Positions 1 to 64,000 of a DNA stretch of 64,000 nt are shown here, piece by piece. Where the stretch lies: the NCBI RefSeq assembly GCF_009834025.1, contig NZ_CP047156.1, positions 496,001 through 560,000 of the forward strand. Reading direction: 5' to 3'. The notes under the pieces are model-generated. The model saw only the letters and a list, made by a program, of their open reading frames with translations. It made no database searches and had not been told where the DNA came from. Made by a program: the position numbers and the translations under genes. Position 1 is the stretch's first letter; every line of letters begins with the position of its first letter. This stretch comes from Epidermidibacterium keratini (GTDB taxonomy: Bacteria > Actinomycetota > Actinomycetes > Mycobacteriales > Antricoccaceae).

Positions 1-2
1 AA

Positions 3-56
3 GCACGCCGCGAGCGCCGCAACGCCAAAGCCGCGCTCGATCGCATCGACACCTAG
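3..56 (+). CDS. C-terminal end of an unidentified protein (partial)
   Basis: The first bases read open in one frame and end at a TAG at 54-56, giving a short charged tail (ARRERRNAKAALDRIDT) typical of a cytoplasmic protein C-terminus. The rest of the gene lies before the window. Too little is visible to name a family, and chance openness of a GC-rich frame cannot be excluded. Confidence 0.35.
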   Translation, partial: ARRERRNAKAALDRIDT

Positions 57-122
57 GCGTCCACACAAGACCCGGCGCGCGCCCAGACCGCCTGCGATAC
101 CTGGAATCTGGCGCTGACTAGA

Positions 123-899
123 GTGGCCGGAATGAGTGTCTGGGAGATCGTGCTGCTGGTCGTCGGCGGTCTGCTCGGTGGCGGCATCAACGCGATCGCG
201 GGCGGCGGTTCGCTCGTGGTCTTCCCTGCTCTTCTGGCGACCGGGATGAGCCCGCTGGTCGCTAACGTCACGAACTCCGTCTCGCAGTGGCCGGGCTACA
301 TCGGCGGGGTCATCGGCTTCTGGCCGGACCTCAAAGATCAGACGCACCGCGTCCGGCAGGTCTCGCTGGTAGCGATCGCCGGCTCGGCTCTGGGCTGCGT
401 CCTGCTGCTCACGCTTCCATCGAGCTCTTTCGATGCCATCGTGCCGGCGCTGGTCATCCTGGCCGCCGTCATCCTCTACTTCCAGCCTCGGCTCAAGGCG
501 TACGCCGCTGCCCGACAGTCGGCAAAACCCGGTACGCCAGCGGCAATGTACGTCGTACTCTTCCTGGCTGCGACGTACGGCGGCTACTTCGGCGGCGCGC
601 TCGGCGTCATCCTCCTCGGTGCGCTCGCGATGGTCTCGCCGGACTCACTGCGCCGCAACAATGCCGTGAAATCGGCGATCTCGCTTGTCGTCGCGACCGT
701 CACGGTCATCGCGTTCGGCATCTTCGGACCGGTTTCCTGGCTCGCGGTTGCGCTGATCGCACCGGCCGCGCTGCTGGGCGGCGTACTCGGGGCCAAGGTG
801 GCGCGACGCATTCCCGAGGGCGCGTTGCGGTGGACCGTGATCGTGCTGAGCCTGGGAGTCGGAATCTACCTGGCGGTCAGAGCGATCCAAGGTGGCTGA
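123..899 (+). CDS. TSUP family (TauE/SafE) membrane transporter
   Basis: A 258-residue integral membrane protein of the sulfite exporter TauE/SafE (TSUP, DUF81) family, which moves small anions such as sulfite, sulfonates or organic acids. The two family half-repeats are visible. The first is GGINAIAGGGSLVVFPALL near the N-terminus, followed by a conserved NxTNS segment. The second is GGYFGGALGVILLGAL near the middle, followed by RRNNAVKSAISL. About seven to eight hydrophobic segments are present. The start used is GTG 123; ATG 132 (MSVWEIVLL) is equally possible because no clear ribosome binding site separates them. It converges with the RNase H/phosphatase gene and overlaps its end by 23 bases. 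The substrate cannot be read from the sequence. Confidence 0.85.
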   Translation: MAGMSVWEIVLLVVGGLLGGGINAIAGGGSLVVFPALLATGMSPLVANVTNSVSQWPGYIGGVIGFWPDLKDQTHRVRQVSLVAIAGSALGCVLLLTLPSSSFDAIVPALVILAAVILYFQPRLKAYAAARQSAKPGTPAAMYVVLFLAATYGGYFGGALGVILLGALAMVSPDSLRRNNAVKSAISLVVATVTVIAFGIFGPVSWLAVALIAPAALLGGVLGAKVARRIPEGALRWTVIVLSLGVGIYLAVRAIQGG

Positions 900-2112
900 T
901 CTCGTTGACCAGCTTGACCACCGTGCGGCCTTCGTAATAGTCGATCCTCGAAAGCGAGCACAAGTCGAGGTTGATCCGGCCCGCGGCCTTGGCGCTACCG
1001 AGCGCCTCGCCGAGTAGCGACTTGATCGGGGTGACGTGGGTGACGACCAGCACCCGCTGATCGGCGTACTCGCGAAGCAGTGAGTTGCGCAGATCAGCGA
1101 CCCGCTCGAGGCACTGCGCCTGGCTCTCGCCACCGGGCGGGGCCGCATCGGGCGAACCGAGCCATGTCCCGAACGCATCGCCGGCGGCCCGGCGCGCTTC
1201 ATCGAACGTCAGCCCTTCCCAGTCGCCGAAGTCGATCTCGCGCAGCCGTTCGTCGACCTTGACCGGTACGCCGAGCGCCTGGCCGACAGCCTGCGCGGTC
1301 TGCTGAGCGCGACGCAGCGGTGAGCTGAGCACGGCGGAGATCTGCCCGGCCTCGATCGAGTCGGCTACCCGGCTCGCCGCGGCCGCTGCCTGCTGCTCGC
1401 CCTTGGGTGTGAGCGGCAAGTCGGTGCGGCCGCTAAAGCGCCTTTCCAGACTCTGCTCTGTCTCACCGTGGCGCAGCAGCACCAGGCTCAGCTTTGGCGG
1501 CGGGCCGGGGGCTGCGGTGACGAGGTTTGGCCGCGCCGACGCAACTTCTCTCGGATCGAGCGCAACTTCTCTCGGATCGGCGGAATTAACGCTCGGATCG
1601 GCGGAAACAACGCTCGGATCGGCGGAATTAACGCTCGGATCGGGGGAAATAACGTTCGGATCTGGGGGGTTTGGGGGTGGGGTGTCGGGGATGCGGTCGA
1701 CCGAGGAGCGGTTGTCCATCGCCTCGTTGGCGAGCGCATCGGCAGCCGCGTTTTCCAGGCGAGGGATCCAGTGCAGCTCGACCCGGGCAAACTCATCCAG
1801 CAGCCGCCGGGCCTGCAGCGCCAGCGGTTGCAGCGTGGCGTTCTTGATCTTCCAGCGCCCGCTCATCTGCTCGACGACGAGCTTGGAGTCCATCCGCACG
1901 TCCAGCTCGTCGATGTCGAGCTCGCGCGCGGCTTCTAGCGCGGCAATCAGCCCGCGGTACTCCGCGACGTTGTTGGTGGCGGTGCCGATGTACTCCGCCC
2001 GCTCGGCGAGCACCAGACCGGACTCGGAATCGCGTACGACGGCGCCGTACCCCGCAACGCCGGGGTTCCCGCGTGACCCACCGTCGGCCTCGGCGATGTA
2101 GCGCGCGCTCAC
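877..2112 (-). CDS. Bifunctional RNase HI / acid phosphatase with repeat-encoded linker
   Basis: A 411-residue fusion resembling mycobacterial Rv2228c. The N-terminal RNase HI domain (about 1-140) begins RYIAEADGGSRGNPG and keeps the acidic metal-binding set: D10, the Glu in NNVAEYRG, the Asp in RMDSKLV and the Asp in ENAAADALANEA. It should cleave RNA in RNA-DNA hybrids. The C-terminal histidine-phosphatase (CobC-like) domain starts at LVLLRHGETEQS and has the second His in VVTHVTPIKS. The GTG start at 2112 overlaps the stop of the upstream zinc-ribbon gene (GTGA), which favours it over a longer reading. The linker at about residues 150-191 consists of heptads such as DPSVNSA encoded by a 21-bp tandem repeat; this insertion is odd and is listed separately. 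Confidence 0.92.
   Translation of the reverse strand: MSARYIAEADGGSRGNPGVAGYGAVVRDSESGLVLAERAEYIGTATNNVAEYRGLIAALEAARELDIDELDVRMDSKLVVEQMSGRWKIKNATLQPLALQARRLLDEFARVELHWIPRLENAAADALANEAMDNRSSVDRIPDTPPPNPPDPNVISPDPSVNSADPSVVSADPSVNSADPREVALDPREVASARPNLVTAAPGPPPKLSLVLLRHGETEQSLERRFSGRTDLPLTPKGEQQAAAAASRVADSIEAGQISAVLSSPLRRAQQTAQAVGQALGVPVKVDERLREIDFGDWEGLTFDEARRAAGDAFGTWLGSPDAAPPGGESQAQCLERVADLRNSLLREYADQRVLVVTHVTPIKSLLGEALGSAKAAGRINLDLCSLSRIDYYEGRTVVKLVNEISHLGSL
1540..1663 (-). repeat. Six-unit 21-bp tandem repeat array A (inside the RNase H/phosphatase gene)
   Basis: Read on the minus strand, the core GATCCG recurs six times at exactly 21-bp steps; on the plus strand CGGATC starts at 1552, 1573, 1594, 1615, 1636 and 1657. 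Units begin GATCCGARCGTT and end in CCGCC or CCCCC. The last two units instead read GATCCGAGAGAAGTTGCG. Because 21 bp equals seven codons, the array is translated in frame as DPNVISP, DPSVNSA, DPSVVSA, DPSVNSA, DPREVAL and DPREVAS. The same six-unit layout occurs at 36829-36954. Confidence 0.93.
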
Positions 2113-2849
2113 AGCCCAGACTCGGTCGTGCGCACCTGGATGCAGCGGCACGACTCGCACCGCACGACGTCGTTGGGCGCGGCCGAGCGCACGGCGGCCA
2201 GCTCGGAGCCAGATAGCTCCATCCGGCATCCGCCGCAGCGGCCCTGGGTGATCAGTGCCGCGCCGGGTACGCCGGTCGCCCGGATCTTGTCGTAGAGCCC
2301 TAGTAGGTCAGCGGCAAACGAGGCAGCGAGGGTGTCGCGCTTGGTCTGCTCGTCGGCGATCTCGACATCGAGCTGGGCCCACTGATCGTCGCGTTCGCCT
2401 TCGGCGGTGCCGCGCCGCGCGGCGATCTCATCGCGCGCCGCGGTGATCTTCTCGATCTGCGCATCGAGCGTCTCGGCCTGCTCCATCAGCTCGATCTCCT
2501 GGTCTTCCAGGGTCTGCTGACGGCGCCGCAGGGTCGCGTTTTCGTGCTGCAGTGCTTCGAGATCCTTCGATGCGCTGACGGCACCGGAGTCGAGGCGCTG
2601 CTGATTGCGCTCCTGGCGGTTGCGCACGTTGTCGATGTCGGACTCGAGACGGTCCATGTCTCGCGTCAGGTCCGAGCGTGTCGTCGTCACCTCACCGAGC
2701 TCGCGCTCGCTGGCCGTCAGCTCTGCCTGGTTGCTTTCGAGCTCAGCGAGCTGCGGAATCGTCCGGCGACGATGGGCGAGTCCGGCGAGGTTCTTGTCGA
2801 CGGCCGCGAGGTCGAGCAGGCGTCGCTGTTCGGTGGGGTCTGCTTGCAC
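2109..2849 (-). CDS. Zinc-ribbon coiled-coil protein (Rv2229c/DUF164 type)
   Basis: A 246-residue protein with a long heptad-rich coiled coil (about residues 20-180, rich in E, R, Q and L) followed by a C4 zinc ribbon: CGGC (in QGRCGGCRMEL) and CESC (in VRCESCRCIQV). Members of this family sit beside RNase HI/phosphatase and Nif3 genes in actinobacteria, and a role in nucleic acid or RNA metabolism is presumed but not established here. GTG start at 2849. It is translationally coupled to the RNase H gene through a GTGA overlap. The Nif3 gene that is normally its operon partner lies about 3.7 kb away here, separated by gabD1 and a symporter. Confidence 0.85.
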   Translation of the reverse strand: MQADPTEQRRLLDLAAVDKNLAGLAHRRRTIPQLAELESNQAELTASERELGEVTTTRSDLTRDMDRLESDIDNVRNRQERNQQRLDSGAVSASKDLEALQHENATLRRRQQTLEDQEIELMEQAETLDAQIEKITAARDEIAARRGTAEGERDDQWAQLDVEIADEQTKRDTLAASFAADLLGLYDKIRATGVPGAALITQGRCGGCRMELSGSELAAVRSAAPNDVVRCESCRCIQVRTTESGL

Positions 2850-2966
2850 CCCGCCACCCTACCCCGCACGTGATCGGGCTGGCCGCGTCCAAGTTTGCCC
2901 AAACGTGGCAGGCTGAGATGTGTCGCTTAGCCAGCCGCGCACCTTGTGCCTGAAAGGATGGATTCG

Positions 2967-4340
2967 ATGGCGATCGCCACGATCAACCCGGCCACCGGGG
3001 AAACGATCAAGACCTTCACTCCCGCCACCGCAGACGAGATCACCGATGCGATCGAGCGGGCGAGTACGACGTTCGAGAGCTACCGCACGACCGCCTTTGA
3101 GCAGCGGGCTGGCTGGCTGCGTGCCACCGCCGACCTGCTCGAAGCCGAAGCCGACGACGTCGCGAAGACGATGACGCTGGAGATGGGTAAGACCCTGGAG
3201 TCGGCCAAGGCCGAAGTTCTCAAGTGCGCCAAGGGTTTTCGCTACTACGCCGATCACGGTGAGCAGATGCTCGCCGACGAGAAGGCCGACGCCGAGGCTG
3301 TCGGTGCGAGTGCGGCGTACGTCCGCTACCAGCCGCTGGGCGTCGTACTCGCCATCATGCCGTGGAACTTCCCGCTGTGGCAGGCAGTGCGCTTTGCCGC
3401 TCCAGCGCTGATGGCCGGCAACGTCGGACTGCTGAAGCACGCCTCAAACGTGCCGCAGTGCGCCCTCTATCTCGCCGATGTCATTCGCCGTGGTGGGTTT
3501 CCCGAGGGCTGCTTCCAGACGCTGCTGATCGGATCGAAGGAGGTCGAGGCGATCCTGCGTGACCCACGAGTCGCCGCTGCCACCTTGACCGGCAGCGAGC
3601 CCGCGGGCCGCTCAGTCGCAGCGATCGCCGGTGACGAGGTCAAGCACACCGTGCTTGAGCTCGGCGGCAGCGACCCGTTCGTCGTCATGCCGTCGGCCGA
3701 CATCGCCAAGGCCGCGGAGGTCGCAGTGACGGCGCGCGTGCAAAACAACGGCCAGTCGTGCATCGCCGCCAAGCGGTTCATCGTGCACACCGACGTCTAC
3801 GACGAGTTCACGACCGAGTTCGTGGACCGGATGAAGAAGCTCACGGTCGGCGACCCGATGGACCCCGACACCGACGTGGGTCCGCTCGCCACCGAGCAGG
3901 GCCGCACCGACGTTGAGGTGCTCGTCGCCAACGCGGTCGGCGCCGGAGCCACGGTGCTGACCGGTGGCGAGCCGATCGACCAGCCGGGTTGGTTCTACCC
4001 GCCGACCGTCATCGGCGACATCACGCCGGAGATGGATATGTACACCGCCGAGGTCTTCGGCCCAGTCGCGTCGCTGTACCGGGTCGGCGACATCGACGAG
4101 GCGCTGCAGGTGGCCAACGCGACGTCGTTCGGGCTGGGCTCCAACGCGTGGACCACGGACGCGGACGAGCAGGAGCGGTTCATCAACGGCCTCGAGGCCG
4201 GGCAGGTGTTCATCAACGGCATGACCGTCTCCTACCCCGAGCTGCCCTTCGGCGGGATCAAGCGTTCGGGCTACGGCCGCGAGCTGTCCGAGCACGGCAT
4301 CCGCGAGTTCTGCAACGTCAAGACCGTCTGGGTCGGCTAG
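2967..4340 (+). CDS. gabD1: NADP-dependent succinate-semialdehyde dehydrogenase GabD1
   Basis: A 457-residue aldehyde dehydrogenase very close to mycobacterial GabD1, which oxidises succinic semialdehyde to succinate with NADP. It starts MAIATINPATGE and carries the cofactor loop LTGSEPAGRSV, the catalytic Glu in VLELGGSDPF and the catalytic Cys in NNGQSCIAAKRF. The C-terminus reads PFGGIKRSGYGRELS. ATG 2967 is chosen because AAGGA at 2954-2958 lies eight bases upstream; in-frame starts at 2946 and 2958 would overlap that site. The gene stands alone, diverges from the zinc-ribbon gene and converges with the symporter gene across a long hairpin. Confidence 0.93.
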   Translation: MAIATINPATGETIKTFTPATADEITDAIERASTTFESYRTTAFEQRAGWLRATADLLEAEADDVAKTMTLEMGKTLESAKAEVLKCAKGFRYYADHGEQMLADEKADAEAVGASAAYVRYQPLGVVLAIMPWNFPLWQAVRFAAPALMAGNVGLLKHASNVPQCALYLADVIRRGGFPEGCFQTLLIGSKEVEAILRDPRVAAATLTGSEPAGRSVAAIAGDEVKHTVLELGGSDPFVVMPSADIAKAAEVAVTARVQNNGQSCIAAKRFIVHTDVYDEFTTEFVDRMKKLTVGDPMDPDTDVGPLATEQGRTDVEVLVANAVGAGATVLTGGEPIDQPGWFYPPTVIGDITPEMDMYTAEVFGPVASLYRVGDIDEALQVANATSFGLGSNAWTTDADEQERFINGLEAGQVFINGMTVSYPELPFGGIKRSGYGRELSEHGIREFCNVKTVWVG

Positions 4341-4354
4341 CGCCGTACCCGTCC

Positions 4355-4407
4355 TGCGGTGGAACCGGACACCCTACGGCGCGCGCAGGGTGTCCGGTTC
4401 CACCGCA
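4355..4407. terminator. Perfect 21-bp-arm hairpin between convergent genes
   Basis: Arms at 4355-4375 and 4387-4407 are exact reverse complements (left arm begins TGCGGTGGAACCGG) with an 11-base GC-rich loop. It lies between the gabD1 stop and the symporter stop, so it can end transcription from both sides. There is no T-tract, which is usual for actinobacterial terminators. Confidence 0.8.
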
Positions 4408-4415
4408 GGTGGGTG

Positions 4416-6068
4416 CTAGCGGGTGTGCTCGTCGCGGCCGTGCAGCTGATCGAGCGTCTGCTCGTGCCGCGCTGCGCTGACCGCCTCCGGAGTCGGCTCG
4501 TCGCTCGGGTCGTAGTAGTAGTCCCTCTTGCGCGTCGAGTCCACGCCGCCGGGCACCTTCATCGCCCGCAGGATCATCGTGCCGACGACCGAGACGACGA
4601 CACCGACGATCGTGGTCACGAAGCCGACCCAGATGGTCACCTTGGTGTCGAAGCCGAGGTTGGCCAGCGGGTACGCCGAACCGCCGAAGTGCTGCTTTTG
4701 CGATCCGTCCGGGCGCACCGGTCCGGGGATCTGGTAGAGCATCACCAGGCTGACGATCGTCGACGCGACCCAGCCGGCGATGAGCGCGCCGCGGTGGAAC
4801 CAGGCGGTCAGCAGGCCGAGGCCGACGGCCGGCAGCGTCGTCAGGATGATGATGCCGCCGACGAGCTGCAGGTCGATCGCGTAGGTCGGATCCAGCAGCA
4901 GGATGAAGGCCACCGCACCGAACTTGACCACCAGCGAGACGATCTTCGCCGCGGTCGTCTCTTCCTTGTCGGTGGCGTTGGGCCGGAAGTACTCCTTGTA
5001 GATATTGCGGGTGAAGGTGTTCGAGGCCGCGATCGACATCACCGCCGCCGGCACCAGCGCGCCGATCGCGATAGCGGCAAACGCGATACCGGCGAACCAG
5101 TCGCTGAACTGCTGCTCAAAGAGCATCGGCACGATGGTGTTGGCGTCTCCGCCGACCGGCTGCACCCCTGCCGCGAGCGCCATATATCCCAGCAATGTCA
5201 GGAATCCGAGCATCAGCGAGTACGCCGGCAGCAGCGCCATGTTGCGCTTGATGGTGTTGCGGCTGCGCGCCGCGAGGATCGCGGTCGAGGCGTGCGGGTA
5301 GAGCATCAGCGCGAGCGATGAACCGAGCGCCAACGTCATGTACTGCAGATACTGCGGCTGGCCCAGCAGGATGTTTGGTCCGGGCTGCGGCCGCGAGTCG
5401 AAGTTTTCCTTTGCCGCACCGAAGATCGCGCCCCATCCGCCGAGCTGGCTCGGGATGTAGATGATCGCGACGATGATGACGATGTAGATCAGGATGTCTT
5501 TGACGAACGCGATGAGCGCCGGCGCGCGCAAGCCGGAGTTGTAGGTGTAGAGCGCCAGCACGATGAAGGCGATCAGCAGCGGAAGGCCGCCCTCGACGCC
5601 CATGGCCGTGAGGACGGCCTGGACGCCGACCAGCTGCAGCGCGATGTAGGGCATCGTCGCAACGATGCCGGTGATCGCGCACAGCAGCGCCATCGTCCGT
5701 GAGCCGAAGCGGGCCTTGACGAAGTCGGCGGTGGTGACGAACCCGTTGACGTGCGAGACCGACCAGAGCCGGATCAGCACCAAGAACACCATCGGATAGG
5801 TGATCGTCGCGTAGGGGACGGCAAAGAAGCCCATCGCGCCGGCGCCGAAGAGCAGCGCCGGCACAGCGACGAAGGTGTACGCCGTGTAGAGGTCGCCGCC
5901 GACGAGGAACCAGGTGACCCAGGTGCCGAACTGGCGTCCGCCCAAACCCCACTCGTCGAGGTTGTGCATCGTGTCGCCGGCCTTCCAGCGCGAGGCCATG
6001 AAGCCCATGACGGCGACGATCAGGAACAGGACCGTGGTGATGACGAGTTCGGTGACTTGTAGTTCCAT
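4416..6068 (-). CDS. Sodium:solute symporter, monocarboxylate type (MctP-like)
   Basis: A 550-residue member of the sodium/solute symporter family with about 13 hydrophobic helices. Its N-terminal region includes LDEWGLGGRQFGTWVTWFLVG and GDLYTAYTF, the segment found in monocarboxylate and other organic acid permeases. Pairing with a small DUF3311 protein immediately upstream is typical of the MctP-like subgroup, which takes up lactate, pyruvate, acetate or propionate. The gene starts with ATG 6068, four bases after the DUF3311 stop, so the two form an operon. The C-terminal tail is hydrophilic and charged (RKRDYYYDPSDEPTPE). The exact substrate is inferred, not shown. Confidence 0.87.
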   Translation of the reverse strand: MELQVTELVITTVLFLIVAVMGFMASRWKAGDTMHNLDEWGLGGRQFGTWVTWFLVGGDLYTAYTFVAVPALLFGAGAMGFFAVPYATITYPMVFLVLIRLWSVSHVNGFVTTADFVKARFGSRTMALLCAITGIVATMPYIALQLVGVQAVLTAMGVEGGLPLLIAFIVLALYTYNSGLRAPALIAFVKDILIYIVIIVAIIYIPSQLGGWGAIFGAAKENFDSRPQPGPNILLGQPQYLQYMTLALGSSLALMLYPHASTAILAARSRNTIKRNMALLPAYSLMLGFLTLLGYMALAAGVQPVGGDANTIVPMLFEQQFSDWFAGIAFAAIAIGALVPAAVMSIAASNTFTRNIYKEYFRPNATDKEETTAAKIVSLVVKFGAVAFILLLDPTYAIDLQLVGGIIILTTLPAVGLGLLTAWFHRGALIAGWVASTIVSLVMLYQIPGPVRPDGSQKQHFGGSAYPLANLGFDTKVTIWVGFVTTIVGVVVSVVGTMILRAMKVPGGVDSTRKRDYYYDPSDEPTPEAVSAARHEQTLDQLHGRDEHTR

Positions 6069-6072
6069 GTCG

Positions 6073-6357
6073 TCACTTCCGCTTCGTCATGATGTAGACG
6101 AGCCCGACCATCAAAGAGCAGAAGACGACAAGCGCGAGCTGGCTCCAGTAGAAGAACGGGATCCCGAACAGCTCCGGCGACTGCTTGTTCCACACCGGAG
6201 TCAGCAGCGGGAGCACGAACGGCACGATCAACAAGAAGTGCCAGGGGTTGCGTTTCGGCGGGACGAAGTTGTCGTCGTCGCGCCTGAGCTCATCGGGTGA
6301 GAGCCCGGTATCGCCGGGCGCCCGATCAGGGCTGCCCGCGCTGGCGGTGGAAGGCAT
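6073..6357 (-). CDS. DUF3311 small membrane subunit of symporter
   Basis: A 94-residue protein with a hydrophilic N-terminus of about 40 residues and two membrane helices (FLLIVPFVLPLLTPVW and FYWSQLALVVFCSLMVGLVYI) ending in a basic MTKRK. This is the DUF3311 pattern found upstream of organic-acid sodium symporters. ATG 6357 is preferred because GGAG lies six bases upstream; a start 16 codons earlier lacks such a site. It is co-transcribed with the symporter gene and may stabilise or assist it. Confidence 0.8.
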   Translation of the reverse strand: MPSTASAGSPDRAPGDTGLSPDELRRDDDNFVPPKRNPWHFLLIVPFVLPLLTPVWNKQSPELFGIPFFYWSQLALVVFCSLMVGLVYIMTKRK

Positions 6358-6507
6358 AGGGTGCTCCGCGGTGGGTGGGACGGGGACGCCGGAGTTCCGG
6401 CGCACGTGAGTATGGCGCGAGTGGCGGGCACCACAGTTTTCCGAGACAGCAACTCGGCCCGTTCGTTACCAAACCGAGTCTTTACGTGGCGGCACCGCCG
6501 CCGACGC

Positions 6508-7629
6508 CTATCGACTGAGCACGGCCGCCCACGGATCGGTCACGAGCTCAGAGACCGTCACGGTGAGGTCGGCGTACTGCTCGCGGAGCAGGTCGGCGAG
6601 CACCGGAAGCCACACGGACTCGCTGGCCCAGTGCCCCGCATCGATGAGCGCAGGTCCGCCCTCGGCGAGGTGCTCGCCCGCGGGATGGTGGCGCAGGTCG
6701 GCGGTGACGTAGGCATCGACACCGGCGCGCGTGGCGTCCTCGAGATGTCCGTCGCCAGCGCCGCCGAGTACGGCGACGGTGCGCACCTCACGTTCGAGGT
6801 CGCCGGCGATCCGGATCCCCACAGGTGCGGCCGGGAGTGCGTTCGCGATCCGCACGCCAAACTCCTCGAGCGAGACCGGCGTGCTCAGCGTCCCGATGCG
6901 GCCGAGTCCCTGGTCGGTGGGCAGCGGCTGCAGCGCCAGGACGTCGTACGCCGGCTCCTCGTAGGGGTGGCTCGCGCGAAGTGCCGCGAGTACGCCGCGC
7001 CGAAGCGGGGCGGCGTACACCATCTCGATGCGCGACTCGGCGACCTGCTCGGCCGCACCGCGGGTGCCCACTGTCGGGTTCGCGGACTCGCCGGGGATAA
7101 ACGTACCGGTGCCGGTGGAGATGAAGGCGCAGCGCGAGTAGTCGCCGACCTCGCCCGCGCCTGCCTCCGCGAGCGCGTCGATCAGCGCCTGCTCGGACTC
7201 GCTCGGCACGAAGACGACGACCTTCTCCAGGCGCAGCTCGTCGGCGGGGACGAGCGGGCGCGTATCGGTCAGTCCGAGGGCGTCTGCGAGCGCGTCGTTG
7301 ACGCCGTGGCGCGCGCGGTCGGCGTTGGTGTGCGCGTTGAAGATCGCGAGGTCCTCAGCGATCGCGGTGCGTAGCGTGCGGCCCTTGCTGGTCTGCGACG
7401 TGACTGCGTGGATGCCCTTGAGCAGCAGCGGATGGTGGGTCAGCAGTAGATCGGCGTTGCGCGCGATCGCCTCGTTGACCGTCTCCTCGGTCGGGTCGAG
7501 CGCGAGGTGAATGCGCTGCACGGTCTGCTCCGGATCACCGGCGATGAGCCCGACGGAGTCCCACGACTCGGCCAGTGCGGGCGGGTAAAGCTCGTCGAGG
7601 TAGTCGGTGACTTCGCGCAGCGTCGGCAT
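6508..7629 (-). CDS. Nif3-like dinuclear metal centre protein
   Basis: A 373-residue Nif3/YbgI family protein, also annotated as GTP cyclohydrolase I type 2 homologue. It starts MPTLREVTDYLDELYPP and contains WDSVGLIAGDP and the metal-binding LLLTHHPLLLKG and FNAHTNADRARHGVNDALA. Near the C-terminus come ITADLRHHPAGEH-like residues (VTADLRHHPAGEHLAEG) and the GH of LIDAGHWASE. The central PII-like insertion typical of longer members explains the length. The molecular function of the family is not settled. In mycobacteria it heads the operon with the zinc-ribbon and RNase H genes; here it is separated from them. Confidence 0.9.
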   Translation of the reverse strand: MPTLREVTDYLDELYPPALAESWDSVGLIAGDPEQTVQRIHLALDPTEETVNEAIARNADLLLTHHPLLLKGIHAVTSQTSKGRTLRTAIAEDLAIFNAHTNADRARHGVNDALADALGLTDTRPLVPADELRLEKVVVFVPSESEQALIDALAEAGAGEVGDYSRCAFISTGTGTFIPGESANPTVGTRGAAEQVAESRIEMVYAAPLRRGVLAALRASHPYEEPAYDVLALQPLPTDQGLGRIGTLSTPVSLEEFGVRIANALPAAPVGIRIAGDLEREVRTVAVLGGAGDGHLEDATRAGVDAYVTADLRHHPAGEHLAEGGPALIDAGHWASESVWLPVLADLLREQYADLTVTVSELVTDPWAAVLSR

Positions 7630-7653
7630 ACCCCCAACCTACGTTGCCTCGCC

Positions 7654-8091
7654 TTAGGTGCCGCCGCCCTCTCCGCTCTCGAAGGGGTTCACAACTTGGA
7701 TGCCGGCATCAATGAACGGCCGGACATCGCGCGTAGCGACGGCAAACCCCCGAGCGGCCGCGATCGCCGCGATCATCGCATCCAGGTCACCGATGGCGAG
7801 TCCGCGTGAGACTGCACGTGCCCGCAGATCTCCGTATTCTTCAGCAGCCACACGGTCGAAGGAAAGTATCCGGTCGCCGAACAGCTCGAGCATCTCGTCG
7901 TCGAACCGCGTGCGTAGAGTTCGTTGGCGCTTGCCGGCTGGCAGCGAGGCGATGCCGAAGCGGATCTCTGCGAGCGTGATCGTCGTGAGGTACACCGTCT
8001 CTATTGCCTGATCGTCCAGCCAGGCCAAGACAGCTTCAGCGGGTCGTGGCCGCAGCGGCTCGGATATGACGTTGGTGTCGACGATGATCAC
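7654..8091 (-). CDS. PIN-domain toxin, VapC/FitB type
   Basis: A 145-residue PIN-domain ribonuclease. The acidic active-site residues are visible: D5 in MIIVDTNVISE, the Glu in ITLAEIRFG, and the Asp residues in IGDLDAMIAAIA and AVATRDVRPF. Like FitB and other VapC toxins it should cleave RNA when freed from its antitoxin. Its ATG overlaps the antitoxin stop by four bases, so the pair is translationally coupled. The family match and gene order make the toxin role likely; the RNA target is unknown. Confidence 0.92.
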   Translation of the reverse strand: MIIVDTNVISEPLRPRPAEAVLAWLDDQAIETVYLTTITLAEIRFGIASLPAGKRQRTLRTRFDDEMLELFGDRILSFDRVAAEEYGDLRARAVSRGLAIGDLDAMIAAIAAARGFAVATRDVRPFIDAGIQVVNPFESGEGGGT

Positions 8092-8327
8092 GTGAGGTCA
8101 ACAGGTGGCCGACCTTGGCGGCTTCGGTCGATATCGAGATCGACACCACCGACAGCACGGCCGATCTCGCGCAGCCTCGACCCCAGTCCACCCTGCTTCT
8201 GCACGGCAACGGCGTCATCGAGAATCGCACGCACCTCGGCCTCGGTGCTGCGCCCATGACTCTTAGCCCGCGACTTCAGCGCGCGATGGGTGGAGTCCGA
8301 CAAGTTCCGAACGGTGATCGCGGCCAT
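8088..8327 (-). CDS. FitA-type ribbon-helix-helix antitoxin
   Basis: A 79-residue antitoxin. The N-terminus MAAITVRNLSDSTHRALKSR is a ribbon-helix-helix DNA-binding fold of the FitA/VapB class, and AKSHGRSTEAEVRAILDD continues that family signature. The C-terminal half (RLREIGRAVGGVDLDIDRSR) should wrap the toxin active site. ATG 8327 has a strong GGGAGGG site five bases upstream. Autoregulation is expected through paired sites just upstream. Confidence 0.9.
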   Translation of the reverse strand: MAAITVRNLSDSTHRALKSRAKSHGRSTEAEVRAILDDAVAVQKQGGLGSRLREIGRAVGGVDLDIDRSRQGRPPVDLT

Positions 8328-8337
8328 CAGCCCTCCC

Positions 8338-8364
8338 GATATCAATCGAACATGATGATATCAA
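8338..8364. promoter_or_regulatory. Likely FitAB operator: two GATATCAA sites
   Basis: Two identical octamers GATATCAA (each with a palindromic GATATC) lie at 8338-8345 and 8357-8364, 19 bp apart, immediately upstream of the antitoxin start. Two sites spaced by about two helical turns fit binding by a tetrameric toxin-antitoxin complex. This is inference from position and symmetry. Confidence 0.5.
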
Positions 8365-8375
8365 CAGATCGGGAC

Positions 8376-9920
8376 TCAACTGGCGATGTAGGGCATCCAC
8401 GACGACGCGCCCAGCGGCGCGCTTGCCGGAGTGAGGGGTACGTCGGAGCGCAACGCGGTCAGGCGGTGGCGGATCTCCTCCCCCGCCGTGCCGGCGCCCG
8501 CGGCGACGTGGTCGGCCGGGAAACCGCGGCGGGCGATCTCGGCGAGCGCGGTCAGCGCGTGCAGGCGGCTGACGATGATCCCGAGGTCGACGATGCGCCG
8601 CTGCGCTGGCCGTTCGGAGATCGTGACATCGAGCTCGGCGCCGAGCCCAGCGAGATCAACCGCCTCCGGGTAGTCCGCACGCAGCTCGTCGCCAAGGCGG
8701 TCGGTCTTGCGCTTGCGCATCTGCTCCAACGTGCGCGAGCCGATCTGCGCGTAGAGGACGTCGTTGGAGCCCTCGAAGATCTGGAACGGTCGGGCATCGA
8801 CGACGCTGCGCCCGGCGATGTGATCGGTGGCGTAGCCGCGCGCGCCGACCAGCTGCAGCAGCGACTGCGCCGAGTCGTGCATGTAGTCCGAGCACACCGT
8901 CTTGGCGGCGTTCGAGGCGACGGCCTCACGCGAGAGGTCGACGTCGGCCCCGGCATGCTCGATGGCATACAGGCTCAGCGCGCTCACCAACGCAAGGCGT
9001 CCCTGCATCCGCGCGACCCGCGCCTGCACCTGGTCGTAGTCGATGAGCGACGAGCCCGATACCGCACGCTCACGGGTGTGCCGGACCGCCTCGTCGGCAA
9101 GACGGCGCAGGAACCCGATCGCCATGCCGGGGAACTGCATGCGGCTGTGGTGCAGTACGTCGAGCATCATCCGCAGCCCGCCGCGTCCGCCGTTGAGCCG
9201 GTGGTCCAGCGGCACCTCGACGTCGATGTGGTTGCGCCCGTAGGGAATGCCGTAGAGGCCGAGGTTCGGATAGCGAGAGACGACCTCGATGCGCTGCTCA
9301 GGGTGGTCCTGCTCGCAGATGAACAGGTCGACGCCCTGGCTGAGGGTGCCATCCTCGCCCTGCGGGCGCGCCATCACCAGCCAGTAGTCTGCCCAGCCGG
9401 TCAGCCCAGCCCAGTGCTTGGTGCCGTTGATCGCGTAGCCCTCACCATTGCGGGTCCACGACGTACGCATCGACAGGGCATCGGTGCCGTACTCCGGCTC
9501 GGTGATCATCAGCCCGCCCATGGCGTGACCCTCTGCCATGCGGGTGAGGATGCGCTCAGCGACCTGCGGATCGGCGTACTTGGCGACCGGCTGCACGAAC
9601 AGCGCACCGTTGATGCCCATCATCAGTCCCAGCGACATCGACTGGTAGGACATCACGTCGAGCATGCCCTGGATCGCCATCGGGTCGTCGCCGAAACCGC
9701 CGTACTGGTCGGGCACGAAGGCGCGCAGCGGGCGGGCCGCCATGATGTCGCGCAGCACGAACGGTGGCAGGCCGCGGTTGCTTTCCATGTAGTCGGCATC
9801 GACGCGTCCCCGGAACACTCGGCGCACGGTGTCATCAAGGGTGGCGAAGTACGCGTTCAGCTCGTTGACCCGGCGGTTTTCCGGAGCCCTGGCAACGGGG
9901 CGTTCGCTGGTGATCGTCAT
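8376..9920 (-). CDS. Acyl-CoA dehydrogenase (FadE family, long form)
   Basis: A 514-residue flavoprotein of the acyl-CoA dehydrogenase family, longer than the usual 380-400 residues because of an N-terminal extension and a C-terminal helical region. Seen are the substrate/FAD segment MITEPEYGTDALSMRTSW, the GTKHWAGLTGWADYW region, and FQIFEGSNDVLYAQIG near the C-terminal third, where the catalytic base and adenine contacts lie. It should introduce a double bond into an acyl-CoA in beta-oxidation or a similar route. ATG 9920 is chosen because GAGGAG sits five bases upstream; a GTG two codons earlier overlaps that site. It has its own upstream palindrome and lies 111 bases after the second dehydrogenase gene. 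Confidence 0.88.
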   Translation of the reverse strand: MTITSERPVARAPENRRVNELNAYFATLDDTVRRVFRGRVDADYMESNRGLPPFVLRDIMAARPLRAFVPDQYGGFGDDPMAIQGMLDVMSYQSMSLGLMMGINGALFVQPVAKYADPQVAERILTRMAEGHAMGGLMITEPEYGTDALSMRTSWTRNGEGYAINGTKHWAGLTGWADYWLVMARPQGEDGTLSQGVDLFICEQDHPEQRIEVVSRYPNLGLYGIPYGRNHIDVEVPLDHRLNGGRGGLRMMLDVLHHSRMQFPGMAIGFLRRLADEAVRHTRERAVSGSSLIDYDQVQARVARMQGRLALVSALSLYAIEHAGADVDLSREAVASNAAKTVCSDYMHDSAQSLLQLVGARGYATDHIAGRSVVDARPFQIFEGSNDVLYAQIGSRTLEQMRKRKTDRLGDELRADYPEAVDLAGLGAELDVTISERPAQRRIVDLGIIVSRLHALTALAEIARRGFPADHVAAGAGTAGEEIRHRLTALRSDVPLTPASAPLGASSWMPYIAS

Positions 9921-9944
9921 CGGCACTCCTCAGTGATAAATACA

Positions 9945-9970
9945 AACCTACGCTACCGTAGGCGTAGGTT
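9945..9970. promoter_or_regulatory. Palindromic operator upstream of fadE
   Basis: Perfect 9-bp inverted repeat AACCTACGC (9945-9953) and GCGTAGGTT (9962-9970) with an 8-base centre, 25 bases before the dehydrogenase start. Size and symmetry fit a TetR-family dimer site of the kind common ahead of acyl-CoA dehydrogenase genes. No regulator gene is adjacent, so the protein that binds it is unknown. Confidence 0.6.
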
Positions 9971-10031
9971 ATGAGGTAGTGAATCGGCTGTATTCATTCA
10001 CACCATCCGCACCCGAGATACTGGCTGGAAG

Positions 10032-11240
10032 TCAGGTAAAAGCGCTCTGGCCGGTGATGTCGCGACCGACGATCAGCGACTGGATTTCAGCCGTTCCCTC
10101 GTACGTGACCAGCGCTTCCATGTCGCACAGGTGGCGGATCACATGGAAGTCGAGGGTGATGCCGTTACCGCCGAGGATGTCGCGGGCCATGCGACACACA
10201 TCACGCGCCTTGACGCTGCAGAAATACTTCGCGAGCGCGGCCATCGTGTCCGACAGCTTGCCGTCGTCGATCAGCCGGCCGAGCCGGATGCAGTAGAGCT
10301 GCATCGCGGTCACCTCGCCGAGCATCTCGACCAGCTTGGCCTGCACCAGCTGCGACTTCGCGATCGGCTTGCCGAACTGGATGCGTCGCTGCGCGTAGGC
10401 GAGCGCGATCTCGTACGCCGCCACCGCATGTCCGGTCGAGGACCACGCGACCATGTTGCGGGTGCCCATCAGCACCTTGGCCACATCGGCGAAGGACGTG
10501 CAGCCGACCAGCCGCCGGTCATCCTCGACCCGCACGTCCTCGAGCACGATGTCGGCGTTCTGCACGATCCGAAGCGCGACCTTGCCCTCGATCTTGCTCG
10601 CGCTGAAGCCCGGGTCGTCCTTCTCTACGACGAAGGCCTTGACCTGCCCGTCGTCGACGTCGCGGGCGAAGACGATGATCAAGTCGCACCACGTCGCGTT
10701 GCCCGGCCAGCGCTTGCGACCGTTCAGCACCCAGCTGTCGCCGTCGCGGCGGGCCGTGGCCTCCAGCGCGACGGAGTCCGAGCCGTGCTCGGGCTCGGTG
10801 AGCGCAAACGCGCCGATCTGCTCTATCGCGGCCATCGCCGGCAGCCACCGCTCGCGCTGCTCCTCGGAGCCGAGCAGGTAGATCGACTGCATGGCCAGCC
10901 CGACGTGGACCCCGAGGAACGTGGCGAGGCTGCCGTCGACACGCGCCATCTCGTAGGAGATCAGCCCTTGGCCGACGGCCGACATCGGCGTCGTCCCGTA
11001 GCCGCGCATCGTGTCTCCGACGATGTCGAGCTCACGCATCCTCGCGATCAGCTCGAACGGGAACTCGCCGCGCTCCCAGTAGTCGTTGACGACCGGCAGC
11101 ACCTCGCCCTCCCCGAACTCGCGCACCTTCAGCAGCAGCGCGATCTCCTCCTCGCTGAGCTCGTCACGCATGCGCAGGTAGTCGATGTCATGCGAGAGCG
11201 CGATTCCGTCAGCGAGTGCAGCGGTAAGCGGATCGGTCAT
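10032..11240 (-). CDS. Acyl-CoA dehydrogenase (glutaryl-CoA dehydrogenase-like)
   Basis: A 402-residue acyl-CoA dehydrogenase of normal length. It shows FALTEPEHGSDSVALEATA (FAD/substrate contact), NGRKRWPGNATWCDLIIVFA, RRIQFGKPIAKSQLVQAKL and DILGGNGITLDFHV. The C-terminal VTYEGTAEIQSLIVGRDITG places the catalytic Glu as in glutaryl- and short-chain dehydrogenases. The substrate cannot be assigned. It starts three bases after the PHA synthase stop and so belongs to one operon with the ligase and PHA synthase. Confidence 0.9.
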   Translation of the reverse strand: MTDPLTAALADGIALSHDIDYLRMRDELSEEEIALLLKVREFGEGEVLPVVNDYWERGEFPFELIARMRELDIVGDTMRGYGTTPMSAVGQGLISYEMARVDGSLATFLGVHVGLAMQSIYLLGSEEQRERWLPAMAAIEQIGAFALTEPEHGSDSVALEATARRDGDSWVLNGRKRWPGNATWCDLIIVFARDVDDGQVKAFVVEKDDPGFSASKIEGKVALRIVQNADIVLEDVRVEDDRRLVGCTSFADVAKVLMGTRNMVAWSSTGHAVAAYEIALAYAQRRIQFGKPIAKSQLVQAKLVEMLGEVTAMQLYCIRLGRLIDDGKLSDTMAALAKYFCSVKARDVCRMARDILGGNGITLDFHVIRHLCDMEALVTYEGTAEIQSLIVGRDITGQSAFT

Positions 11241-11243
11241 CGC

Positions 11244-12935
11244 TTACTTGTCCAAGACGTAGGAGCCGGGAGCGGCCTCCAGCGGCGGGTACTCGATGCT
11301 CCCGAGCTCGGTCGGCGCGGGTACGTCGGCGCCGGACCGGTCGGCAAGCCACCGTGCGTAATCAGACCACCACGACCCGGACTCGGTCGCTGCACTCGCC
11401 CGCCAGTCGGCAACATCGAGGGTGGTGTCATCGGAGACCTGGAAGCTGGACTTCGGGTTGCCCGGCGGGTTGACGAGCGCAGCGATATGTCCGTTCGTCG
11501 ACAGCACGAACCGGACCTTGCCGCCGAGCAGCTGGGCGCTGGTGTAGCAGTTCGTCCAAGGACAGATGTGATCGGCCGAGCCGGCGACGACGTACGAGTC
11601 GACGGTGATCTTGGACAGGTCGATCGGCGTACCCAGCACCTCGATCGCGCCGGGCTGGCCGAACTTGTTGCCGAGTGCGGCGTCGACGAAGTCGCGGTGC
11701 AGCCGGGCCGCCATCCGAGTGGTGTCGGCGTTCCAGTAGAGGATGTCGAACTTCGGCGGGCGCTTGCCCTGCAGGTAGTTGTTGACCCAGTAGTTCCAGA
11801 TCAGATCGCTCGGGCGTAGCCAGGCGAAGACCTCGGCGAGGCTGCGGCCGTCGAGGTAGCCCTTGCGTCGCGACTTCGCGATGGCGGCGCGCGCCGTGCG
11901 CTCGTCGATCAGCGACCCGGCGACGCCGCCGTGCTCCTGGTCGATCATCGTCACGAGCAGGCTGAGGCTGGCGAGCCGGTCGGACTGCCCGAGTGCGGCG
12001 GCACGGGCGGCGGCGAGGCTCGCGATCAACCCGCCCGAGCACGCCGCGACCACGTGTGCGCTGTCGGCCTTCGTGATGGAGGTGACGATGTCGAACGCCT
12101 CGGTCATCGCGGTGGCGTAGGCATCAAAGCCCCACTTGGCATGCCTGGCATCGGGGTTGCGCCAGGACATCACGAACGTTTGCTGACCCTGCTGGACGAG
12201 ATACTCGACGAGGCTGCGGCCTGGAGCGAGGTCGAGGACATAGAACTTGTTGATCGTCGGCGGGATGATCAGCAGCGGCGCCTCGCTGACCGTCTCGGTC
12301 TGCGGGGTGTACTGGATCAGCTCGAACATCGGCCCGCGATAGACGACCGCGCCCGGCGTGACGGCAAGGTCGGTCCCGACTGAGAAGTCGTCGGGCTCGA
12401 CCATGGACGGGATGCGCGGCGGCGTTGCCATGTCCTTCACGAGGTTGCGCGGTCCTCGCACGGCGCTGCCTCCCCCGGTGTCGATAAACGACTTCCACGC
12501 GCCCGGGCTCAGCAGCGGATTGTTCGTCGGGGCCAGCGCTTCGATCAGGTTGGTGACCGCAAAGGACATCCGTTCGGCGTCGCGCCACTTCATGGGGACG
12601 TCGTGCACGATTCCTTCCGCGGTGGCGCCGGCAGCAAGATAGGCCTGCATGACCCTGCGCAGTACGCCGTTCTCGCTCCAGGCCGGGTCGGTGAACCGCC
12701 GGTCCGAGCGCGGCGGGCTGATCTCTGACGTTCCGGCGACCACTCGACCCAGCTCGCTGAGCAGGTCACCGACGCGCGTGGCTACCCGCTCCGGGCGCTG
12801 CGCCATCGCGCCGATGAAGCGGAGCCCGGCCGAGCCCGGCAGCATGCGGCGCAGTGGCCCGCGTGCTGCCTGGGTCAGCAGCTGGTCCAGTGGGGCGGCG
12901 ACGTTTTCGGATGCCTCGTGTGGTTGTGCGCTCAT
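11244..12935 (-). CDS. phaC: Polyhydroxyalkanoate synthase PhaC
   Basis: A 563-residue PHA/PHB synthase with the N-terminal domain (about 1-190) and the alpha/beta-hydrolase catalytic domain. The lipase-like box is HVVAACSGGLIASL, with the catalytic Cys near residue 299. Catalytic Asp and His fit VVAGSADHICPWTNCY and STNGHIAALVNPPGNPKS. Other family blocks are PPTINKFYVLDLAPGRSL and FVMSWRNPD. The enzyme polymerises hydroxyacyl-CoA into storage granules. Its start overlaps the end of the acyl-CoA ligase gene by four bases. No phaA or phaB is present, so monomers probably come from fatty acid or other acyl-CoA metabolism. Confidence 0.93.
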   Translation of the reverse strand: MSAQPHEASENVAAPLDQLLTQAARGPLRRMLPGSAGLRFIGAMAQRPERVATRVGDLLSELGRVVAGTSEISPPRSDRRFTDPAWSENGVLRRVMQAYLAAGATAEGIVHDVPMKWRDAERMSFAVTNLIEALAPTNNPLLSPGAWKSFIDTGGGSAVRGPRNLVKDMATPPRIPSMVEPDDFSVGTDLAVTPGAVVYRGPMFELIQYTPQTETVSEAPLLIIPPTINKFYVLDLAPGRSLVEYLVQQGQQTFVMSWRNPDARHAKWGFDAYATAMTEAFDIVTSITKADSAHVVAACSGGLIASLAAARAAALGQSDRLASLSLLVTMIDQEHGGVAGSLIDERTARAAIAKSRRKGYLDGRSLAEVFAWLRPSDLIWNYWVNNYLQGKRPPKFDILYWNADTTRMAARLHRDFVDAALGNKFGQPGAIEVLGTPIDLSKITVDSYVVAGSADHICPWTNCYTSAQLLGGKVRFVLSTNGHIAALVNPPGNPKSSFQVSDDTTLDVADWRASAATESGSWWSDYARWLADRSGADVPAPTELGSIEYPPLEAAPGSYVLDK

Positions 12936-14422
12936 TGCGCCTCCTGGGGACGCTCGATGTCGCGTTTCTGGATTTTGCCGGTGGGGCCTTTAGGCAGCTC
13001 GTCGACGAGCCACACGACCCGGGGGTACTTGTAGGCCGCGACCCGCTCCTTGACGTAGGCCCGCAGGTCGTCGACGGTGGCGCTCGCGCCGGGCTTGAGA
13101 GCGACCGCGGCCGCGACCTCCTCGCCGTGCGTTTCGTGCGGGATGCCGATGACGGCGGCCTCGAGTACGTCAGGGTTCTCGTAGAGGACCTCCTCGATCT
13201 CGCGCGGGTAGACGTTGTAGCCGCCGCGGATGATGAGGTCTTTCTTGCGGTCGACGATGAAGTAGAAGCCGTCGTCGTCCTGGCGGGCCATGTCGCCGCT
13301 GTAGAACCAGCCGTCGCGGATCGCCTCCTCCGTCGCGTCCGGACGGTTCCAGTAGCCGCGCATCACGTTGTCGCCGCGGATCGCGATCTCACCGATCTCC
13401 CCCGCCGCGACGTCGGCTCCTTCCTCCCCGACCAGCCGCATCTCGACCCCGTCGACGGGTACGCCGATCGACCCAGCCTTGGCGTTGTCGGCCCGGTTGA
13501 ACGAGGCCACCGGAGAGGTCTCCGACAGCCCGTAACCCTCCAGGATCGACGCGCCGAAGGCGTCGTTGAACCCGCTCAGGACCTCGACCGGAAGCGCCGC
13601 TCCGCCGGAGATACACAGCCGCAGCGACGATGTGTCGGCGACATCGGCCCCGGCGTGCAGTAGGGCGACGTACATCGTCGGCACGCCCTCGAAGATGGTG
13701 ACCGCGTCGCGCTCGATGACCTTCAGCGCGGCGGCGGGATCAAACCGCGGAAGCAAACTCAAGGTGGCGCCGGCGAGCACCGACGTGTTCATCGCGCAGG
13801 TCTGTCCGAAGGCGTGAAATAGCGGGAGGCAGCCCATGATGACGTCGTCCTGGGTCGCCGACAGCAGCCCGTTGACCGTCACGTCAGCGTTGGTGCGCAT
13901 GTTGGCGTGGGTCAGCTGCGCACCTTTCGGCGTACCCGTGGTGCCGGAGGTGTAGAGGATGACGGCGGTGTCGTCGTCCGCGCGATCCGCGACCTCGGGA
14001 TCGGCCGGCCAGCTTCCGATCTCGGCGAGCGAGTCGGCGCCCACGGACACCGCCTCCGAGCCGACGGCCTCGGCACCTGCCTTGGCCTCGTCGGCCGCGC
14101 TCTCCCACGCGAAGGCGAGCGTGGCGCCGGAGTCGCCGAGGTAGTGCTCGACCTCGCGCCCCTTGAGCAGCGGATTCATCGGCACCACAGCTGCGCCGGC
14201 CCGCACGATTCCGTAGTAGATCACCGGAAACGCCGGCACGTTAGGCATCATCAGCCCGACTCGATCGCCAGGTTGCACGCCGCGCTCGCGCAGCCAGCCG
14301 GCGACCCGAGAGCTGAGGTCGTCGAGCTCGGCATAGGTCAGGACGACGTCGTCCATGCGGATGGCCGCGCGGTCGGCGTACTGCCCGGCGGCCTCTGTCA
14401 GGTTGGTAGCGAGGTTGGTCAT
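12932..14422 (-). CDS. Fatty acyl-CoA ligase (AMP-forming, FadD-like)
   Basis: A 496-residue adenylate-forming enzyme that would activate a fatty or other carboxylic acid to its CoA thioester. Motifs in order: the P-loop-like AVILYTSGTTGTPKGAQLTH, EGYGLSETSPV, GWFYSGDMARQDDDGFYFIVDR, KDLIIRGGYNVYPREIEE and the C-terminal lysine in PTGKIQKRDIE. ATG 14422 (MTNLATNLTEAA) is chosen by alignment to the family. The frame stays open about 110 codons further upstream, but that stretch is Arg/Ala-rich low complexity without family similarity. It leads the operon ligase, phaC, acyl-CoA dehydrogenase. Confidence 0.9.
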   Translation of the reverse strand: MTNLATNLTEAAGQYADRAAIRMDDVVLTYAELDDLSSRVAGWLRERGVQPGDRVGLMMPNVPAFPVIYYGIVRAGAAVVPMNPLLKGREVEHYLGDSGATLAFAWESAADEAKAGAEAVGSEAVSVGADSLAEIGSWPADPEVADRADDDTAVILYTSGTTGTPKGAQLTHANMRTNADVTVNGLLSATQDDVIMGCLPLFHAFGQTCAMNTSVLAGATLSLLPRFDPAAALKVIERDAVTIFEGVPTMYVALLHAGADVADTSSLRLCISGGAALPVEVLSGFNDAFGASILEGYGLSETSPVASFNRADNAKAGSIGVPVDGVEMRLVGEEGADVAAGEIGEIAIRGDNVMRGYWNRPDATEEAIRDGWFYSGDMARQDDDGFYFIVDRKKDLIIRGGYNVYPREIEEVLYENPDVLEAAVIGIPHETHGEEVAAAVALKPGASATVDDLRAYVKERVAAYKYPRVVWLVDELPKGPTGKIQKRDIERPQEAQ

Positions 14423-14544
14423 GGCGTCGCGTCCCATCCGTGCAGGAGGAGCCCGCACTGGTGTTCTCGGTGAAGTCCCACGTGTCACACCTCGGTCGGC
14501 TCGCTCACGAGCCACGCCCACAGCCCCGCGGCGGCTTCGCGAAT

Positions 14545-14560
14545 GTGTGGTGCGCCACAC
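14545..14560. promoter_or_regulatory. Inverted repeat in the divergent ligase-phaZ promoter region
   Basis: GTGTGG and CCACAC (14545-14550 and 14555-14560) flank TGCG in the 220-base gap between the divergent acyl-CoA ligase and PHA depolymerase genes. The gap holds no gene. The repeat could be a shared operator, but it is short. Confidence 0.35.
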
Positions 14561-14642
14561 CCTACGCGTCTTGCGCTGCACGCGCAGGGGCACGGCAGAG
14601 GCGTTGGCTCGGGTCACGCCACGAGTGGCATAGCCTCGGCTC

Positions 14643-15572
14643 ATGCCCACGTCCCCAGATCTCCCCGTGCGCCGCCGCGCTTCTGCCGCACCTCGCGCTG
14701 GTGCGCCACGCGCAGGCGTGCCGCGCGCCGGCGCGCCTACCGAGTTCACCCGACTGATTCAGGTCCACGGGCGCGACATACGCGTGCGCGTGCGCCCCGG
14801 TGAGGGCACACCGCTGGTGCTGTTCAACGGGATCGGGGCGAGCATCGAGCTGCTGCAACCGTTCGTGGACGCGCTCGACGCGTCGATTCCGGTGATCTGG
14901 TTCGACATTCCGGGCATTGGCTCGTCAGAGCTGCCGCGTACGCCGTACATCTTCGCCACGATGGCGCGGCGGGCCGGTGAGCTGCTGGACACGCTCGGCG
15001 TTCAGAAGGTCGACGTACTCGGCATCTCATGGGGCGGCGGCCTGGCACAGCAGTTCGCCGTCCAGAACCCACGTCGGTGCCGGCGGCTGGTCCTCGTGGC
15101 GACCGCGACGGGCTTCCCGATGGTGCCGGCGCACCCGAAGGTGCTCGTGCGCATGCTCACGCCACGGCGCTACCGCGACCCGAAGTACGCCGCCGAGATC
15201 GCCCCCATGCTCTACGGCGGTCAGCTGCGCGACGACCCGCAGGTGGCATCGCGATTCCTCGCCGGACATTCGCGCGGAGCATCCGGGCGCGGCTACGCCC
15301 TTCAGCTGCTGGCCGGGCTTGGCTGGTCGAGCATCCCGCTACTGCCGCTGATCCGGCAGCCGACGCTGATCGTGGCCGGTGACGACGACCCGCTGATCCC
15401 CCTGGCCAACGCCAAGATCATGCATGCGCTGCTGCCGCACTCGCAGCTGCACGTCTATCACGACGGCCATCTCGCGTTGATCACTCGAGCGCACGAGCTC
15501 GCCCCGCGAATTGCCGCGTTCCTGCGTCCGAGCCGCACTCGACCCACGCGCGGCAGGGCTCACGGCTCCTGA
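14643..15572 (+). CDS. phaZ: Intracellular polyhydroxyalkanoate depolymerase PhaZ
   Basis: A 309-residue alpha/beta hydrolase closely resembling the medium-chain PHA depolymerases. The oxyanion segment PLVLFNGIGASIELLQPFV, the lipase box LGISWGGGLAQQF (Ser129), the acid in PTLIVAGDDDPLIPL and the His in YHDGHLALITRA are all present. It would release hydroxy acids from PHA granules. The first 35 residues are Ala/Pro/Arg-rich with an APRAG repeat and are probably disordered. It is divergent from the ligase-phaC operon, giving a synthesis and breakdown pair. Its end overlaps the convergent PRC-barrel gene by 13 bases. Confidence 0.88.
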   Translation: MPTSPDLPVRRRASAAPRAGAPRAGVPRAGAPTEFTRLIQVHGRDIRVRVRPGEGTPLVLFNGIGASIELLQPFVDALDASIPVIWFDIPGIGSSELPRTPYIFATMARRAGELLDTLGVQKVDVLGISWGGGLAQQFAVQNPRRCRRLVLVATATGFPMVPAHPKVLVRMLTPRRYRDPKYAAEIAPMLYGGQLRDDPQVASRFLAGHSRGASGRGYALQLLAGLGWSSIPLLPLIRQPTLIVAGDDDPLIPLANAKIMHALLPHSQLHVYHDGHLALITRAHELAPRIAAFLRPSRTRPTRGRAHGS

Positions 15573-16273
15573 GTCAGCGGGCGGAACTGCGAGCGCGCCG
15601 TCGTGGCGATGACCTTGGCGTCCCAGTCGATCTCGACGGACTCGTCGTAGGGCAGGTAGCGCGCGTGGCGATGCACCCACCGCACGAACCGCGCGACGGG
15701 GGCCGGTCCGTGCTCGGCGGTGCGGTCGTATCCCAGCAGTGACCCCGGCCGCCCGTCCGGGCCCACGATCAGCCCGCACAGCTCAGCATCAGCCAGGTCG
15801 CGTTCGTTGGCCCGACTAAACCGTGCATCAAGTACCCGATCGCGCCGGGCGCCAGGCGACTGGACGTTCATGTCGGTCAGGCGGGTCAGTCGACGCTGCG
15901 ATGGCTGCGGCTCATCAGGGACCGCCACTTCGTCGCGGCCGCAGTTGAGATGCACGGCGCTGTCCAGACATTCGACCTTGCTGACCTCTATGCGCCCAGG
16001 GATGAGCCGGTCAGCACGTGTCACGCCAAGCATCCGCCACGCCTCAAGCAGCGTGCGCTGACGATCGCCGCTGGCAAACCGCGGCAGCAATGCCGGCAGG
16101 CCAGCGAGAATCCCGGTCACCCTGACGCGCCCGTCCTCGATGGTGAGCTCCAGGTCGTTGACCTTGCCTGCAAGCAACCCATCGGAGTCGACGATCTGGC
16201 GATCCAGCAGGTGCAGGTTGGCGTCGATCACGTTGTGCGGCTCGGTGTGGTCTCGTCGGCCTGGCATGCTCAC
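15560..16273 (-). CDS. PRC-barrel-like protein encoded with an Nramp transporter
   Basis: A 237-residue soluble protein. Two segments (LLDRQIVDSDGLLAGKVNDLEL and AELCGLIVGPDGRPGSLLGYDR) have the pattern of PRC-barrel beta-strand modules. Proteins of this kind are found next to metal transporters. Its ATG overlaps the Nramp stop by four bases, so the two are translationally coupled. A regulatory or accessory role for the transporter is inferred from that pairing only. Confidence 0.65.
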   Translation of the reverse strand: MSMPGRRDHTEPHNVIDANLHLLDRQIVDSDGLLAGKVNDLELTIEDGRVRVTGILAGLPALLPRFASGDRQRTLLEAWRMLGVTRADRLIPGRIEVSKVECLDSAVHLNCGRDEVAVPDEPQPSQRRLTRLTDMNVQSPGARRDRVLDARFSRANERDLADAELCGLIVGPDGRPGSLLGYDRTAEHGPAPVARFVRWVHRHARYLPYDESVEIDWDAKVIATTARSQFRPLTQEP

Positions 16274-17499
16274 TCCCCCATGTTGGTGATGACCATGAGC
16301 GGGATCGCGGCCACGGAGATCACGACAATGAACACGAGGAACACCATCCCCAAGGTGTTTGATAGCCGACCGTTGACGTGATCGCCCATATATCCGCGAT
16401 CATTGGCCACCACGAGGATCGGGAAGTAGGTCAGTGGCAGGGCGATCGCCGAGAAGACGACCGAGATCTCGGTGACCATGATCGGATCGACCGTGGTGAG
16501 TAGGACGGCAACCGCTCCGAGGGTCGACAGTAAGACGACGAGATGGAAGGCCGTCGCCTCGGAGGGACGGACCCGCTTGCCCCACTGGAACCCGAAGTAC
16601 TGCGCGATGCTGTAGCCGACCGACAGACCGGTCTCACACGCGGCGCCGAACGTCGCGGCGACGAAGCCGACAATCGCGATCGCGATACCGATCTTGCCCA
16701 GCGCGACTCCGACGGGGAGGCCGACGGCGGCGAGGCTGTCGACCTGTCCGCCATCGGGCAGCCACACCATCGCCGCGACCCCCGCGATCGACAGGGAGAG
16801 CATGCCGCCGAGTGGGAAGCCGATGAGCACGTTTGCGCGCATTGTCGGCAGGTCCCCCACGCTCCACTTCTCCTCGACGCCACCGGAGGAGAAGAAGAAG
16901 ACGGCGTACGGCGTCATCGCGGCACCGAAGAGCGCGACGAAGTAGTACGAGTACGTCGTCCAGGTCTCGGTGTCCGGCTTGCGCGCGAGCGCGGCGTCGC
17001 CAAGCATCTGCGACCAGTCCGGCCCGAGCAGCCACAGCGCGACCGCAAAGACGATCAGCGCGAGCCCCATGAGCCCGACGACGTTCTCCATCGCCTGGAA
17101 CTTCGCGCGCCACAGCACTGCCCACAGCAACGCCCCAACGAACGGCACGAGCAGCAGATAGTTGACCGAGCTGACCAGCTCGAGGGCGAGCGCGACGCCG
17201 CCGATCTCGGCGACATACGTCAAGAGTGTGACCGCGACGCTCCCGACCAGGTTGAGCAGCCCCACGCGCGGCCCGAGCCGCTCACGCACCAGATCGAAGG
17301 TTGCTCGGCCACTGACTGCCGCGACTCGTCCGGCCATCTCGGCGTACACGCAGATGCCGATCACGCCGAGGACGACGGCACCGGCGAGCGACCACCCGAA
17401 TCGCGATCCGACGACGGCGTTGGTGACGAGGTCGCCGGCATCGACGAATCCGCCGATCGCCGTGAGGATCCCAAGCATGACTGCAAAGATGCGCTTCAC
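16270..17499 (-). CDS. Divergent Nramp family divalent metal transporter
   Basis: A 409-residue membrane protein with about 11 helices and the Nramp fold pattern. The TM1 metal motif, normally DPGN, reads DAGD (GGFVDAGDLVTNAVVG). The TM6 motif, normally MPHN, reads TPYA (GAAMTPYAVFFFSSGGVEEKW). Loss of the TM6 methionine and the changed TM1 residues suggest a substrate other than manganese or iron, perhaps magnesium or another hard cation. It is overlapped by four bases on both sides, by a lipoprotein gene upstream and a PRC-barrel gene downstream, and dps starts the operon. Confidence 0.82.
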   Translation of the reverse strand: MKRIFAVMLGILTAIGGFVDAGDLVTNAVVGSRFGWSLAGAVVLGVIGICVYAEMAGRVAAVSGRATFDLVRERLGPRVGLLNLVGSVAVTLLTYVAEIGGVALALELVSSVNYLLLVPFVGALLWAVLWRAKFQAMENVVGLMGLALIVFAVALWLLGPDWSQMLGDAALARKPDTETWTTYSYYFVALFGAAMTPYAVFFFSSGGVEEKWSVGDLPTMRANVLIGFPLGGMLSLSIAGVAAMVWLPDGGQVDSLAAVGLPVGVALGKIGIAIAIVGFVAATFGAACETGLSVGYSIAQYFGFQWGKRVRPSEATAFHLVVLLSTLGAVAVLLTTVDPIMVTEISVVFSAIALPLTYFPILVVANDRGYMGDHVNGRLSNTLGMVFLVFIVVISVAAIPLMVITNMGE

Positions 17500-17996
17500 T
17501 GCAGCTCGCCCTGTTTCGTCACGAGCTCACTGTGCACAGCCTGAATCTCATCGAGCAGCTGCTGCTCGACGTCCCCTTCGACGATCGCGATTCTGGCTTG
17601 GGCGAGCAATGCGCCGGCGTCGCTGAGCAGCCCGGTCACGGCGTCGTACTGCTCGCGCTCGGACGCCGGTGGCTGTTGCCCCGCAAACGTTTGGGCAGTC
17701 TGGTTGGCCGACTCCTCGACATCGCTCGCCGCTACTGCTGCGTATGTGGTCGGCACCCGTCCCTCGAGCGCACCCTCGACGATTCGGCCGGCAACGACGA
17801 GCTGCCCGGCGACCTCCTCTGTCGCCTGCGCCGCATCGTCGCGCCACGACGTCGCGTCGGGTGAGTTCAGCGCACACGCCGAAAGCATGGCGACGAGTAC
17901 GCCGCATAGCGCCACCACCATCCGCCTACGGATGGTCGAGTTATCGGTGCTCGAGCAGCGAGGGAGCGTCAGCGACCGAGCGTCCGTCGAGACCAC
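17496..17996 (-). CDS. Small predicted lipoprotein
   Basis: A 166-residue protein with a basic segment (STIRRRMVV), a hydrophobic stretch and a lipobox LSAC, followed by an Ala/Glu-rich helical domain. The GTG at 17996 is used because starting at the Met just before the hydrophobic core (17921) would leave the signal peptide without positive charge. With this start it overlaps the end of dps by 28 bases. It overlaps the Nramp start by four bases. No family is recognised; position suggests a periplasmic or surface role linked to the metal transporter. Confidence 0.68.
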   Translation of the reverse strand: MVSTDARSLTLPRCSSTDNSTIRRRMVVALCGVLVAMLSACALNSPDATSWRDDAAQATEEVAGQLVVAGRIVEGALEGRVPTTYAAVAASDVEESANQTAQTFAGQQPPASEREQYDAVTGLLSDAGALLAQARIAIVEGDVEQQLLDEIQAVHSELVTKQGELQ

Positions 17997-18592
17997 GTCC
18001 CAGCCCAGGCTCTGGAACAGCTGCTGCGCCGCGACTTCGCCCGCTTCGTCGCCTTCTTCGCAGCCGACCGCTCGGTGCTGGTGCCGCGTGTGGACAGCGA
18101 CCCACTCGAGTCCTCCAGGTGCGCGCGGATGAACCAGTGGTACTTCTCCAGCTGTCCGGTCTGGCCGGTCAGCAGATCTTCGCTGACCGGATCGATCTCG
18201 TGCGTGCGCTCGATCGCCGTCCGGAAGTCACCGATGATTCCGGCGTACACGTGATCCAATGCCGCGAGATGCTCAAGCGCGTCGGCGCGAAGGACGTCGT
18301 AGTCATCCCACGTGCGGTCGCGCACGAGCGCGCCCGGCGTGCCGACCGGAGCGACGCCGAGCGTCGCGATGCGCTCGGCGATCTCGTCGAGAATCGCCCG
18401 TACGCCGACGATCTGGTCATCGAGCATCGTGTGGACGCCGATGAAGTTTGGACCGACGACGTTCCAGTGCGCGTGCTTCAGCGTGAGCTGCAGGTCGTTG
18501 AGTGCGTTCAGCCGGTCCTGCAGCAGGGCGGCTACCTTCTCGGCCTTCTTCAGGGTGAGACCGGGAACGGTGAAACCTGTGTGCTCGGCCAT
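17969..18592 (-). CDS. dps: Dps family DNA-binding ferritin-like protein
   Basis: A 207-residue Dps homologue. The ferroxidase-site segments are visible: LKHAHWNVVGPNFIGVHTMLDDQ and the upstream LNALNDLQLT helix, with DVYD-like YDVLRADALEHLAALDHVY later. The C-terminal tail after EDSSGSL is Lys/Arg/Ser-rich and suits DNA binding. ATG 18592 follows a strong AGGAGGAG site. It oxidises and stores iron and protects DNA under oxidative stress. It heads an apparent operon with a lipoprotein, an Nramp-like transporter and a PRC-barrel protein, an unusual pairing of iron storage and metal transport. Confidence 0.92.
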   Translation of the reverse strand: MAEHTGFTVPGLTLKKAEKVAALLQDRLNALNDLQLTLKHAHWNVVGPNFIGVHTMLDDQIVGVRAILDEIAERIATLGVAPVGTPGALVRDRTWDDYDVLRADALEHLAALDHVYAGIIGDFRTAIERTHEIDPVSEDLLTGQTGQLEKYHWFIRAHLEDSSGSLSTRGTSTERSAAKKATKRAKSRRSSCSRAWAGTWSRRTLGR

Positions 18593-18677
18593 GTGCTCCT
18601 CCTCGTAGGGCTCCGCCACGCGTGAGGCGTGGCCGCCGGTTCCCGTACCCAGCGAGCCGACTCGGTATTACCGCCGG

Positions 18678-19208
18678 CTACTGCGGCGGCGTCCACAGCC
18701 CGTCACGACGCCGAGGCCGCTTGCCTCCGGCCATGCGCGGGACGGCGACCAGCAGCAGGCTCATGAAGATGAGCATCACGACGATGACGATCAGACCCGC
18801 GAGATGCCCGAGAACGACATCGAAAACGAACGCCGCGATGCCGGCGACGAGTAGCGCGACGCCGGCGATCGCGACCCGCGCGATGACGTGCCCGGCCGCA
18901 ACAAGCTGCGGTTTGCGCTGCCAGCCGAACATCCTGCGATGCAAGGCGATCGGCAGCAACAGCAACGCGATGTTGATCGCGGCGAGTACGACGAGCATCA
19001 GGTAGCCGACCCGCTGGATCTGATCCAAGCTCTGGAATCGCGGCGCAAAGGGCAGCGTCAGCAAGAACCCGCCAAGAACCTGTACGCCGGTCTGCAGCAC
19101 GCGGAACTCCTGCAGCAAGTCGACCCAGTTGCGGTCGGCCTGCTCGGCCGGCGTCTCGGTGCGCGCCGGTTCAACGGCGGCGTACTCCGGCGGCTCGGCC
19201 TGTTGCAT
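18678..19208 (-). CDS. DUF6328 family membrane protein
   Basis: A 176-residue protein with four hydrophobic helices after a hydrophilic N-terminus. The segment LLQEFRVLQTGVQVLGGFLL followed by LPFAPRFQSLDQIQR is the pattern of the DUF6328 family, common in actinobacteria and of unknown function. The C-terminus is basic (AGGKRPRRRDGLW). It is a single gene between dps and tRNA-Val, transcribed in the same direction as dps. Confidence 0.75.
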   Translation of the reverse strand: MQQAEPPEYAAVEPARTETPAEQADRNWVDLLQEFRVLQTGVQVLGGFLLTLPFAPRFQSLDQIQRVGYLMLVVLAAINIALLLLPIALHRRMFGWQRKPQLVAAGHVIARVAIAGVALLVAGIAAFVFDVVLGHLAGLIVIVVMLIFMSLLLVAVPRMAGGKRPRRRDGLWTPPQ

Positions 19209-19259
19209 ACGTCGAACTCTATGCCGCTAAACCGCGAGCGACGCGGAACCGCTTGTGGG

Positions 19260-19332
19260 TGGGCGTAACAGGACTCGAACCTGTGACCACTCGCTTGTAA
19301 GGCGAGCGCTCTACCAACTGAGCTATACGCCC
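19260..19332 (-). tRNA. tRNA-Val (anticodon UAC)
   Basis: The minus strand folds as a full cloverleaf: acceptor GGGCGTA pairs with TACGCCC, the D arm is AGCTCAGTTGGTAGAGC, the anticodon loop CTTACAA is closed by CTCGC/GCGAG, and the T arm contains GTTCGAGTC. The anticodon is TAC (valine). CCA is not encoded. Confidence 0.96.
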
Positions 19333-19377
19333 CAGCGCGACCGGATCATGGTACTCGACCGGGTACGCCGGCCCGCG

Positions 19378-20676
19378 TCACGGTCCCGGGACCGGCAACG
19401 GCCGCTGGGGATCGATCGTCGACTGCGGGTCGAAGAACTGGTTGAGCACGGTCGTCTTGCCATCCAAGGCCCGCTGCAGGGTGATGCCGTCGATGTTGAT
19501 CCGCGCCTGCCGCACGCTCTGCGGCCCCATCTGCATCCAGTACGGCTGGGAGGCATCGACCGGGAAGTAGTAGCTGAACGCCTCGGTGTCGTGCAGGAAC
19601 GCGAACTTGGGGTTGCTCGCGGCGTACTGCTCGACGCCGGCGATGTCGGCGCCAAATGGATAGACCAGGTACGGCGTATCGCCGACGATCGGCCGGACCT
19701 CGGCGTCCCACAGCTGCGCGTCTGCCTTGATCGTCCCCGCCGAGCTCTTGGTCATGTCGATGTGACCCCACGAGTGGGAGGCAAAACGCCAGCCCGCCGC
19801 CTTGATCGCATCGGCCACCGGCTTGGCCGCCGCCTGCTCAGCTTTCGTGGTGGCGTTGTCGCCGTACGTCTTCACGCTGGTGCGGTAGCCGAGGACGCCG
19901 TTGTAGCCGGTGAGGGCGATGGTTCCTTTGTCGCCGCGGTAGGAGAAGTCGGGGTGAGCGGCGACGAAGTCATCGATGATGGGCATGACGTCGTAGCTGC
20001 CCTCGGTCGAGTTTCCGGCGGCGTCGGTGTAGACGTTGCGGACGCGGCCATCGCTGGCGACGACCAGCTTGTCCGGGAAGCCGTCGCCCTCCATGTACTC
20101 GTAGTAGCTCACATCGTCGATGCTGAGCACCAGCGGCTTCTTGCCCGGCGGCAGCAGGATTGGGTTGGCGACCATCGCGCCATCGGGACCGGGTGAGGCG
20201 ATGCGGTCGGGATGGATCAGCACGTAGCCGTTGTCGTAGATCTGCTGAAGCTGCGCGGTGAACTCGTTCAGCGTGACCATGTACTGGCTGTAGCCGGTCG
20301 CCTGCGGAGAGTTGAAAGCGCGGGCCGGATCGACGATGAGCGAGTGATAGAAGATGTGCGGAATCGTGGTGTTGTCCGGCCATGCGACCGCCGAGGCCTT
20401 CGCCGACTGGACCTTCTGCAGCTCGGCGTCGACCTTCTTGTTACCCGACATTGTCTGCAACGTGCCGATGGCGCCGTCGTAGTCGTACTGCGCCGCCTGT
20501 TGCTGCGCCGTCTGGATGAGCTGATCTTCCGGCGACACGGTCGGCGTGGCACTGCTCGAGCCGGCTCCACCCGCGCCGCCCTTGCCCGCCGTCGCGCCCG
20601 AGGTGCATCCGGCGACGATCAGCGCGATGAGCAGTACGGCGTACCGAAGCGCGCGGCTGCGCAGGCGAACATTCAC
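19378..20676 (-). CDS. Polysaccharide deacetylase family lipoprotein
   Basis: A 432-residue exported protein. The GTG at 20676 follows GGGAGGGA and gives a lipoprotein signal (VRLRSRALRYAVLLIALIVAGC). After a Gly/Ser/Ala-rich linker and a helical region, the NodB-like domain shows VLSIDDVSYYEYM (metal Asp motif), IALTGYNGVLGYRT and the paired histidines FASHSWGHIDM, then YLVYPFGADI. It would remove acetyl groups from cell-surface polysaccharide or peptidoglycan. The substrate is not known. It is a single gene, downstream of ahpE across a 165-base gap that holds no other gene. Confidence 0.85.
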   Translation of the reverse strand: MNVRLRSRALRYAVLLIALIVAGCTSGATAGKGGAGGAGSSSATPTVSPEDQLIQTAQQQAAQYDYDGAIGTLQTMSGNKKVDAELQKVQSAKASAVAWPDNTTIPHIFYHSLIVDPARAFNSPQATGYSQYMVTLNEFTAQLQQIYDNGYVLIHPDRIASPGPDGAMVANPILLPPGKKPLVLSIDDVSYYEYMEGDGFPDKLVVASDGRVRNVYTDAAGNSTEGSYDVMPIIDDFVAAHPDFSYRGDKGTIALTGYNGVLGYRTSVKTYGDNATTKAEQAAAKPVADAIKAAGWRFASHSWGHIDMTKSSAGTIKADAQLWDAEVRPIVGDTPYLVYPFGADIAGVEQYAASNPKFAFLHDTEAFSYYFPVDASQPYWMQMGPQSVRQARINIDGITLQRALDGKTTVLNQFFDPQSTIDPQRPLPVPGP

Positions 20677-20841
20677 GGTCCCTCCCCAAAACGTGATCGG
20701 GTCACAGCGCACTGCTAGATCTGTGCGTCGGTGACCCCGGCTCACCAAAACTATAAGGCGGAGAGGGCCTCTCACCAGGCATTTTGTGCGGCGCGCCACG
20801 CGCCGCCTGTCAAGATCGAGCTCGACGAGAGCGGTCGCGCG

Positions 20842-21309
20842 TTAGGCGGCGAGTGCGCTCATCGCGTCACGCCAGGCACTCTGGTCGCGCGCTTCGCCCG
20901 GGCCGTTGACCTCGGCAAAGCGCACGATGCCGTCGCGGTCGATCAGGAAGGTCCCGCGCAGCGCGAAACCCTTCTGCGGCTCGAAGACGCCGTACTGCTC
21001 AGCGATCTGTCCGTGCGGCCAGAAGTCCGACAGCAGCGGGAACTCGTAGCCCTCCTGCTGCGCCCACGCCTTCAGGGCAAACGGGTGGTCGACCGAGATC
21101 GGCAGCACCTGCACGTCGTCGTTCTGGAATGCCGAGATGTCATCGCGTACGGCGCACAGCTCACCGGTGCAGATGCCACTGAAGGCGAACGGGTAAAACA
21201 CCAGCAATACGGCCTGCTTGCCGCGGAAGTCAGCAAGCGAGACGTCCTGGTTGTTCTGGTCCTTGGTTGCGAACTCCGGCGCCTGGTCGCCGACCTTGAT
21301 CTCTGCCAC
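20842..21309 (-). CDS. ahpE: Peroxiredoxin AhpE
   Basis: A 155-residue thioredoxin-fold peroxidase of the actinobacterial AhpE class. The peroxidatic cysteine is C47 in FYPFAFSGICTGELC, with C52 close by. VLPISVDHPFALKAWA and the LRGTFLIDRDGIVRF strand complete the fold. It reduces peroxides and peroxynitrite, with electrons supplied in relatives by mycothiol or a mycoredoxin. ATG 21309 follows GAAGGAGAG. It is a monocistronic-looking gene between two lipoprotein genes. Confidence 0.93.
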   Translation of the reverse strand: MAEIKVGDQAPEFATKDQNNQDVSLADFRGKQAVLLVFYPFAFSGICTGELCAVRDDISAFQNDDVQVLPISVDHPFALKAWAQQEGYEFPLLSDFWPHGQIAEQYGVFEPQKGFALRGTFLIDRDGIVRFAEVNGPGEARDQSAWRDAMSALAA

Positions 21310-21357
21310 CGATCTCTCCTTCGATACGCGCTGCTGCGCACTCAGGCCGGGCGCTCG

Positions 21358-21837
21358 CTACAGGCCGCAGTAGGCCTTGACCGCATCCATCGCGACCGTG
21401 AACGCATCCAGCCGGACCTCGATACCTTGGCCGAGGCCCTGCACGAGCGTATCCATCTCAAAGACGACGGCCTGCAGCCTCGTCGCGAGGGTGGGGTCGG
21501 CGATCGCCGGGAGCTGTGCCGTGATCTGGTCGGCGTACCCCTGGATCTCGGCGGCGAGGGCGGCCCGCTGGTCGGCGGTGGGGATGTTGCCATTGGTGGC
21601 GAGCGCCTTCCAGGACGGCAAAAAGCCTTCTGCCGCAGCAACTCCGGCGGCGCACTGCTCATCGAGCAGCTGCTGGGGGTCGACCGTCGAGCCGCCGTCG
21701 CTCTGGGGCGCGCTCGCGCCCGACGAGGCGCTTGCCTGGGAAGCTTTGCCTTCGACGGTGACGGTGCAGCTCGCGGCCACGAACGGAAACACCACGCACC
21801 CAAGTGCGGCGGCGAGGCGCTTCACGGACGGCGTCAT
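21358..21837 (-). CDS. Small predicted lipoprotein
   Basis: A 159-residue protein with signal peptide MTPSVKRLAAALGCVVFPF and lipobox VAASC, then a Ser/Ala/Gly linker and an Ala/Gln/Leu-rich helical domain with a cysteine pair (DEQCAAG and KAYCGL) that could form a disulfide. ATG 21837 is chosen for its signal peptide; the frame is open upstream but not signal-like. No family is recognised. It diverges from aceE across a 287-base gap. Confidence 0.68.
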   Translation of the reverse strand: MTPSVKRLAAALGCVVFPFVAASCTVTVEGKASQASASSGASAPQSDGGSTVDPQQLLDEQCAAGVAAAEGFLPSWKALATNGNIPTADQRAALAAEIQGYADQITAQLPAIADPTLATRLQAVVFEMDTLVQGLGQGIEVRLDAFTVAMDAVKAYCGL

Positions 21838-22124
21838 AGTCGGCGCTTTCACGGTCCTATCGGAAGTCGTTCGGCGTCCTGCAACACAAACGCCAACAGC
21901 GTACAGAACCGGCCGATCCAGACGGGATGCTCGATCGGTCGGCCGCATCACTTTACTAGCCCAGCCTGCGAGTAGTACTCGGCGGTAGCCGCGCGCATTT
22001 CGGATTGGGCCTCCCCGCGCACGGACATAGCCACTGCGTCTGGAATAGATTGGGAGTACGTCGATCGTTCACCACCCTCGAACGGTCGCCCGTAGGGTGC
22101 ACACCAGGCTAAGGAGACCCCCTC

Positions 22125-24962
22125 GTGACAGCCGATGAGATGACCAAGATCGCCGATGAGCTGGAGCCATCAGCAGACCCGAGCTCGAACGATCTAGTGG
22201 TGACTGGTCCGGACCCGAAGGACCGTACCCAGGCCATCCACGACGGGATGGCCACCCAGATCTACGACAGCGACCCTGACGAGACCCAGGAATGGCTGGA
22301 CTCGCTGGATGCGGTCGTCGACAACGCCGGGCCCTTGCGCGCCCGCCACCTGCTCTCGCGTGTCATCGAACGCGCCCGCTCGCGCGCCGTAGGACTTCCG
22401 GCGCTGCGCAGCACCGACTACATCAACACCATCCCGCCCGAGGAGGAGCCGGAGTTTCCCGGCGACGAGTCGCTCGAGCGCCGCTACCGCCGCTACATCC
22501 GGTGGAACGCCGCGGTCATGGTGCACCGCGCGCAGCGCCCGGGCATCGGCGTCGGCGGACACATCTCGACGTACGCCTCCTCCGCTGCCCTCTACGAAGT
22601 CGGGTTCAACCACTTCTTCCGCGGCCGCGGTCATCCCGGCGGCGGTGACCAGATCTACATCCAGGGCCACGGCTCGCCAGGCGTCTACGCCCGCGCCTAC
22701 CTCGAGGGTCGGCTCGACGAGGACCTCCTTGACGGCTTCCGCCAGGAGCTCTCGCGCGGACCGGGCAACGGCCTTCCGTCGTACCCGCACCCTCGTTTGA
22801 TGCCGGACTTCTGGGAATACCCGACGGTCTCGATGGGCCTCGGCCCGCTTAACGCGATCTACCAGGCACGCTTTAACCGCTACCTACACAACCGCGGCAT
22901 CAAGGACACCTCCGACCAGCGGGTGTGGGCGTTCCTTGGCGATGGCGAGATGGACGAGGTCGAGTCGCTCGGTGCGATCGGGCTGGCTGCCCGCGAGGAG
23001 CTCGACAACCTCACGTTCGTCATCAACGCCAACCTGCAGCGCCTCGACGGTCCGGTGCGCGGCAACGGCAAGATCATCCAGGAGCTGGAGTCGTTCTTCA
23101 CCGGTGCCGGCTGGAACGTCATCAAGGTCGTGTGGGGCCGCGGGTGGGACGACCTGCTCGCGCGCGACACCGAAGGCGCTCTGCTGGACATCATGAACAC
23201 CACGCCCGACGGCGACTTCCAGACCTACAAGGCCAACAACGGCGCGTTCGTGCGCGAGCACTTCTTCGGCCGCGACCCGCGCGCGCTGAAGATGGTCGAG
23301 CACATGAGCGACGACGAGATCTGGAAGCTGCAGCGCGGTGGCCACGACTACCGCAAGGTGTACGCCGCCTACAAGCGGGCCGTCGAGCACACCGGCCAGC
23401 CGACGGTGATCATCGCCAAGACGATCAAGGGCTGGACCCTCGGTCCGCACTTCGAGGGTCGCAACGCCACGCACCAGATGAAGAAGCTCGCGCTGCAGGA
23501 TCTGCAGACCTTCCGCGATCGGATGGAGATCCCGATCAGCGACAAGGACCTCGACGAGAAGCTGCCGCCGTACTACAAGCCGGCGCAGGACTCCGACGAG
23601 CTTGAGTACATGCGCGAGCGGCGGCGCGAGCTCGGTGGCGACGCTCCGTCGCGCCCGACGGAATACCCGGTGCTGGGCCAGCCCGCCGAGGAGCGCTTCG
23701 AGGTGATGAAGCGCGGCTCGGGCAAACAGCCGGTCGCGACCACGATGGCGTTTGTGCGCCTGGTGCGCGAGCTGTTCAAGGACGAGGCGATCGGCAAGCG
23801 CATCGTGCCGATCATCCCGGACGAGGCGCGTACCTTCGGCATGGACTCGTTCTTCCCGAACCAGAAGATCTACTCACCGCACGGACAGCACTACACCTCG
23901 GTCGACAGCGAACTTATCCTGGCCTACAAGGAATCCACCGACGGCGTCATCCTGCACGAGGGTATTAACGAGGCGGGCTCGACGGCATCGTTCACGGCAG
24001 TGGGTACGTCGTACGCCACGCACGGCGAGCCGATGATCCCGATGTACATCTTCTACTCGATGTTTGGCTTCCAGCGCACCGGCGACGGCTTCTGGGCCGC
24101 CGGCGATCAGATGGCGCGCGGTTTCGTGCTCGGCGCGACGGCCGGTCGTACGACGCTCAACGGTGAAGGCCTGCAGCACCAGGACGGCCACTCGCTGCTG
24201 CTCGCCTCGACCAACCCGGCGGTCGTGGCGTACGACGCGGCGTACGGCTACGAGCTCGGGCACATCACCAAGGACGCGATCGTGCGGATGTACGGCGATG
24301 GCTCGGACGGGCGCGACCAAAACGTCATGTACTACCTGACGATGTACAACGAGCCTTACCCGCAGCCGGCCGAGCCCGAGGGCGTCGATGTCGAGGGCAT
24401 CCTGCGCGGAATCCACCTGGTCTCCCCCGGCCAGCCCGACAGCGGTCGTCCGCGGGTGCAGCTGCTCGCGTCGGGTGTCGCCGTACCGTGGGCCATCGAG
24501 GCGCAGCGGATGCTCGGCGAGGACTGGGGCGTGGACGCCGACGTGTGGTCGGTGACGAGCTGGAACGAGCTGCGCCGCGACGCGCTGGATGCCGACAAGC
24601 ACAACTTCATGAATCCCGGCGAGCAGGCCAAGGTCCCCTACGTGACGTCGGTACTTGCCGATCGCCAGGGCCCGGTCGTGGCGGTATCGGACTACATGCG
24701 CGCCGTGCAGGACCAGATTCGCCAGTGGGTGCCGGGGCGGTTCAACTCGCTCGGCACCGACGGGTTCGGGCTGTCTGACACCCGCCCGGCGCTGCGCCGG
24801 CACTTCGCGGTCGACGCCCCGACGATCGTGCTGCGCGCGCTGACGTCGCTGTCCGAGGAGGGTCAGTTCGACGCGGCGAAGCTGCCGGAGGTCATCGAGC
24901 GCTACCACGTGTTCGACCCGACCGAGGTTGAGGCCGACCTCAGCGGCGGCCAGGCCACCTAA
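22125..24962 (+). CDS. aceE: Pyruvate dehydrogenase E1 component, homodimeric type
   Basis: A 945-residue homodimeric E1, the size found in actinobacteria and Gram-negative bacteria. It decarboxylates pyruvate using thiamine diphosphate and passes the acetyl group to E2. The thiamine-binding motif starts [10 protein letters not shown] (about residue 272) and ends in [11 protein letters not shown]. Other family blocks are [29 protein letters not shown] and [16 protein letters not shown] 22125 is preceded by AAGGAG at a good distance. In this window it is not beside E2 or E3 genes. The 287-base upstream region is its promoter region and holds no other gene. Confidence 0.96.
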
Positions 24963-24980
24963 CCGACCCGCCGACGCTCT

Positions 24981-25023
24981 AGGTGTGGTGTGGCTGTCAC
25001 CCAGTGACAGCTACGCCACATCT
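24981..25023. terminator. Hairpin between convergent aceE and PAP2 genes
   Basis: Arms 24984-25000 (TGTGGTGTGGCTGTCAC) and 25004-25020 pair with two G-U-type mismatches around a tiny loop, and pairing extends outward to AGG/TCT. It lies 20 bases after the aceE stop and overlaps the stop codon of the PAP2 gene, so it can serve both directions. Confidence 0.75.
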
Positions 25024-25691
25024 AAGGGCTGTCGTTCGGCGGTGCGCGCCACATGGCGATCGGCGACGGCGCCGACAACCAACGCGACGCTGAAGACCCA
25101 CGCAAGCGCGAGCCCAAACCCGGCGAGGACGTCGGTCGGGTAGTGCACACCGAGCGCGAGCCGGCTGATCCCGGCGAGTACGGCGATCGCAAACACCACG
25201 ACCCCGGCGATGACCCGGGCGGTCCCATGCAGGCTCATCACGACAACGCAGAATGCGATCGAGGCAAACGCCATCGCGCCGCCGGCATGCCCGCTGGGAA
25301 AGGACTGCAGCTGCTGCAGGCTGTAGTCGTGCTGGATGGGCGGGCGGGGCCGCTCGACGAGCACCTTCACACCCCAGCTCACCATCGAGTAGAGCGAGGC
25401 GATCGCCACGAAAACCGCGACGCGCCACCGCTTCGTGACCAACGCGATGAAGATCAGAAAAATGCTCAGCGGTGTCAGGAAGCGAGACTCGCCGAAGTGC
25501 GTGATTGCCTGCCACACACGGAAAGTTCCACCGTCTAGGGCCCATTGGTTGACCGTCGAGGTGATCGCGAGGTCCGGGCCGACCGGACGCTTCTCGGCGA
25601 CGAGTACGGCGATCAGCATCGCCAGGAACAAAGCAAACCCGCCACCGGCGACCCACCACATGCGGCCCTTCGGCCACCAGGAACTGAGCAT
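25011..25691 (-). CDS. PAP2 superfamily membrane phosphatase
   Basis: A 226-residue membrane protein with six hydrophobic segments and all three phosphatidic acid phosphatase type 2 motifs: KVLVERPRP, FPSGHAGG, and SRLALGVHYPTDVLAG. It should dephosphorylate a lipid phosphate or polyprenyl pyrophosphate at the outer membrane face. The substrate is not shown. It diverges from fabD and ends in the terminator shared with aceE. Confidence 0.9.
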   Translation of the reverse strand: MLSSWWPKGRMWWVAGGGFALFLAMLIAVLVAEKRPVGPDLAITSTVNQWALDGGTFRVWQAITHFGESRFLTPLSIFLIFIALVTKRWRVAVFVAIASLYSMVSWGVKVLVERPRPPIQHDYSLQQLQSFPSGHAGGAMAFASIAFCVVVMSLHGTARVIAGVVVFAIAVLAGISRLALGVHYPTDVLAGFGLALAWVFSVALVVGAVADRHVARTAERQPLDVA

Positions 25692-25810
25692 CGTTCCATC
25701 ATCGCGTCTGGAGTGTGCGGTGGGCGTCTACGACACCGCCACGGCATGGCGCCGCTCACGTCCACCCCGAGATGCTGGAAATACTCAGCGGTAACGACCA
25801 AGGTGGACAC

Positions 25811-26716
25811 GTGATCGCGATCGTTGCGCCCGGTCAGGGCTCCCAGACTCCAGGAATGCTCAGCCCGTGGCTCGAACTGCCCGGCACGGACGAGACTATC
25901 GGGCAGATGTCTGAGCTGAGCGGTCTTGACCTCAAGCGGCTCGGCACCACCGCCGACGCCGACGAGATCAAGGACACCGCGATCACCCAGCCGCTCGTCG
26001 TCTCACTCTCGCTGCTGGCGTGGCAGGCACTCGATAACCCGCAGGGCGACATCGTCGTTGCCGGGCACAGCGTCGGTGAGCTGGCCGCTGCTGCGATGGC
26101 CGGCATCCTCGAGCCGAGCGCCGCCGTACGCCTCGCCGCCGTGCGCGGTCGCGCGATGGCGCAGGCGTGCGCGATCACCCCGACCTCGATGGCCGCCGTA
26201 CTCGGCGGAGACCGCGACGAGGTCCTCGCTGCGATCGCCGCGTGCGACCTGACCCCGGCCAACCAAAACGGTGCCGGTCAGATCGTGGCTGCCGGACCAG
26301 TCGAGGGCATCGAGAAGCTGCAGGCCAATCCCCCGGCGAAGGCGCGCGTCATGCCGCTGTCGGTCGCCGGCGCCTTCCACACCGAATACATGGAGCCCGC
26401 CACCGAGACGGTGCGCGGCGAGCGCGACACCATCACCGCGAAAGCACCCACGCTGCAGATCCTCTCGAACGCCGACGGCAAGGTGATCGAGGACGGCGGC
26501 GAGTACCTCGATCGTCTCGTCACCCAGGTGACCCGTCCCGTGCGCTGGGACCTGTGCATGGAGACGATGCTCGCCATGGGCATCACCGCGCAAGCCGAGC
26601 TGCCGCCTGCCGGAGCCCTCACCGGACTGGCAAAACGGGGTATGAAGGGCGTACAGACCGTGCCCATCAAGGGCCCGGACGACCTCACGACTGTGCGCGA
26701 GCTGCTGTCGGCCTGA
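25811..26716 (+). CDS. fabD: Malonyl-CoA:ACP transacylase FabD
   Basis: A 301-residue acyltransferase that loads malonate onto acyl carrier protein. It opens VIAIVAPGQGSQTPGM and has the active-site GHSVGE with Ser87, then GRAMAQA and the histidine in SVAGAFHTEYM. GTG 25811 has AAGGTGG upstream; the frame is open further 5' but lacks similarity. It is the first gene of the fabD-fabH-acpP-fabF-accD operon, the order known from Streptomyces. Confidence 0.95.
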   Translation: MIAIVAPGQGSQTPGMLSPWLELPGTDETIGQMSELSGLDLKRLGTTADADEIKDTAITQPLVVSLSLLAWQALDNPQGDIVVAGHSVGELAAAAMAGILEPSAAVRLAAVRGRAMAQACAITPTSMAAVLGGDRDEVLAAIAACDLTPANQNGAGQIVAAGPVEGIEKLQANPPAKARVMPLSVAGAFHTEYMEPATETVRGERDTITAKAPTLQILSNADGKVIEDGGEYLDRLVTQVTRPVRWDLCMETMLAMGITAQAELPPAGALTGLAKRGMKGVQTVPIKGPDDLTTVRELLSA

Positions 26717-26739
26717 CCGGCTCACCGCGCTGGATCCTC

Positions 26740-27711
26740 ATGAACCCATCACTCACCCCGCCGCCACACCCCCGCAACACCGGCGTGCTCGGCTTCGGCC
26801 AGTACCGGCCCAGCCGAGTCGTCACTAACGACGACCTGTCCAAGCTCGTCGACACCTCCGACGAGTGGATCACCTCGCGCGTCGGCATCAAGGAGCGGCG
26901 CTACGCCGATGACGACGAGACGATCGTCGCCATGTCGGTGGCAGCCGGCGCTGACGCGATCAAGGCCGCTGGGCTCAGTGCGGCCGACATCGACCTCGTC
27001 ATCGTCTCGAGCTGCTCGCTGGAGACTCCCCTTCCCGGCGCCGCACCCGAGGTCGCCTACCAGCTCGGCGCCAACGCGCCGGGCGCTTACGACCTCAACG
27101 CGGCGTGCGCCGGCTTCTGCTACTCGCTGGCCGCCGCGGACCAGGCGATCCGCACCGGCGCCAGCGAACGCGCCCTGGTGATCGGCGTCGAGAAGCTCTC
27201 GCAGTGGGTCGACCACACCGACCGCTCGACCAGCATCATCTTCGCCGACGGGGCCGGGGCCGCCGTACTCGCCGCGAGCCCCGAGCAGGGCATCAGCCCG
27301 GTCGTGTGGGGCAGCGCCGGCGACAAGCCCGAGGCGATCATCGCGCGCCGCCGCGACACCAAGCTGGAGATGGACGGGCGCGCGGTGTTCCGGTGGGCCA
27401 CCACCGACATCCGCGACCAGCTCACTCGGATCTGCGATGCCGCAGGGATCACGCTGCGCGATGTCGATGCGTTCGTGCCGCACCAGGCCAACACCCGGAT
27501 CATCGATGCGATGCTGCGCGGACAGGACTTCCGCGACGACGTGGTCGTGGCCCGCGACATCGAGTACGCCGGAAACACGTCGTCGGCTTCCGTGCCGCTG
27601 GCGGTGTGTGCTCTGGCTGATACCGGCCACATCACCTCGGGCGATAAGGTGCTCACCATCGGGTTCGGTGCGGGTCTGACCTTCGCCGGACAGATATTCG
27701 TGATGCCCTGA
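26740..27711 (+). CDS. fabH: Beta-ketoacyl-ACP synthase III FabH
   Basis: A 323-residue initiating condensing enzyme joining an acyl-CoA starter with malonyl-ACP. The triad is complete: Cys123 in LNAACAGFCYS, His in VPHQANTRII and Asn in YAGNTSSASVP. GFGAGLTFAGQI closes the fold. The start is ATG 26740, 23 bases after fabD. As in other actinobacteria it may accept branched starters; this cannot be read directly. Confidence 0.95.
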   Translation: MNPSLTPPPHPRNTGVLGFGQYRPSRVVTNDDLSKLVDTSDEWITSRVGIKERRYADDDETIVAMSVAAGADAIKAAGLSAADIDLVIVSSCSLETPLPGAAPEVAYQLGANAPGAYDLNAACAGFCYSLAAADQAIRTGASERALVIGVEKLSQWVDHTDRSTSIIFADGAGAAVLAASPEQGISPVVWGSAGDKPEAIIARRRDTKLEMDGRAVFRWATTDIRDQLTRICDAAGITLRDVDAFVPHQANTRIIDAMLRGQDFRDDVVVARDIEYAGNTSSASVPLAVCALADTGHITSGDKVLTIGFGAGLTFAGQIFVMP

Positions 27712-27790
27712 CGGCAGCCGTCGCGCCTAGCGCGATATCGCGAACCGACGCCTCTGCGGCAGGAGCCGCCAGATGAGAAAGGAACACCCA

Positions 27791-28033
27791 GTGGCAACTA
27801 CCCAGGAGATCCAGGACGGCCTCGCCGAGATCCTCGAGGAGGTCGCCGGCGTGATGCCGGAGGACGTCGCTCCCGAGAAGTCGTTCACCGACGATCTCGA
27901 CGTCGACTCGCTGTCCATGGTTGAGATCGCAACCGCGGTCGAGGACAAGTGGGGCGTCGCGATCCCCGACGAGGAGCTCGCCAACATCAAGACCGTCGGC
28001 GACGCGATGAAGTACATCGAAAGCAACCAGTAG
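27791..28033 (+). CDS. acpP: Acyl carrier protein AcpP
   Basis: An 80-residue acidic carrier protein. The phosphopantetheine attachment serine is Ser40 in LDVDSLSMVEI. GTG 27791 is preferred over an in-frame ATG 18 bases earlier because AAAGGA lies seven bases upstream. It sits between fabH and fabF in the fatty acid synthesis operon. Confidence 0.96.
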   Translation: MATTQEIQDGLAEILEEVAGVMPEDVAPEKSFTDDLDVDSLSMVEIATAVEDKWGVAIPDEELANIKTVGDAMKYIESNQ

Positions 28034-28124
28034 CACGCGTGAGCCGTGGCCTACGCCCGCCGCAGGCCACGGCCAGCACGCCCGCCACGCAATGCCCACG
28101 CACCGCCAAGCAAGGACACGCGAC

Positions 28125-29345
28125 GTGAACGATGTAGTGATCACCGGCCTCGGAGCGACCACCCCGCTCGGCGGTGACGTCGAGTCCTCATGGCAAGCGC
28201 TTCTTGCCGGCAAGAGCGGCGTACGCCGACTCGACGACTGGCCGGAGGACATCCCGACCCAGATCGCCGCGCTCTACGCCGAGGATCCGGCGAGCCACCT
28301 CGAGAAGGCCCGGGCCCGTCGCCTCGATCGTTCGCAGCAGGCCGCCATCGTCGGCGCGCGTGAAGCGTGGGAAAACGCCGGCAGCCCGGACGTCGACCCG
28401 GACCGGCTCGCCGTCGTCATCGGCACCGGCATCGGCGGCGCCGTCACCCTGCTCGCTCAGCACGACCTTCGACTTGAGCGCGGCGCGCGTCGCGTCTCCC
28501 CGCACATGGTGCCGATGCTGATGCCCAATGGCCCGGCCGCCGCTGTCGGTCTGGAAGTTGGCGCTCGCGGCGGCGTACACACCACCGTCTCGGCCTGCGC
28601 CTCGGGTGCTGAAGCTCTCGCGCTTGGCCTCGATCTGATCCGTGCCGGACGCGTCGACGTCGTCGTCGCCGGCGGCGCGGAAGCCTGCATCCACCCCACC
28701 CCGTTCGCGGGATTCGGTATGGCGCGGGCAATGTCGACCAACAACGACGATCCTGAGGCCGCCTCGCGCCCCTTCGATGCCGCTCGCAACGGCTTCGTCA
28801 TGGGCGAGGGTACGGCGGTGATGGTGCTCGAGTCGGCCGAGCACGCTGCGGCCCGCGGCGCGACGCCGATCGTGCGGCTGGCCGGCGCCGGGATCACCTC
28901 CGACTCCTACGACATGGTCGCCCCGGAGCCGAGCGGATCCGGTGCTGCGCGGGCGATCCGGCTCGCGCTGCGCAACGGCGGGGTGGACGCGGCCGACGTA
29001 CACCACGTCAACGCGCATGCCACCTCAACGCCGGTCGGCGACATCGCCGAAGCCGCAGCGATCCGCGCCGCGATCGGCGACCACGCGCTGATCTCGGCGA
29101 CCAAGGCATCGACCGGTCACATGATGGGTGCATCCGGCGCGGTCGAGGCGCTCTTCACCATCCTCGCGCTCCGAGATCAGGTCGCGCCGCACATTCTCAA
29201 CCTGACCGACCCGGACGCCGATCCCAACGTGCAGGCGCTCGATCTGGTGCGCGACGAACCGCGCAAGGCCGAGATGAAGGCCGCGATCAACAACTCGTTT
29301 GGCTTCGGCGGGCACAACGCCGCGCTGCTGTTTACCACCGCGTGA
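28125..29345 (+). CDS. fabF: Beta-ketoacyl-ACP synthase II FabF
   Basis: A 406-residue elongating condensing enzyme. It starts VNDVVITGLGATTPLGGD and carries the nucleophile Cys158 in VSACASGAEAL and the two histidines in NAHATSTPVGD and STGHMMGASGAVEAL. NNSFGFGGHNAAL is the C-terminal Gly-rich loop. GTG 28125 follows AAGGA and agrees with the family start. It is followed 16 bases later by accD. Confidence 0.95.
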   Translation: MNDVVITGLGATTPLGGDVESSWQALLAGKSGVRRLDDWPEDIPTQIAALYAEDPASHLEKARARRLDRSQQAAIVGAREAWENAGSPDVDPDRLAVVIGTGIGGAVTLLAQHDLRLERGARRVSPHMVPMLMPNGPAAAVGLEVGARGGVHTTVSACASGAEALALGLDLIRAGRVDVVVAGGAEACIHPTPFAGFGMARAMSTNNDDPEAASRPFDAARNGFVMGEGTAVMVLESAEHAAARGATPIVRLAGAGITSDSYDMVAPEPSGSGAARAIRLALRNGGVDAADVHHVNAHATSTPVGDIAEAAAIRAAIGDHALISATKASTGHMMGASGAVEALFTILALRDQVAPHILNLTDPDADPNVQALDLVRDEPRKAEMKAAINNSFGFGGHNAALLFTTA

Positions 29346-29361
29346 GCCTTAGGAGGCACCC

Positions 29362-30783
29362 ATGACCCAGGCTCCCCAGAAGCCCGACACCGCCGTCGAG
29401 GTCGACCCCCGCGACCCGGTCGCGCGCCTGGCGACCCTCTTTGACCCAAACACCTTAGAGCTGGCCAACAGCCGCGACGAGGGCACTGGTGTGGTGTGGG
29501 GCCGCGGCGCGATCAACGGCTCACCTGCCGTCGCGTTCTGCACCGACGCCACCAAGATGGGCGGTGCGATGGGCTCGGAGGGCTGCGTCAACATCGTCGA
29601 TGCGATCGAGACCGCCAACCGCGAGCGCATCCCGGTCATCGGCATCTGGCACTCCGGCGGTGCCCGGCTGGCCGAGGGCGTCGAGGCGCTCGACGCGGTC
29701 GGCAAGGTCTTCGCCGCGATGGTGCACGCCTCCGGGCGCATCCCCCAGCTATCGGTCGTACTCGGCCCGGCTGCCGGCGGTGCGGCGTACGGTCCGGCAT
29801 TGACCGACGTGGTGATCATGTCGGGTTCTGGGCGCGTGTTCGTGACCGGCCCGGAGGTCGTGCGGTCGGTGACCGGCGAGCAGGTCGACATGGAGATGCT
29901 CGGCGGACCGGACACCCACGGCAAGAAGAGCGGCGTCGTACACATCACCACCCCCACCGACCAGGACGCGCTCGACACGGCGCGCGAGCTCGCAACTTTG
30001 CTTGGCGAGCAAGGAAAGTTCGATGTCAGCAAGGCACGGGTGATGCCGGAGCTCGAGGACGCGTTGCCGGAGTCGCCGCGCCGCGCGTATGACGTGAAGC
30101 CGATCCTGCGCATGCTGCTTGATGACGGCGAGTTCCTGGAGATCCAGGCCAAATGGGCGCCCAACATCGTGGTCGGCTTCGGGCGGATGGCCGGGCGCAC
30201 GGTCGGCGTCGTTGCCAACAACCCGATCCGCCTCGGCGGGTGCCTGGACTCCCAGAGCGCCGAGAAGTCGGCCCGCTTCGTGCGGCTGTGCGACGCGCTC
30301 GGCATCCCGCTCGTGGTGATCGTCGACGTACCCGGCTATCTGCCCGGTGTCGGTCAGGAGTGGGACGGCGTCGTACGCCGTGGCGCCAAGCTGCTGCACG
30401 CCTTCGCCGAGTGCGTCGTACCGCGCGTGACCCTGGTGACGCGCAAGGTGTACGGCGGCGCCTACATCGCGATGAACTCCCGCTCACTCGGCGCGACGCG
30501 AGTCTTTGCCTGGCCCACCGCCGAGGTGGCCGTCATGGGCGCCAAGGCCGCGGTCGGCATCCTGCACCGCAAGACCCTGGCGGCGACGCCGATCGAGGAG
30601 CGCGACGAGGTCGAGGCGCGGCTCATCGAGGAGCAGGAGCGCATCGCCGGCGGCGTGGCCCGCGCGTTGGAGCTGGGCGTCGTCGATGAGGTCATCGACC
30701 CCGCGCAGACGCAGGTCCAGCTGGTCAAGGCGCTCGCTTCACGGCCGAGCGGGCGCGGAGCCCACGGCAACATCCCGCTCTAG
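29362..30783 (+). CDS. Acyl-CoA carboxylase beta subunit (AccD6/PccB type)
   Basis: A 473-residue carboxyltransferase subunit of acetyl-/propionyl-CoA carboxylase. Acyl-CoA and biotin sites show as IWHSGGARLAEGVEAL, LGPAAGGAAYGPALTD and, in the second half, VPGYLPGVGQEWDGV, RKVYGGAYIAMNSRSLGA and WPTAEVAVMGAKAAVGIL. A location right after fabF, as in the mycobacterial accD6 locus, suggests it supplies malonyl-CoA to fatty acid synthesis. ATG 29362 follows GGAGG. The biotinylated alpha subunit must be encoded elsewhere. Confidence 0.93.
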   Translation: MTQAPQKPDTAVEVDPRDPVARLATLFDPNTLELANSRDEGTGVVWGRGAINGSPAVAFCTDATKMGGAMGSEGCVNIVDAIETANRERIPVIGIWHSGGARLAEGVEALDAVGKVFAAMVHASGRIPQLSVVLGPAAGGAAYGPALTDVVIMSGSGRVFVTGPEVVRSVTGEQVDMEMLGGPDTHGKKSGVVHITTPTDQDALDTARELATLLGEQGKFDVSKARVMPELEDALPESPRRAYDVKPILRMLLDDGEFLEIQAKWAPNIVVGFGRMAGRTVGVVANNPIRLGGCLDSQSAEKSARFVRLCDALGIPLVVIVDVPGYLPGVGQEWDGVVRRGAKLLHAFAECVVPRVTLVTRKVYGGAYIAMNSRSLGATRVFAWPTAEVAVMGAKAAVGILHRKTLAATPIEERDEVEARLIEEQERIAGGVARALELGVVDEVIDPAQTQVQLVKALASRPSGRGAHGNIPL

Positions 30784-30789
30784 CCCGCA

Positions 30790-30890
30790 CCCCTCGCCCG
30801 CCGTACCCCTCGCGCCGTATCCCGCGAGCGCCGTACCCCTTCGCCCGCCGTACCCCTTCGCCCGCCGTACCCCTTCGCCCGCCGTATCCC
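30790..30890. repeat. Short 17-bp tandem repeat downstream of accD
   Basis: GCCGTA recurs at 30800, 30814, 30830, 30847, 30864 and 30881. The last four starts are exactly 17 bp apart, with unit GCCGTACCCCTTCGCCC; the earlier copies are degenerate. The array is intergenic and followed at once by the long hairpin at 30926-30976. Confidence 0.85.
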
Positions 30891-30895
30891 GATCT

Positions 30896-30976
30896 GCGGT
30901 GCCTTTCGCCCCGCTCTTCTCACTCGCGGTGCCTTTCGCCCCGCTCTGGGGCGATTATCGGGGCGAAACGCACCGC
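30896..30976. terminator. Hairpin with duplicated left arm between accD and DUF3145 genes
   Basis: The 18-base element GCGGTGCCTTTCGCCCCG occurs at 30896-30913 and again at 30926-30943, and its reverse complement (one mismatch) at 30959-30976. The second copy pairs across a 15-base loop. The direct duplication allows two alternative stems. It separates convergent genes and probably terminates both. Confidence 0.75.
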
Positions 30977-30983
30977 AGGTCGA

Positions 30984-31475
30984 CTAGCCGGCGCGGTGGA
31001 TCCAGGTGACGGCCGCGCCGTCGCCGCCCTCGCGGAAGGCCTCCAGCTCGGCATCGACCGACGTACCCAGCAAGGCATCAAGACCGTGCTGGTAGTCCTC
31101 GGCGGTGCGGGCCGACTCGCACAGGGCGCGCAGCTGGTTTTCCGAGATCACGATGTCGCCGTTGACCGACGTCTGCGCCCGAAACAGCCCGCGACCTGGC
31201 AGATGGGCGATGCGCTCGCCGTCGGTGCCGGCGGTCGGGTCCTCGGTGACCTCGAAGACCAGCGTCGGCCAGGCCTTGAGCGCGCTCGCGATTGCCGACG
31301 CCGTCCCCGAGGGGCCGTTCCAGCTCAGCTCGGTGCGCAGCTCGCCGGGCGCCGCCGGCTGCGCGGTCCACTCGATCCGCACGTCGGTGCGCAGCGCAGC
31401 AGAAAGCGCCCACTCGGCATGCGGAGTGAGTGCCGGTGGTGCGCTGTGGATGAATACAACTCCACGGGTCTGCAT
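30984..31475 (-). CDS. DUF3145 family protein
   Basis: A 163-residue soluble protein of the actinobacterial DUF3145 family: MQTRGVVFIHSAPPALTPH at the start, WALSAALR, then SGTASAIASALKAWPTL-VFEVTEDP. Its function is not known. ATG 31475 is chosen because GGAGG lies six bases upstream and the family begins there. It is a single gene convergent with accD. Confidence 0.85.
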   Translation of the reverse strand: MQTRGVVFIHSAPPALTPHAEWALSAALRTDVRIEWTAQPAAPGELRTELSWNGPSGTASAIASALKAWPTLVFEVTEDPTAGTDGERIAHLPGRGLFRAQTSVNGDIVISENQLRALCESARTAEDYQHGLDALLGTSVDAELEAFREGGDGAAVTWIHRAG

Positions 31476-31672
31476 CGCGGGCCTCCAGTCGTCCGGACGT
31501 CTTCCCCAACGCCGTGACTGATGATGCTCACGTGACTCGTGTGTAGGTTGTGGTTTCATTCTGACGTATGGCGCTCAATCGCGCTACCCCTGGGTCTCGA
31601 TCCACACCGCGCGTACGCCGAGTGCCCGTGGTTGGATTGGGAAGCCGAGCAGCCGAGTACGCCGAGGACGAG

Positions 31673-32695
31673 ATGCCATTCCTGCGCCGTAAGCGCGAAG
31701 CCACCCCCACGGACGACCACGAGGTCACGACCGACGAGGTCACGACCGAGGACGACGCCGATGCGGTCGATGCCGCCGATGCCGGGCTCGATGAGGACGC
31801 CAGCGACGATTCCGGGACCGCTCGCATCGAGGACGAAGCCGAGGCAGAAGACGTCGACGAGGACGACGCTGACGAGCTCAGCGCCCGGGACGCCGAAGAC
31901 GGCAGCATCGTCGAGCTGGACGACGACCTCGACGACGAAGACCAGGACGTCGACGCGGACGATCTCGACGAAGACGACGAAGCGCCCCGCAAGCAACGCA
32001 AGGGCGGACTGCGCGGCTGGCTGCGGGCCCGCGAGAAGAAGACCGACTACGGCCCGGACTACGCCGTACGCGTGGCCACACTCCCTGACCTTGAGCACTT
32101 TCCCGAAGACGGGCATGTGCACCCGGAGATCGTGCGCAGCTGGCTGGCGCTGCAGCAGTTCGGCGAGGCGATGCTTCTCGTGTCGTGGTTCAAGGACCGT
32201 CCCGCCGGCTACGTGATGGTGTCGTGGACCGGTGACTGGGAAGACGCCATCCGCAAGCGGTTCAAGAACGTCCCGTCGATCACCAACCTGTGGGTCGACG
32301 AGGAGCATGCCGAGGCAGGCGTCGAACGCAAGCTGCTCGAAGCCGCCCTGACCGTGATCGAGAAGCAGGGCCGCGACAAGGCCCTCATCAGCGTCGACCG
32401 CGACGACCGTCCGGCGCGCAAACTCTACCGCGAGCTCGGGTTCACCGACACCAAGGCGCGCACGACCGACTCATACGTCTATCGAGACGCCGAGGGAAAG
32501 AAACGCCGCGGGGAGCACAAGAACCTCGTGCTCATCAAGGACTTCACCGAGGTCGACGAAGAGGACGATGATCTCGACGACGACGAAGCCGCGGATGAGC
32601 CGCAGACCGACGCGGACGAGGAGAGCGAGACCGACGCGGACGCGGAGAGCGAGACCGATGAGCCCGCCGACGACGCGGTAGATCGAAAGTCATAG
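31673..32695 (+). CDS. GNAT-type acetyltransferase with acidic tails
   Basis: A 340-residue protein built of three parts: an Asp/Glu-rich N-terminal tail (about 15-105), a GNAT-fold domain (about 120-285) and a second Asp/Glu-rich C-terminal tail with DADEESETDADAESETDE repeats. The GNAT core shows SITNLWVDEEHAEAGVERKL, LISVDRDDRPARKLYRELGF and a beta-strand LVLIKDF. The usual acetyl-CoA loop (R/QxxGxG/A) is poorly conserved, reading EAGVERKL, so activity is uncertain. ATG 31673 (MPFLRRKRE) is chosen; the frame is open earlier without family support. The substrate is unknown. Confidence 0.65.
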   Translation: MPFLRRKREATPTDDHEVTTDEVTTEDDADAVDAADAGLDEDASDDSGTARIEDEAEAEDVDEDDADELSARDAEDGSIVELDDDLDDEDQDVDADDLDEDDEAPRKQRKGGLRGWLRAREKKTDYGPDYAVRVATLPDLEHFPEDGHVHPEIVRSWLALQQFGEAMLLVSWFKDRPAGYVMVSWTGDWEDAIRKRFKNVPSITNLWVDEEHAEAGVERKLLEAALTVIEKQGRDKALISVDRDDRPARKLYRELGFTDTKARTTDSYVYRDAEGKKRRGEHKNLVLIKDFTEVDEEDDDLDDDEAADEPQTDADEESETDADAESETDEPADDAVDRKS

Positions 32696-32751
32696 TCGAT
32701 CGCTGCCGATCGACAGTCGATCGGGAGCGCCCGCGTCCATAGCGTCGCGGT

Positions 32752-33459
32752 ATGCCCTTCTTCTCCCGCCTTCGGCGGCTTCTTTCCCACTCACTCACCG
32801 CGGTCCTCGTGGTCGCCATCTCCCTACTCACGACCGGACAGGCATACGCCACACCGTCCACCGCTACGGATGACCCCGTGCGCGCCTGGGCGCAAGATTC
32901 CTTTGAGGGCAGCGGGTTTCCCGGCATGACCTACGTCGCACTCGACGGCGAGACGACCTCGGTGGGCGGGTTCGGCGAGGACGCAAGCGGTACGCCGCTG
33001 ACAGTCATCAAGCTGACCACGTTCGACCTCGACGAGTACGTCGTCACCGCGTTGCAGCGCGGAGCGAGCGGATTCCTGCTGAAGGCATCTGACCCTCGAG
33101 AGCTGGCGTACGCCGTGCACGCCGTACACGCCGGCGGCGTCTACCTCGCACCGCGGATCACCAAGCGGCTGGTCGACACCGGCCTGCTGGGCGCGGCGAC
33201 CGCGCGACGTGCCCGCGCTCGCGAGCTCGTCGCGCGGCTCACCGAGCGCGAGCGTGAGGTGCTGGCAGCACTCGCCGACGGGCTGTCCAACCAACAGATC
33301 GGTCGCCGCCTCGCGCTGGCCGAAGGGACCGTGAAGGTGCACGTCAGCGCGATCCTCGCCAAGCTCGAAGTCGACAACCGGGTCAGCGCCGCCCTGCTCG
33401 CCGTCGAGTCCGGCGTACTGCCGACGCGCGGTGGATTGTCCACCGATATCGGCCCGTAA
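32752..33459 (+). CDS. Chimeric gene: exported serine-hydrolase N-terminus fused to NarL-type regulator C-terminus
   Basis: A 235-residue reading frame made of two unlike parts. Residues 1-33 form a secretion signal ending AYA. Residues 34-84 (FPGMTYVALDGETTSVGGFG, then EDASGTPLT) match the start of CubicO/beta-lactamase-type serine hydrolases, which normally go on to an SxxK motif that is absent here. From about residue 85, VIKLTTFDLDEYVVTALQRG then ASGFLLKASDP is the back half of a response-regulator receiver. It keeps the conserved Lys111 but lacks the phosphorylated Asp. A full LuxR-type DNA-binding domain follows (LTEREREVLAALADGLSNQQ, 163-182; TVKVHVSAILAKL). An in-frame deletion between two former genes is the simplest reading. 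A signal peptide on a DNA-binding protein makes function doubtful. Confidence 0.75.
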   Translation: MPFFSRLRRLLSHSLTAVLVVAISLLTTGQAYATPSTATDDPVRAWAQDSFEGSGFPGMTYVALDGETTSVGGFGEDASGTPLTVIKLTTFDLDEYVVTALQRGASGFLLKASDPRELAYAVHAVHAGGVYLAPRITKRLVDTGLLGAATARRARARELVARLTEREREVLAALADGLSNQQIGRRLALAEGTVKVHVSAILAKLEVDNRVSAALLAVESGVLPTRGGLSTDIGP

Positions 33460-33478
33460 GCGGTGGTGAACCCACCGC
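33460..33478. terminator. Short hairpin after the chimeric gene
   Basis: GCGGTGG (33460-33466) and CCACCGC (33472-33478) pair across TGAAC directly after the stop codon. A factor-independent terminator without T-tract is likely. The 164-base gap to ino1 holds no other gene. Confidence 0.6.
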
Positions 33479-33623
33479 GCGTCACCGGCTGCCTGAGTCG
33501 CCAGCGGCTATAGCGCCGCCGGGTGACGTCGTGATGTACGTGACGCGACAACACATGATTGATCGCTCAACTTCCGGGGTATCCTGATGGGCGCTCACTT
33601 TGCAGGTCATGGAGGAATACGTA

Positions 33624-34703
33624 ATGGGTTCGGTCAAGGTCGCCATCGTCGGCGTCGGCAACTGTGCGTCGTCGCTCGTGCAGGGGGTGCACTACTACCG
33701 CGATGCTGATCCGAAGGACACCGTCCCGGGCCTGATGCACGTGCAGTTCGGCGATTACCACGTCGGTGACGTCGAGTTCGTCGCCGCGTTCGACGTTGAT
33801 GACCTCAAGGTCGGCAAGGACCTCTCCGAGGCGATCAACGCCAGCCAGAACAACACCATCAAGATCTGCGACGTGCCGACCCTCGGCGTCGAGGTCAGCC
33901 GCGGCCACACCTACGACGGTCTGGGCACCTACTATCGCGAGATCATCGACGAGTCGCCGGCCGAGCCGGCCGACGTCGTGCAGATCCTCAAGGACCGCGA
34001 GGTCGACGTACTCGTCTCCTACCTGCCGGTGGGATCGGAAGAGGCCGACCGCTTCTACGCCCAGTGCGCGATCGATGCCGGCGTCGCCTTCGTCAACGCG
34101 CTGCCGGTCTTCATCGCCAGCGACCCCGAGTGGGCCAAGAAGTTCGAAGATGCCGGCGTGCCGATCGTGGGCGATGACATCAAGTCCCAGGTCGGTGCCA
34201 CCATCACCCACCGGGTGCTGGCCAAGCTGTTTGAAGACCGCGGTGTCGAGCTGCAGCGCACCTACCAGCTCAACTTCGGCGGCAACATGGACTTCATGAA
34301 CATGCTCGAGCGCAACCGCCTCGAGTCCAAGAAGGTTTCCAAGACGCAGGCCGTCACCTCGCAGGTGCCGCGCGAGCTCGCCAAGAGCGACGTACACGTC
34401 GGCCCCTCGGATCACGTGCCGTGGCTCGATGACCGCAAGTTCGCCTACGTGCGCCTGGAGGGCAAGGGTTTCGGCGACGTACCGACGTCGCTGGAATACA
34501 AGCTTGAGGTGTGGGACTCCCCCAACTCCGCGGGCGTCATCATCGATGCGCTGCGCGCGGCCAAGATCGCCAAGGACCGCGGGATCGGTGGCCCGATCCT
34601 CTCCGCGTCGTCATACTTCATGAAGTCGCCACCCGAGCAGTACGACGACTCCACGGCTCGCGATAACGTCGAGAAGTTCATCCGTGGTGAGGTAGACCGC
34701 TAA
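33624..34703 (+). CDS. ino1: Inositol-3-phosphate synthase
   Basis: A 359-residue actinobacterial-type enzyme that converts glucose 6-phosphate to inositol 3-phosphate, the first step towards phosphatidylinositol and mycothiol. NAD binds at [17 protein letters not shown]. Further family blocks are [55 protein letters not shown] and [18 protein letters not shown] 33624 follows GGAGGAA at seven bases. The downstream MFS gene follows after 24 bases and may be co-transcribed. Confidence 0.95.
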
Positions 34704-34727
34704 AGATCGTCCGAGAGGAAACGCCTG

Positions 34728-36842
34728 ATGGCTCGCGCCGAGACCGACACAGCCGGTAGCGAGCCGCAGGAGAAGTTCCAGCTCGCGCCCGCCCAACGCC
34801 GTGTCTTCGTCGGCTTGATGTTGGGCATGTTCGTCGCCTCGGTCAGCCAGACGATCGTCGGCCCCGCGATGCCGCGCATCGTCGCCGAGCTCGGCGGGAT
34901 CGACCACTACAGCTGGGTCGCCACGGCGGCCATGCTGGTCTCGGCGATCACCGTCCCGACGGTCGGCAAGCTGTCGGACATCTACGGCCGCCGGCCGTTT
35001 TACCTCGCCGGCATCCTGGTCTTCCTGACCGGCTCGCTCGTGTGCGGGCTCGCCCAGAACTTCTGGATCCTCGTCGCCGGCCGCGCCATCCAGGGCATGG
35101 GCATGGGCACGCTGATGCCGCTGTCGCAGACGATCATCGGCGACATCGTGCCCGCGCGTTTCCGCGGCAAGTACCAAGGCTTGATGGGCGCGGTTTTCGG
35201 CGTCACCTCGGTCGCAGGGCCGATCGCCGGCGGCGCGATCACCGACCAGTTCGGCTGGCGGTGGCTGTTTTACGCGACGCTGCCGATCGGGCTTATCGCG
35301 TTCTTCTTCATCATGCGGTTCCTGCATCTGGACCACACCCCGCGCAAGGTCAAGATCGACAAGGCGGGGATCGTCACGTTGAGCGTCGGGCTGGTGTGTG
35401 TGCTGCTGGCCACCTCATGGGGCGGTACGACGTACCCGTGGGGCTCGCCGATGATCCTCGGGCTGTACGTCGTGGGGTTCGCCGTACTCGTCGCGTTCGT
35501 GATGATCGAGCGCCGCGCCGAAGAACCGGTCATCCCGCTGCGCCTGTTTAGCAACTCGATCTTCGCGTGGTCGAACGTTGGCAACTTCACCGTGTCGATG
35601 CTGATGTTCGGCTCGATCATCTACATCCCGATCTATGCCCAGGGCGTCATCGGTGTCAACGCGACGAACTCCGGGCTCATCCTGATGCCGCTGATGCTTG
35701 GCTTCATCGTGCTCGGCATCGGCACCGGCATGATGATCACCCGCACCGGTCGCTACAAGGAGTTCATGCTCGCGGGTGTCGCGATCCTCGGCGTGGGCGT
35801 TTGGCTGCTGACGCGGCTGCGCTACGGCTCCACCGCGGGCGAGCTGACGGTGGCGATGGTCGTCATCGGCGTCGGACTCGGACTCGTCGTGCAGCAGTAC
35901 ACCCTCGTCATCCAAAACGCGACGGCGCGCCGGGATCTCGGTGTCGCGACGGCGTCCAGCCAGTTCTTCCGCAACGTCGGATCGACCGTGGGCATTGCGA
36001 TCTTCGGCTCGGCAATGACCGCGGGGCTGACCGGCGCGATCGCCCGATACCTGCCGCCGGGAGCCGCCGAGGCGATGCCCGAGGGTGCGACCGTCGGGGC
36101 GGGCGCCGTACTCGACCCCGCTGCGCTGGAAGGACTGCCGGCACCGGTCGTCGAGGCCGTACGACACGGGCTCGCCGACCAGATGCACATCGTGTTCTTG
36201 ATCGGCATTCCGATCGTGATCGCCGCGTTTATCGCGACGCTCATGATCCGGGTGATCCCGCTACGCGAGACGATCGCCGAGCCCGACGAGCAGCCCGGCG
36301 GCGAAATCGACTCGCTGGCGCAGACTGCCCGCTCGACCCGCGGTCTGGTGCCCGGGCTCGCTTCCGGCGATCCCGGCGAACGCACCCGAGAACGCCTGCT
36401 GGGGCTGCAGTTTCGGCGGCTCGCGGAACGTTCTCAAGAGGCCGACCACCCGTTGCTGCACGCCGCGGTGACCCAGCTCGGTGACGGCGACTTCGCGCGT
36501 GGCGTGGCGCTGTTGGAGCGGACCGCGGCGATGCTGACGACCTCCGACCCCGAGGTCATGGCCGAACAGGAGCGGTTTGCCGTCGAGGTCGCGCACCGCG
36601 CCGGCGACGGCATCCTCTCCCCCGAACTGCGCCAGGAACTGGCGGTGCGCGCGAGCGAGGGCAACGGCGGCGTACTCGATGAGATCGAGCCGACGGTCGC
36701 CGACCGCTACGAGGCCGTTGACCTGGAGAAGCTGCGCCAGGCCAGCAGCGAGCTCGTCGCCACCCTGCTCATCGACGTCGCTACCCCAGACCCCGCTGCC
36801 CCACTGAACTCAACCGCCGCGCACCCCAGATCCGAACGTTAA
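34728..36842 (+). CDS. MFS drug exporter (DHA2 family, 14 TM) with long cytoplasmic tail
   Basis: A 704-residue transporter. The first about 510 residues have the 14-helix DHA2/EmrB pattern, with VSQTIVGPAMPRIVAEL in TM1 (motif D1-like), GKLSDIYGRRPFYL (motif A) and GAVFGVTSVAGPIAGGAI (motif C). Residues about 510-704 form a hydrophilic, helix-prone tail (LLERTAAMLTTSDPEVMAEQ) that most relatives lack. It probably exports toxic compounds by proton antiport. Its stop codon TAA is created by the first unit of the 21-bp repeat array, so the end of the gene may have been set by that insertion. Confidence 0.85.
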   Translation: MARAETDTAGSEPQEKFQLAPAQRRVFVGLMLGMFVASVSQTIVGPAMPRIVAELGGIDHYSWVATAAMLVSAITVPTVGKLSDIYGRRPFYLAGILVFLTGSLVCGLAQNFWILVAGRAIQGMGMGTLMPLSQTIIGDIVPARFRGKYQGLMGAVFGVTSVAGPIAGGAITDQFGWRWLFYATLPIGLIAFFFIMRFLHLDHTPRKVKIDKAGIVTLSVGLVCVLLATSWGGTTYPWGSPMILGLYVVGFAVLVAFVMIERRAEEPVIPLRLFSNSIFAWSNVGNFTVSMLMFGSIIYIPIYAQGVIGVNATNSGLILMPLMLGFIVLGIGTGMMITRTGRYKEFMLAGVAILGVGVWLLTRLRYGSTAGELTVAMVVIGVGLGLVVQQYTLVIQNATARRDLGVATASSQFFRNVGSTVGIAIFGSAMTAGLTGAIARYLPPGAAEAMPEGATVGAGAVLDPAALEGLPAPVVEAVRHGLADQMHIVFLIGIPIVIAAFIATLMIRVIPLRETIAEPDEQPGGEIDSLAQTARSTRGLVPGLASGDPGERTRERLLGLQFRRLAERSQEADHPLLHAAVTQLGDGDFARGVALLERTAAMLTTSDPEVMAEQERFAVEVAHRAGDGILSPELRQELAVRASEGNGGVLDEIEPTVADRYEAVDLEKLRQASSELVATLLIDVATPDPAAPLNSTAAHPRSER

Positions 36843-36954
36843 TCCCGCCGATCCGAACGTTAATCCCGCCGATCCGAACGTTAATCCCGCCGATCCGAGC
36901 GTTATTTCCGCCGATCCGAGCGTTATTTCCGCCGATCCGAGAGAAGTTTCTCGC
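36829..36954 (+). repeat. Six-unit 21-bp tandem repeat array B (intergenic)
   Basis: GATCCG starts at 36829, 36850, 36871, 36892, 36913 and 36934, exactly 21 bp apart. The first three units read GATCCGAACGTTAATCC, the next two GATCCGAGCGTTATTTCC, and the sixth GATCCGAGAGAAGTT. The order and number of units match array A at 1540-1663: both start in CCAGATCCGAACGTTA or its near copy and finish with GAGAGAAGTT units. The array begins inside the last codons of the MFS gene and runs into a 50-bp palindrome. Confidence 0.93.
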
Positions 36955-36982
36955 GGATCCGCGAGGAACTTCTCTCGGATCG
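36933..36982. terminator. 50-bp near-perfect palindrome ending repeat array B
   Basis: The sixth repeat unit (CGATCCGAGAGAAGTT) is followed by the palindrome CTCGCGGATCCGCGAG and then by the inverted sixth unit (AACTTCTCTCGGATCG). Only one T/G position departs from full symmetry. It ends three bases before the stop of the convergent reductase gene and would form a very stable hairpin in RNA from either strand, so it probably terminates both genes. Confidence 0.85.
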
Positions 36983-36985
36983 CGC

Positions 36986-38032
36986 TTAGGCGGCGACGGG
37001 TACGCCGTTACCTTCGGTGACCTCTTCGCCCTTGGCGACCGGGCCGGGCGGCGTACCGTCGCCAAACGGTGAGCCGCCGAGCTCCTCACGCCCGTGCTTG
37101 GTCAGCCAGTTGCGCAGGTCCGGGCCCTTCGGCACGATCTGCGTCGGGTTGATGTCGGTGTGCACGATGTAGTAGTGCTGCTTGATCTGCACGAAGTCGA
37201 CGGTGTCACCGAAGCCCGGCGTCTGGAACAGGTCGCGCGCGTAGCCCCACAGCGCCGGCATCTCCGACAGCTTGCTGCGGTTGGCCTTGAAATGCCCGTG
37301 ATAGACGGGATCGAAGCGCACCAGCGTGGTGAAGAGGCGGATGTCGGCCTCGGTGATGTGATCGCCCATCAGGTAGCGCTGGCCCTGTAGCCGATCCTCA
37401 AGCACGTCGAGCTGGGCAAAGAGCCGGTCGTACGCCGAGTCGTAGGCGTCCTGGTCGCCCGCGAACCCGCACCGGTAGACGCCGTTGTTGACCTCGGTGT
37501 AGATGGGGCGCATGACCTCCTCCATCTCATCGCGCAGCGCCTCCGGGTAGAGGTCCGGGGCGCCGTCACGGTGAAAGCGGGTCCACTGGGTGGAGAAGTC
37601 GAGGGTGATCTGCGGGAAGTTGTTGGTCACGACGCCGCCGGAGGGTACGTCGACGATGGCCGGCACGGTGATGCCGCGCGGGTAGTCCGGGAACCGCTTG
37701 AGGTAGGCATCGCGAATCCGCGGGATCTGCAGCACCGGGTCGAGCCCGTCGGGATCGAGATCGAAGGTCCAGCTGAGCTTGTCGTGGGTGGGTCCGCAGA
37801 TCCCCATCGAGATCGCGTCCTCAAGGCCAAGTAGCCGCCGCACGATGGTGGTGCGGTGCGCCCACGGGCACGCGCGAGCGACGACCAGCCGGTAGCGCCC
37901 GGCCTCGACGGGCCACTCCGCGCCGGGCTCATCGAGGATCCGGTCCTCGATGTAGTTGGTGTCGCGGTTGAAGGACTGCCCCTTCACGCGGTAGACGCCA
38001 GCCTCGCTGTGTTCCGGGTTCTCGTTGCTCAT
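36986..38032 (-). CDS. Glutathionyl-hydroquinone reductase-like GST family protein
   Basis: A 348-residue protein of the Xi-class GST family (YqjG/EcM4 type). The catalytic cysteine is C55 in VVARACPWAHRTTIVRRLLG. Other family blocks are GICGPTHDKLSWTFD, GVVTNNFPQITLDFS, VYRCGFAGDQDAYDSAYDRL and LMGDHITEADIRLFTTLVRF. Such enzymes remove glutathione from glutathionyl-hydroquinones. Most actinobacteria use mycothiol in place of glutathione, so the natural thiol here is probably different. ATG 38032 diverges from mutA. Confidence 0.88.
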   Translation of the reverse strand: MSNENPEHSEAGVYRVKGQSFNRDTNYIEDRILDEPGAEWPVEAGRYRLVVARACPWAHRTTIVRRLLGLEDAISMGICGPTHDKLSWTFDLDPDGLDPVLQIPRIRDAYLKRFPDYPRGITVPAIVDVPSGGVVTNNFPQITLDFSTQWTRFHRDGAPDLYPEALRDEMEEVMRPIYTEVNNGVYRCGFAGDQDAYDSAYDRLFAQLDVLEDRLQGQRYLMGDHITEADIRLFTTLVRFDPVYHGHFKANRSKLSEMPALWGYARDLFQTPGFGDTVDFVQIKQHYYIVHTDINPTQIVPKGPDLRNWLTKHGREELGGSPFGDGTPPGPVAKGEEVTEGNGVPVAA

Positions 38033-38082
38033 CGGCTCACACTCCGTTCATTCGGCGTACCGTCACAGAATAGGATCGCAAA

Positions 38083-39876
38083 ATGCCCCACGAATCTAAG
38101 TTGAGCCTCGGTGCGACGCCAGCTGCGACGGCAGAGCAGTGGCAGCAGGCGGTCGCTGCGGTGCTCGTCAAGTCCAAGCGTATGGCGGAGTCGGATGATC
38201 CCGCCGACGCGCCGCAGAAACTGGCCAAGCACACGACGGACGGCATCGAAATCGCGCCGCTCGCCGGCAGCGATGTGGCGCGCGAACTGGCGAGTACGCC
38301 GACCGGCTCCGACGCGGTCCGAGGCCATCTGCAGTCGCAGGTCCCCGAGCCCGGCGACGTCCCGACATGGGATCTGCGGGTCTTCATCAGCGACCGCACC
38401 CAGCAGCCCACTGATGCCCTGGAGGGCGGCGCGGGCTCGCTGTGGCTGTCCAGTCGCGCCCTCGGGGGTGTCGGCGCCGTACTCGACGGCGTCCTGCTCG
38501 ACGTCGCGCCGGTCGTACTCGACTCGGCCGACCCCGTCGCCGACGGCACCGAGCTGATCAACGCGGCCGGCGGCGCGCTGCACCCGCACAGCAACCTCGG
38601 ACTCGACCCGACCGGTGAGCTGCTGCTGACCGGTACGCCGGCCGATGCCCAGATCGCCGAGGTCGCCGCACTGGCGCGCGATAACTCCATCCGCGGGTTC
38701 GTGATCGACGCCAGCATCGTGCACGATGCGGGCGCCGGCGAGGTGCTTGAGCTCGCGTACGCCGCCGCGGCGGGCGTGCAGCTGCTGCGCCGGCTCGACG
38801 AAGCCGGTATCGACGCCTCGCAGGCAGCCGGGCTGATCGAGTTCCGGTACGCCGCCACTGACCAGCAGTTCACCACGATCGCCAAGCTGCGCGCGGCCCG
38901 CGCGATCTGGGCGCGGATCTGCCAGGTCGCTGGCATCGACGACGACGTCCAGGCCCAGCACGCGGTCACCTCGGGCCGGATGATGACGCAGTTCGACCCG
39001 TGGACCAACCTGCTGCGCACGACAATCGCAACGTTTGCCGCCGGAGTGGGTGGGGCCGACGCGATCACCGTCCAGGAGTACGACGCCGCGCTCGGTGCGT
39101 CCGACGACTTCAGCCGCCGGATGGCGCGCAACATCTCTAACCTGCTGGTCAACGAGTCGCACATCGGGCAGGTGCACGACCCGGCAGGCGGCTCGGGCAG
39201 CATCGAGCGGCTGACCGACGATCTGGCCCGCGCGGGCTGGGCGAAGTTCACCGAGATCGAGCGAGACGGTGACATCCGCGCGTTCATCGCCGACGGCTCG
39301 CTGGCGAAGGAGCTCGACGCCGCGATCGCCCGACGCACTGAGGCGATCGCTAAGCGTGAGCAGCCGATCACCGGGATCAGCGAGTTCCCACTCGCCGACG
39401 AGACGATGCTGGCACGTGAGCCTGGTTACTCCCGGTACGCCGAGGGCGCGCTGATCCGTCCGGTGCGCGACGCCGACGGCTTCGAGCAGCTGCGCCGCGA
39501 GCCTGCCACCCGACCGGTCTTTTTGTGGCCGATCGGCCCACTCGCTGCGCACACTGCGCGCGCGACGTTTGCTGCCAACCTGCTGACGGCCGGCGGGATT
39601 CCCGTCGTACAAGGCAAAGCCGGTGCCGACTTCGACACGCTCGCCGCCGCGGCTCGTGAGGCCGGAACGAGCGTGATTTGTCTAGTCGGCAGCGATGAGG
39701 GGTATCGGACAGAGGGGCCGGCTCTCGTCAAGCAGCTGCGAGGAGTCGGTCCCGCCCACATCATCAACGCCGGCAAGCCGGTCAGCGAGATCGCTGACCT
39801 CGTCGACGACTTCATGGCGGTGCGCCAGGACGCACTGGCGTTCCTCAACCGCACCCGCACGGCCCTGGAGGATTAG
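38083..39876 (+). CDS. mutA: Methylmalonyl-CoA mutase small subunit MutA
   Basis: A 597-residue non-catalytic partner of MutB. It has the mutase TIM-barrel region ([40 protein letters not shown]) and a degenerate C-terminal cobalamin-like domain ([13 protein letters not shown]) without the DxHxxG cobalt-ligand motif, as expected for this subunit. It is the first gene of mutA-mutB-meaB, with mutB starting four bases after its stop. Confidence 0.95.
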
Positions 39877-39880
39877 ACCC

Positions 39881-42049
39881 ATGACCATCAAGAGCTTTGC
39901 CGACGTCCCGTACGACGAGGCCCCTGCCCAGGCCGGGAAGCTGAGCGCCACCGACGGCGCCACCTGGGAGTCGCCTGAGGGCATCGAGATCAAGAACCTC
40001 TACACCGCGGCTGATCTTGACGGGCTCGACGGCCTCGACACGTTCCCGGGCCTGGCGCCGTTCATCCGTGGGCCCTACCCCACCATGTACAACAGCCAGC
40101 CGTGGACGGTGCGGCAGTACGCCGGCTTCTCCACCGCTGAGGAGTCCAATGCCTTCTACCGCCGCAACCTCGCGGCCGGCCAGAAGGGCCTGTCGGTGGC
40201 GTTCGACCTCGCGACCCACCGCGGCTACGACTCCGATAATCCCCGCGTCTTCGGCGACGTGGGCATGGCCGGTGTCGCGATCGACTCGATCTACGACATG
40301 CGCCAGCTCTTCGACGGCATCCCGCTGGAGAAGATGTCGGTGTCGATGACGATGAACGGCGCCGTACTCCCCATCCTCGCGCTCTATGTCGTCGCCGCCG
40401 AGGAGCAGGGTGTCAGCCCCGAGCAGCTGACCGGCACAATCCAAAACGACATCCTCAAAGAGTTCATGGTCCGCAACACCTATATCTACCCGCCGTTGCC
40501 GTCCATGCGGATCATCAGCGACATCTTCTCTTACACCGCAGCGAAGATGCCGCGCTTCAACTCGATCTCGATCTCCGGTTACCACATCCAGGAAGCCGGG
40601 GCGACGGCCGATCTCGAGCTCGCCTACACGCTCGCCGACGGTCTGGAGTACCTCCGCGCCGGTGTCGCGGCCGGCCTGGACATCGACAAGTTCGCGCCGC
40701 GGCTGTCGTTCTTCTGGGCGATCGGGATGAACTACTTCATGGAGGTCGCGAAGATGCGCGCGGCCCGCGCGCTGTGGTCGCGGATCGTCGCCGACTTCGA
40801 GCCGAAAAACCCGAAGTCGCAGTCGCTGCGCACCCACTCGCAGACCTCGGGCTGGTCGCTGACCGCGCAGGACGTCTACAACAACGTCGCGCGTACGGCG
40901 ATCGAGGCGATGGCAGCGACCGCCGGTCACACGCAGTCGCTGCACACCAACGCCCTCGACGAGGCTCTGGCGCTGCCGTCGGACTTCTCGGCACGGATCG
41001 CGCGCAACACCCAGCTGCTGCTGCAGCAGGAAGGCGGCGCCGGCGACATCATCGACCCGTGGGGCGGCTCGTACTACATCGAGCGGCTGACCCAGGAGCT
41101 CGCCGAGAAGGCCTGGGCACACATCGAGGAGGTCGAGCAGGCCGGCGGCATGGCGAAGGCGATCGACGCGGGCATCCCGAAGCTGCGCATCGAGGAAGCC
41201 GCTGCGCGCACCCAGGCGCGGATCGACTCCGGCAAGCAGGTCGTGGTCGGGATCAACACGTTTGTCCCCGAGCGCGACCAGAGCGTCGACGTACTGAAGA
41301 TCGACAACGCCAGCGTGCGGTCGCAGCAGATCGCCAAGCTGGAGCGGCTGCGCGCCGAGCGCGACGACGCCGAAGTCCAGCGAACTCTCGATGCGCTCAC
41401 CGAGGCTGCCGGACGTGAGTCGAGCTCTGATGACCTCAGCTCCAACCTGCTCGCACTTGCCATCGACGCCGCTCGCGCCAAGGCGACCGTCGGCGAGATC
41501 TCCGATGCGCTGGAGAAGGTGTTCGGGCGCCACACCGCCACAATCCGTACCATCTCTGGTGTGTACCGACAGGAGTCCGAAGGCGCACGCAACGTCGAGG
41601 CTGTGCTGGCCGCGACCGACAAGTTCGCCGAGGAAGAGGGTCGTCGCCCGCGCATCCTGGTCGCCAAGATGGGCCAGGACGGGCATGACCGCGGCCAGAA
41701 GGTGATCGTCTCGGCGTTCGCCGACATGGGTTTTGATGTCGACGTGGGCCCCCTGTTTTCCACGCCTGAGGAGGTTGCGCGGCAGGCGATCGACGCTGAC
41801 GTGCACATCGTGGGCGTCTCGTCGCTGGCTGCCGGCCACCTCACTCTGGTTCCCGCGCTGCGCGATGAACTGGCGAAGGCCGGGCGCGAGGACATCATGA
41901 TCGTCGTCGGCGGAGTCATCCCGCCCGACGACGTACCAACGCTGCTGGAGATGGGCGCCGCCGCGGTCTTCCCACCGGGGACGGTCATCGCCGACAGCGC
42001 GCTCGGGCTGCTGGAGAAGCTCTCGAAGCAGCTCGGCCACGCCGCCTGA
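39881..42049 (+). CDS. mutB: Methylmalonyl-CoA mutase large subunit MutB
   Basis: A 722-residue adenosylcobalamin enzyme interconverting methylmalonyl-CoA and succinyl-CoA. Substrate-site residues appear in [20 protein letters not shown] and [19 protein letters not shown]. The cobalamin-binding domain at the C-terminus carries [14 protein letters not shown], with the cobalt-ligating His near residue 600, plus the [12 protein letters not shown] and [11 protein letters not shown] loops. ATG 39881 follows GGAGGAT. It channels propionyl-CoA carbon to the TCA cycle or, in reverse, supplies methylmalonyl-CoA. Confidence 0.96.
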
Positions 42050-43044
42050 TGGCGCGCTGGCGCGACGACCCCGAGGCTGTCGCCGCGGCGGTCGGCGAAG
42101 GCGACCGATCGGCACTGGCTCAGGCGATCACGGCGATCGAGTCGACAAGTCCGAAACATCGCCCGCTGGCCCGTCGGCTGCTCGACGCGTTAGCGATACC
42201 GAGTACGCCGACCGTCCGGGTGGGCATCTCCGGCGTACCCGGCGTCGGCAAGTCGACGTTCATCGAGGCGTTTGGCCGGATGCTAACCGAGGCCGGTCAC
42301 CGGGTCGGCGTACTCGCCGTCGACCCGTCGTCGGTGCGCACCGGAGGCTCGGTGCTTGGCGACAAGACCCGGATGCCGCAGCTGTCGGTGAATCCCAACG
42401 CGTTTGTGCGCCCCTCCCCTTCCTCGGGCACACTCGGCGGCGTCGCGAAGTCGACCTCGATGGCGATGCGGGTGCTGGAGGCTGCAGGGTACGACGTGAT
42501 CCTGGTCGAGACGGTCGGCGTCGGGCAGTCCGAGACGACGGTCGCCTCGATGGTCGACACGTTCTTGCTCCTCGGGCTCGCCCGCACCGGTGACCAGCTG
42601 CAGGGCATCAAGAAGGGTGTGCTGGAGATCGCCGACGTCGTCGCGATCAACAAGGCCGACGGCGAGCACGAGCGCGCCGCCAAGGAGGCGGCACGCGAGC
42701 TGTCCGGCGCTCTGCGGATGGTGCACACCGGTCAGGGCGGATGGGTCGCACCCGTCCTGACCTGCTCCGGGCTGACCGGTCTGCGGATCGACGAGGTCTG
42801 GAAGGCCGTGCTCGGTCATCGAGAGTTCCTTGGCACCAAAGGACTTCTGGCCAAGCGCCACGAGCAGGAGTGGGAGCTCACCTGGAAGCTGGTGCGCGCC
42901 GAGCTCGAAGACCGGCTCGCCGCCAACCCCAACGTCGCGCAGGTGCGCGGACAGCTGCGGCATTCGGTGTACGCCGGCCAGACGCCGGCCGCGCGCGCTG
43001 CAGAGGAGATCCTCCGCGCCTTCGACTCCGAGAGCGCTGACTGA
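42049..43044 (+). CDS. meaB: Methylmalonyl-CoA mutase-associated GTPase MeaB
   Basis: A 331-residue G3E-family GTPase that loads and protects the cobalamin of the mutase. The P-loop is ISGVPGVGKSTFIEAFG; then VLAVDPSSVRTGGSVLGDKTR, ILVETVGVGQSE and the guanine-specificity NKAD in VVAINKADGEHERA. The start codon shares a base with the mutB stop (TGATG), so translation is coupled. Confidence 0.95.
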   Translation: MARWRDDPEAVAAAVGEGDRSALAQAITAIESTSPKHRPLARRLLDALAIPSTPTVRVGISGVPGVGKSTFIEAFGRMLTEAGHRVGVLAVDPSSVRTGGSVLGDKTRMPQLSVNPNAFVRPSPSSGTLGGVAKSTSMAMRVLEAAGYDVILVETVGVGQSETTVASMVDTFLLLGLARTGDQLQGIKKGVLEIADVVAINKADGEHERAAKEAARELSGALRMVHTGQGGWVAPVLTCSGLTGLRIDEVWKAVLGHREFLGTKGLLAKRHEQEWELTWKLVRAELEDRLAANPNVAQVRGQLRHSVYAGQTPAARAAEEILRAFDSESAD

Positions 43045-43113
43045 CCCACCCCAATCGCTGATCGACGGGCGCCGTACTCAGTGGCGGATTCTCCGGACGA
43101 TAGGGTCGGGCGC

Positions 43114-44880
43114 ATGGCTCAAACAACGGGTGACCTCTTCGAGGGCTATCGCCGCGGAGACCGGCGGCAAGGCCAGGCGTGGGACGAGATGTTCGACGTA
43201 CACGGCAAACCACGCCCGGAGTACCGCGAGATCCTGCAAGCCCTCGACCAGATGACCGATGCCGAGTTCCGCGAACGCACGGATGCGTTGGCGAGCTCCT
43301 ACCTCGCACAAGGCATCACTTTTGACTTCGCCGGCGAGGAGAAACCGTTTCCGCTGGACGCCGTCCCGAGGGTGATATCCCCGCAGGACTGGCATTATTT
43401 GGAGTCCGGCGTTGCGCAGCGCGTCCGCGTGCTGGAGGCGTTCCTGGCCGACATCTACGGCCCTGGTCGCTGCATCAAAGACGGTGTGATTCCCGCCGCG
43501 CTCATCAGCAGCTCGGCCCACTACCACCGTCAGGCTCAGGGCATTGAGTCGCCGAACGGCGTACGCGTCATGGTCGGCGGCATCGACGTGATCCGCGACG
43601 AGAAGGGCCTGTGGCGGGTCCTGGAAGACAACGTTCGCGTGCCCAGTGGCGTGTCCTACGTGATCTCCAACCGCCGCGTCATGGGCCAGACGTTGCCGGA
43701 GCTGTTCTTCAAGATGTCGGTCCGGGCGGTCGGTGACTACCCGCACAAGCTGCTACATGCCTTGCGTGCCAGCGCTCCTAACGGTATCGACGACCCGACG
43801 GTCGTCGTCCTCACTCCCGGCGTCTACAACTCGGCCTACTACGAACACACGCTGCTGGCGCGCCTGATGGGTGTCGAGCTCGTCGAGGGCCGCGACCTCT
43901 ACTGCACCGGCGGTCGGGTCATGATGCACACGACTTCCGGGCCCCGGCGGGTCGATGTCATCTACCGGCGCGTCGATGACGACTTCCTCGATCCGCTCCA
44001 GTTTCGGCCCGATTCGGTGCTCGGCGCACCCGGGCTCGTCGAGGCGGCTCGCCGCGGCAATGTCACGCTGGCCAACGCGATCGGCAACGGTGTCGCCGAT
44101 GACAAGCTCGTCTACACCTACATGCCCGATCTCATGGACTACTACCTCGGCGAGAAGCCGATCCTGCCTAACGTCGACACGTGGCGGCTGGAGGAGCCAG
44201 GAGCGCTCGAGGAGGTATTCGACCGGCTGCACGAGCTATGCGTCAAGCCCGTCGACGGCTCCGGAGGCAAGGGCCTGGTGATGGGACCGACGGCGACGAC
44301 CGAGGAGCTGGATGCCTTACGCCGCAGGCTCCGTCACGACCCACGTGGCTGGATCGCCCAGCCGGTCGTGCAGCTGTCGACGATCCCGACGCTCGTCGAG
44401 GAAGGGATCCGGCCGCGGCACGCCGACCTGCGCCCGTTCGCGGTCAACGACGGCGAAGACGTGTGGGTGCTGCCCGGTGGTCTGACCCGAGTGGCGCTTC
44501 CCGAAGGCAAGCTCGTCGTCAACTCCAGCCAAGGCGGCGGCTCGAAGGACACCTGGGTACTCAACCGCTCGGCGACGCCGGAATACGAAGAGGCCTTGGA
44601 ACCGGCCGTCGAGCGGATCGACGTCGACGCCCAGGAAGAGGCAGCTGAACGCGCGGAAGCCGAGGCTGAGCGCGAACGGGCCGAGGCTGAGCGTGATGCG
44701 CTCGGCAGCACCGACGAGTACGCCGAAGCCGACGCAGAGTCGCCACGAATCCCTCTGGAGGAGCGGCCGATCGTCGTACACCCCCAGGAGACATCGCGGC
44801 TGGACTCCGGCGAAGTAGAGCAGAACCAGCAGCAAAAACAGCAACAACAGCAGGCCGGACCGGAGGTGACGGGATGCTGA
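43114..44880 (+). CDS. Circularly permuted ATP-grasp type 2 protein with Gln-rich tail
   Basis: A 588-residue protein of the circularly permuted ATP-grasp family (WDEMFDVHGKPRPEYREIL, GIDVIRDEKGLWRVLEDNVR, VKPVDGSGGKGLVMGP, IRPRHADLRPFAVNDGEDVW). With alpha-E and transglutaminase-like neighbours it is predicted by comparative genomics to belong to a peptide-ligating or protein-modifying system; no reaction has been shown here. After about residue 500 it adds a Glu/Ala coiled coil (AEAEAERERAEAERD) and a tail EQNQQQKQQQQQAG, beyond the usual end of the family. An in-frame GTG at 43081 is the alternative start. It overlaps the next gene by seven bases. Confidence 0.85.
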   Translation: MAQTTGDLFEGYRRGDRRQGQAWDEMFDVHGKPRPEYREILQALDQMTDAEFRERTDALASSYLAQGITFDFAGEEKPFPLDAVPRVISPQDWHYLESGVAQRVRVLEAFLADIYGPGRCIKDGVIPAALISSSAHYHRQAQGIESPNGVRVMVGGIDVIRDEKGLWRVLEDNVRVPSGVSYVISNRRVMGQTLPELFFKMSVRAVGDYPHKLLHALRASAPNGIDDPTVVVLTPGVYNSAYYEHTLLARLMGVELVEGRDLYCTGGRVMMHTTSGPRRVDVIYRRVDDDFLDPLQFRPDSVLGAPGLVEAARRGNVTLANAIGNGVADDKLVYTYMPDLMDYYLGEKPILPNVDTWRLEEPGALEEVFDRLHELCVKPVDGSGGKGLVMGPTATTEELDALRRRLRHDPRGWIAQPVVQLSTIPTLVEEGIRPRHADLRPFAVNDGEDVWVLPGGLTRVALPEGKLVVNSSQGGGSKDTWVLNRSATPEYEEALEPAVERIDVDAQEEAAERAEAEAERERAEAERDALGSTDEYAEADAESPRIPLEERPIVVHPQETSRLDSGEVEQNQQQKQQQQQAGPEVTGC

Positions 44881-45797
44881 GCCGGATCGCCGAAAGCCTG
44901 TTTTGGATCGGCCGGTACGTCGAGCGCGCCGACAACACCGCGCGCATCCTCGACATCCACCTGCAGCTCGTGGTCGAGGATGCCGAGGTGTCCGAGGACC
45001 TCGCCTGCCGGTCGCTCATGACGATCATGGGCAGCCCGGTCGAAGACAACCGGTCAGTGACCAGCCAGGACGTGCTCGACACTCTCACGGTCGACCGCAA
45101 CCACCCTGGCTCGATCGCGCACTCGCTCTACTCCGCGCGCGAGAATGCCCGCAGGGCAAGGGAGATCATCTCCTCGGAGATCTGGGAGTGCCTGAACACC
45201 ACGCAGATGCGCATGCCGCGGCGGCTCGCGAGCGAGCAGGCACACAAGCACTACGGCTGGGTGCGTGACCGGTCCGCGATGGCCCTAGGGCTCATCGACT
45301 CGGCGACCAGCCGCGACGAGTCATGGCAGTTCTTCACGCTCGGCCGCACCCTTGAGCGCGCCGACATGACCGCGCGCATCATCGCGACCCGCCAGATGCC
45401 GACCCGACCGTCGTGGACGACGATCCTCTGGTCGTGCGGGGCCTATGAGAGCTACCTGCGCACTTACCGTGGAGCACCAAAAACCTCAACGGCCGCAGAG
45501 TTTCTGATGCTGGACCGGCTCTTTCCGCGTTCGGCTCTCTACTCGCTGCGCCTGGCCGAGCAGTGCCTCACCGCGATCGACCCGACGATTGAGCGGGCCG
45601 GGGTCAATGACCCGGCGACGCGGGAGGTCGGCTACCTGCGCAACAAGCTGGAGTACCTCCCCACGCCCGAGCTCGTCGACCATCTGCACGAGTACGTCGA
45701 CGAGGTGCAGACATCGGTGGCCTCGATCGCGACCGCGATTCACGAGCGGTACTTCGAAAGCTATGCGGCGCCGCAGTGGACGGGAGACCTAGCATGA
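44874..45797 (+). CDS. Alpha-E domain protein
   Basis: A 307-residue all-helical protein. It starts MLSRIAESLFWIGRYVERADNTARILD, the defining alpha-E motif, and repeats it as FFTLGRTLERADMTARII later. It is the constant partner of circularly permuted ATP-grasp proteins and transglutaminases. The function is unknown; scaffold or peptide-donor roles have been proposed for the family. It overlaps the gene before it by seven bases and the gene after it by four, so the three form a tight operon. Confidence 0.9.
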   Translation: MLSRIAESLFWIGRYVERADNTARILDIHLQLVVEDAEVSEDLACRSLMTIMGSPVEDNRSVTSQDVLDTLTVDRNHPGSIAHSLYSARENARRAREIISSEIWECLNTTQMRMPRRLASEQAHKHYGWVRDRSAMALGLIDSATSRDESWQFFTLGRTLERADMTARIIATRQMPTRPSWTTILWSCGAYESYLRTYRGAPKTSTAAEFLMLDRLFPRSALYSLRLAEQCLTAIDPTIERAGVNDPATREVGYLRNKLEYLPTPELVDHLHEYVDEVQTSVASIATAIHERYFESYAAPQWTGDLA

Positions 45798-46639
45798 GAA
45801 GACTCAAGATCGCCCACACCACAGGGTTTACCTACCCATCGGCGGTCTCGGCGTCGTACAACGAGGCGCGCTTGAGCCCGCTCGATACGACCCGGCAGTT
45901 CCTGCTGCACACGCGTCTGGACATCACCCCGGTGACCGGGCGCGACGCGTTCGTCGACTACTGGGGCACTCGGGTCACCTCGTTCGAGGTGCTCGCCCGG
46001 CACGAGCAGCTCACGGTGAGCGCCGAGAGCCTGGTCGAGATCCAGCCTCGCGAGCACGTGCCCGGCGAGCTGACCTGGAACGACCTGGATGGGATCGGTG
46101 ACCGTTCGGTCGAGCTGAGCGACCAGCTTTTCGAGACGGCGTACACCCAGGTGCCACCGGAGGTGGCCGACATCGCCTCGCGGATCCGCGCGGAGTCGGC
46201 GCGCCCGGCGGATGCGGCGCGGGCGATCTGCGACCAGATCGGCGGATCGATCGAATACCTGCGCGGCGTCACCGAGGTCTCCTCCACCGCGGCAGAAGCC
46301 TGGGAGCACCGCAAAGGCGTGTGTCAGGACATCGCACACGTCACGCTCAGCGGGCTGCGGTCAGTGGGCATCCCGGCTCGGTATGTCTCGGGATACCTGC
46401 AGCCCAAGGCCGATCTAGAGATCGGCGAGGAGGCCACCGGTGAGTCGCATGCGTGGGTCGAGTGGTACTGCGGCGACTGGACCGGCTACGACCCCACGAA
46501 CTCGGTGGAGATCGCTGACGGGCACGTGATTGTGGGCCGGGGACGCGACTATCACGACGTCGCTCCGCTGCGCGGCATCTACGCCGGCCCCGGAGGCGCC
46601 GACCTGTTCGTCGAGGTCAAGGTGACCCGCGAGACCTGA
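45794..46639 (+). CDS. Transglutaminase-like (cysteine protease fold) protein
   Basis: A 281-residue member of the bacterial transglutaminase-like family. N-terminal beta domain (MRRLKIAHTTGFTYPSAVSA), then the catalytic Cys in AWEHRKGVCQDIAHV, His in GESHAWVEWYCGDWTGYDPT and Asp in that last segment. It may cleave or join peptide bonds; the operon with ATP-grasp and alpha-E genes suggests it matures or trims a peptide product. ATG 45794 overlaps the alpha-E stop (ATGA). Confidence 0.9.
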   Translation: MRRLKIAHTTGFTYPSAVSASYNEARLSPLDTTRQFLLHTRLDITPVTGRDAFVDYWGTRVTSFEVLARHEQLTVSAESLVEIQPREHVPGELTWNDLDGIGDRSVELSDQLFETAYTQVPPEVADIASRIRAESARPADAARAICDQIGGSIEYLRGVTEVSSTAAEAWEHRKGVCQDIAHVTLSGLRSVGIPARYVSGYLQPKADLEIGEEATGESHAWVEWYCGDWTGYDPTNSVEIADGHVIVGRGRDYHDVAPLRGIYAGPGGADLFVEVKVTRET

Positions 46640-46656
46640 GCCTACGGAGGCATCTC

Positions 46657-47436
46657 ATGAGCAGGCTGTCACAGCTAAGCCGTTCGATCGCCGAGCGCGT
46701 CATCATCGTGACCGGCGCCGGCAGCGGGATGGGCCGCGCCACAGCGCATCTGCTCGCCGATGAGGGCGCCAAGGTCGGCATCGTCGATACCAATCCCGAC
46801 GGTCTGAAGCAGGTCGCCGGAGAGCTCGAGTCGGCCGGAGCGAGCTTTCACGCCGTACTCGCCGACCTCGGCGAATCCGGTGAGCCGGCACGCGCGGTCG
46901 CCGAGGTGCGCCAGGCGCTCGGCCCGATCGACGGGCTGGTCAACAACGCCGGGGTGTCGATGTACACGCCGACGGATGATCCGGAGTTTGACGAAAAGTG
47001 GGACCGGGTCCTCGCTGTCAATCTCACGGCGCAGCAGCAGCTGGTCCGGGCCGCGCGTGAGGATCTGGCCCGTAACGGCGACGGCCGGATCGTCAACATT
47101 GCCTCCACCGAAGGCCTTGGCGCGACCGCTCGCCTTGCGGCGTACACCGCATCGAAGCACGGCGTGATCGGGCTGACGCGGGCACTCGCGGTCGAGCTGG
47201 GACCGCTCGGCATCACCGTCAACTGCATCTGCCCGGGCCCGATCAACACGGGAATGACGCAGAAGTATCCCGATGAGGCAAAGGAAATCTATGCCCGACG
47301 GCGCGTGGCGTTACGGCGGTACGGCGAACCGGAGGAGGTCGCGCACATGACTCTGGCGTTCCTCCTGCCGGCCGCCTCCTTCACCACCGGTGGCGTGCTG
47401 GCGGTCGACGGTGGCGTGACCGTCCGCAACGCCTAG
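46657..47436 (+). CDS. Short-chain dehydrogenase/reductase
   Basis: A 259-residue classical SDR. The NAD(P)-binding motif is VTGAGSGMGRATAHLL, the structural NNAG is in LVNNAGVSM, and the catalytic Ser, Tyr and Lys are in NIASTEGLGATARLAAYTASKHG. The substrate is not predictable. ATG 46657 follows ACGGAGG. It lies 17 bases after the transglutaminase gene and could be co-transcribed, though no functional link is evident. Confidence 0.92.
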   Translation: MSRLSQLSRSIAERVIIVTGAGSGMGRATAHLLADEGAKVGIVDTNPDGLKQVAGELESAGASFHAVLADLGESGEPARAVAEVRQALGPIDGLVNNAGVSMYTPTDDPEFDEKWDRVLAVNLTAQQQLVRAAREDLARNGDGRIVNIASTEGLGATARLAAYTASKHGVIGLTRALAVELGPLGITVNCICPGPINTGMTQKYPDEAKEIYARRRVALRRYGEPEEVAHMTLAFLLPAASFTTGGVLAVDGGVTVRNA

Positions 47437-47439
47437 GGC

Positions 47440-48648
47440 TTAGCCAAGTGGGATCGCGCCGATCAGGTCGTCGCGGCCCAGCGAACCGTCCTTGCTCTTA
47501 GCCATCACCTCGCGCGCTTTGTCGACGCTGTCCCAGACGTTCCACAGCAGTACGCCGACCACGGCGCCCTTGTCACCGAGGTAGTAGACGACACCGGCAT
47601 CGTGGGCCTCGTTCCAGTCCTCGACCATCTCGCGCTTGGAACTGAGGTCACCGATCGCCTCGTAACCGGCATCGAAGAGATCGCTCCAGAAGAACGGCGT
47701 GTAGTCGTAGGGATCGGACTCGCCGGCCATGTTGCGCCCCGCGCGCTCCCCCATGTGCTCGGCGTTGTCGACGTGTTCGACACGTCGACGACCCAGCAGC
47801 GGATCCTGGTAGCGCACGACATCGCCCGCGGCGTACACATCCGGCGCTGTGGTCTGCAGTGTCTGGTCGACAACGATGCCCTCGTCGACCTCGATCCCGG
47901 CAGCGTCGGCCAGCCGGTCGGCGGCGGTGATCCCGGCACCGACCACGACAACGTCGGAGGTGACCTCGTCGCCCTTGTCGGTCTGCACCGTGACCGACGG
48001 TCCGTCAATCCGACCGCCGGTAACGAGCTGGCCGGTGCGCAGCGTGACGTTGTTGTCGGCGTACTTCGTCGTGAGCTGGTCGGCGAGGTCGGGTGGGAAG
48101 ATCGCCTGCTGCACCTTGTCTTCGGGCATGATCCACGTGACGCCGACGCCATTTTGCGCGAGGGCGGAGGCGAGTTCGGAGCCGATGAAACCGCCGCCGA
48201 TCACGGTCGCGGTCGAGCCCTCGGGCGTGAGGTCGCGCAACCGCCGATAGTCGGCGAGTGTGCGGTAGTAGATGACGCGGTCGTCGTCGGGGAGATCAAT
48301 CGTGCGCGGGGATCCGCCGGTTGCGATGAGCAGCTTGCCGTAGCCGACCTGCTTGCCGCCCGCGCTGACCTGATGGGCATCGGTGTCGATGGCCTCGACC
48401 GGCGTACTCGTCACGAACTCAACCCCGTCGGGCACACCGAGCTTTGAGTCGTCGACCTTGGCGTCGTCCTCCAGCCACAGCTTCTTGCTCAGGTCGGGCC
48501 GATAGACCGGCTCGTCGGGCTCGGCACCGAGTACGGCGACCGATCCGTTGCTGTCGACGTCGCGGATCCCTTTGACCGCAGCGGCTCCAGCTACCCCGGC
48601 TCCCACGATCACGTAGTCGTACTGGTCTTTAAGTTCACTGGCATCCAT
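47440..48648 (-). CDS. FAD-dependent pyridine nucleotide-disulfide oxidoreductase (ferredoxin reductase/AIF-like)
   Basis: A 402-residue flavoprotein. FAD binds at YDYVIVGAGVAGAAAVKGI and NAD(P)H at ATVIGGGFIGSELASALAQNG; TTAPDVYAAGDVVRYQDP contacts the flavin. There is no redox-active CxxC or CxxxxC pair, so it is not a disulfide reductase but fits the ferredoxin/rubredoxin-reductase or AIF-like group. Its electron partner is unknown. It converges with the SDR gene, with three bases between the two stops. Confidence 0.88.
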   Translation of the reverse strand: MDASELKDQYDYVIVGAGVAGAAAVKGIRDVDSNGSVAVLGAEPDEPVYRPDLSKKLWLEDDAKVDDSKLGVPDGVEFVTSTPVEAIDTDAHQVSAGGKQVGYGKLLIATGGSPRTIDLPDDDRVIYYRTLADYRRLRDLTPEGSTATVIGGGFIGSELASALAQNGVGVTWIMPEDKVQQAIFPPDLADQLTTKYADNNVTLRTGQLVTGGRIDGPSVTVQTDKGDEVTSDVVVVGAGITAADRLADAAGIEVDEGIVVDQTLQTTAPDVYAAGDVVRYQDPLLGRRRVEHVDNAEHMGERAGRNMAGESDPYDYTPFFWSDLFDAGYEAIGDLSSKREMVEDWNEAHDAGVVYYLGDKGAVVGVLLWNVWDSVDKAREVMAKSKDGSLGRDDLIGAIPLG

Positions 48649-48704
48649 GCGCTGACCTTATGACTCAGAGCCAGGTTGTGGCCAGGTTTCGCGCGCTGCG
48701 GATC

Positions 48705-49307
48705 TCAGCTCTTCGTGCCCGTCGCTGTGAGCTCGCCGGCGATGGCGTCAACCGCACGGCTGCGCGGAACGACGAGAATGTGCTCCCACGGCTCGTCAGC
48801 GAGGCCATCGGTGAGGTGTTCCTTAAGGCGGCTCCAGCGCTTCCAATGCCCGGCAAAGGACTGTTCGCGCAGAATCCGGCCGCGTGCATGCTGACCGCGG
48901 GCCGCTTCGGCAGGCGTGACCTCGATGAAGACGAGGGCCGGGCGCCACCCTCTGGCATGCGCGAGGCGAACCAGCGCCCTGCGAAGCCGAGTGCGGGTTC
49001 CGGGCTCATGCACTACAAGCGGGCGTTTGCCGGGTCCGCGTAGCACGAACCACAGCACTCGCAGCGTCGCGATGAGATGCACGAGCGGACGGTATCGCCG
49101 GTAGGGCAGATCGGCGAATCGGGCTCGCACCCAGTCACGGGGCTGCTCGGGATCGAGAATCCGAGCGTTCGGTACGCGGCCGACCAGGGCACGCAGTGCG
49201 GTCGACTTGCCCGCGCCGGGTACGCCGGCGACCAGCACGAAGTCGGCGGCGGGCCCGGCCGCCGCGTTGTGTTGCATTGCCCCATTGTCGACCCGATGCC
49301 CGCTCAT
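48705..49307 (-). CDS. P-loop ATPase/kinase-like protein
   Basis: A 200-residue protein with a clear Walker A motif FVLVAGVPGAGKSTALRAL and a basic central region (RYRPLVHLIATLRVLWFVLRG). The pattern EVTPAEAARGQHARGR, near where small nucleoside or metabolite kinases have their lid, hints at a kinase-like fold, but no specific family is recognised. The alternative start at 49274 (MQHNAAAG) is possible. Confidence 0.72.
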   Translation of the reverse strand: MSGHRVDNGAMQHNAAAGPAADFVLVAGVPGAGKSTALRALVGRVPNARILDPEQPRDWVRARFADLPYRRYRPLVHLIATLRVLWFVLRGPGKRPLVVHEPGTRTRLRRALVRLAHARGWRPALVFIEVTPAEAARGQHARGRILREQSFAGHWKRWSRLKEHLTDGLADEPWEHILVVPRSRAVDAIAGELTATGTKS

Positions 49308-49473
49308 AACGCTGTGCGCTGGCTATGTATCCACCTGCAGAGCCGCTCGACTCACCCGGTGGTCGAGCAAGGCGAGCCCCCCAGGGCGAGCCTGTCCGTC
49401 GAGACCACGAATCGCCGCTCGCCAGCGTGAATCAGGGGTGGAATGAGCGAGCCGTCGGGTGCGTTAATGGGCC

Positions 49474-50346
49474 ATGCCAGATTACGGACGGGACCTCAAG
49501 TTCGGTTGGTTCGCAGAACCGAACGTCGGACAGCACCGGGAGCTCATCGCGGCGGCGAAAGTCGCCGACCGCAACGGGCTGGACCTGATCGGGATTCAGG
49601 ACCACGCCTACAACCCCGACCACCTCGAAAACTGGACGCTGCTGAGCGCGATCGCGCTTGCGACGCAGCGGCTGCACGTCTTCCCGGACGTCGCCAACCT
49701 GCCACTGCGCCCACCGGTCATGCTCGCCAAGGCCGCCGCCACGCTCGACGTACTCACCGACGGACGGGTCGAGATCGGGCTCGGCGCCGGAGCGTTCCCG
49801 CAAGGCATCGCCGCAATGGACGGCCCGCGCCGCGATGGCAAGCCGACGGTGCGCGAGGTCGAAGAGTCCATCGACGTTATGCGCGAGTTCTGGTCCGGCG
49901 AACGCAGCGTGCGATACCGCGGCAAGTACCACTCGCTCGACGGCACCCATCCAGGACCGCCACCGGCCCACGACATTGGGATCTGGCTCGGCGTACTCGG
50001 GCCTCGGATGCTGAACCTACTCGGACGCAAGGGCGACGGATGGCTGCCATCGCTGAACTTTGTGCCACCAGAAAAGCTGCTCGTCGCACACGAGCTGATC
50101 GACGCCGGTGGCGCCGAGGCCGGTCGCAACCCAGCCCAGATCGAACGTATCTACAACGTCTGGGGCCCCTACTCGACCGACCAGTGGATCGAGCTGCTCA
50201 CCGGGATCACCCTGGAGTACGGAATGAACGGCTACGTGTTCGGCGTGCCGCCGGTCGAAGACGAGCTGCGGCGCATCACTGACGAGATCGCCCCGGCCGT
50301 GCGGGAGGCGGTCGCCGCAGAGCGCGCGCGCCGATCCTCGAAATAA
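49474..50346 (+). CDS. LLM class flavin-dependent oxidoreductase
   Basis: A 290-residue luciferase-like (LLM) enzyme using FMN or F420: LIGIQDHAYNPDHLENWTLL, VANLPLRPPVMLAKAAATLD and LTDGRVEIGLGAGAFPQGIA are the bacterial luciferase-fold blocks. Whether it is an F420-dependent dehydrogenase or an FMN-dependent monooxygenase cannot be settled by reading. The nearby sulfur-regulated importer makes a sulfonate monooxygenase conceivable, but this gene lies upstream of the riboswitch and is not controlled by it. Confidence 0.85.
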   Translation: MPDYGRDLKFGWFAEPNVGQHRELIAAAKVADRNGLDLIGIQDHAYNPDHLENWTLLSAIALATQRLHVFPDVANLPLRPPVMLAKAAATLDVLTDGRVEIGLGAGAFPQGIAAMDGPRRDGKPTVREVEESIDVMREFWSGERSVRYRGKYHSLDGTHPGPPPAHDIGIWLGVLGPRMLNLLGRKGDGWLPSLNFVPPEKLLVAHELIDAGGAEAGRNPAQIERIYNVWGPYSTDQWIELLTGITLEYGMNGYVFGVPPVEDELRRITDEIAPAVREAVAAERARRSSK

Positions 50347-50436
50347 CGGCAAAGCAGCGAGGCGACCGCAGGGCATGACACACCCCACCGCACCCCGAGG
50401 TTGGTTCGTCGATCAACCTGTGTAGCATTCAACTAA

Positions 50437-50520
50437 CCATCCAGAGCGGCCGAGAGACTTGGCTTGTCGACGCCGCAGCAACCCGTGACCACCACAGGGT
50501 GCTAACGCCAAGGTCGATGG
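50437..50520 (+). ncRNA. SAM riboswitch (S-box clan, SAM-I/IV)
   Basis: The S-box core is readable: P1 CCATC/GATGG (50437-50441 with 50516-50520), the conserved AGAG at its 3' side, and P2 GCGGC/GCCGC (50446-50450 with 50472-50476). Then come the invariant AGCAACC, P3 ACCC/GGGT and GTGCTAA. The loop TTGGC (50459-50463) can form the pseudoknot with GCCAA (50507-50511). AAGG at 50510-50513 and an ATG at 50517 lie within the 3' part, so ligand binding would hide the ribosome binding site and start codon of the ABC ATPase gene. Translational repression by S-adenosylmethionine is therefore the likely mode. Confidence 0.87.
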
Positions 50521-51341
50521 AGTTGATCCCGTTGAGTCTGACCTCCGCACCACGTCGTGCCGTCCGCAGCGACGATCCGACCACTCCGCTCGCGCCAGAA
50601 GTTGCCGCCCCGGCGCTTTCGGTCGAGTTCCGCGACGCCACACGCAGCTTCGGCACACGCACGGTGCTGTCCGGCATCGACCACCACGTCGCTCCCGGCA
50701 CGATTACGGCGATCCTCGGGCCGAGCGGCTCTGGCAAGTCAACCCTGCTGCGGCTCGCAGCCGGACTCGATCAACCGTCATCCGGCAGCGTGCTGATCGA
50801 CGACCGCCAGGTGGCGGCGTACGACGACCGGTGCGCGGTCGCCTTCCAGGAGGCGCGGCTCCTGCCGTGGCGATCGGTCCGAAGCAACATCGAACTTGGC
50901 CTGCCACGTAAGGGAAATCCGGACGTAGTTGATCGCCTACTCGAACTCGTCGGCCTGGAGGAGTTTGCTTCTCACCGGCCACGCGAGATCTCCGGCGGCA
51001 TGGCCCAGCGCGTCTCCCTAGCCCGCGCACTGGCACGGCGACCCGGCGTCCTTCTACTCGACGAGCCATTCGGCGCACTCGATGCACTCACCCGCATCAA
51101 GATGCAGTCGCTGCTGCTTGACCTGCACCGCGCGGCTCCCGCGACGGTCGTCATGGTCACCCATGACGTCAGCGAAGCCATCACGCTCGCCGACACCATC
51201 CTCGTGCTCGGCAACGAGGGATCCGGTCCCTCGCAGCTGATCCGGACGGCGTACGTCGACGAGCAGCTGCGCTCTGATCCGGTAGCCGTAGACGCGTTGC
51301 ACAGCGAGCTACTGGCCTGTCTGGGCGTCCGCGAGCCCTAG
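50517..51341 (+). CDS. ABC transporter ATPase, aliphatic sulfonate/nitrate type (SsuB-like)
   Basis: A 274-residue ABC ATPase. Walker A is ILGPSGSGKSTLLRLAAGLD, the Q-loop is in CAVAFQEARLLPW, the signature is REISGGMAQRVSLARAL, Walker B is VLLLDEPFGALDAL and the switch His is in VVMVTHDVSEA. The ATG at 50517 lies inside the closing stem of the SAM riboswitch; later starts are possible because the first about 38 residues are not part of the domain. With the binding protein and permease downstream it forms an importer of the sulfonate/taurine/nitrate class, and control by SAM points to a sulfur compound. Confidence 0.9.
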   Translation: MELIPLSLTSAPRRAVRSDDPTTPLAPEVAAPALSVEFRDATRSFGTRTVLSGIDHHVAPGTITAILGPSGSGKSTLLRLAAGLDQPSSGSVLIDDRQVAAYDDRCAVAFQEARLLPWRSVRSNIELGLPRKGNPDVVDRLLELVGLEEFASHRPREISGGMAQRVSLARALARRPGVLLLDEPFGALDALTRIKMQSLLLDLHRAAPATVVMVTHDVSEAITLADTILVLGNEGSGPSQLIRTAYVDEQLRSDPVAVDALHSELLACLGVREP

Positions 51342-51437
51342 CCGGCGCGCTGCGCTGCTCTCGGACGACGCCCGTTTCGCCTGTCCTGCACCGGAAGTCT
51401 GTCCTGTGCCTCCACCCCAACCTGTAGGAATCCATAT

Positions 51438-52466
51438 ATGTCTGCCAAATCCCGCACAAATTCGGTGCGCAACGTCGTTGCCGGCGTACTCTCCCTCGCG
51501 CTGGTAGTGCTCACCGGCGGTTGTGTCGCCGGCGAGTCCAGCGCCGACGAGGGGGCGTCGACGGTCACGATCGACTTCGCGACCTATAACCCGATTAGCC
51601 TGGTACTTAAGGAAAAGGGCTGGCTCGAAGATGCCCTCGCAGATCAGGACGTCACCCTGGAATGGGTGCAGTCGGCCGGATCGAACAAGGCCAACGAGGC
51701 ACTGCGCTCCGGCGCGATTCAGGTCGGCTCGACCGCGGGATCGGCCGCCCTCTTGGCTCGGTCGAACGGCTCGCCCATCAAGACGATCGACATCTACTCC
51801 CAGCCGGAGTGGTCCGCGCTCGTCACCAACGCAGGATCTCCGATCGCGTCAGTCGCCGACCTCAAGGGCAAGCAGGTCGCTGCCACCAAAGGCACCGACC
51901 CCTACTTCTTCCTCGTGCAGGCCCTTGCCACCGCGGGGCTGACGACCAGCGACGTCACCGTGCAAAACCTGCAGCACGCCGATGGTTGGGCTGCGCTGCA
52001 AAACGGGTCCGTCGACGCGTGGGCCGGACTCGACCCGATCATGGGCAACGCCGAGGCCTCTGGCGCCACACTCTTCTACCGCAACGTCGACTTCAACAGC
52101 TACGGCTTCCTCAACGCCACTGAGGACTTCCTCGAGTCGCAGCCTGAGGTCGCACAGACGATTGTCAACGCCTACGAAGCGGGCCGTGCCTGGGCCCTGG
52201 CCAACCCGGAGGAGACCGCGCAGATCCTCGCCGACGCAGCGGGAATCGACCTCGCGGTCGCAACCACTGTCATCAACGACCGCTCCAACCTCGACGTTGA
52301 CCCGGTGCCTGGTGACGCGCAGATCGGCGTACTCGACAAGATCGGCCCGACCTTCGTCGAGCTGGGCGACGTCACCGATCAGGGCAAGGTCGATGACGCG
52401 CTCGATTCGCTGCTGGAGCCGAAGTACGCCGAAGAAGCCGACCCGTCGGCGGTGTCGACCGGATGA
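51438..52466 (+). CDS. ABC transporter substrate-binding lipoprotein (sulfonate type)
   Basis: A 342-residue binding protein of the NMT1/SsuA-like family. The signal peptide ends in a lipobox (LVVLTGGC). Then VTIDFATYNPISLVLKEKGWLED, WVQSAGSNKANEALRSGAIQ, SAALLARSNGSPIKTI and ADLKGKQVAATKGTDPYFFL follow the aliphatic sulfonate binding protein pattern. ATG 51438 follows AGGAA. The exact ligand is not known; the SAM riboswitch ahead of the operon supports a sulfur source. Confidence 0.88.
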   Translation: MSAKSRTNSVRNVVAGVLSLALVVLTGGCVAGESSADEGASTVTIDFATYNPISLVLKEKGWLEDALADQDVTLEWVQSAGSNKANEALRSGAIQVGSTAGSAALLARSNGSPIKTIDIYSQPEWSALVTNAGSPIASVADLKGKQVAATKGTDPYFFLVQALATAGLTTSDVTVQNLQHADGWAALQNGSVDAWAGLDPIMGNAEASGATLFYRNVDFNSYGFLNATEDFLESQPEVAQTIVNAYEAGRAWALANPEETAQILADAAGIDLAVATTVINDRSNLDVDPVPGDAQIGVLDKIGPTFVELGDVTDQGKVDDALDSLLEPKYAEEADPSAVSTG

Positions 52467-53281
52467 GCACGCCCACGGACTCTGCCGAGCAGGTAACAAC
52501 CAACCAGCCGCAGGCCCGGTGGTACGAGCGCCGATCGACGCGCATCGCGCTCGGTGCAGTCGTACCACTGCTCCTGCTCGCGGCCTGGCAGATCACCACC
52601 AGCGCCGGGATCTTCACGCCCGTGCAGCTCCCGTCACCTGGTTCGGTGATCGACGCGGGCGTCGAGCTGCTGCAGCGCGGCGAGCTGCTGACGCACATCG
52701 CGATCAGCGTGCAGCGGGTGCTCATCGGCTTTGCCGTCGGTGGCCTGCTCGGGCTGCTCGTCGGCGCCCTGGTCGGCCTGTCGCCACTGGCTTCGGCGCT
52801 GCTTGGGCCGATCATCGGGGCGTTCCGCGCGGTACCGTCGCTGGCCTGGGTGCCGCTGCTCGTGCTGTGGATGAAGATCGGCGAGGAATCGAAGATCACC
52901 CTCATCGCGATCGGCGCATTCTTCCCGATCTTCACCACCGTCGCCACGGCACTGCAGCACGTCGACCGTAGCCTCGTCGAAGCCGCGCGAGCCTTCGGGC
53001 TTCGCGGGACTCGGCTGCTCACCCAGGTGCAGCTGCCGGCCGTCGTACCGGCGATCTTCACCGGCGCCCGCCTCGCGCTCGCCCAGGCGTGGCTGTTCTT
53101 GGTAGCTGCAGAGCTGATCGCATCGTCGATGGGACTGGGATTCTTGCTCACAGACTCGCAAAACAACGGACGCACTGACCGGCTGCTGCTGGCTATCGTG
53201 CTACTCGCCGTACTGGGCAAACTCACCGACGCTCTGCTCGGCCTTGTCGAGAGGTGGGCGGCCCGCCGCTGGGCAGGCTGA
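52463..53281 (+). CDS. ABC transporter permease, sulfonate type (SsuC-like)
   Basis: A 272-residue permease with about six helices. The coupling (EAA) loop reads VDRSLVEAARAFGLRGTRLLTQVQLPAVVP, preserving the EAA and G positions, shown here in parts (SLVEAARAFGLRG; VQLPAVVPAIFTGARLALAQ). ATG 52463 overlaps the binding protein stop (ATGA). It completes the ATPase, binding protein, permease importer. mftD follows after 70 bases. Confidence 0.9.
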   Translation: MSTPTDSAEQVTTNQPQARWYERRSTRIALGAVVPLLLLAAWQITTSAGIFTPVQLPSPGSVIDAGVELLQRGELLTHIAISVQRVLIGFAVGGLLGLLVGALVGLSPLASALLGPIIGAFRAVPSLAWVPLLVLWMKIGEESKITLIAIGAFFPIFTTVATALQHVDRSLVEAARAFGLRGTRLLTQVQLPAVVPAIFTGARLALAQAWLFLVAAELIASSMGLGFLLTDSQNNGRTDRLLLAIVLLAVLGKLTDALLGLVERWAARRWAG

Positions 53282-53351
53282 TCCTCGGTAGTGTGGGCTG
53301 AATGGGGCCCGCGCGCGGACCCGACCGTGGGAGCCGATCGAAGGAGACATC

Positions 53352-54572
53352 ATGCCGAAGCCTGCGTGGCTGCAGAACCCGTGGCGCCAGAATCCGTGGT
53401 TCGAGTCGGTCGCGGTCGCGCAGGAGCGCGCCCGCAAGCGCCTGCCCAAGCCGGTGTACGGCGCACTCGTCGCCGGCTCTGAGCGTGGTCAGACGATCGA
53501 GGCCAACGAAGATGCGTTCGCCGAGATCGGCCTGGCTCCGCACGTCGTCGGCCAGCAGCCGGAGCGCGTTCTTGGCACCAAGGTCTTTGGCCAGGACGTC
53601 TCACTTCCGGTGCTGATCAGCCCGACCGGCGTCCAGGCGGTGCACCCCGAAGGCGAGGTCGCGGTGGCTCGCGCGGCTGCGGCACGCGGCACGATCATGG
53701 GTCTGTCCAACTTCGCCTCGCGCTCGGTCGAAGACGTCGCTGCCACCGGTGCCAACACCTTCTTCCAGATGTACTGGACCGGCGACCGCGACACGATGAT
53801 CCAGCGCATGCAGCGCGCACATGCCGCCGGCGTCAAGGGCCTGATCGCCACCCTGGACTGGTCATTCTCGATGGGCCGCGACTGGGGCAGCCCGGAGATC
53901 CCGGAGAAGGTCGATGTCAAGACCGCCGTACGCATGGCGCCGCAGGTGATCACGAAGCCAGGCTGGCTATGGGCGTTTGGCAGCACCGGCAAGATCCCAG
54001 ATCTCACCGCACCTAACCTCGCCCCTCCCGGTGGCCCCGCACCGACGTTCTTCGGCGCCTACTACGAGTGGATGACCACTCCCCCTCCCTCGTGGGACGA
54101 CGTCGCGTGGATGCGTGAGACCTGGTCACAAATCAGCGGTACGCCGTTCGTGCTCAAGGGCGTCAGCCGCGTCGACGACGCCCGCCGTTCGGTCGATGCT
54201 GGTGTCGCTGGAATCTCGGTGTCCAACCACGGCGGCAACAACCTCGATGGGACCCCTGCCGCGATCCGCATGGTTGCGCCGATCGCCTCGGCAGTTGGCG
54301 ACCAGATCGACGTGGTGATGGATGGCGGCGTACGCCGCGGGTCAGACGTGGTGAAGGCGCTCGCGCTCGGTGCCAAGGCCGTGATGATCGGGCGCGCCTA
54401 CCTGTGGGGCCTGGCGGCCAACGGGCAGGCCGGCGTGGAGAACGTCCTCGACATCATGTCCGGCGGCATCGACTCCGCGCTGCGCGGTCTCGCGCTCGGG
54501 TCGATCGCCGACCTGCGCGAGGAGCACCTGCTCGTTCCCGAGGGATTCCATCGCGCACTCGGCGCCTCGTAG
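53352..54572 (+). CDS. mftD: Pre-mycofactocin synthase MftD
   Basis: A 406-residue FMN-dependent alpha-hydroxy-acid-dehydrogenase-fold enzyme very close to MftD over its whole length. MftD converts the cyclised Val-Tyr core into the redox-active quinone-like pre-mycofactocin. Visible blocks are VISPTGVQAVHPEGEVAVARA-like LISPTGVQAVHPEGEVA, GTIMGLSNFASRSVEDV, SFSMGRDWGSPEIPEKV, FVLKGVSRVDDARRSVDAG, SVSNHGGNNLDGTPA (catalytic His) and IGRAYLWGLAANGQAGVENV. ATG 53352 follows GAAGGAG. It is followed by mftF with mftE missing from its usual place between them, and preceded by an ABC importer. Confidence 0.92.
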   Translation: MPKPAWLQNPWRQNPWFESVAVAQERARKRLPKPVYGALVAGSERGQTIEANEDAFAEIGLAPHVVGQQPERVLGTKVFGQDVSLPVLISPTGVQAVHPEGEVAVARAAAARGTIMGLSNFASRSVEDVAATGANTFFQMYWTGDRDTMIQRMQRAHAAGVKGLIATLDWSFSMGRDWGSPEIPEKVDVKTAVRMAPQVITKPGWLWAFGSTGKIPDLTAPNLAPPGGPAPTFFGAYYEWMTTPPPSWDDVAWMRETWSQISGTPFVLKGVSRVDDARRSVDAGVAGISVSNHGGNNLDGTPAAIRMVAPIASAVGDQIDVVMDGGVRRGSDVVKALALGAKAVMIGRAYLWGLAANGQAGVENVLDIMSGGIDSALRGLALGSIADLREEHLLVPEGFHRALGAS

Positions 54573-54599
54573 TTTTCACGTATAGCTGGACTTTCACGC

Positions 54600-55994
54600 G
54601 TGAACGATTCGGAATCTGCTCGTCGGCTTCCGGACGGCTTCTCGGTGCGGCTGCGCGCCGACGTGCGACGGCCGTCGCCCGGGGTGCTGCTCGGCGGTGC
54701 CCCATTGCGGGTGCTGCGGCTGCGCGATGCCGCCCTGCGGCTGTTTGTCGGCGACGAGTTTGTCGTGCGCGATGCGCTCACCGATCGGCTGGCAGCTCGG
54801 CTGCTCGATGCAAACGTGGCCGATCCGGTCATCACCGGCCCGCCCGCAAATGCCCGCGACGTGACTGTCGTGATTCCGGTGCGCGATCGTCCCGAGCAGC
54901 TCGCTCGCGCATTGGCGCCGCTCAGCGGTCTGAGGTGCATCGTTGTTGACGACGCATCGGTCGACTCCGCTGCTATTGCTGAAGTTTCGGCTCAGTACGG
55001 CGCCTCGGTCGTGGCCTTGGATTGCAACCTCGGCCCGGCTGGCGCCCGCAACGCTGGACTAGCGCAGGTCACCACGCCGTATGTCGCCTTTGTCGACTCG
55101 GACGTGGTCGTAGAGTCCGACGCTCTGCTCCGACTGTGTCGGCACTTCGTCGATCCCCGCGCGGCGCTCGTCGGTCCACTCGTGCAAGCGCGATCGCTCT
55201 CGGCATCTCCCCGGTGGTTTGAGCGGTACGACGCGACCGCGTCGTCGCTGTCACGCGGGAACGCGGGCGGTTCGGTCCAGCCGGGCACCGCGCTGGGCTG
55301 GTTGCCGAGCGCCTGCCTGGTGGGGCGGGTCGGCGTACTCGCCGACTTCTCGTTTGCCGCTGACATGCACGTCGGTGAAGACGTCGACCTGGTATGGCGT
55401 CTGATCGATGCCGGGCACGTCGTCCGCTACGACCCGTCGGAGTCGGCCGAGCACGACACGCGCGGCACGGTCGGGGGCTGGCTCGGCCGCAACTTCGCCT
55501 ACGGCACAAGCGCTGCCGACCTCGCAGCGCGCCACGGCGGCAAGGGCGCCCCCGCGGTGATGTCAGTGTCGATGGCCATCGCGGCCGCTGCCGTGCTGCT
55601 GCGCCGGCGGTGGTCTCTGCCGCTCGCGGCGGTTGGTGCGGCAGCCAGCGGACGGCGGATTCTGCCGCAGCTGCCGGTCGTGCCCGAGCGCTGGTCGCTG
55701 ACAGCGCGCCTCGTAGCGCGCGGGCTCGGCTGGGCGATGCGGCAACAGTCCGGGCTGTTACTGCGCCACTGGTGGCCGCTCGCGGTGGTCGGCGCCCTCA
55801 CGAGCACATCGCTGCGGCGCATGATCTTCTCAGCGGTGGTGATCGACTACCTCGTCTGGAAAGCCGAGCACCGGAAGGCGCCGTACTCGCCGGTGGCGCG
55901 GCGCCTCGATGACCTGGCGTACGGCGCCGGCCTGTGGCGTGGTGCGCTGCGTCGCCGCTCGATCACGAGCCTGCTGCCACGCACGCCGCGCTAG
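54600..55994 (+). CDS. mftF: Mycofactocin glycosyltransferase MftF
   Basis: A 464-residue protein with an N-terminal about 75-residue domain (LLGGAPLRVLRLRDAALRLF), a GT2 glycosyltransferase domain (VTVVIPVRDRPEQLARAL, CIVVDDASVDS, NLGPAGARNAGLAQV, VAFVDSDVVV, the second acid in ADMHVGEDVDLVWRL) and C-terminal hydrophobic helices. This is the architecture of MftF, which adds beta-1,4-linked glucose units to mycofactocin. GTG 54600 lies 28 bases after mftD. The rest of the pathway (mftA, mftB, mftC, mftE) is not in the window. Confidence 0.9.
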   Translation: MNDSESARRLPDGFSVRLRADVRRPSPGVLLGGAPLRVLRLRDAALRLFVGDEFVVRDALTDRLAARLLDANVADPVITGPPANARDVTVVIPVRDRPEQLARALAPLSGLRCIVVDDASVDSAAIAEVSAQYGASVVALDCNLGPAGARNAGLAQVTTPYVAFVDSDVVVESDALLRLCRHFVDPRAALVGPLVQARSLSASPRWFERYDATASSLSRGNAGGSVQPGTALGWLPSACLVGRVGVLADFSFAADMHVGEDVDLVWRLIDAGHVVRYDPSESAEHDTRGTVGGWLGRNFAYGTSAADLAARHGGKGAPAVMSVSMAIAAAAVLLRRRWSLPLAAVGAAASGRRILPQLPVVPERWSLTARLVARGLGWAMRQQSGLLLRHWWPLAVVGALTSTSLRRMIFSAVVIDYLVWKAEHRKAPYSPVARRLDDLAYGAGLWRGALRRRSITSLLPRTPR

Positions 55995-56040
55995 CCTTGC
56001 GGCGCAAGCTGGCCGCCGACGCGTGTATACGATATCTCCC

Positions 56041-56733
56041 ATGCCTCAGAACGGATCGCTGCGCTCAGTCGCCAACCAGACGAACTCTGCAGTCGACCTC
56101 GTGACCGCCGAGATCCGGCGCGCCGTCCTCAACGGCACGCTCGCGCCGGGACAGCAGTTCTCTATCCGCGGCCTGGCTGAACAGCTCGGCGTCAGCCACA
56201 TCCCGATCCGCGAAGCGCTGCGACGACTGGAAACTCAAGGGCTCATCGTGCTGCGCCAGGCGCGTAGCGCAACGGTCGCACCGCTGAGCTCGGACGACCT
56301 GCGCAACATCTACCGGCTACGGCACCTGATCGAACCGCCGCTCGCCGCAGCGTCTGTCGGGAAGTTCTCGCCAGGGCAGGCCGATCGCCTTCGCGCGCTG
56401 CTGGAGGAGTCGAGGGCAACCAACCCGGACACCGCGTGGCAGGCTCACGCCGAGTTCCACGCCGCGCTCGTCGAACCGGCCGCTAACGAGTGGGACCACC
56501 GGCTCCTGACGACGCTGTGGACGGCCAGTGAGCGTTACACCCATCTCGTCTTCGATCCCACAAATATCAGCGATGTCGAGCGTGAGGAGCGGTATCAGCT
56601 CCACCGCGTGTTGCTGGAGGCGGCGCTCGGCGACGATGCCGAGCGGATGCGCAACGAGCTCGCCGACCACTTTGGCTACAGCACGAAGCGGGCCCTGGCC
56701 AGTCTCGAAGCGCTGCAGTCGCCGGCCTCCTAG
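56041..56733 (+). CDS. GntR family transcription regulator (FCD domain)
   Basis: A 230-residue FadR-type regulator. The winged helix spans about 18-80 (AVLNGTLAPGQQFSIRGLAE, GVSHIPIREALRRLE), followed by an FCD effector domain with metal/ligand residues in LIEPPLAAASVG and WQAHAEFHAALVE. Such proteins respond to carboxylic acids. ATG 56041 follows a TATACGATATC sequence that may be an autoregulatory site. It is directly upstream of an extradiol dioxygenase gene and probably controls it. Confidence 0.88.
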   Translation: MPQNGSLRSVANQTNSAVDLVTAEIRRAVLNGTLAPGQQFSIRGLAEQLGVSHIPIREALRRLETQGLIVLRQARSATVAPLSSDDLRNIYRLRHLIEPPLAAASVGKFSPGQADRLRALLEESRATNPDTAWQAHAEFHAALVEPAANEWDHRLLTTLWTASERYTHLVFDPTNISDVEREERYQLHRVLLEAALGDDAERMRNELADHFGYSTKRALASLEALQSPAS

Positions 56734-56764
56734 ACGCAATCCGATTTGCGACGTGGCGTTGCGG

Positions 56765-56786
56765 CGCTAGGATATATCATCTAGCG
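56765..56786. promoter_or_regulatory. Likely GntR operator ahead of the dioxygenase gene
   Basis: CGCTAG (56765-56770) and CTAGCG (56781-56786) form a perfect inverted repeat around GATATATCAT, which itself contains the palindrome GATATATC. A related GTATACGATATC occurs just before the GntR gene. Shared symmetry and positions suggest a site for that regulator. Confidence 0.5.
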
Positions 56787-56872
56787 TTGCTCGAAAGCGG
56801 CTGAGCACGAGTTCGCCATACGCGCCTTCGCGCCGGCCCGCACCCGGTCCGCACGGAGAATGAGGCCCATCG

Positions 56873-57787
56873 ATGAACCGCTACACCTCGCAGCCATCCA
56901 CGATCGAGCGCGCGGGGCACGTAGCGCTGCAAAGTCCCGATCCGGCTGCGGCCGCGGCCTTTGCTGCCGATCATCTCGGCCTCTACCTCGTCCACGTCGA
57001 CGACGCCGGTCGTCACTACCTCGCAGCCAACGGCCTCGACCCCTACTCGCTCGTCTACACCCCGGCGCAGGAGAAGGGGGTGGAGCACCTGGCCTATCTG
57101 GTGCGCGACCTTGGCGTGCTGAACGAGACGCAACGACGCCTGGAGGACTCCGGCGTACCCGTGGAACGCCTTGATCCGAACGAGTTCTGGCGTTCCGGGC
57201 CGGCCCTTCGGGTCACGGCGCCGGCCGGTCACCAGGTCGTGCTCACCACCGGCGTCCAGGTGGGATCGACGATGGCCTCGCAGACCGTGCCCAACGTCGC
57301 TGCCCCGGCGCCGATCACCCTCGACCATGCAGCGCCGCGGGTGCTCGATCCGATCGCCGAGATGGAGTTCGCGGAGTCCGTCCTCGGTCTGAAGGAGTCG
57401 GCGCGCGTGGTCGACCCGGAGGGCAACATCGTGCTGGGCTTCTACCGGTCGCACACGCTGTTTCACTGCTACACGATCCTCGGCGGCGACCACAACGGAC
57501 TGCACCATTTTCAGTTCACGCTCAAGAACGCCGAGGCGGTGCACAAGGCGGCCGAGGCGCTGGAGGCCGACGGCGAGGTCGAGATGGTGTGGGGGCCGGT
57601 GCGGCACTCCCCCGGCAACAACGTGGCGCTCTACTTCTGGGACAACGACCGCAACATGATCGAGTACTCGGCCGAGGAGGAGATCATCCTCGATGCGGCG
57701 TCGTACGTCGCCATGGAGTGGTCGACGCTGGATCAGCGGGTCCTGGACGAGTGGGGCGACACGCCGCCGGACGTCTTCCTCGCCTGA
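56873..57787 (+). CDS. Extradiol ring-cleavage dioxygenase (type I, VOC fold)
   Basis: A 304-residue two-domain vicinal oxygen chelate protein. Domain 1 (about 10-125) is structural. Domain 2 has the iron ligands His152 (ITLDHAAPRV), His211 (HNGLHHFQF) and Glu264 (NMIEYSAEE), the spacing seen in biphenyl- and catechol-type extradiol dioxygenases. It should cleave a catechol-like ring with oxygen. The substrate cannot be named. It is preceded by a GntR gene and a palindrome, and faces fgd. Confidence 0.88.
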   Translation: MNRYTSQPSTIERAGHVALQSPDPAAAAAFAADHLGLYLVHVDDAGRHYLAANGLDPYSLVYTPAQEKGVEHLAYLVRDLGVLNETQRRLEDSGVPVERLDPNEFWRSGPALRVTAPAGHQVVLTTGVQVGSTMASQTVPNVAAPAPITLDHAAPRVLDPIAEMEFAESVLGLKESARVVDPEGNIVLGFYRSHTLFHCYTILGGDHNGLHHFQFTLKNAEAVHKAAEALEADGEVEMVWGPVRHSPGNNVALYFWDNDRNMIEYSAEEEIILDAASYVAMEWSTLDQRVLDEWGDTPPDVFLA

Positions 57788-57790
57788 GCT

Positions 57791-58792
57791 CTACACCTCG
57801 CGCAAGCGGGGTACGACGTCCTCGGTGAACTGAGTCAGGAACCGCTCCTGGTCGTGGCCGGGACCGTGGAAGATCAGGTGGTCGAAACCGGCGTCGATGT
57901 AGGGCTGCAGACCTTCCATCGCCTCGTCGGGGTTCGAGGCGACGATCCAGCGTTTGGCGACCTGCTCGATCGGCAGCTCGTCGGCAAGGCGCTCCATCTC
58001 CTGCGCCGAGCTGACCGAATGCTTCTGCTCAGCGGTCAGCGACAGCGGCGCCCAAAAGCGCGTGTTTTCCAGTGCCTGGTGGGGATCTCGGTCGTAGGAG
58101 ATCTTCACCTCGAGCATGCGGGCGACCGTCGGAACGTTCCGGTCGGCGGCCTCTTCGCCCTCGGCAACGGCCGGCAGCAGCTTGTCGGTGTAGAGGTCCA
58201 TGCCCTTGCCGGACGTGCAGATCATGCCGTCACCCATGCGTCCGGCGTACTTGGCAACGACCGGACCACCGGCGGCGACGTAGACCGGAACCTGCACTTC
58301 TGGGCGGTCGTAGATGGAGGCGCCAACCAGTTGGTAGTAGTCGCCCTCGAAGTCGACGTCGTCTTCGCTCCAGAGTTTGCGCATCAATCGCACGGACTCG
58401 CGTAGCCGCGCGAAGCGCTCCTTGAAGTCCGGCCACTCCATGCCCGAGACCGCGATCTCGTTGAGCGCCTCGCCGGTGCCGACACCGAGAATGACGCGGT
58501 TGTCGGTGAGCAGCGCCATGGTGGCGAACGTCTGCGCGACGACGGCGGGGTTGTAGCGGTAGGTCGGGGTGGTGACGCTGGTGCCGATCTTGACCCGGTT
58601 GGTGCGCTCGCCGACCGCGGCCATCCAGGTGTACGCCGACGGCGCGTGGCCCCCCTCGTGCCGCCACGGCAAAAAGTGGTCGGAGGCCCATACGCTGTCG
58701 AGGCCGAGCTCTTCCGCGCGTACGGCGTACTCGACGAGGTCCCGCGGCCCAAACTGCTCGGCCGATGCCTTGTATCCCAATGTCAACGCCAT
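57791..58792 (-). CDS. fgd: F420-dependent glucose-6-phosphate dehydrogenase
   Basis: A 333-residue LLM-fold enzyme almost colinear with mycobacterial Fgd1. The F420 and substrate blocks [70 protein letters not shown] and [18 protein letters not shown] are all kept. It oxidises glucose 6-phosphate and reduces cofactor F420, supplying F420H2. ATG 58792 is chosen by family alignment; the frame stays open 47 codons upstream without similarity. Confidence 0.95.
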
Positions 58793-58947
58793 GCCTACTC
58801 CTCGGGTGGTTGCTCGCCGTGCCGGCTCGATCGGAGATGCCGCAACTCCCAAACTATCCCGGCGGCGTCCCGGGTGTTCAGCGCGCCCCGCGAGCACCGT
58901 TACGGCATTGAGGTAACTACCTAGCAGGTACATAGTCGGTGTTTGAG

Positions 58948-59021
58948 TGGGGCGGGCGGGACTTGAACCCGCGACCGATGGATTATGAGTCCACTGCTCT
59001 AACCAGCTGAGCTACCACCCC
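58948..59021 (-). tRNA. tRNA with CAU anticodon (elongator Met likely, Ile2 possible)
   Basis: On the minus strand: acceptor GGGGTGG pairs with CCGCCCC, D arm AGCTCAGCTGGTTAGAGC, anticodon arm TGGACTCATAATCCA with CAT anticodon, T arm GGTTCAAGTCC. A purine-rich acceptor and an intact A-stem exclude the initiator form. CAU tRNAs may be read as methionine or, after lysidine modification, isoleucine; this cannot be settled by eye. CCA is not encoded. Confidence 0.94.
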
Positions 59022-59055
59022 ACGCGCCCTACGGCGCTCGACCATCGTAGTCGGG

Positions 59056-59706
59056 GTGCGACAATGGATCTCGACGTACCAGCACTATGAGGAGATTCCG
59101 CTGAGTCCCGACGACACGCCCACTTCCCGGGACCGCGACGTTCCCGCTGAGCACGACGAGCTTGACGCCTCTCCTAGCGGCGCGACCGCGCTATCAGCGC
59201 ACCGACCTCGGTCGCGAGTCATGCTGTTTGTGGTGATCGTCGTGGTCACGTTGCTCATCGACCAGGTCAGCAAGATGATCGCGATCGAGACGCTCGCGGA
59301 TCGCCCATCGATCGAGCTGATCCCGGGGTTCCTGTCGCTTACGCTCGTCTTCAATCCGGGCGCTGCGTTTGGTCTCGGCAGCTCAATGACCGTCGTACTC
59401 ACCATCATCGCTCTCGTGGTCTGCGTCGTCGTGGCTCGGATCGCGCGCAAGTTGCGGGACGGCGTCTGGGCGGTTGCCCTTGCGCTGCTGCTGTCAGGCG
59501 CGCTCGGGAACCTCATCGACCGCATCTTCCGCGCGCCAGCGCCCTTTCGCGGACACGTCGTCGACTTCCTGAACTACAACGGCTGGTTCGTCGGGAACCT
59601 CGCCGACGTCGCGCTGACCGTCGCCGCCGCGATGATGATCATCCGCACCTGGCAGGGCATCGCTGTCGATGGGACTCGCGAGACCGAGCAGCCGAAGAAG
59701 GCCTAG
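59056..59706 (+). CDS. lspA: Lipoprotein signal peptidase (signal peptidase II)
   Basis: A membrane aspartyl protease that cleaves prolipoprotein signals after lipid attachment. It has four helices; the family blocks are VTLLIDQVSKMIAIE, LVFNPGAAFGLG, ALLLSGALGNLIDRIF (catalytic Asp), HVVDFLNYNGWFVGNLADVALT (second catalytic Asp), shown here as GALGNLIDRIF and NGWFVGNLADVAL. A hydrophilic N-terminal extension of about 55 residues precedes TM1. GTG 59056 is the only standard in-frame start before the conserved part, but it has no clear ribosome site, so the exact start is uncertain. Confidence 0.9.
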   Translation: MRQWISTYQHYEEIPLSPDDTPTSRDRDVPAEHDELDASPSGATALSAHRPRSRVMLFVVIVVVTLLIDQVSKMIAIETLADRPSIELIPGFLSLTLVFNPGAAFGLGSSMTVVLTIIALVVCVVVARIARKLRDGVWAVALALLLSGALGNLIDRIFRAPAPFRGHVVDFLNYNGWFVGNLADVALTVAAAMMIIRTWQGIAVDGTRETEQPKKA

Positions 59707-59738
59707 CGCTGGCCGGATGTGGCTCGATGCGTTAACGC

Positions 59739-59773
59739 GTAGCGTTTCGGTCACCAGGTGACTGAAACGCTAC
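59739..59773. terminator. Hairpin downstream of lspA
   Basis: Arms 59739-59755 (GTAGCGTTTCGGTCACC) and 59757-59773 pair with one mismatch. It lies 33 bases after the lspA stop and 43 bases before the end of the convergent gene, so it can terminate both. No T-tract is present. Confidence 0.75.
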
Positions 59774-59815
59774 GTGCTAAGCGACGACCGGGCTGTTCCG
59801 ACCGATGCTCGAGCG

Positions 59816-60145
59816 CTAGGGGTTGAGGACGGGGCGGAGGTCTTCGAGCTTGTCGAAGAGGTGCCAGACGTAGTTGCCGCCGCCGGCCTCCCGGTGCGGA
59901 TGCAGGTCGGCGAGCGCCGGATCGTTGACATAGCTGTCGAAGGCGTCCTTGGACTCCCACTCAACGACGATCATCACCTGGCGTGGCTCGATCTCACCGG
60001 CCGCTGACTCGCGAAACTTTCCCAGCGCGACAACCTTCCCGCCGTGCGCGGCCACCTCCTTCGCTGATCGCCGCGAGTACGCCAGGTACTCATCGCGGTC
60101 GGCCACATCAAACAGGTTCAGCGCATACACCGCTCCAGTACTCAT
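59816..60145 (-). CDS. DUF1330-like dimeric alpha/beta-barrel protein
   Basis: A 109-residue protein with the ferredoxin-like dimeric alpha/beta-barrel pattern. AVYALNLFDVADRDEYLAYS, VVALGKFRES and QVMIVVEWESKDAFDSYVND match DUF1330 or antibiotic-monooxygenase-like families. Its substrate is unknown. It is downstream of and co-oriented with the WYL regulator gene, 18 bases apart, and may be in its operon. Confidence 0.7.
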   Translation of the reverse strand: MSTGAVYALNLFDVADRDEYLAYSRRSAKEVAAHGGKVVALGKFRESAAGEIEPRQVMIVVEWESKDAFDSYVNDPALADLHPHREAGGGNYVWHLFDKLEDLRPVLNP

Positions 60146-60163
60146 GACCTCAGCCTGCCACGC

Positions 60164-61111
60164 TCACCGCGCACACCGCAGAGCACGCTCGGCGTACTGA
60201 CGCAGCGCCTCCTGCAACGGTGGACAGTCCAGCACTCGAAACTCCAGGTCCAGGCGCATGAGATGGACAGCGAGTACGTCGGCGCTGTCGGCTCCGACGA
60301 CTAGCTTGCAGCGACGCGGCCCGAGCGGAGTGACGGTGCCTACCGACGGCGGAATGCGCTCACGGACGACGTCCGCGGCGGCCGCCACCTCAAGCGTTGC
60401 GACGACGTCGTACGGCGACTGCGTGATCGACCGGCGTACGTAGTCCTCCAGATCCGGCGTCGGCCGAGCAGCAAACCGGAAAGTCGTCGCGTGCACGTCC
60501 GGCATCCGGTCGAGGCGAAGCGTCCGCCAATCATCGCGCCCGAGGTCAAAACCCACGAGATACCAGCGATGTTGGGTTGCCGCGAGCCGATACGGCTCCA
60601 GTCGCCGATCGGTCTCGACGCCCGACCGGTCGACGTACTGCACGTCGATCTTGACCGACTCCCGCACCGCCCGCGCCAAGATCATCAGCAAGTCCGGATC
60701 GACTTGCGGGCCGCGCGAGTCCAGCGTCAGCGTCGCGTCCTGCACCGCGGAGACCTGCGCCCGCAGCCGCGCCGGCAAGACCTGGTCGAGCTTGCCCAGG
60801 GTGCGCACGGCCGCCTCCCCGATGCCAGCGACCGTGCCGGTGGCTGCCAGCCGCAGGCACACCGCGACCGCGACTGCCTCGTCCTGATCCAGCAGCAACG
60901 GCGGCAGCGCTCGACCAGCGCCGAGGCGATATCCACCAGCAGCGCCGCGTTCGGCCTCCACCGGATAACCCAGCTCTCGCAGCCGATCGACGTCACGGCG
61001 TACCGACCGCGTTGTCACACCGAGTCGCTCAGCGAGCTCGGTGCCGGACCACACTGGACGGGACTGGAGCAATCCGAGTAACTGCAACGCTCGGGCGGTC
61101 GTATCACTCAT
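60164..61111 (-). CDS. WYL-domain HTH transcription regulator (YafY type)
   Basis: A 315-residue regulator. The N-terminal winged helix is [20 protein letters not shown], the Gly-rich wing is [18 protein letters not shown], and the WYL domain includes [19 protein letters not shown] with the WYL motif, and a C-terminal WCX segment ([16 protein letters not shown]). Members sense ligands such as nucleic acid or small molecules. It diverges from the DinB gene over a spacer with symmetric GACAG/CTGTC elements, a likely site of autoregulation. Confidence 0.9.
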
Positions 61112-61135
61112 GCCAACACCATGCCGGACGCAGCG

Positions 61136-61159
61136 GACAGTATCTGTCCTATATGACAG
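61136..61159. promoter_or_regulatory. GACAG/CTGTC elements between WYL regulator and DinB gene
   Basis: GACAG at 61136-61140, CTGTC at 61144-61148 and GACAG at 61155-61159 lie in the 92-base divergent gap. Adjacent pairs form inverted repeats. A site for the WYL regulator is plausible, from position only. Confidence 0.4.
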
Positions 61160-61203
61160 CCACGATCGTTCTCATCCGAACGAACCGACGCAAGGAGCTT
61201 CCG

Positions 61204-61809
61204 ATGCCCGCCCACGTGCCATCCCTCAACAGCGAAGGTCCGCAGCTCGCGGCGTACATCAACCAGCAGCTCGACGGGATCGCCAATGCGGCGTATGGGC
61301 TGACTGAGAAGCAGGCGCATGCTGCGCCCACGGCCAGCTCGCTGTCGATCGCCGCGCTGATCAACCACACGACGCAGGCGACCGCCTCCTGGCTCGACCG
61401 CGTCGAGGCCGCCCCCGGCGAACCAGCCGACAAGCCCGCCAGCGTGCGAGAGGCGGCCGCACGGCACGCCGCCGAGTGGTCGCCGCAGCGGTCGCTCGCC
61501 GAGCTGATCGAGGCGTTGCGCGCTCTGCAAACCCGAGTGAGCGCCATCGGTGACCGGGTCGATGTCACCACGGCGGTGCCGGTCCCCTCCGATGCTCCGT
61601 GGTGGCCAAAAGACACCGAGTCCTGGCAGGTGCGCTGGGTCCTGATGCACCTCATCGAAGAGATCGCCCGCCACGCCGGACATGCCGACATCGTCCGCGA
61701 GAGCATCGACGGCGCGACGATGTACGAGCTGCTCGCCGGCGCAGAGGGCTGGCCCGAGACCGACTGGCTCAAGCCCTGGCCGGGGCCGCGCTCTAGCATG
61801 AGCCCATGA
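61204..61809 (+). CDS. DinB/DUF664 family protein
   Basis: A 201-residue four-helix-bundle protein of the DinB-like family. Metal ligand histidines are in [32 protein letters not shown]. Relatives include thiol-dependent S-transferases using mycothiol or bacillithiol, so a detoxification role is possible. ATG 61204 follows AAGGAG. Its stop overlaps the ATG of the quinone reductase by four bases, so the two are coupled. Confidence 0.85.
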
Positions 61810-62777
61810 GAGCCGTTCACATCGCAACCCTCGACGGCCCCGAAGCCGTCTCCGTCGTCGACGTCGACAAGCCAACCCGCAAACCCGACGAGGTGCTGAT
61901 CGAGGTGCACGCCGCGGGCGTCGCATTTCCTGAGGTGCTGCAGTCGCGCGGCAAGTACCAGATCAAGCCCGACCTGCCGTTCGTCCCCGGTGCCGAGATC
62001 GCCGGCGTAGTAGTCGAAGCACCCGACGGAGCGAACGTGCAGGCCGGCGACCGGGTCGCCGCGCTGTCCATGCTCGGCGGTTTCGCGGAGTACGCCGTCG
62101 CAGAACCAGGCCGGGTCTTCAAGATCCCGGACAACCTAAGCTTCGAGCAAGCGGCAGCTCTGCCGTTCAACTACATGACGGCGCACTTCGCGCTGCTGCC
62201 GCGCGGCCGGATGGCGGCCGGCGAGACTGTCCTTGTGCACGGCGCGGCCGGCGGAGTCGGCACCGCGTCGATCCAGGTGGCGAAAGCATTCGGAGCGGGG
62301 AAGGTCATCGCGGTGACCTCGACCGACGAGAAGGGCGCCATCGCCGTCGAGGCCGGTGCCGACGAGTACGTGCTCGCCGACGGGTTCAAGGACGCCGTCA
62401 AGGAAGTGACCAACGGCGAGGGGGTCGACATCGTGCTCGATCCGGTGGGCGGCGAGCGGTTCACCGACTCGCTGCGCTCCCTACGCGCGGGCGGCCGCGT
62501 CCTCGTCGTGGGCTTCACCGAAGGCTCGATTCCCGAGGTCAAGGTCAACCGGTTGCTGCTCAACAACATCGACGCCGTCGGTGTCGGGTGGGGTGCCTAC
62601 GCGGGTCCCCGGCCCGGCTACTTCGCCTGGCAGTGGGAGGAGCTGGAGCCCAAGGTGGCCAGCGGTGAGCTCAGCCCGCCCATCGGCGCGACGTTCGGTA
62701 TGGACGAGGTCACCCAGGCGTTGCTGACGATCGATGAACGTCGGGCGACCGGCAAGATCATCCTCAGCATTCGCTGA
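61806..62777 (+). CDS. Zinc-independent quinone oxidoreductase (MDR family)
   Basis: A 323-residue medium-chain reductase. The substrate half shows [20 protein letters not shown] and [18 protein letters not shown]; the NADPH site is [19 protein letters not shown]. No catalytic zinc Cys or structural zinc loop is seen, as in NADPH:quinone reductases. It is coupled to the DinB gene and may be under the WYL regulator. Confidence 0.9.
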
Positions 62778-62825
62778 CACGTCGCCCGTCGTAGCAGACC
62801 GAGTACGCCGTGCCAGGATGACTGG

Positions 62826-63707
62826 ATGGCTTACGCCTACACCAACATGACCAGCGCGCTCGGCGACCGTGGATCGCCGCTGCGGCAGTATCTTTATGAA
62901 CGTTTTCCGCACCGTCGCTCAGTCCAACGGGCCTACCGCGAGTCAGCAGGACACCTGCTTGTCGCAAGTCGCGGCGCCGACCCGGCACTCGCCGGCGCCG
63001 CTTTCGACTTCGGCGTGCGTTACACGCTTCGGCCGCGGTACGTCGACGAGATGATGTTCATCGGTCTCGCCGGCGATCAGCAACACGTCGCCGCAGTCCT
63101 GGAAGTTGCGCAGGTTGCGACGCGTTCGGCAACCGACGGCGATGATGAGTTGTTGGCGCGTGCATGCTGGGCGCTAGGTCTCACGACGGAGGTCTATCGC
63201 GCAGGGCGTGTGTCGCCAACATCGCCGCTATATCAGCTGATTCGCCGCCGCCGCTTTACGGCCAATGCATTGCTTGACCTTGCATCGCACGACGCAGTTC
63301 AAGAGGTCGGTGAGCTGCTCCAGCTCGCCGATGCACGGCTCTACCCGAGCCTAGTGCCATCCGAGCCAGTGCTGCCCGGTCCTCGTTTCGACGCATCCGC
63401 GCTCGTGGCAGCCGACGCTGACCTCATCGTCGGCGACCAGCTCGTCGAGCTCAAAACCCGGCTCGGCGTACGCCGCACCGACAACTCGCGTGCCGACACC
63501 CTCAGCGGACGCGACTTCTACCAGGTCATCGCCTACGCCCTGCTCGACACGTCCGACGAGTACGCCGTACGCCGGCTCGCTCTCTACTCCGCACGCTACG
63601 GCCACCTCGCTCAATGGGATCTCACCGACCTGCTCAACGAGATGGCCGGCGCTCCCATCAACGTGGCCGCCGAACGCGAGCGGGTGTGGGCGCTGCTGGG
63701 CGGCTAG
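62826..63707 (+). CDS. PD-(D/E)XK-like nuclease-fold protein of unknown function
   Basis: A 293-residue soluble protein. Residues D199 (DADLIVGDQ) and E208-L-K210 (VELKT), with a downstream DFYQVIAYALLD, match the PD-(D/E)XK nuclease pattern with its Gln/Tyr helix. The N-terminal 190 residues are helical and basic (RFPHRRSVQRAYRE) without recognised similarity. There is no methylase, helicase or other restriction partner beside it. Base composition seems lower in GC than in the neighbours. Whether it cuts DNA or is an inactive relative is open. Confidence 0.7.
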   Translation: MAYAYTNMTSALGDRGSPLRQYLYERFPHRRSVQRAYRESAGHLLVASRGADPALAGAAFDFGVRYTLRPRYVDEMMFIGLAGDQQHVAAVLEVAQVATRSATDGDDELLARACWALGLTTEVYRAGRVSPTSPLYQLIRRRRFTANALLDLASHDAVQEVGELLQLADARLYPSLVPSEPVLPGPRFDASALVAADADLIVGDQLVELKTRLGVRRTDNSRADTLSGRDFYQVIAYALLDTSDEYAVRRLALYSARYGHLAQWDLTDLLNEMAGAPINVAAERERVWALLGG

Positions 63708-63713
63708 CCTCCG

Positions 63714-64000
63714 CTACTTTGCAGGCGGCGCAGGGAATTCGCCAGCCTGCTCCTCAACGACGCGCGCGACCTGCAGGCACGTCCCGTCGTCGAAGTGTCG
63801 TCCGATGATCATCAACCCCACCGGCAGCCCGTCGACGAGCCCTGCGGGCACGCTGGTCGCCGGATGCCCGGTGACGTCAAATGGCGCAGTGTTTGGAATC
63901 ATCTCCAACGCCCTCGCCACCTGAGTCCCGAGATCGGCATCTGGGCCGGGGATCTCCGACGCCACAATCGGCAGCGTCGGCATGACGAGCACGTCGTAAC
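63714..64000 (-). CDS. Amidase signature enzyme, C-terminal part (partial)
   Basis: The C-terminal about 95 residues of an amidase (GatA/AmiE-type amidase signature family) run off the window end. Visible are YDVLVMPTLPIVASEIPG, NTAPFDVTGHPATSVPAG and GLPVGLMIIGRHFDDGTCL, the conserved C-terminal blocks. The catalytic Ser-Ser-Lys region lies beyond the window. Confidence 0.85.
   Translation of the reverse strand, partial: YDVLVMPTLPIVASEIPGPDADLGTQVARALEMIPNTAPFDVTGHPATSVPAGLVDGLPVGLMIIGRHFDDGTCLQVARVVEEQAGEFPAPPAK

Follow-up and report, generated by a model that had tools for sequence, protein, structure and literature searches.

The REP and BIME elements of enterobacteria are extragenic palindromic repeats that occur in many copies at the 3' ends of genes and form hairpins when inverted. 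The iterons of plasmid origins are direct repeats of about 21 bp with a conserved core, located at the origin beside the rep gene. MIRUs are dispersed repeats of actinobacteria with a small ORF coupled to the next gene. They are described as apparently mobile and as inserting at start codons with a spacing of -4 nt (PMC12548453). Rho-dependent terminators are hard to spot because they have no sequence signature. The rut rule as stated for RhoTermPredict relies on composition (C/G over about 78 nt) and spacing, not on sequence (PMC6407284), and rut sites are characterized as bubbles in which C exceeds G and which carry YC repeats (PMC9160355).

Here we describe a family of 21-bp repeat arrays in Epidermidibacterium keratini (genome G000; 4,018,808 bp in a single contig). 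The family was traced from a window of 64,000 nt, positions 496,001 to 560,000 of contig NZ_CP047156.1, for which a preliminary description had reported two arrays, A and B, about 35 kb apart. The genome was compared with that of a sister genus of the same family (G001) and with three other relatives (G002-G004). Gene calls were made with our own codon-model caller and not taken from the annotation, and genes can be missed by it. We infer, with a probability of about 0.5, that array B is a copy of a gene-end terminator, in which a Rho-type C-rich loading region would be followed by a polar array.

Array B and the chromosomal array family

Array B consists of six direct units at 21-bp spacing, as had been described, with unit starts at 36829, 36850, 36871, 36892, 36913 and 36934 on the plus strand (Table 1). 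Its location between convergent genes was likewise confirmed, the neighbors being an MFS transporter gene on the plus strand and a GST-domain gene on the minus strand. The array had been called non-coding, which is not entirely so: the stop codon of the MFS gene lies in its first unit. On the other strand a short inverted array meets array B tail to tail. No terminator-like U tract was found at the hairpin of this junction, and no site at array B resembled an intrinsic terminator, i.e. a G+C-rich hairpin followed by a U tract. The direct part of array B alone has less structure than most of its own shuffles (z +1.55), and its best 78-nt C/G ratio is 3.1. In both G002 and G003 the next gene after the MFS ortholog is already the counterpart (ortholog) of the one at 38161, with neither an array nor a GST-domain gene in between; the GST-domain gene and array B are therefore extra in G000.

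Table 1. Features of the array A and array B loci (window positions).
Feature	Position	Strand	Remarks
RNase H-phosphatase fusion gene with array A	877-2112	-	
Array A, six sense-oriented, in-frame units in the linker of the RNase H-phosphatase fusion gene	1543-1662 (about)	-	
C-rich leader of array A	1663-1712	-	30 C, 6 G per 50 nt; codes for proline-rich linker
MFS transporter gene, upstream of array B	34728-36842	+	Pfam
C-rich, G-poor leader of array B	36779-36828	+	28 C, 8 G per 50 nt; inside the MFS coding sequence, at its 3' end
Array B, six direct 21-bp units	36829-36948	+	Three AACGTTA, two GCGTTA, one GAGAGAAG type
TAA stop of the MFS gene, from the first unit of array B	36840-36842	+	'-14' array class
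Tail-to-tail junction of array B and the short inverted array, 48 bp	36934-36981	.	22-bp hairpin, -42.2 kcal/mol
Short inverted array (a good unit and a degenerate one)	36947-36981	-	Starts 4 nt past the TAA of the GST-domain gene
GST-domain gene, convergent to the MFS gene	36986-38032	-	Pfam

The linker that holds array A separates an RNase H-like from a histidine-phosphatase domain (Pfam). Its units form the series AACGTTA, GCGTTA, GCGTTG, GCGTTA and two GAGAGAAG, running from a first AACGTTA unit to an end at GATCCGAGAGAAGTT. Arrays A and B had been said to share their six-unit order and their ends; both do have six units in a similar series, and the two series are not identical. The motif (A/G)CGTT had been described for every unit, but GAGAGAAG takes its place in the final unit of B and in the final two of A. 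The same domain fusion occurs without an array in four relatives (G001-G004). An in-frame repeat peptide as the purpose of the arrays is ruled out, as just 5 of 74 arrays lie inside genes, and the idea that a single mobile element inserted twice, at A and at B, is too narrow when at least 74 arrays exist.

This number comes from a genome-wide unit search with spacing analysis, which replaced the initial picture of two copies by a minimum of 74 arrays in 53 examined stretches of G000, each with no fewer than two units and with 313 units in all. The array count is a lower bound: the first 44 stretches covered 136 of 153 pair matches, and nine more were added later with no recount of matches. The 28-mer pair pattern gave 84 + 69 matches in the genome and none with the reversed control. 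Arrays of 2, 3, 4, 5, 6 and 7 units were found 4, 18, 20, 22, 9 and 1 times, the single 7-unit array being array B counted with its degenerate unit. Units are spaced by 21 bp in 222 of 239 cases and by 22 bp in 13, so that the 21-bp spacing is preferred, not strict. The ATCCGA core is near-invariant, in part because units were detected by this core with up to two substitutions, and the spacer between cores varies more. A KOPS-like polarity along the chromosome was considered; plus- and minus-strand arrays are interspersed in the array lists. Array neighbors 250-5000 bp apart mostly face each other (11 +-, 4 -+, 1 ++).

The arrays are polar. Four unit types occur in the preferred order AACGTTA, GCGTTA, GAGATA, GAGAAA, and ordered unit pairs outnumber reversed ones by 282:23, where 2000 shuffles averaged 153 ordered pairs and never exceeded 188. 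Core identity among the first units of different arrays is 0.88, compared with 0.75 between first and last units. First units are more C-rich (GATCCGAACGTTAATCCCGCC) and last units G/A-rich, many arrays stopping right past the core, at GATCCGAGAGAAA. Where arrays meet tail to tail the junction measures 34 bp in four cases and 48 bp in two. Dozens of copies, a usual start by a stop codon, a usual end and a polar order support the view of the preliminary description that the arrays are one defined element and not chance arrays. Two findings had been named there as speaking against that view, namely that only two copies exist and lack common ends, or that lengths vary randomly; copies are numerous and ends are shared, and the unit number does vary from 2 to 7. 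This variation would suit a plain VNTR or slippage array in the unconstrained DNA right after stop codons, and in some actinobacteria tandem repeats do follow stops at other periods (11/816, none at 21). Such an origin, already disfavored, is nevertheless very improbable, since one unit recurs at dozens of sites with ordered types and usual ends, and a silent-site difference extends upstream of it.

Gene ends, stop codons and silent sites

Most arrays start at the end of a gene. A sense gene end near the array start, defined as a stop codon no more than 45 nt ahead of the array or 25 nt inside it, was present for 45 of 74 arrays and for 20 of 600 random positions. The remaining 29 arrays, 24 outside genes and 5 inside, have no recognized sense gene end just upstream, which counts against a role in termination. 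The stop codon is TAA in 40 of the 45 array genes compared with 55 of 345 genes without array (p = 8e-23), or 53 of 342 when each of the latter genes is counted once; stops towards which an array merely points are TAA in 4 of 16 cases. The commonest offsets from stop to array are +4 (TAACCGC followed by GATCCG, and similar) and -14, the gene being closed in the latter case by the TAA of the unit itself. Tandem back-up stops, with a TAA every 21 nt in AACGTTA units, are rejected as the general cause of this arrangement because the unit of the sister genus has no TAA and yet is placed alike.

Counted per array, 23 arrays lie in convergent, 36 in tandem and 10 in divergent gaps. Counted per gap, the 61 gaps with an array comprise 19 convergent, 33 tandem and 9 divergent ones, versus 25, 126 and 64 among 215 gaps of at least 20 nt without array. 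Convergent gaps are thus enriched (19/61 vs 25/215, p = 6e-4) and divergent gaps depleted (9/61 vs 64/215, p = 0.02). Within tandem gaps 26 arrays are in sense and 10 in antisense orientation (p = 0.011).

The arrays are preceded by a C-rich leader. Over about 50 nt C climbs and G drops, reaching fractions of 0.61 and 0.12, respectively, in the 10 nt directly ahead of the array (74 arrays). The leader is present with or without a preceding sense gene (three classes of 45, 24 and 5 arrays), and no C/G skew was seen after arrays or at gene ends that have no array.

Where the leader overlaps a coding sequence, the change is strongest at silent sites. We examined 29 genes with an array 3-25 nt past the stop and, as a control, 315 genes without array. 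At the fourfold sites of the last five codons the C:G:A:T counts were 91:5:4:0 in array genes compared with 474:350:118:76 in the control (p = 3e-15), and in codons 6-10 the C:G counts were 65:16 compared with 460:330; in codons 11-20 no significant silent-site difference between the two sets was found. Because A and T are depleted at the silent sites as well, this is a preference for C and not merely one against G. The G content of array genes is 0.39 at first positions and 0.15 at second positions, versus 0.43 and 0.25 without array. Genes at which an array merely points show no clear silent-site effect (27:15, n = 16). Since TAA is the sole stop codon without G, a single effect may account for both the enrichment of TAA and the silent-site change.

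The same difference appears when array genes are set against their orthologs. For 27 of the 29 array genes, C-terminal pieces served to search G002-G004, and with a filter of 45% identity and a match reaching the C-terminus 52 ortholog C-termini were retained for 22 genes. Among fourfold codons for the same amino acid within the last ten codons, C in G000 paired with G in the ortholog 62 times and the reverse occurred 5 times, compared with 1153 and 1100 beyond 25 codons (near-end vs far, p = 8e-13), both sets of counts including several orthologs per site. Per gene, C was higher than in the orthologs in 21 cases and lower in 1. A TAA stop is used by 19 of the 22 array genes and 6 of the 52 orthologs. 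The silent-site difference goes with the array-bearing lineage, its direction being deduced from a comparison of sequences that included no outgroup. A preference of arrays for targets that were already C-rich is disfavored, as the ortholog ends are not C-rich (165 C:120 G).

A strand-specific change at silent sites upstream of the array points to the transcript rather than to duplex DNA alone. The conclusion that an array and the gene end before it make up a single selected unit of the sense strand is much stronger than that of Rho-type termination.

The unit has a narrow distribution. None of 120 relatives and none of 395 other genomes from the phylum gave a match to it, at least 15 genomes being in both sets; plasmid and phage records gave no match, and viral contigs none by exact pattern. 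At seven array loci that were compared with G002-G004 there is no array in these relatives. Repeats of period 21 follow 3 of 93 stops in G004 (in two gaps, with unrelated units) and none of 120 stops in G002 or of 123 in G003. The sister genus G001 has its own 21-bp family, GATCCGTCACGAATGTCCGGC, with 228 matches within 3 mismatches and 8 for the reversed control. In 20 fetched stretches its arrays have an architecture like that in G000, often with TAACC heads after stops, and the family keeps GATCCG and the 21-bp period with an otherwise different core; a 22-bp spacing occurs in both genera. TAA stops are again enriched, in 9 of 15 array genes vs 19 of 99 others (p = 0.002). The C leader is shorter than that of G000 (23 arrays) and the silent-site effect weaker, at 32:8 vs 140:94 (p = 0.02) for the five codons before the stop and not significant farther in. 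Among the 20 G001 stretches compared, a sample too small to judge from, one intergenic region holds an array in both genera (L146/L180).

Such a lineage-specific spread, with seven loci that lack the array in relatives and an in-frame copy in a gene linker (array A), would be expected of a selfish MIRU-like small repeat that copies itself to gene ends, where insertion is harmless, and has no cellular function. The copies also seem clustered, with 22 gaps below 5 kb against 6.5 expected, a figure that is inflated because weaker arrays were found solely inside the fetched stretches. A neutral copy, however, predicts neither a directional silent change to C nor TAA enrichment. Target-site duplications were not recognized by eye, no mobilizing gene was identified by inspection short of a systematic search, and the unit is absent from the plasmid, phage and viral records mentioned above. 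We regard a purely selfish origin as quite unlikely.

The conservation of the GATCCGA core fits the ordered protein-binding array of the preliminary description. A sequence-specific protein could polymerize on the phased 21-bp sites of the duplex and form a roadblock, an insulator or a chromosome-organizing site. The Sal-box/TTF-I arrays of eukaryotic rDNA offer a likeness for such roadblock or insulator arrays at gene ends. The near-invariant core with its more variable spacer, the preferred spacing, the ends at the core, the polar order and the recurring junction lengths would all follow, as would the retention of GATCCG and the 21-bp period with another core in the sister genus. By itself, however, duplex binding gives no reason for C, and not A or T, at silent sites of the sense strand over about 10 codons upstream. 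It also leaves the low RNA structure described below unexplained, and the 22-bp spacing in both genera speaks against it as well. We regard duplex binding as unlikely.

RNA structure and Rho-type features

The RNA that follows the stop codon is weakly structured in array genes. For 42 sense-only arrays the mean folding energy of the 70 nt past the stop was -12.5 kcal/mol (z +0.21), compared with -25 to -31 kcal/mol in three classes of G000 genes without array (60 each). About 30% of the convergent or long-gap ends without array had z < -2. Pairing 22 genes with their orthologs over 135 nt gave -32.5 vs -55.7 kcal/mol (p = 1e-6), structure being weaker in the array genes. The exceptions are the tail-to-tail arrays, which form hairpins; in three such cases the 70-nt folding energy was -21.7 kcal/mol.

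Low structure, a sense-strand effect and a core repeated past the stop might also be expected of an mRNA 3'-end element, bound by a protein that guards against 3' exonucleases or controls translation. The enrichment of convergent and depletion of divergent gaps fits termination better, however, and a binding site in the 3' UTR needs no C preference inside the coding region, which makes such an element improbable.

Rho-type termination, the reading that we prefer, was evaluated with the first step of the published composition rule (PMC6407284), re-implemented as the best 78-nt C/G ratio above 1.5. This value was exceeded by 28 of 29 array genes (97%) and 10 of 10 genes of the '-14' class, compared with 30% of 310 genes without array and 35% of the 52 orthologs. 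At C/G above 2 the proportions were 59%, 60%, 5% and 6%, respectively. YC counts were 31.2 in array genes vs 22.5 in orthologs. Other features count against a terminator. The chain of spaced YC barely discriminates, with 6.0 and 4.7 in two array classes, 5.4 in genes without array and 5.9 in orthologs, and the C excess within the arrays themselves is small (0.054 vs 0.008). The pause consensus is in slight excess in the 3' half (0.0315 vs 0.0254 per nt in shuffles). A single rho gene in G000 is in keeping with Rho-type termination. G001-G004 have one rho gene each as well, and its presence in G002-G004, genomes that gave no match to the G000 unit, speaks against the terminator. Replacement of hairpin terminators by arrays, suggested by eye at two aligned loci, is unsupported, since hairpins are not commoner at the orthologs of array genes (7/52) than at other genes (23/150).

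The observed position, polarity, weak structure, C/G asymmetry and directional synonymous difference towards C can be joined in a tentative mechanism. A C-rich, G-poor leader starts about 10 codons before the stop and usually runs through the G-free TAA, and behind it comes the polar array, in most cases with 3-6 units of 21 nt each. The element would end transcription of the preceding gene. The leader and the first units may serve as a Rho loading site on ribosome-free, unstructured RNA, and the conserved array downstream may act as an obstacle that slows or stops RNA polymerase, or as the site of a partner factor. Some convergent gene pairs have two elements, which meet tail to tail and form a hairpin as well. 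Rho requires no conserved 21-mer, and so the GATCCGA core calls for a second factor or a copying process. Our estimate for Rho-type termination is kept at the value given above because of the weak YC chain, the weak pause signal, the small C excess inside the arrays, the 29 of 74 arrays without a gene end, the lack of hairpin enrichment at orthologs and a 21-mer for which Rho has no need.

A bolder interpretation is that the arrays represent a new, sequence-specific class of terminator. The polar 21-nt array at gene ends would then be read by a factor particular to the lineage or by an adapted form of the Rho system, array genes would be driven to silent C in their last ten codons and to TAA, and the recognition code would diverge between genera (GATCCGAACGTTA in one, GATCCGTCACGAA in the next) with the architecture kept. 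We put this forward as a possibility that is well worth considering, and one that we would bet against at present.

Within this one small genome, putative gene-end elements with a common, visible sequence signature number in the dozens, and they go together with a measurable imprint on the preceding silent sites. If they are terminators, the requirements for stopping transcription in a high-GC actinobacterium could be tested across the genome, and selection for termination would be seen acting within coding sequence. The different unit of the sister genus provides a way to trace the change of a recognition code.

Comparison with known systems

A literature survey of titles and abstract openings, covering few subscription journals, returned no described element that joins these properties. 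By the features tested, the array element is not an intrinsic terminator, a REP, a MIRU or an iteron. A simple VNTR, in which order and site are unconstrained, differs from it in both respects, given that its ordered unit pairs exceed even the shuffle maximum.

Iterons, to which the arrays had been likened, share with them direct repeats of about 21 bp and a conserved core. This assignment was not upheld: the 74 arrays are dispersed over the 4-Mb contig, mostly at gene ends and not at one origin, and had no match in plasmids. With REP and BIME elements the arrays have in common an extragenic location at 3' ends, a high copy number and hairpins when inverted. The REP unit is palindromic, whereas here the units are direct, single arrays are weakly structured and a strong hairpin arises solely where two arrays meet. 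MIRUs, as they are described, are likewise dispersed actinobacterial repeats fitted to gene boundaries (PMC12548453). They are placed at start codons, however, while the present arrays are anchored at stop codons in 45 of 74 cases, are polar and built from a 21-bp unit, and have a C-rich leader.

Like Rho-dependent terminators, the arrays provide a C-rich, G-poor and weakly structured stretch of RNA, some 78 nt long or longer, in the region where translation ends, and it passes the published C/G rule (PMC6407284). They differ from rut sites, which in the stated rule are defined by composition and spacing, in that a 21-nt array, conserved and ordered, recurs at dozens of loci and the preceding coding sequence differs at silent sites. 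Among the systems compared, a Rho-dependent terminator, the defining property of which is Rho-dependent 3' ends, is the one that the array element probably resembles most in the way it works.

Tandem and inverted repeats at other gene ends

Besides the 21-bp-spaced arrays, several other repeats, most of them next to stop codons, were found in the genome carrying the window and in its relatives (table). The second tandem array of the window is strongly C-rich, with the sequence CCGTACCCCTTCGCCCG, for which one additional single match was found in the DNA of this genome that was examined (≤3 mismatches). The inverted repeats containing CACCTGCGGTGGAACC are perhaps a second family of gene-end hairpins, and the TGGTTGAGCAGC-like sequence is possibly a REP-like family. 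With ≤2 mismatches allowed in the 514 kb examined, they gave 14 and 178 matches, respectively, both being raw counts without a chance control.

Repeats and associated features (L numbers, individual DNA stretches with local coordinates; G000, genome carrying the window; G004, a relative)
Feature	Location	Position relative to genes or arrays	Period (bp)	Genome
Second tandem array	window 30785-30890	directly 3' of TAG of gene 29362-30783 (+)	~17	G000
Inverted repeats with CACCTGCGGTGGAACC	window 4333-4415; L131	3' of stop codons		
TGGTTGAGCAGC-like sequence	L135, L146, other G000 loci			G000
~1-kb segment	L118 4101-5115	flanked by two inward-pointing arrays		
Period-21 repeats	L202 3824-3890; L207 18435-18505	immediately after stop codons	21	G004
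Short tandem repeats	L043 796-842; L098 near 9441	beginning at stop codons	14; 11	Mycobacterium barrassiae; M. shimoidei

Sequence bounded by arrays

The segment between the inward-facing arrays in L118 contains a 316-codon open frame on the minus strand that was not among the calls of our own gene caller. At the equivalent site in G004, the same convergent genes are separated by merely 67 bp, which include a hairpin-like sequence.

In the sister genus (G001), two array starts at the contig ends of L164 and L165 continue into identical sequence. Judged by eye, this common sequence resembles the terminus of an insertion sequence sitting in the array.

Comparison with repeats in other genomes

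The period-21 repeats of G004 follow 3 of 93 stops, in two gaps, and have GC-rich units unrelated to that of G000. Tandem repeats of shorter period begin at stop codons in the two mycobacteria.
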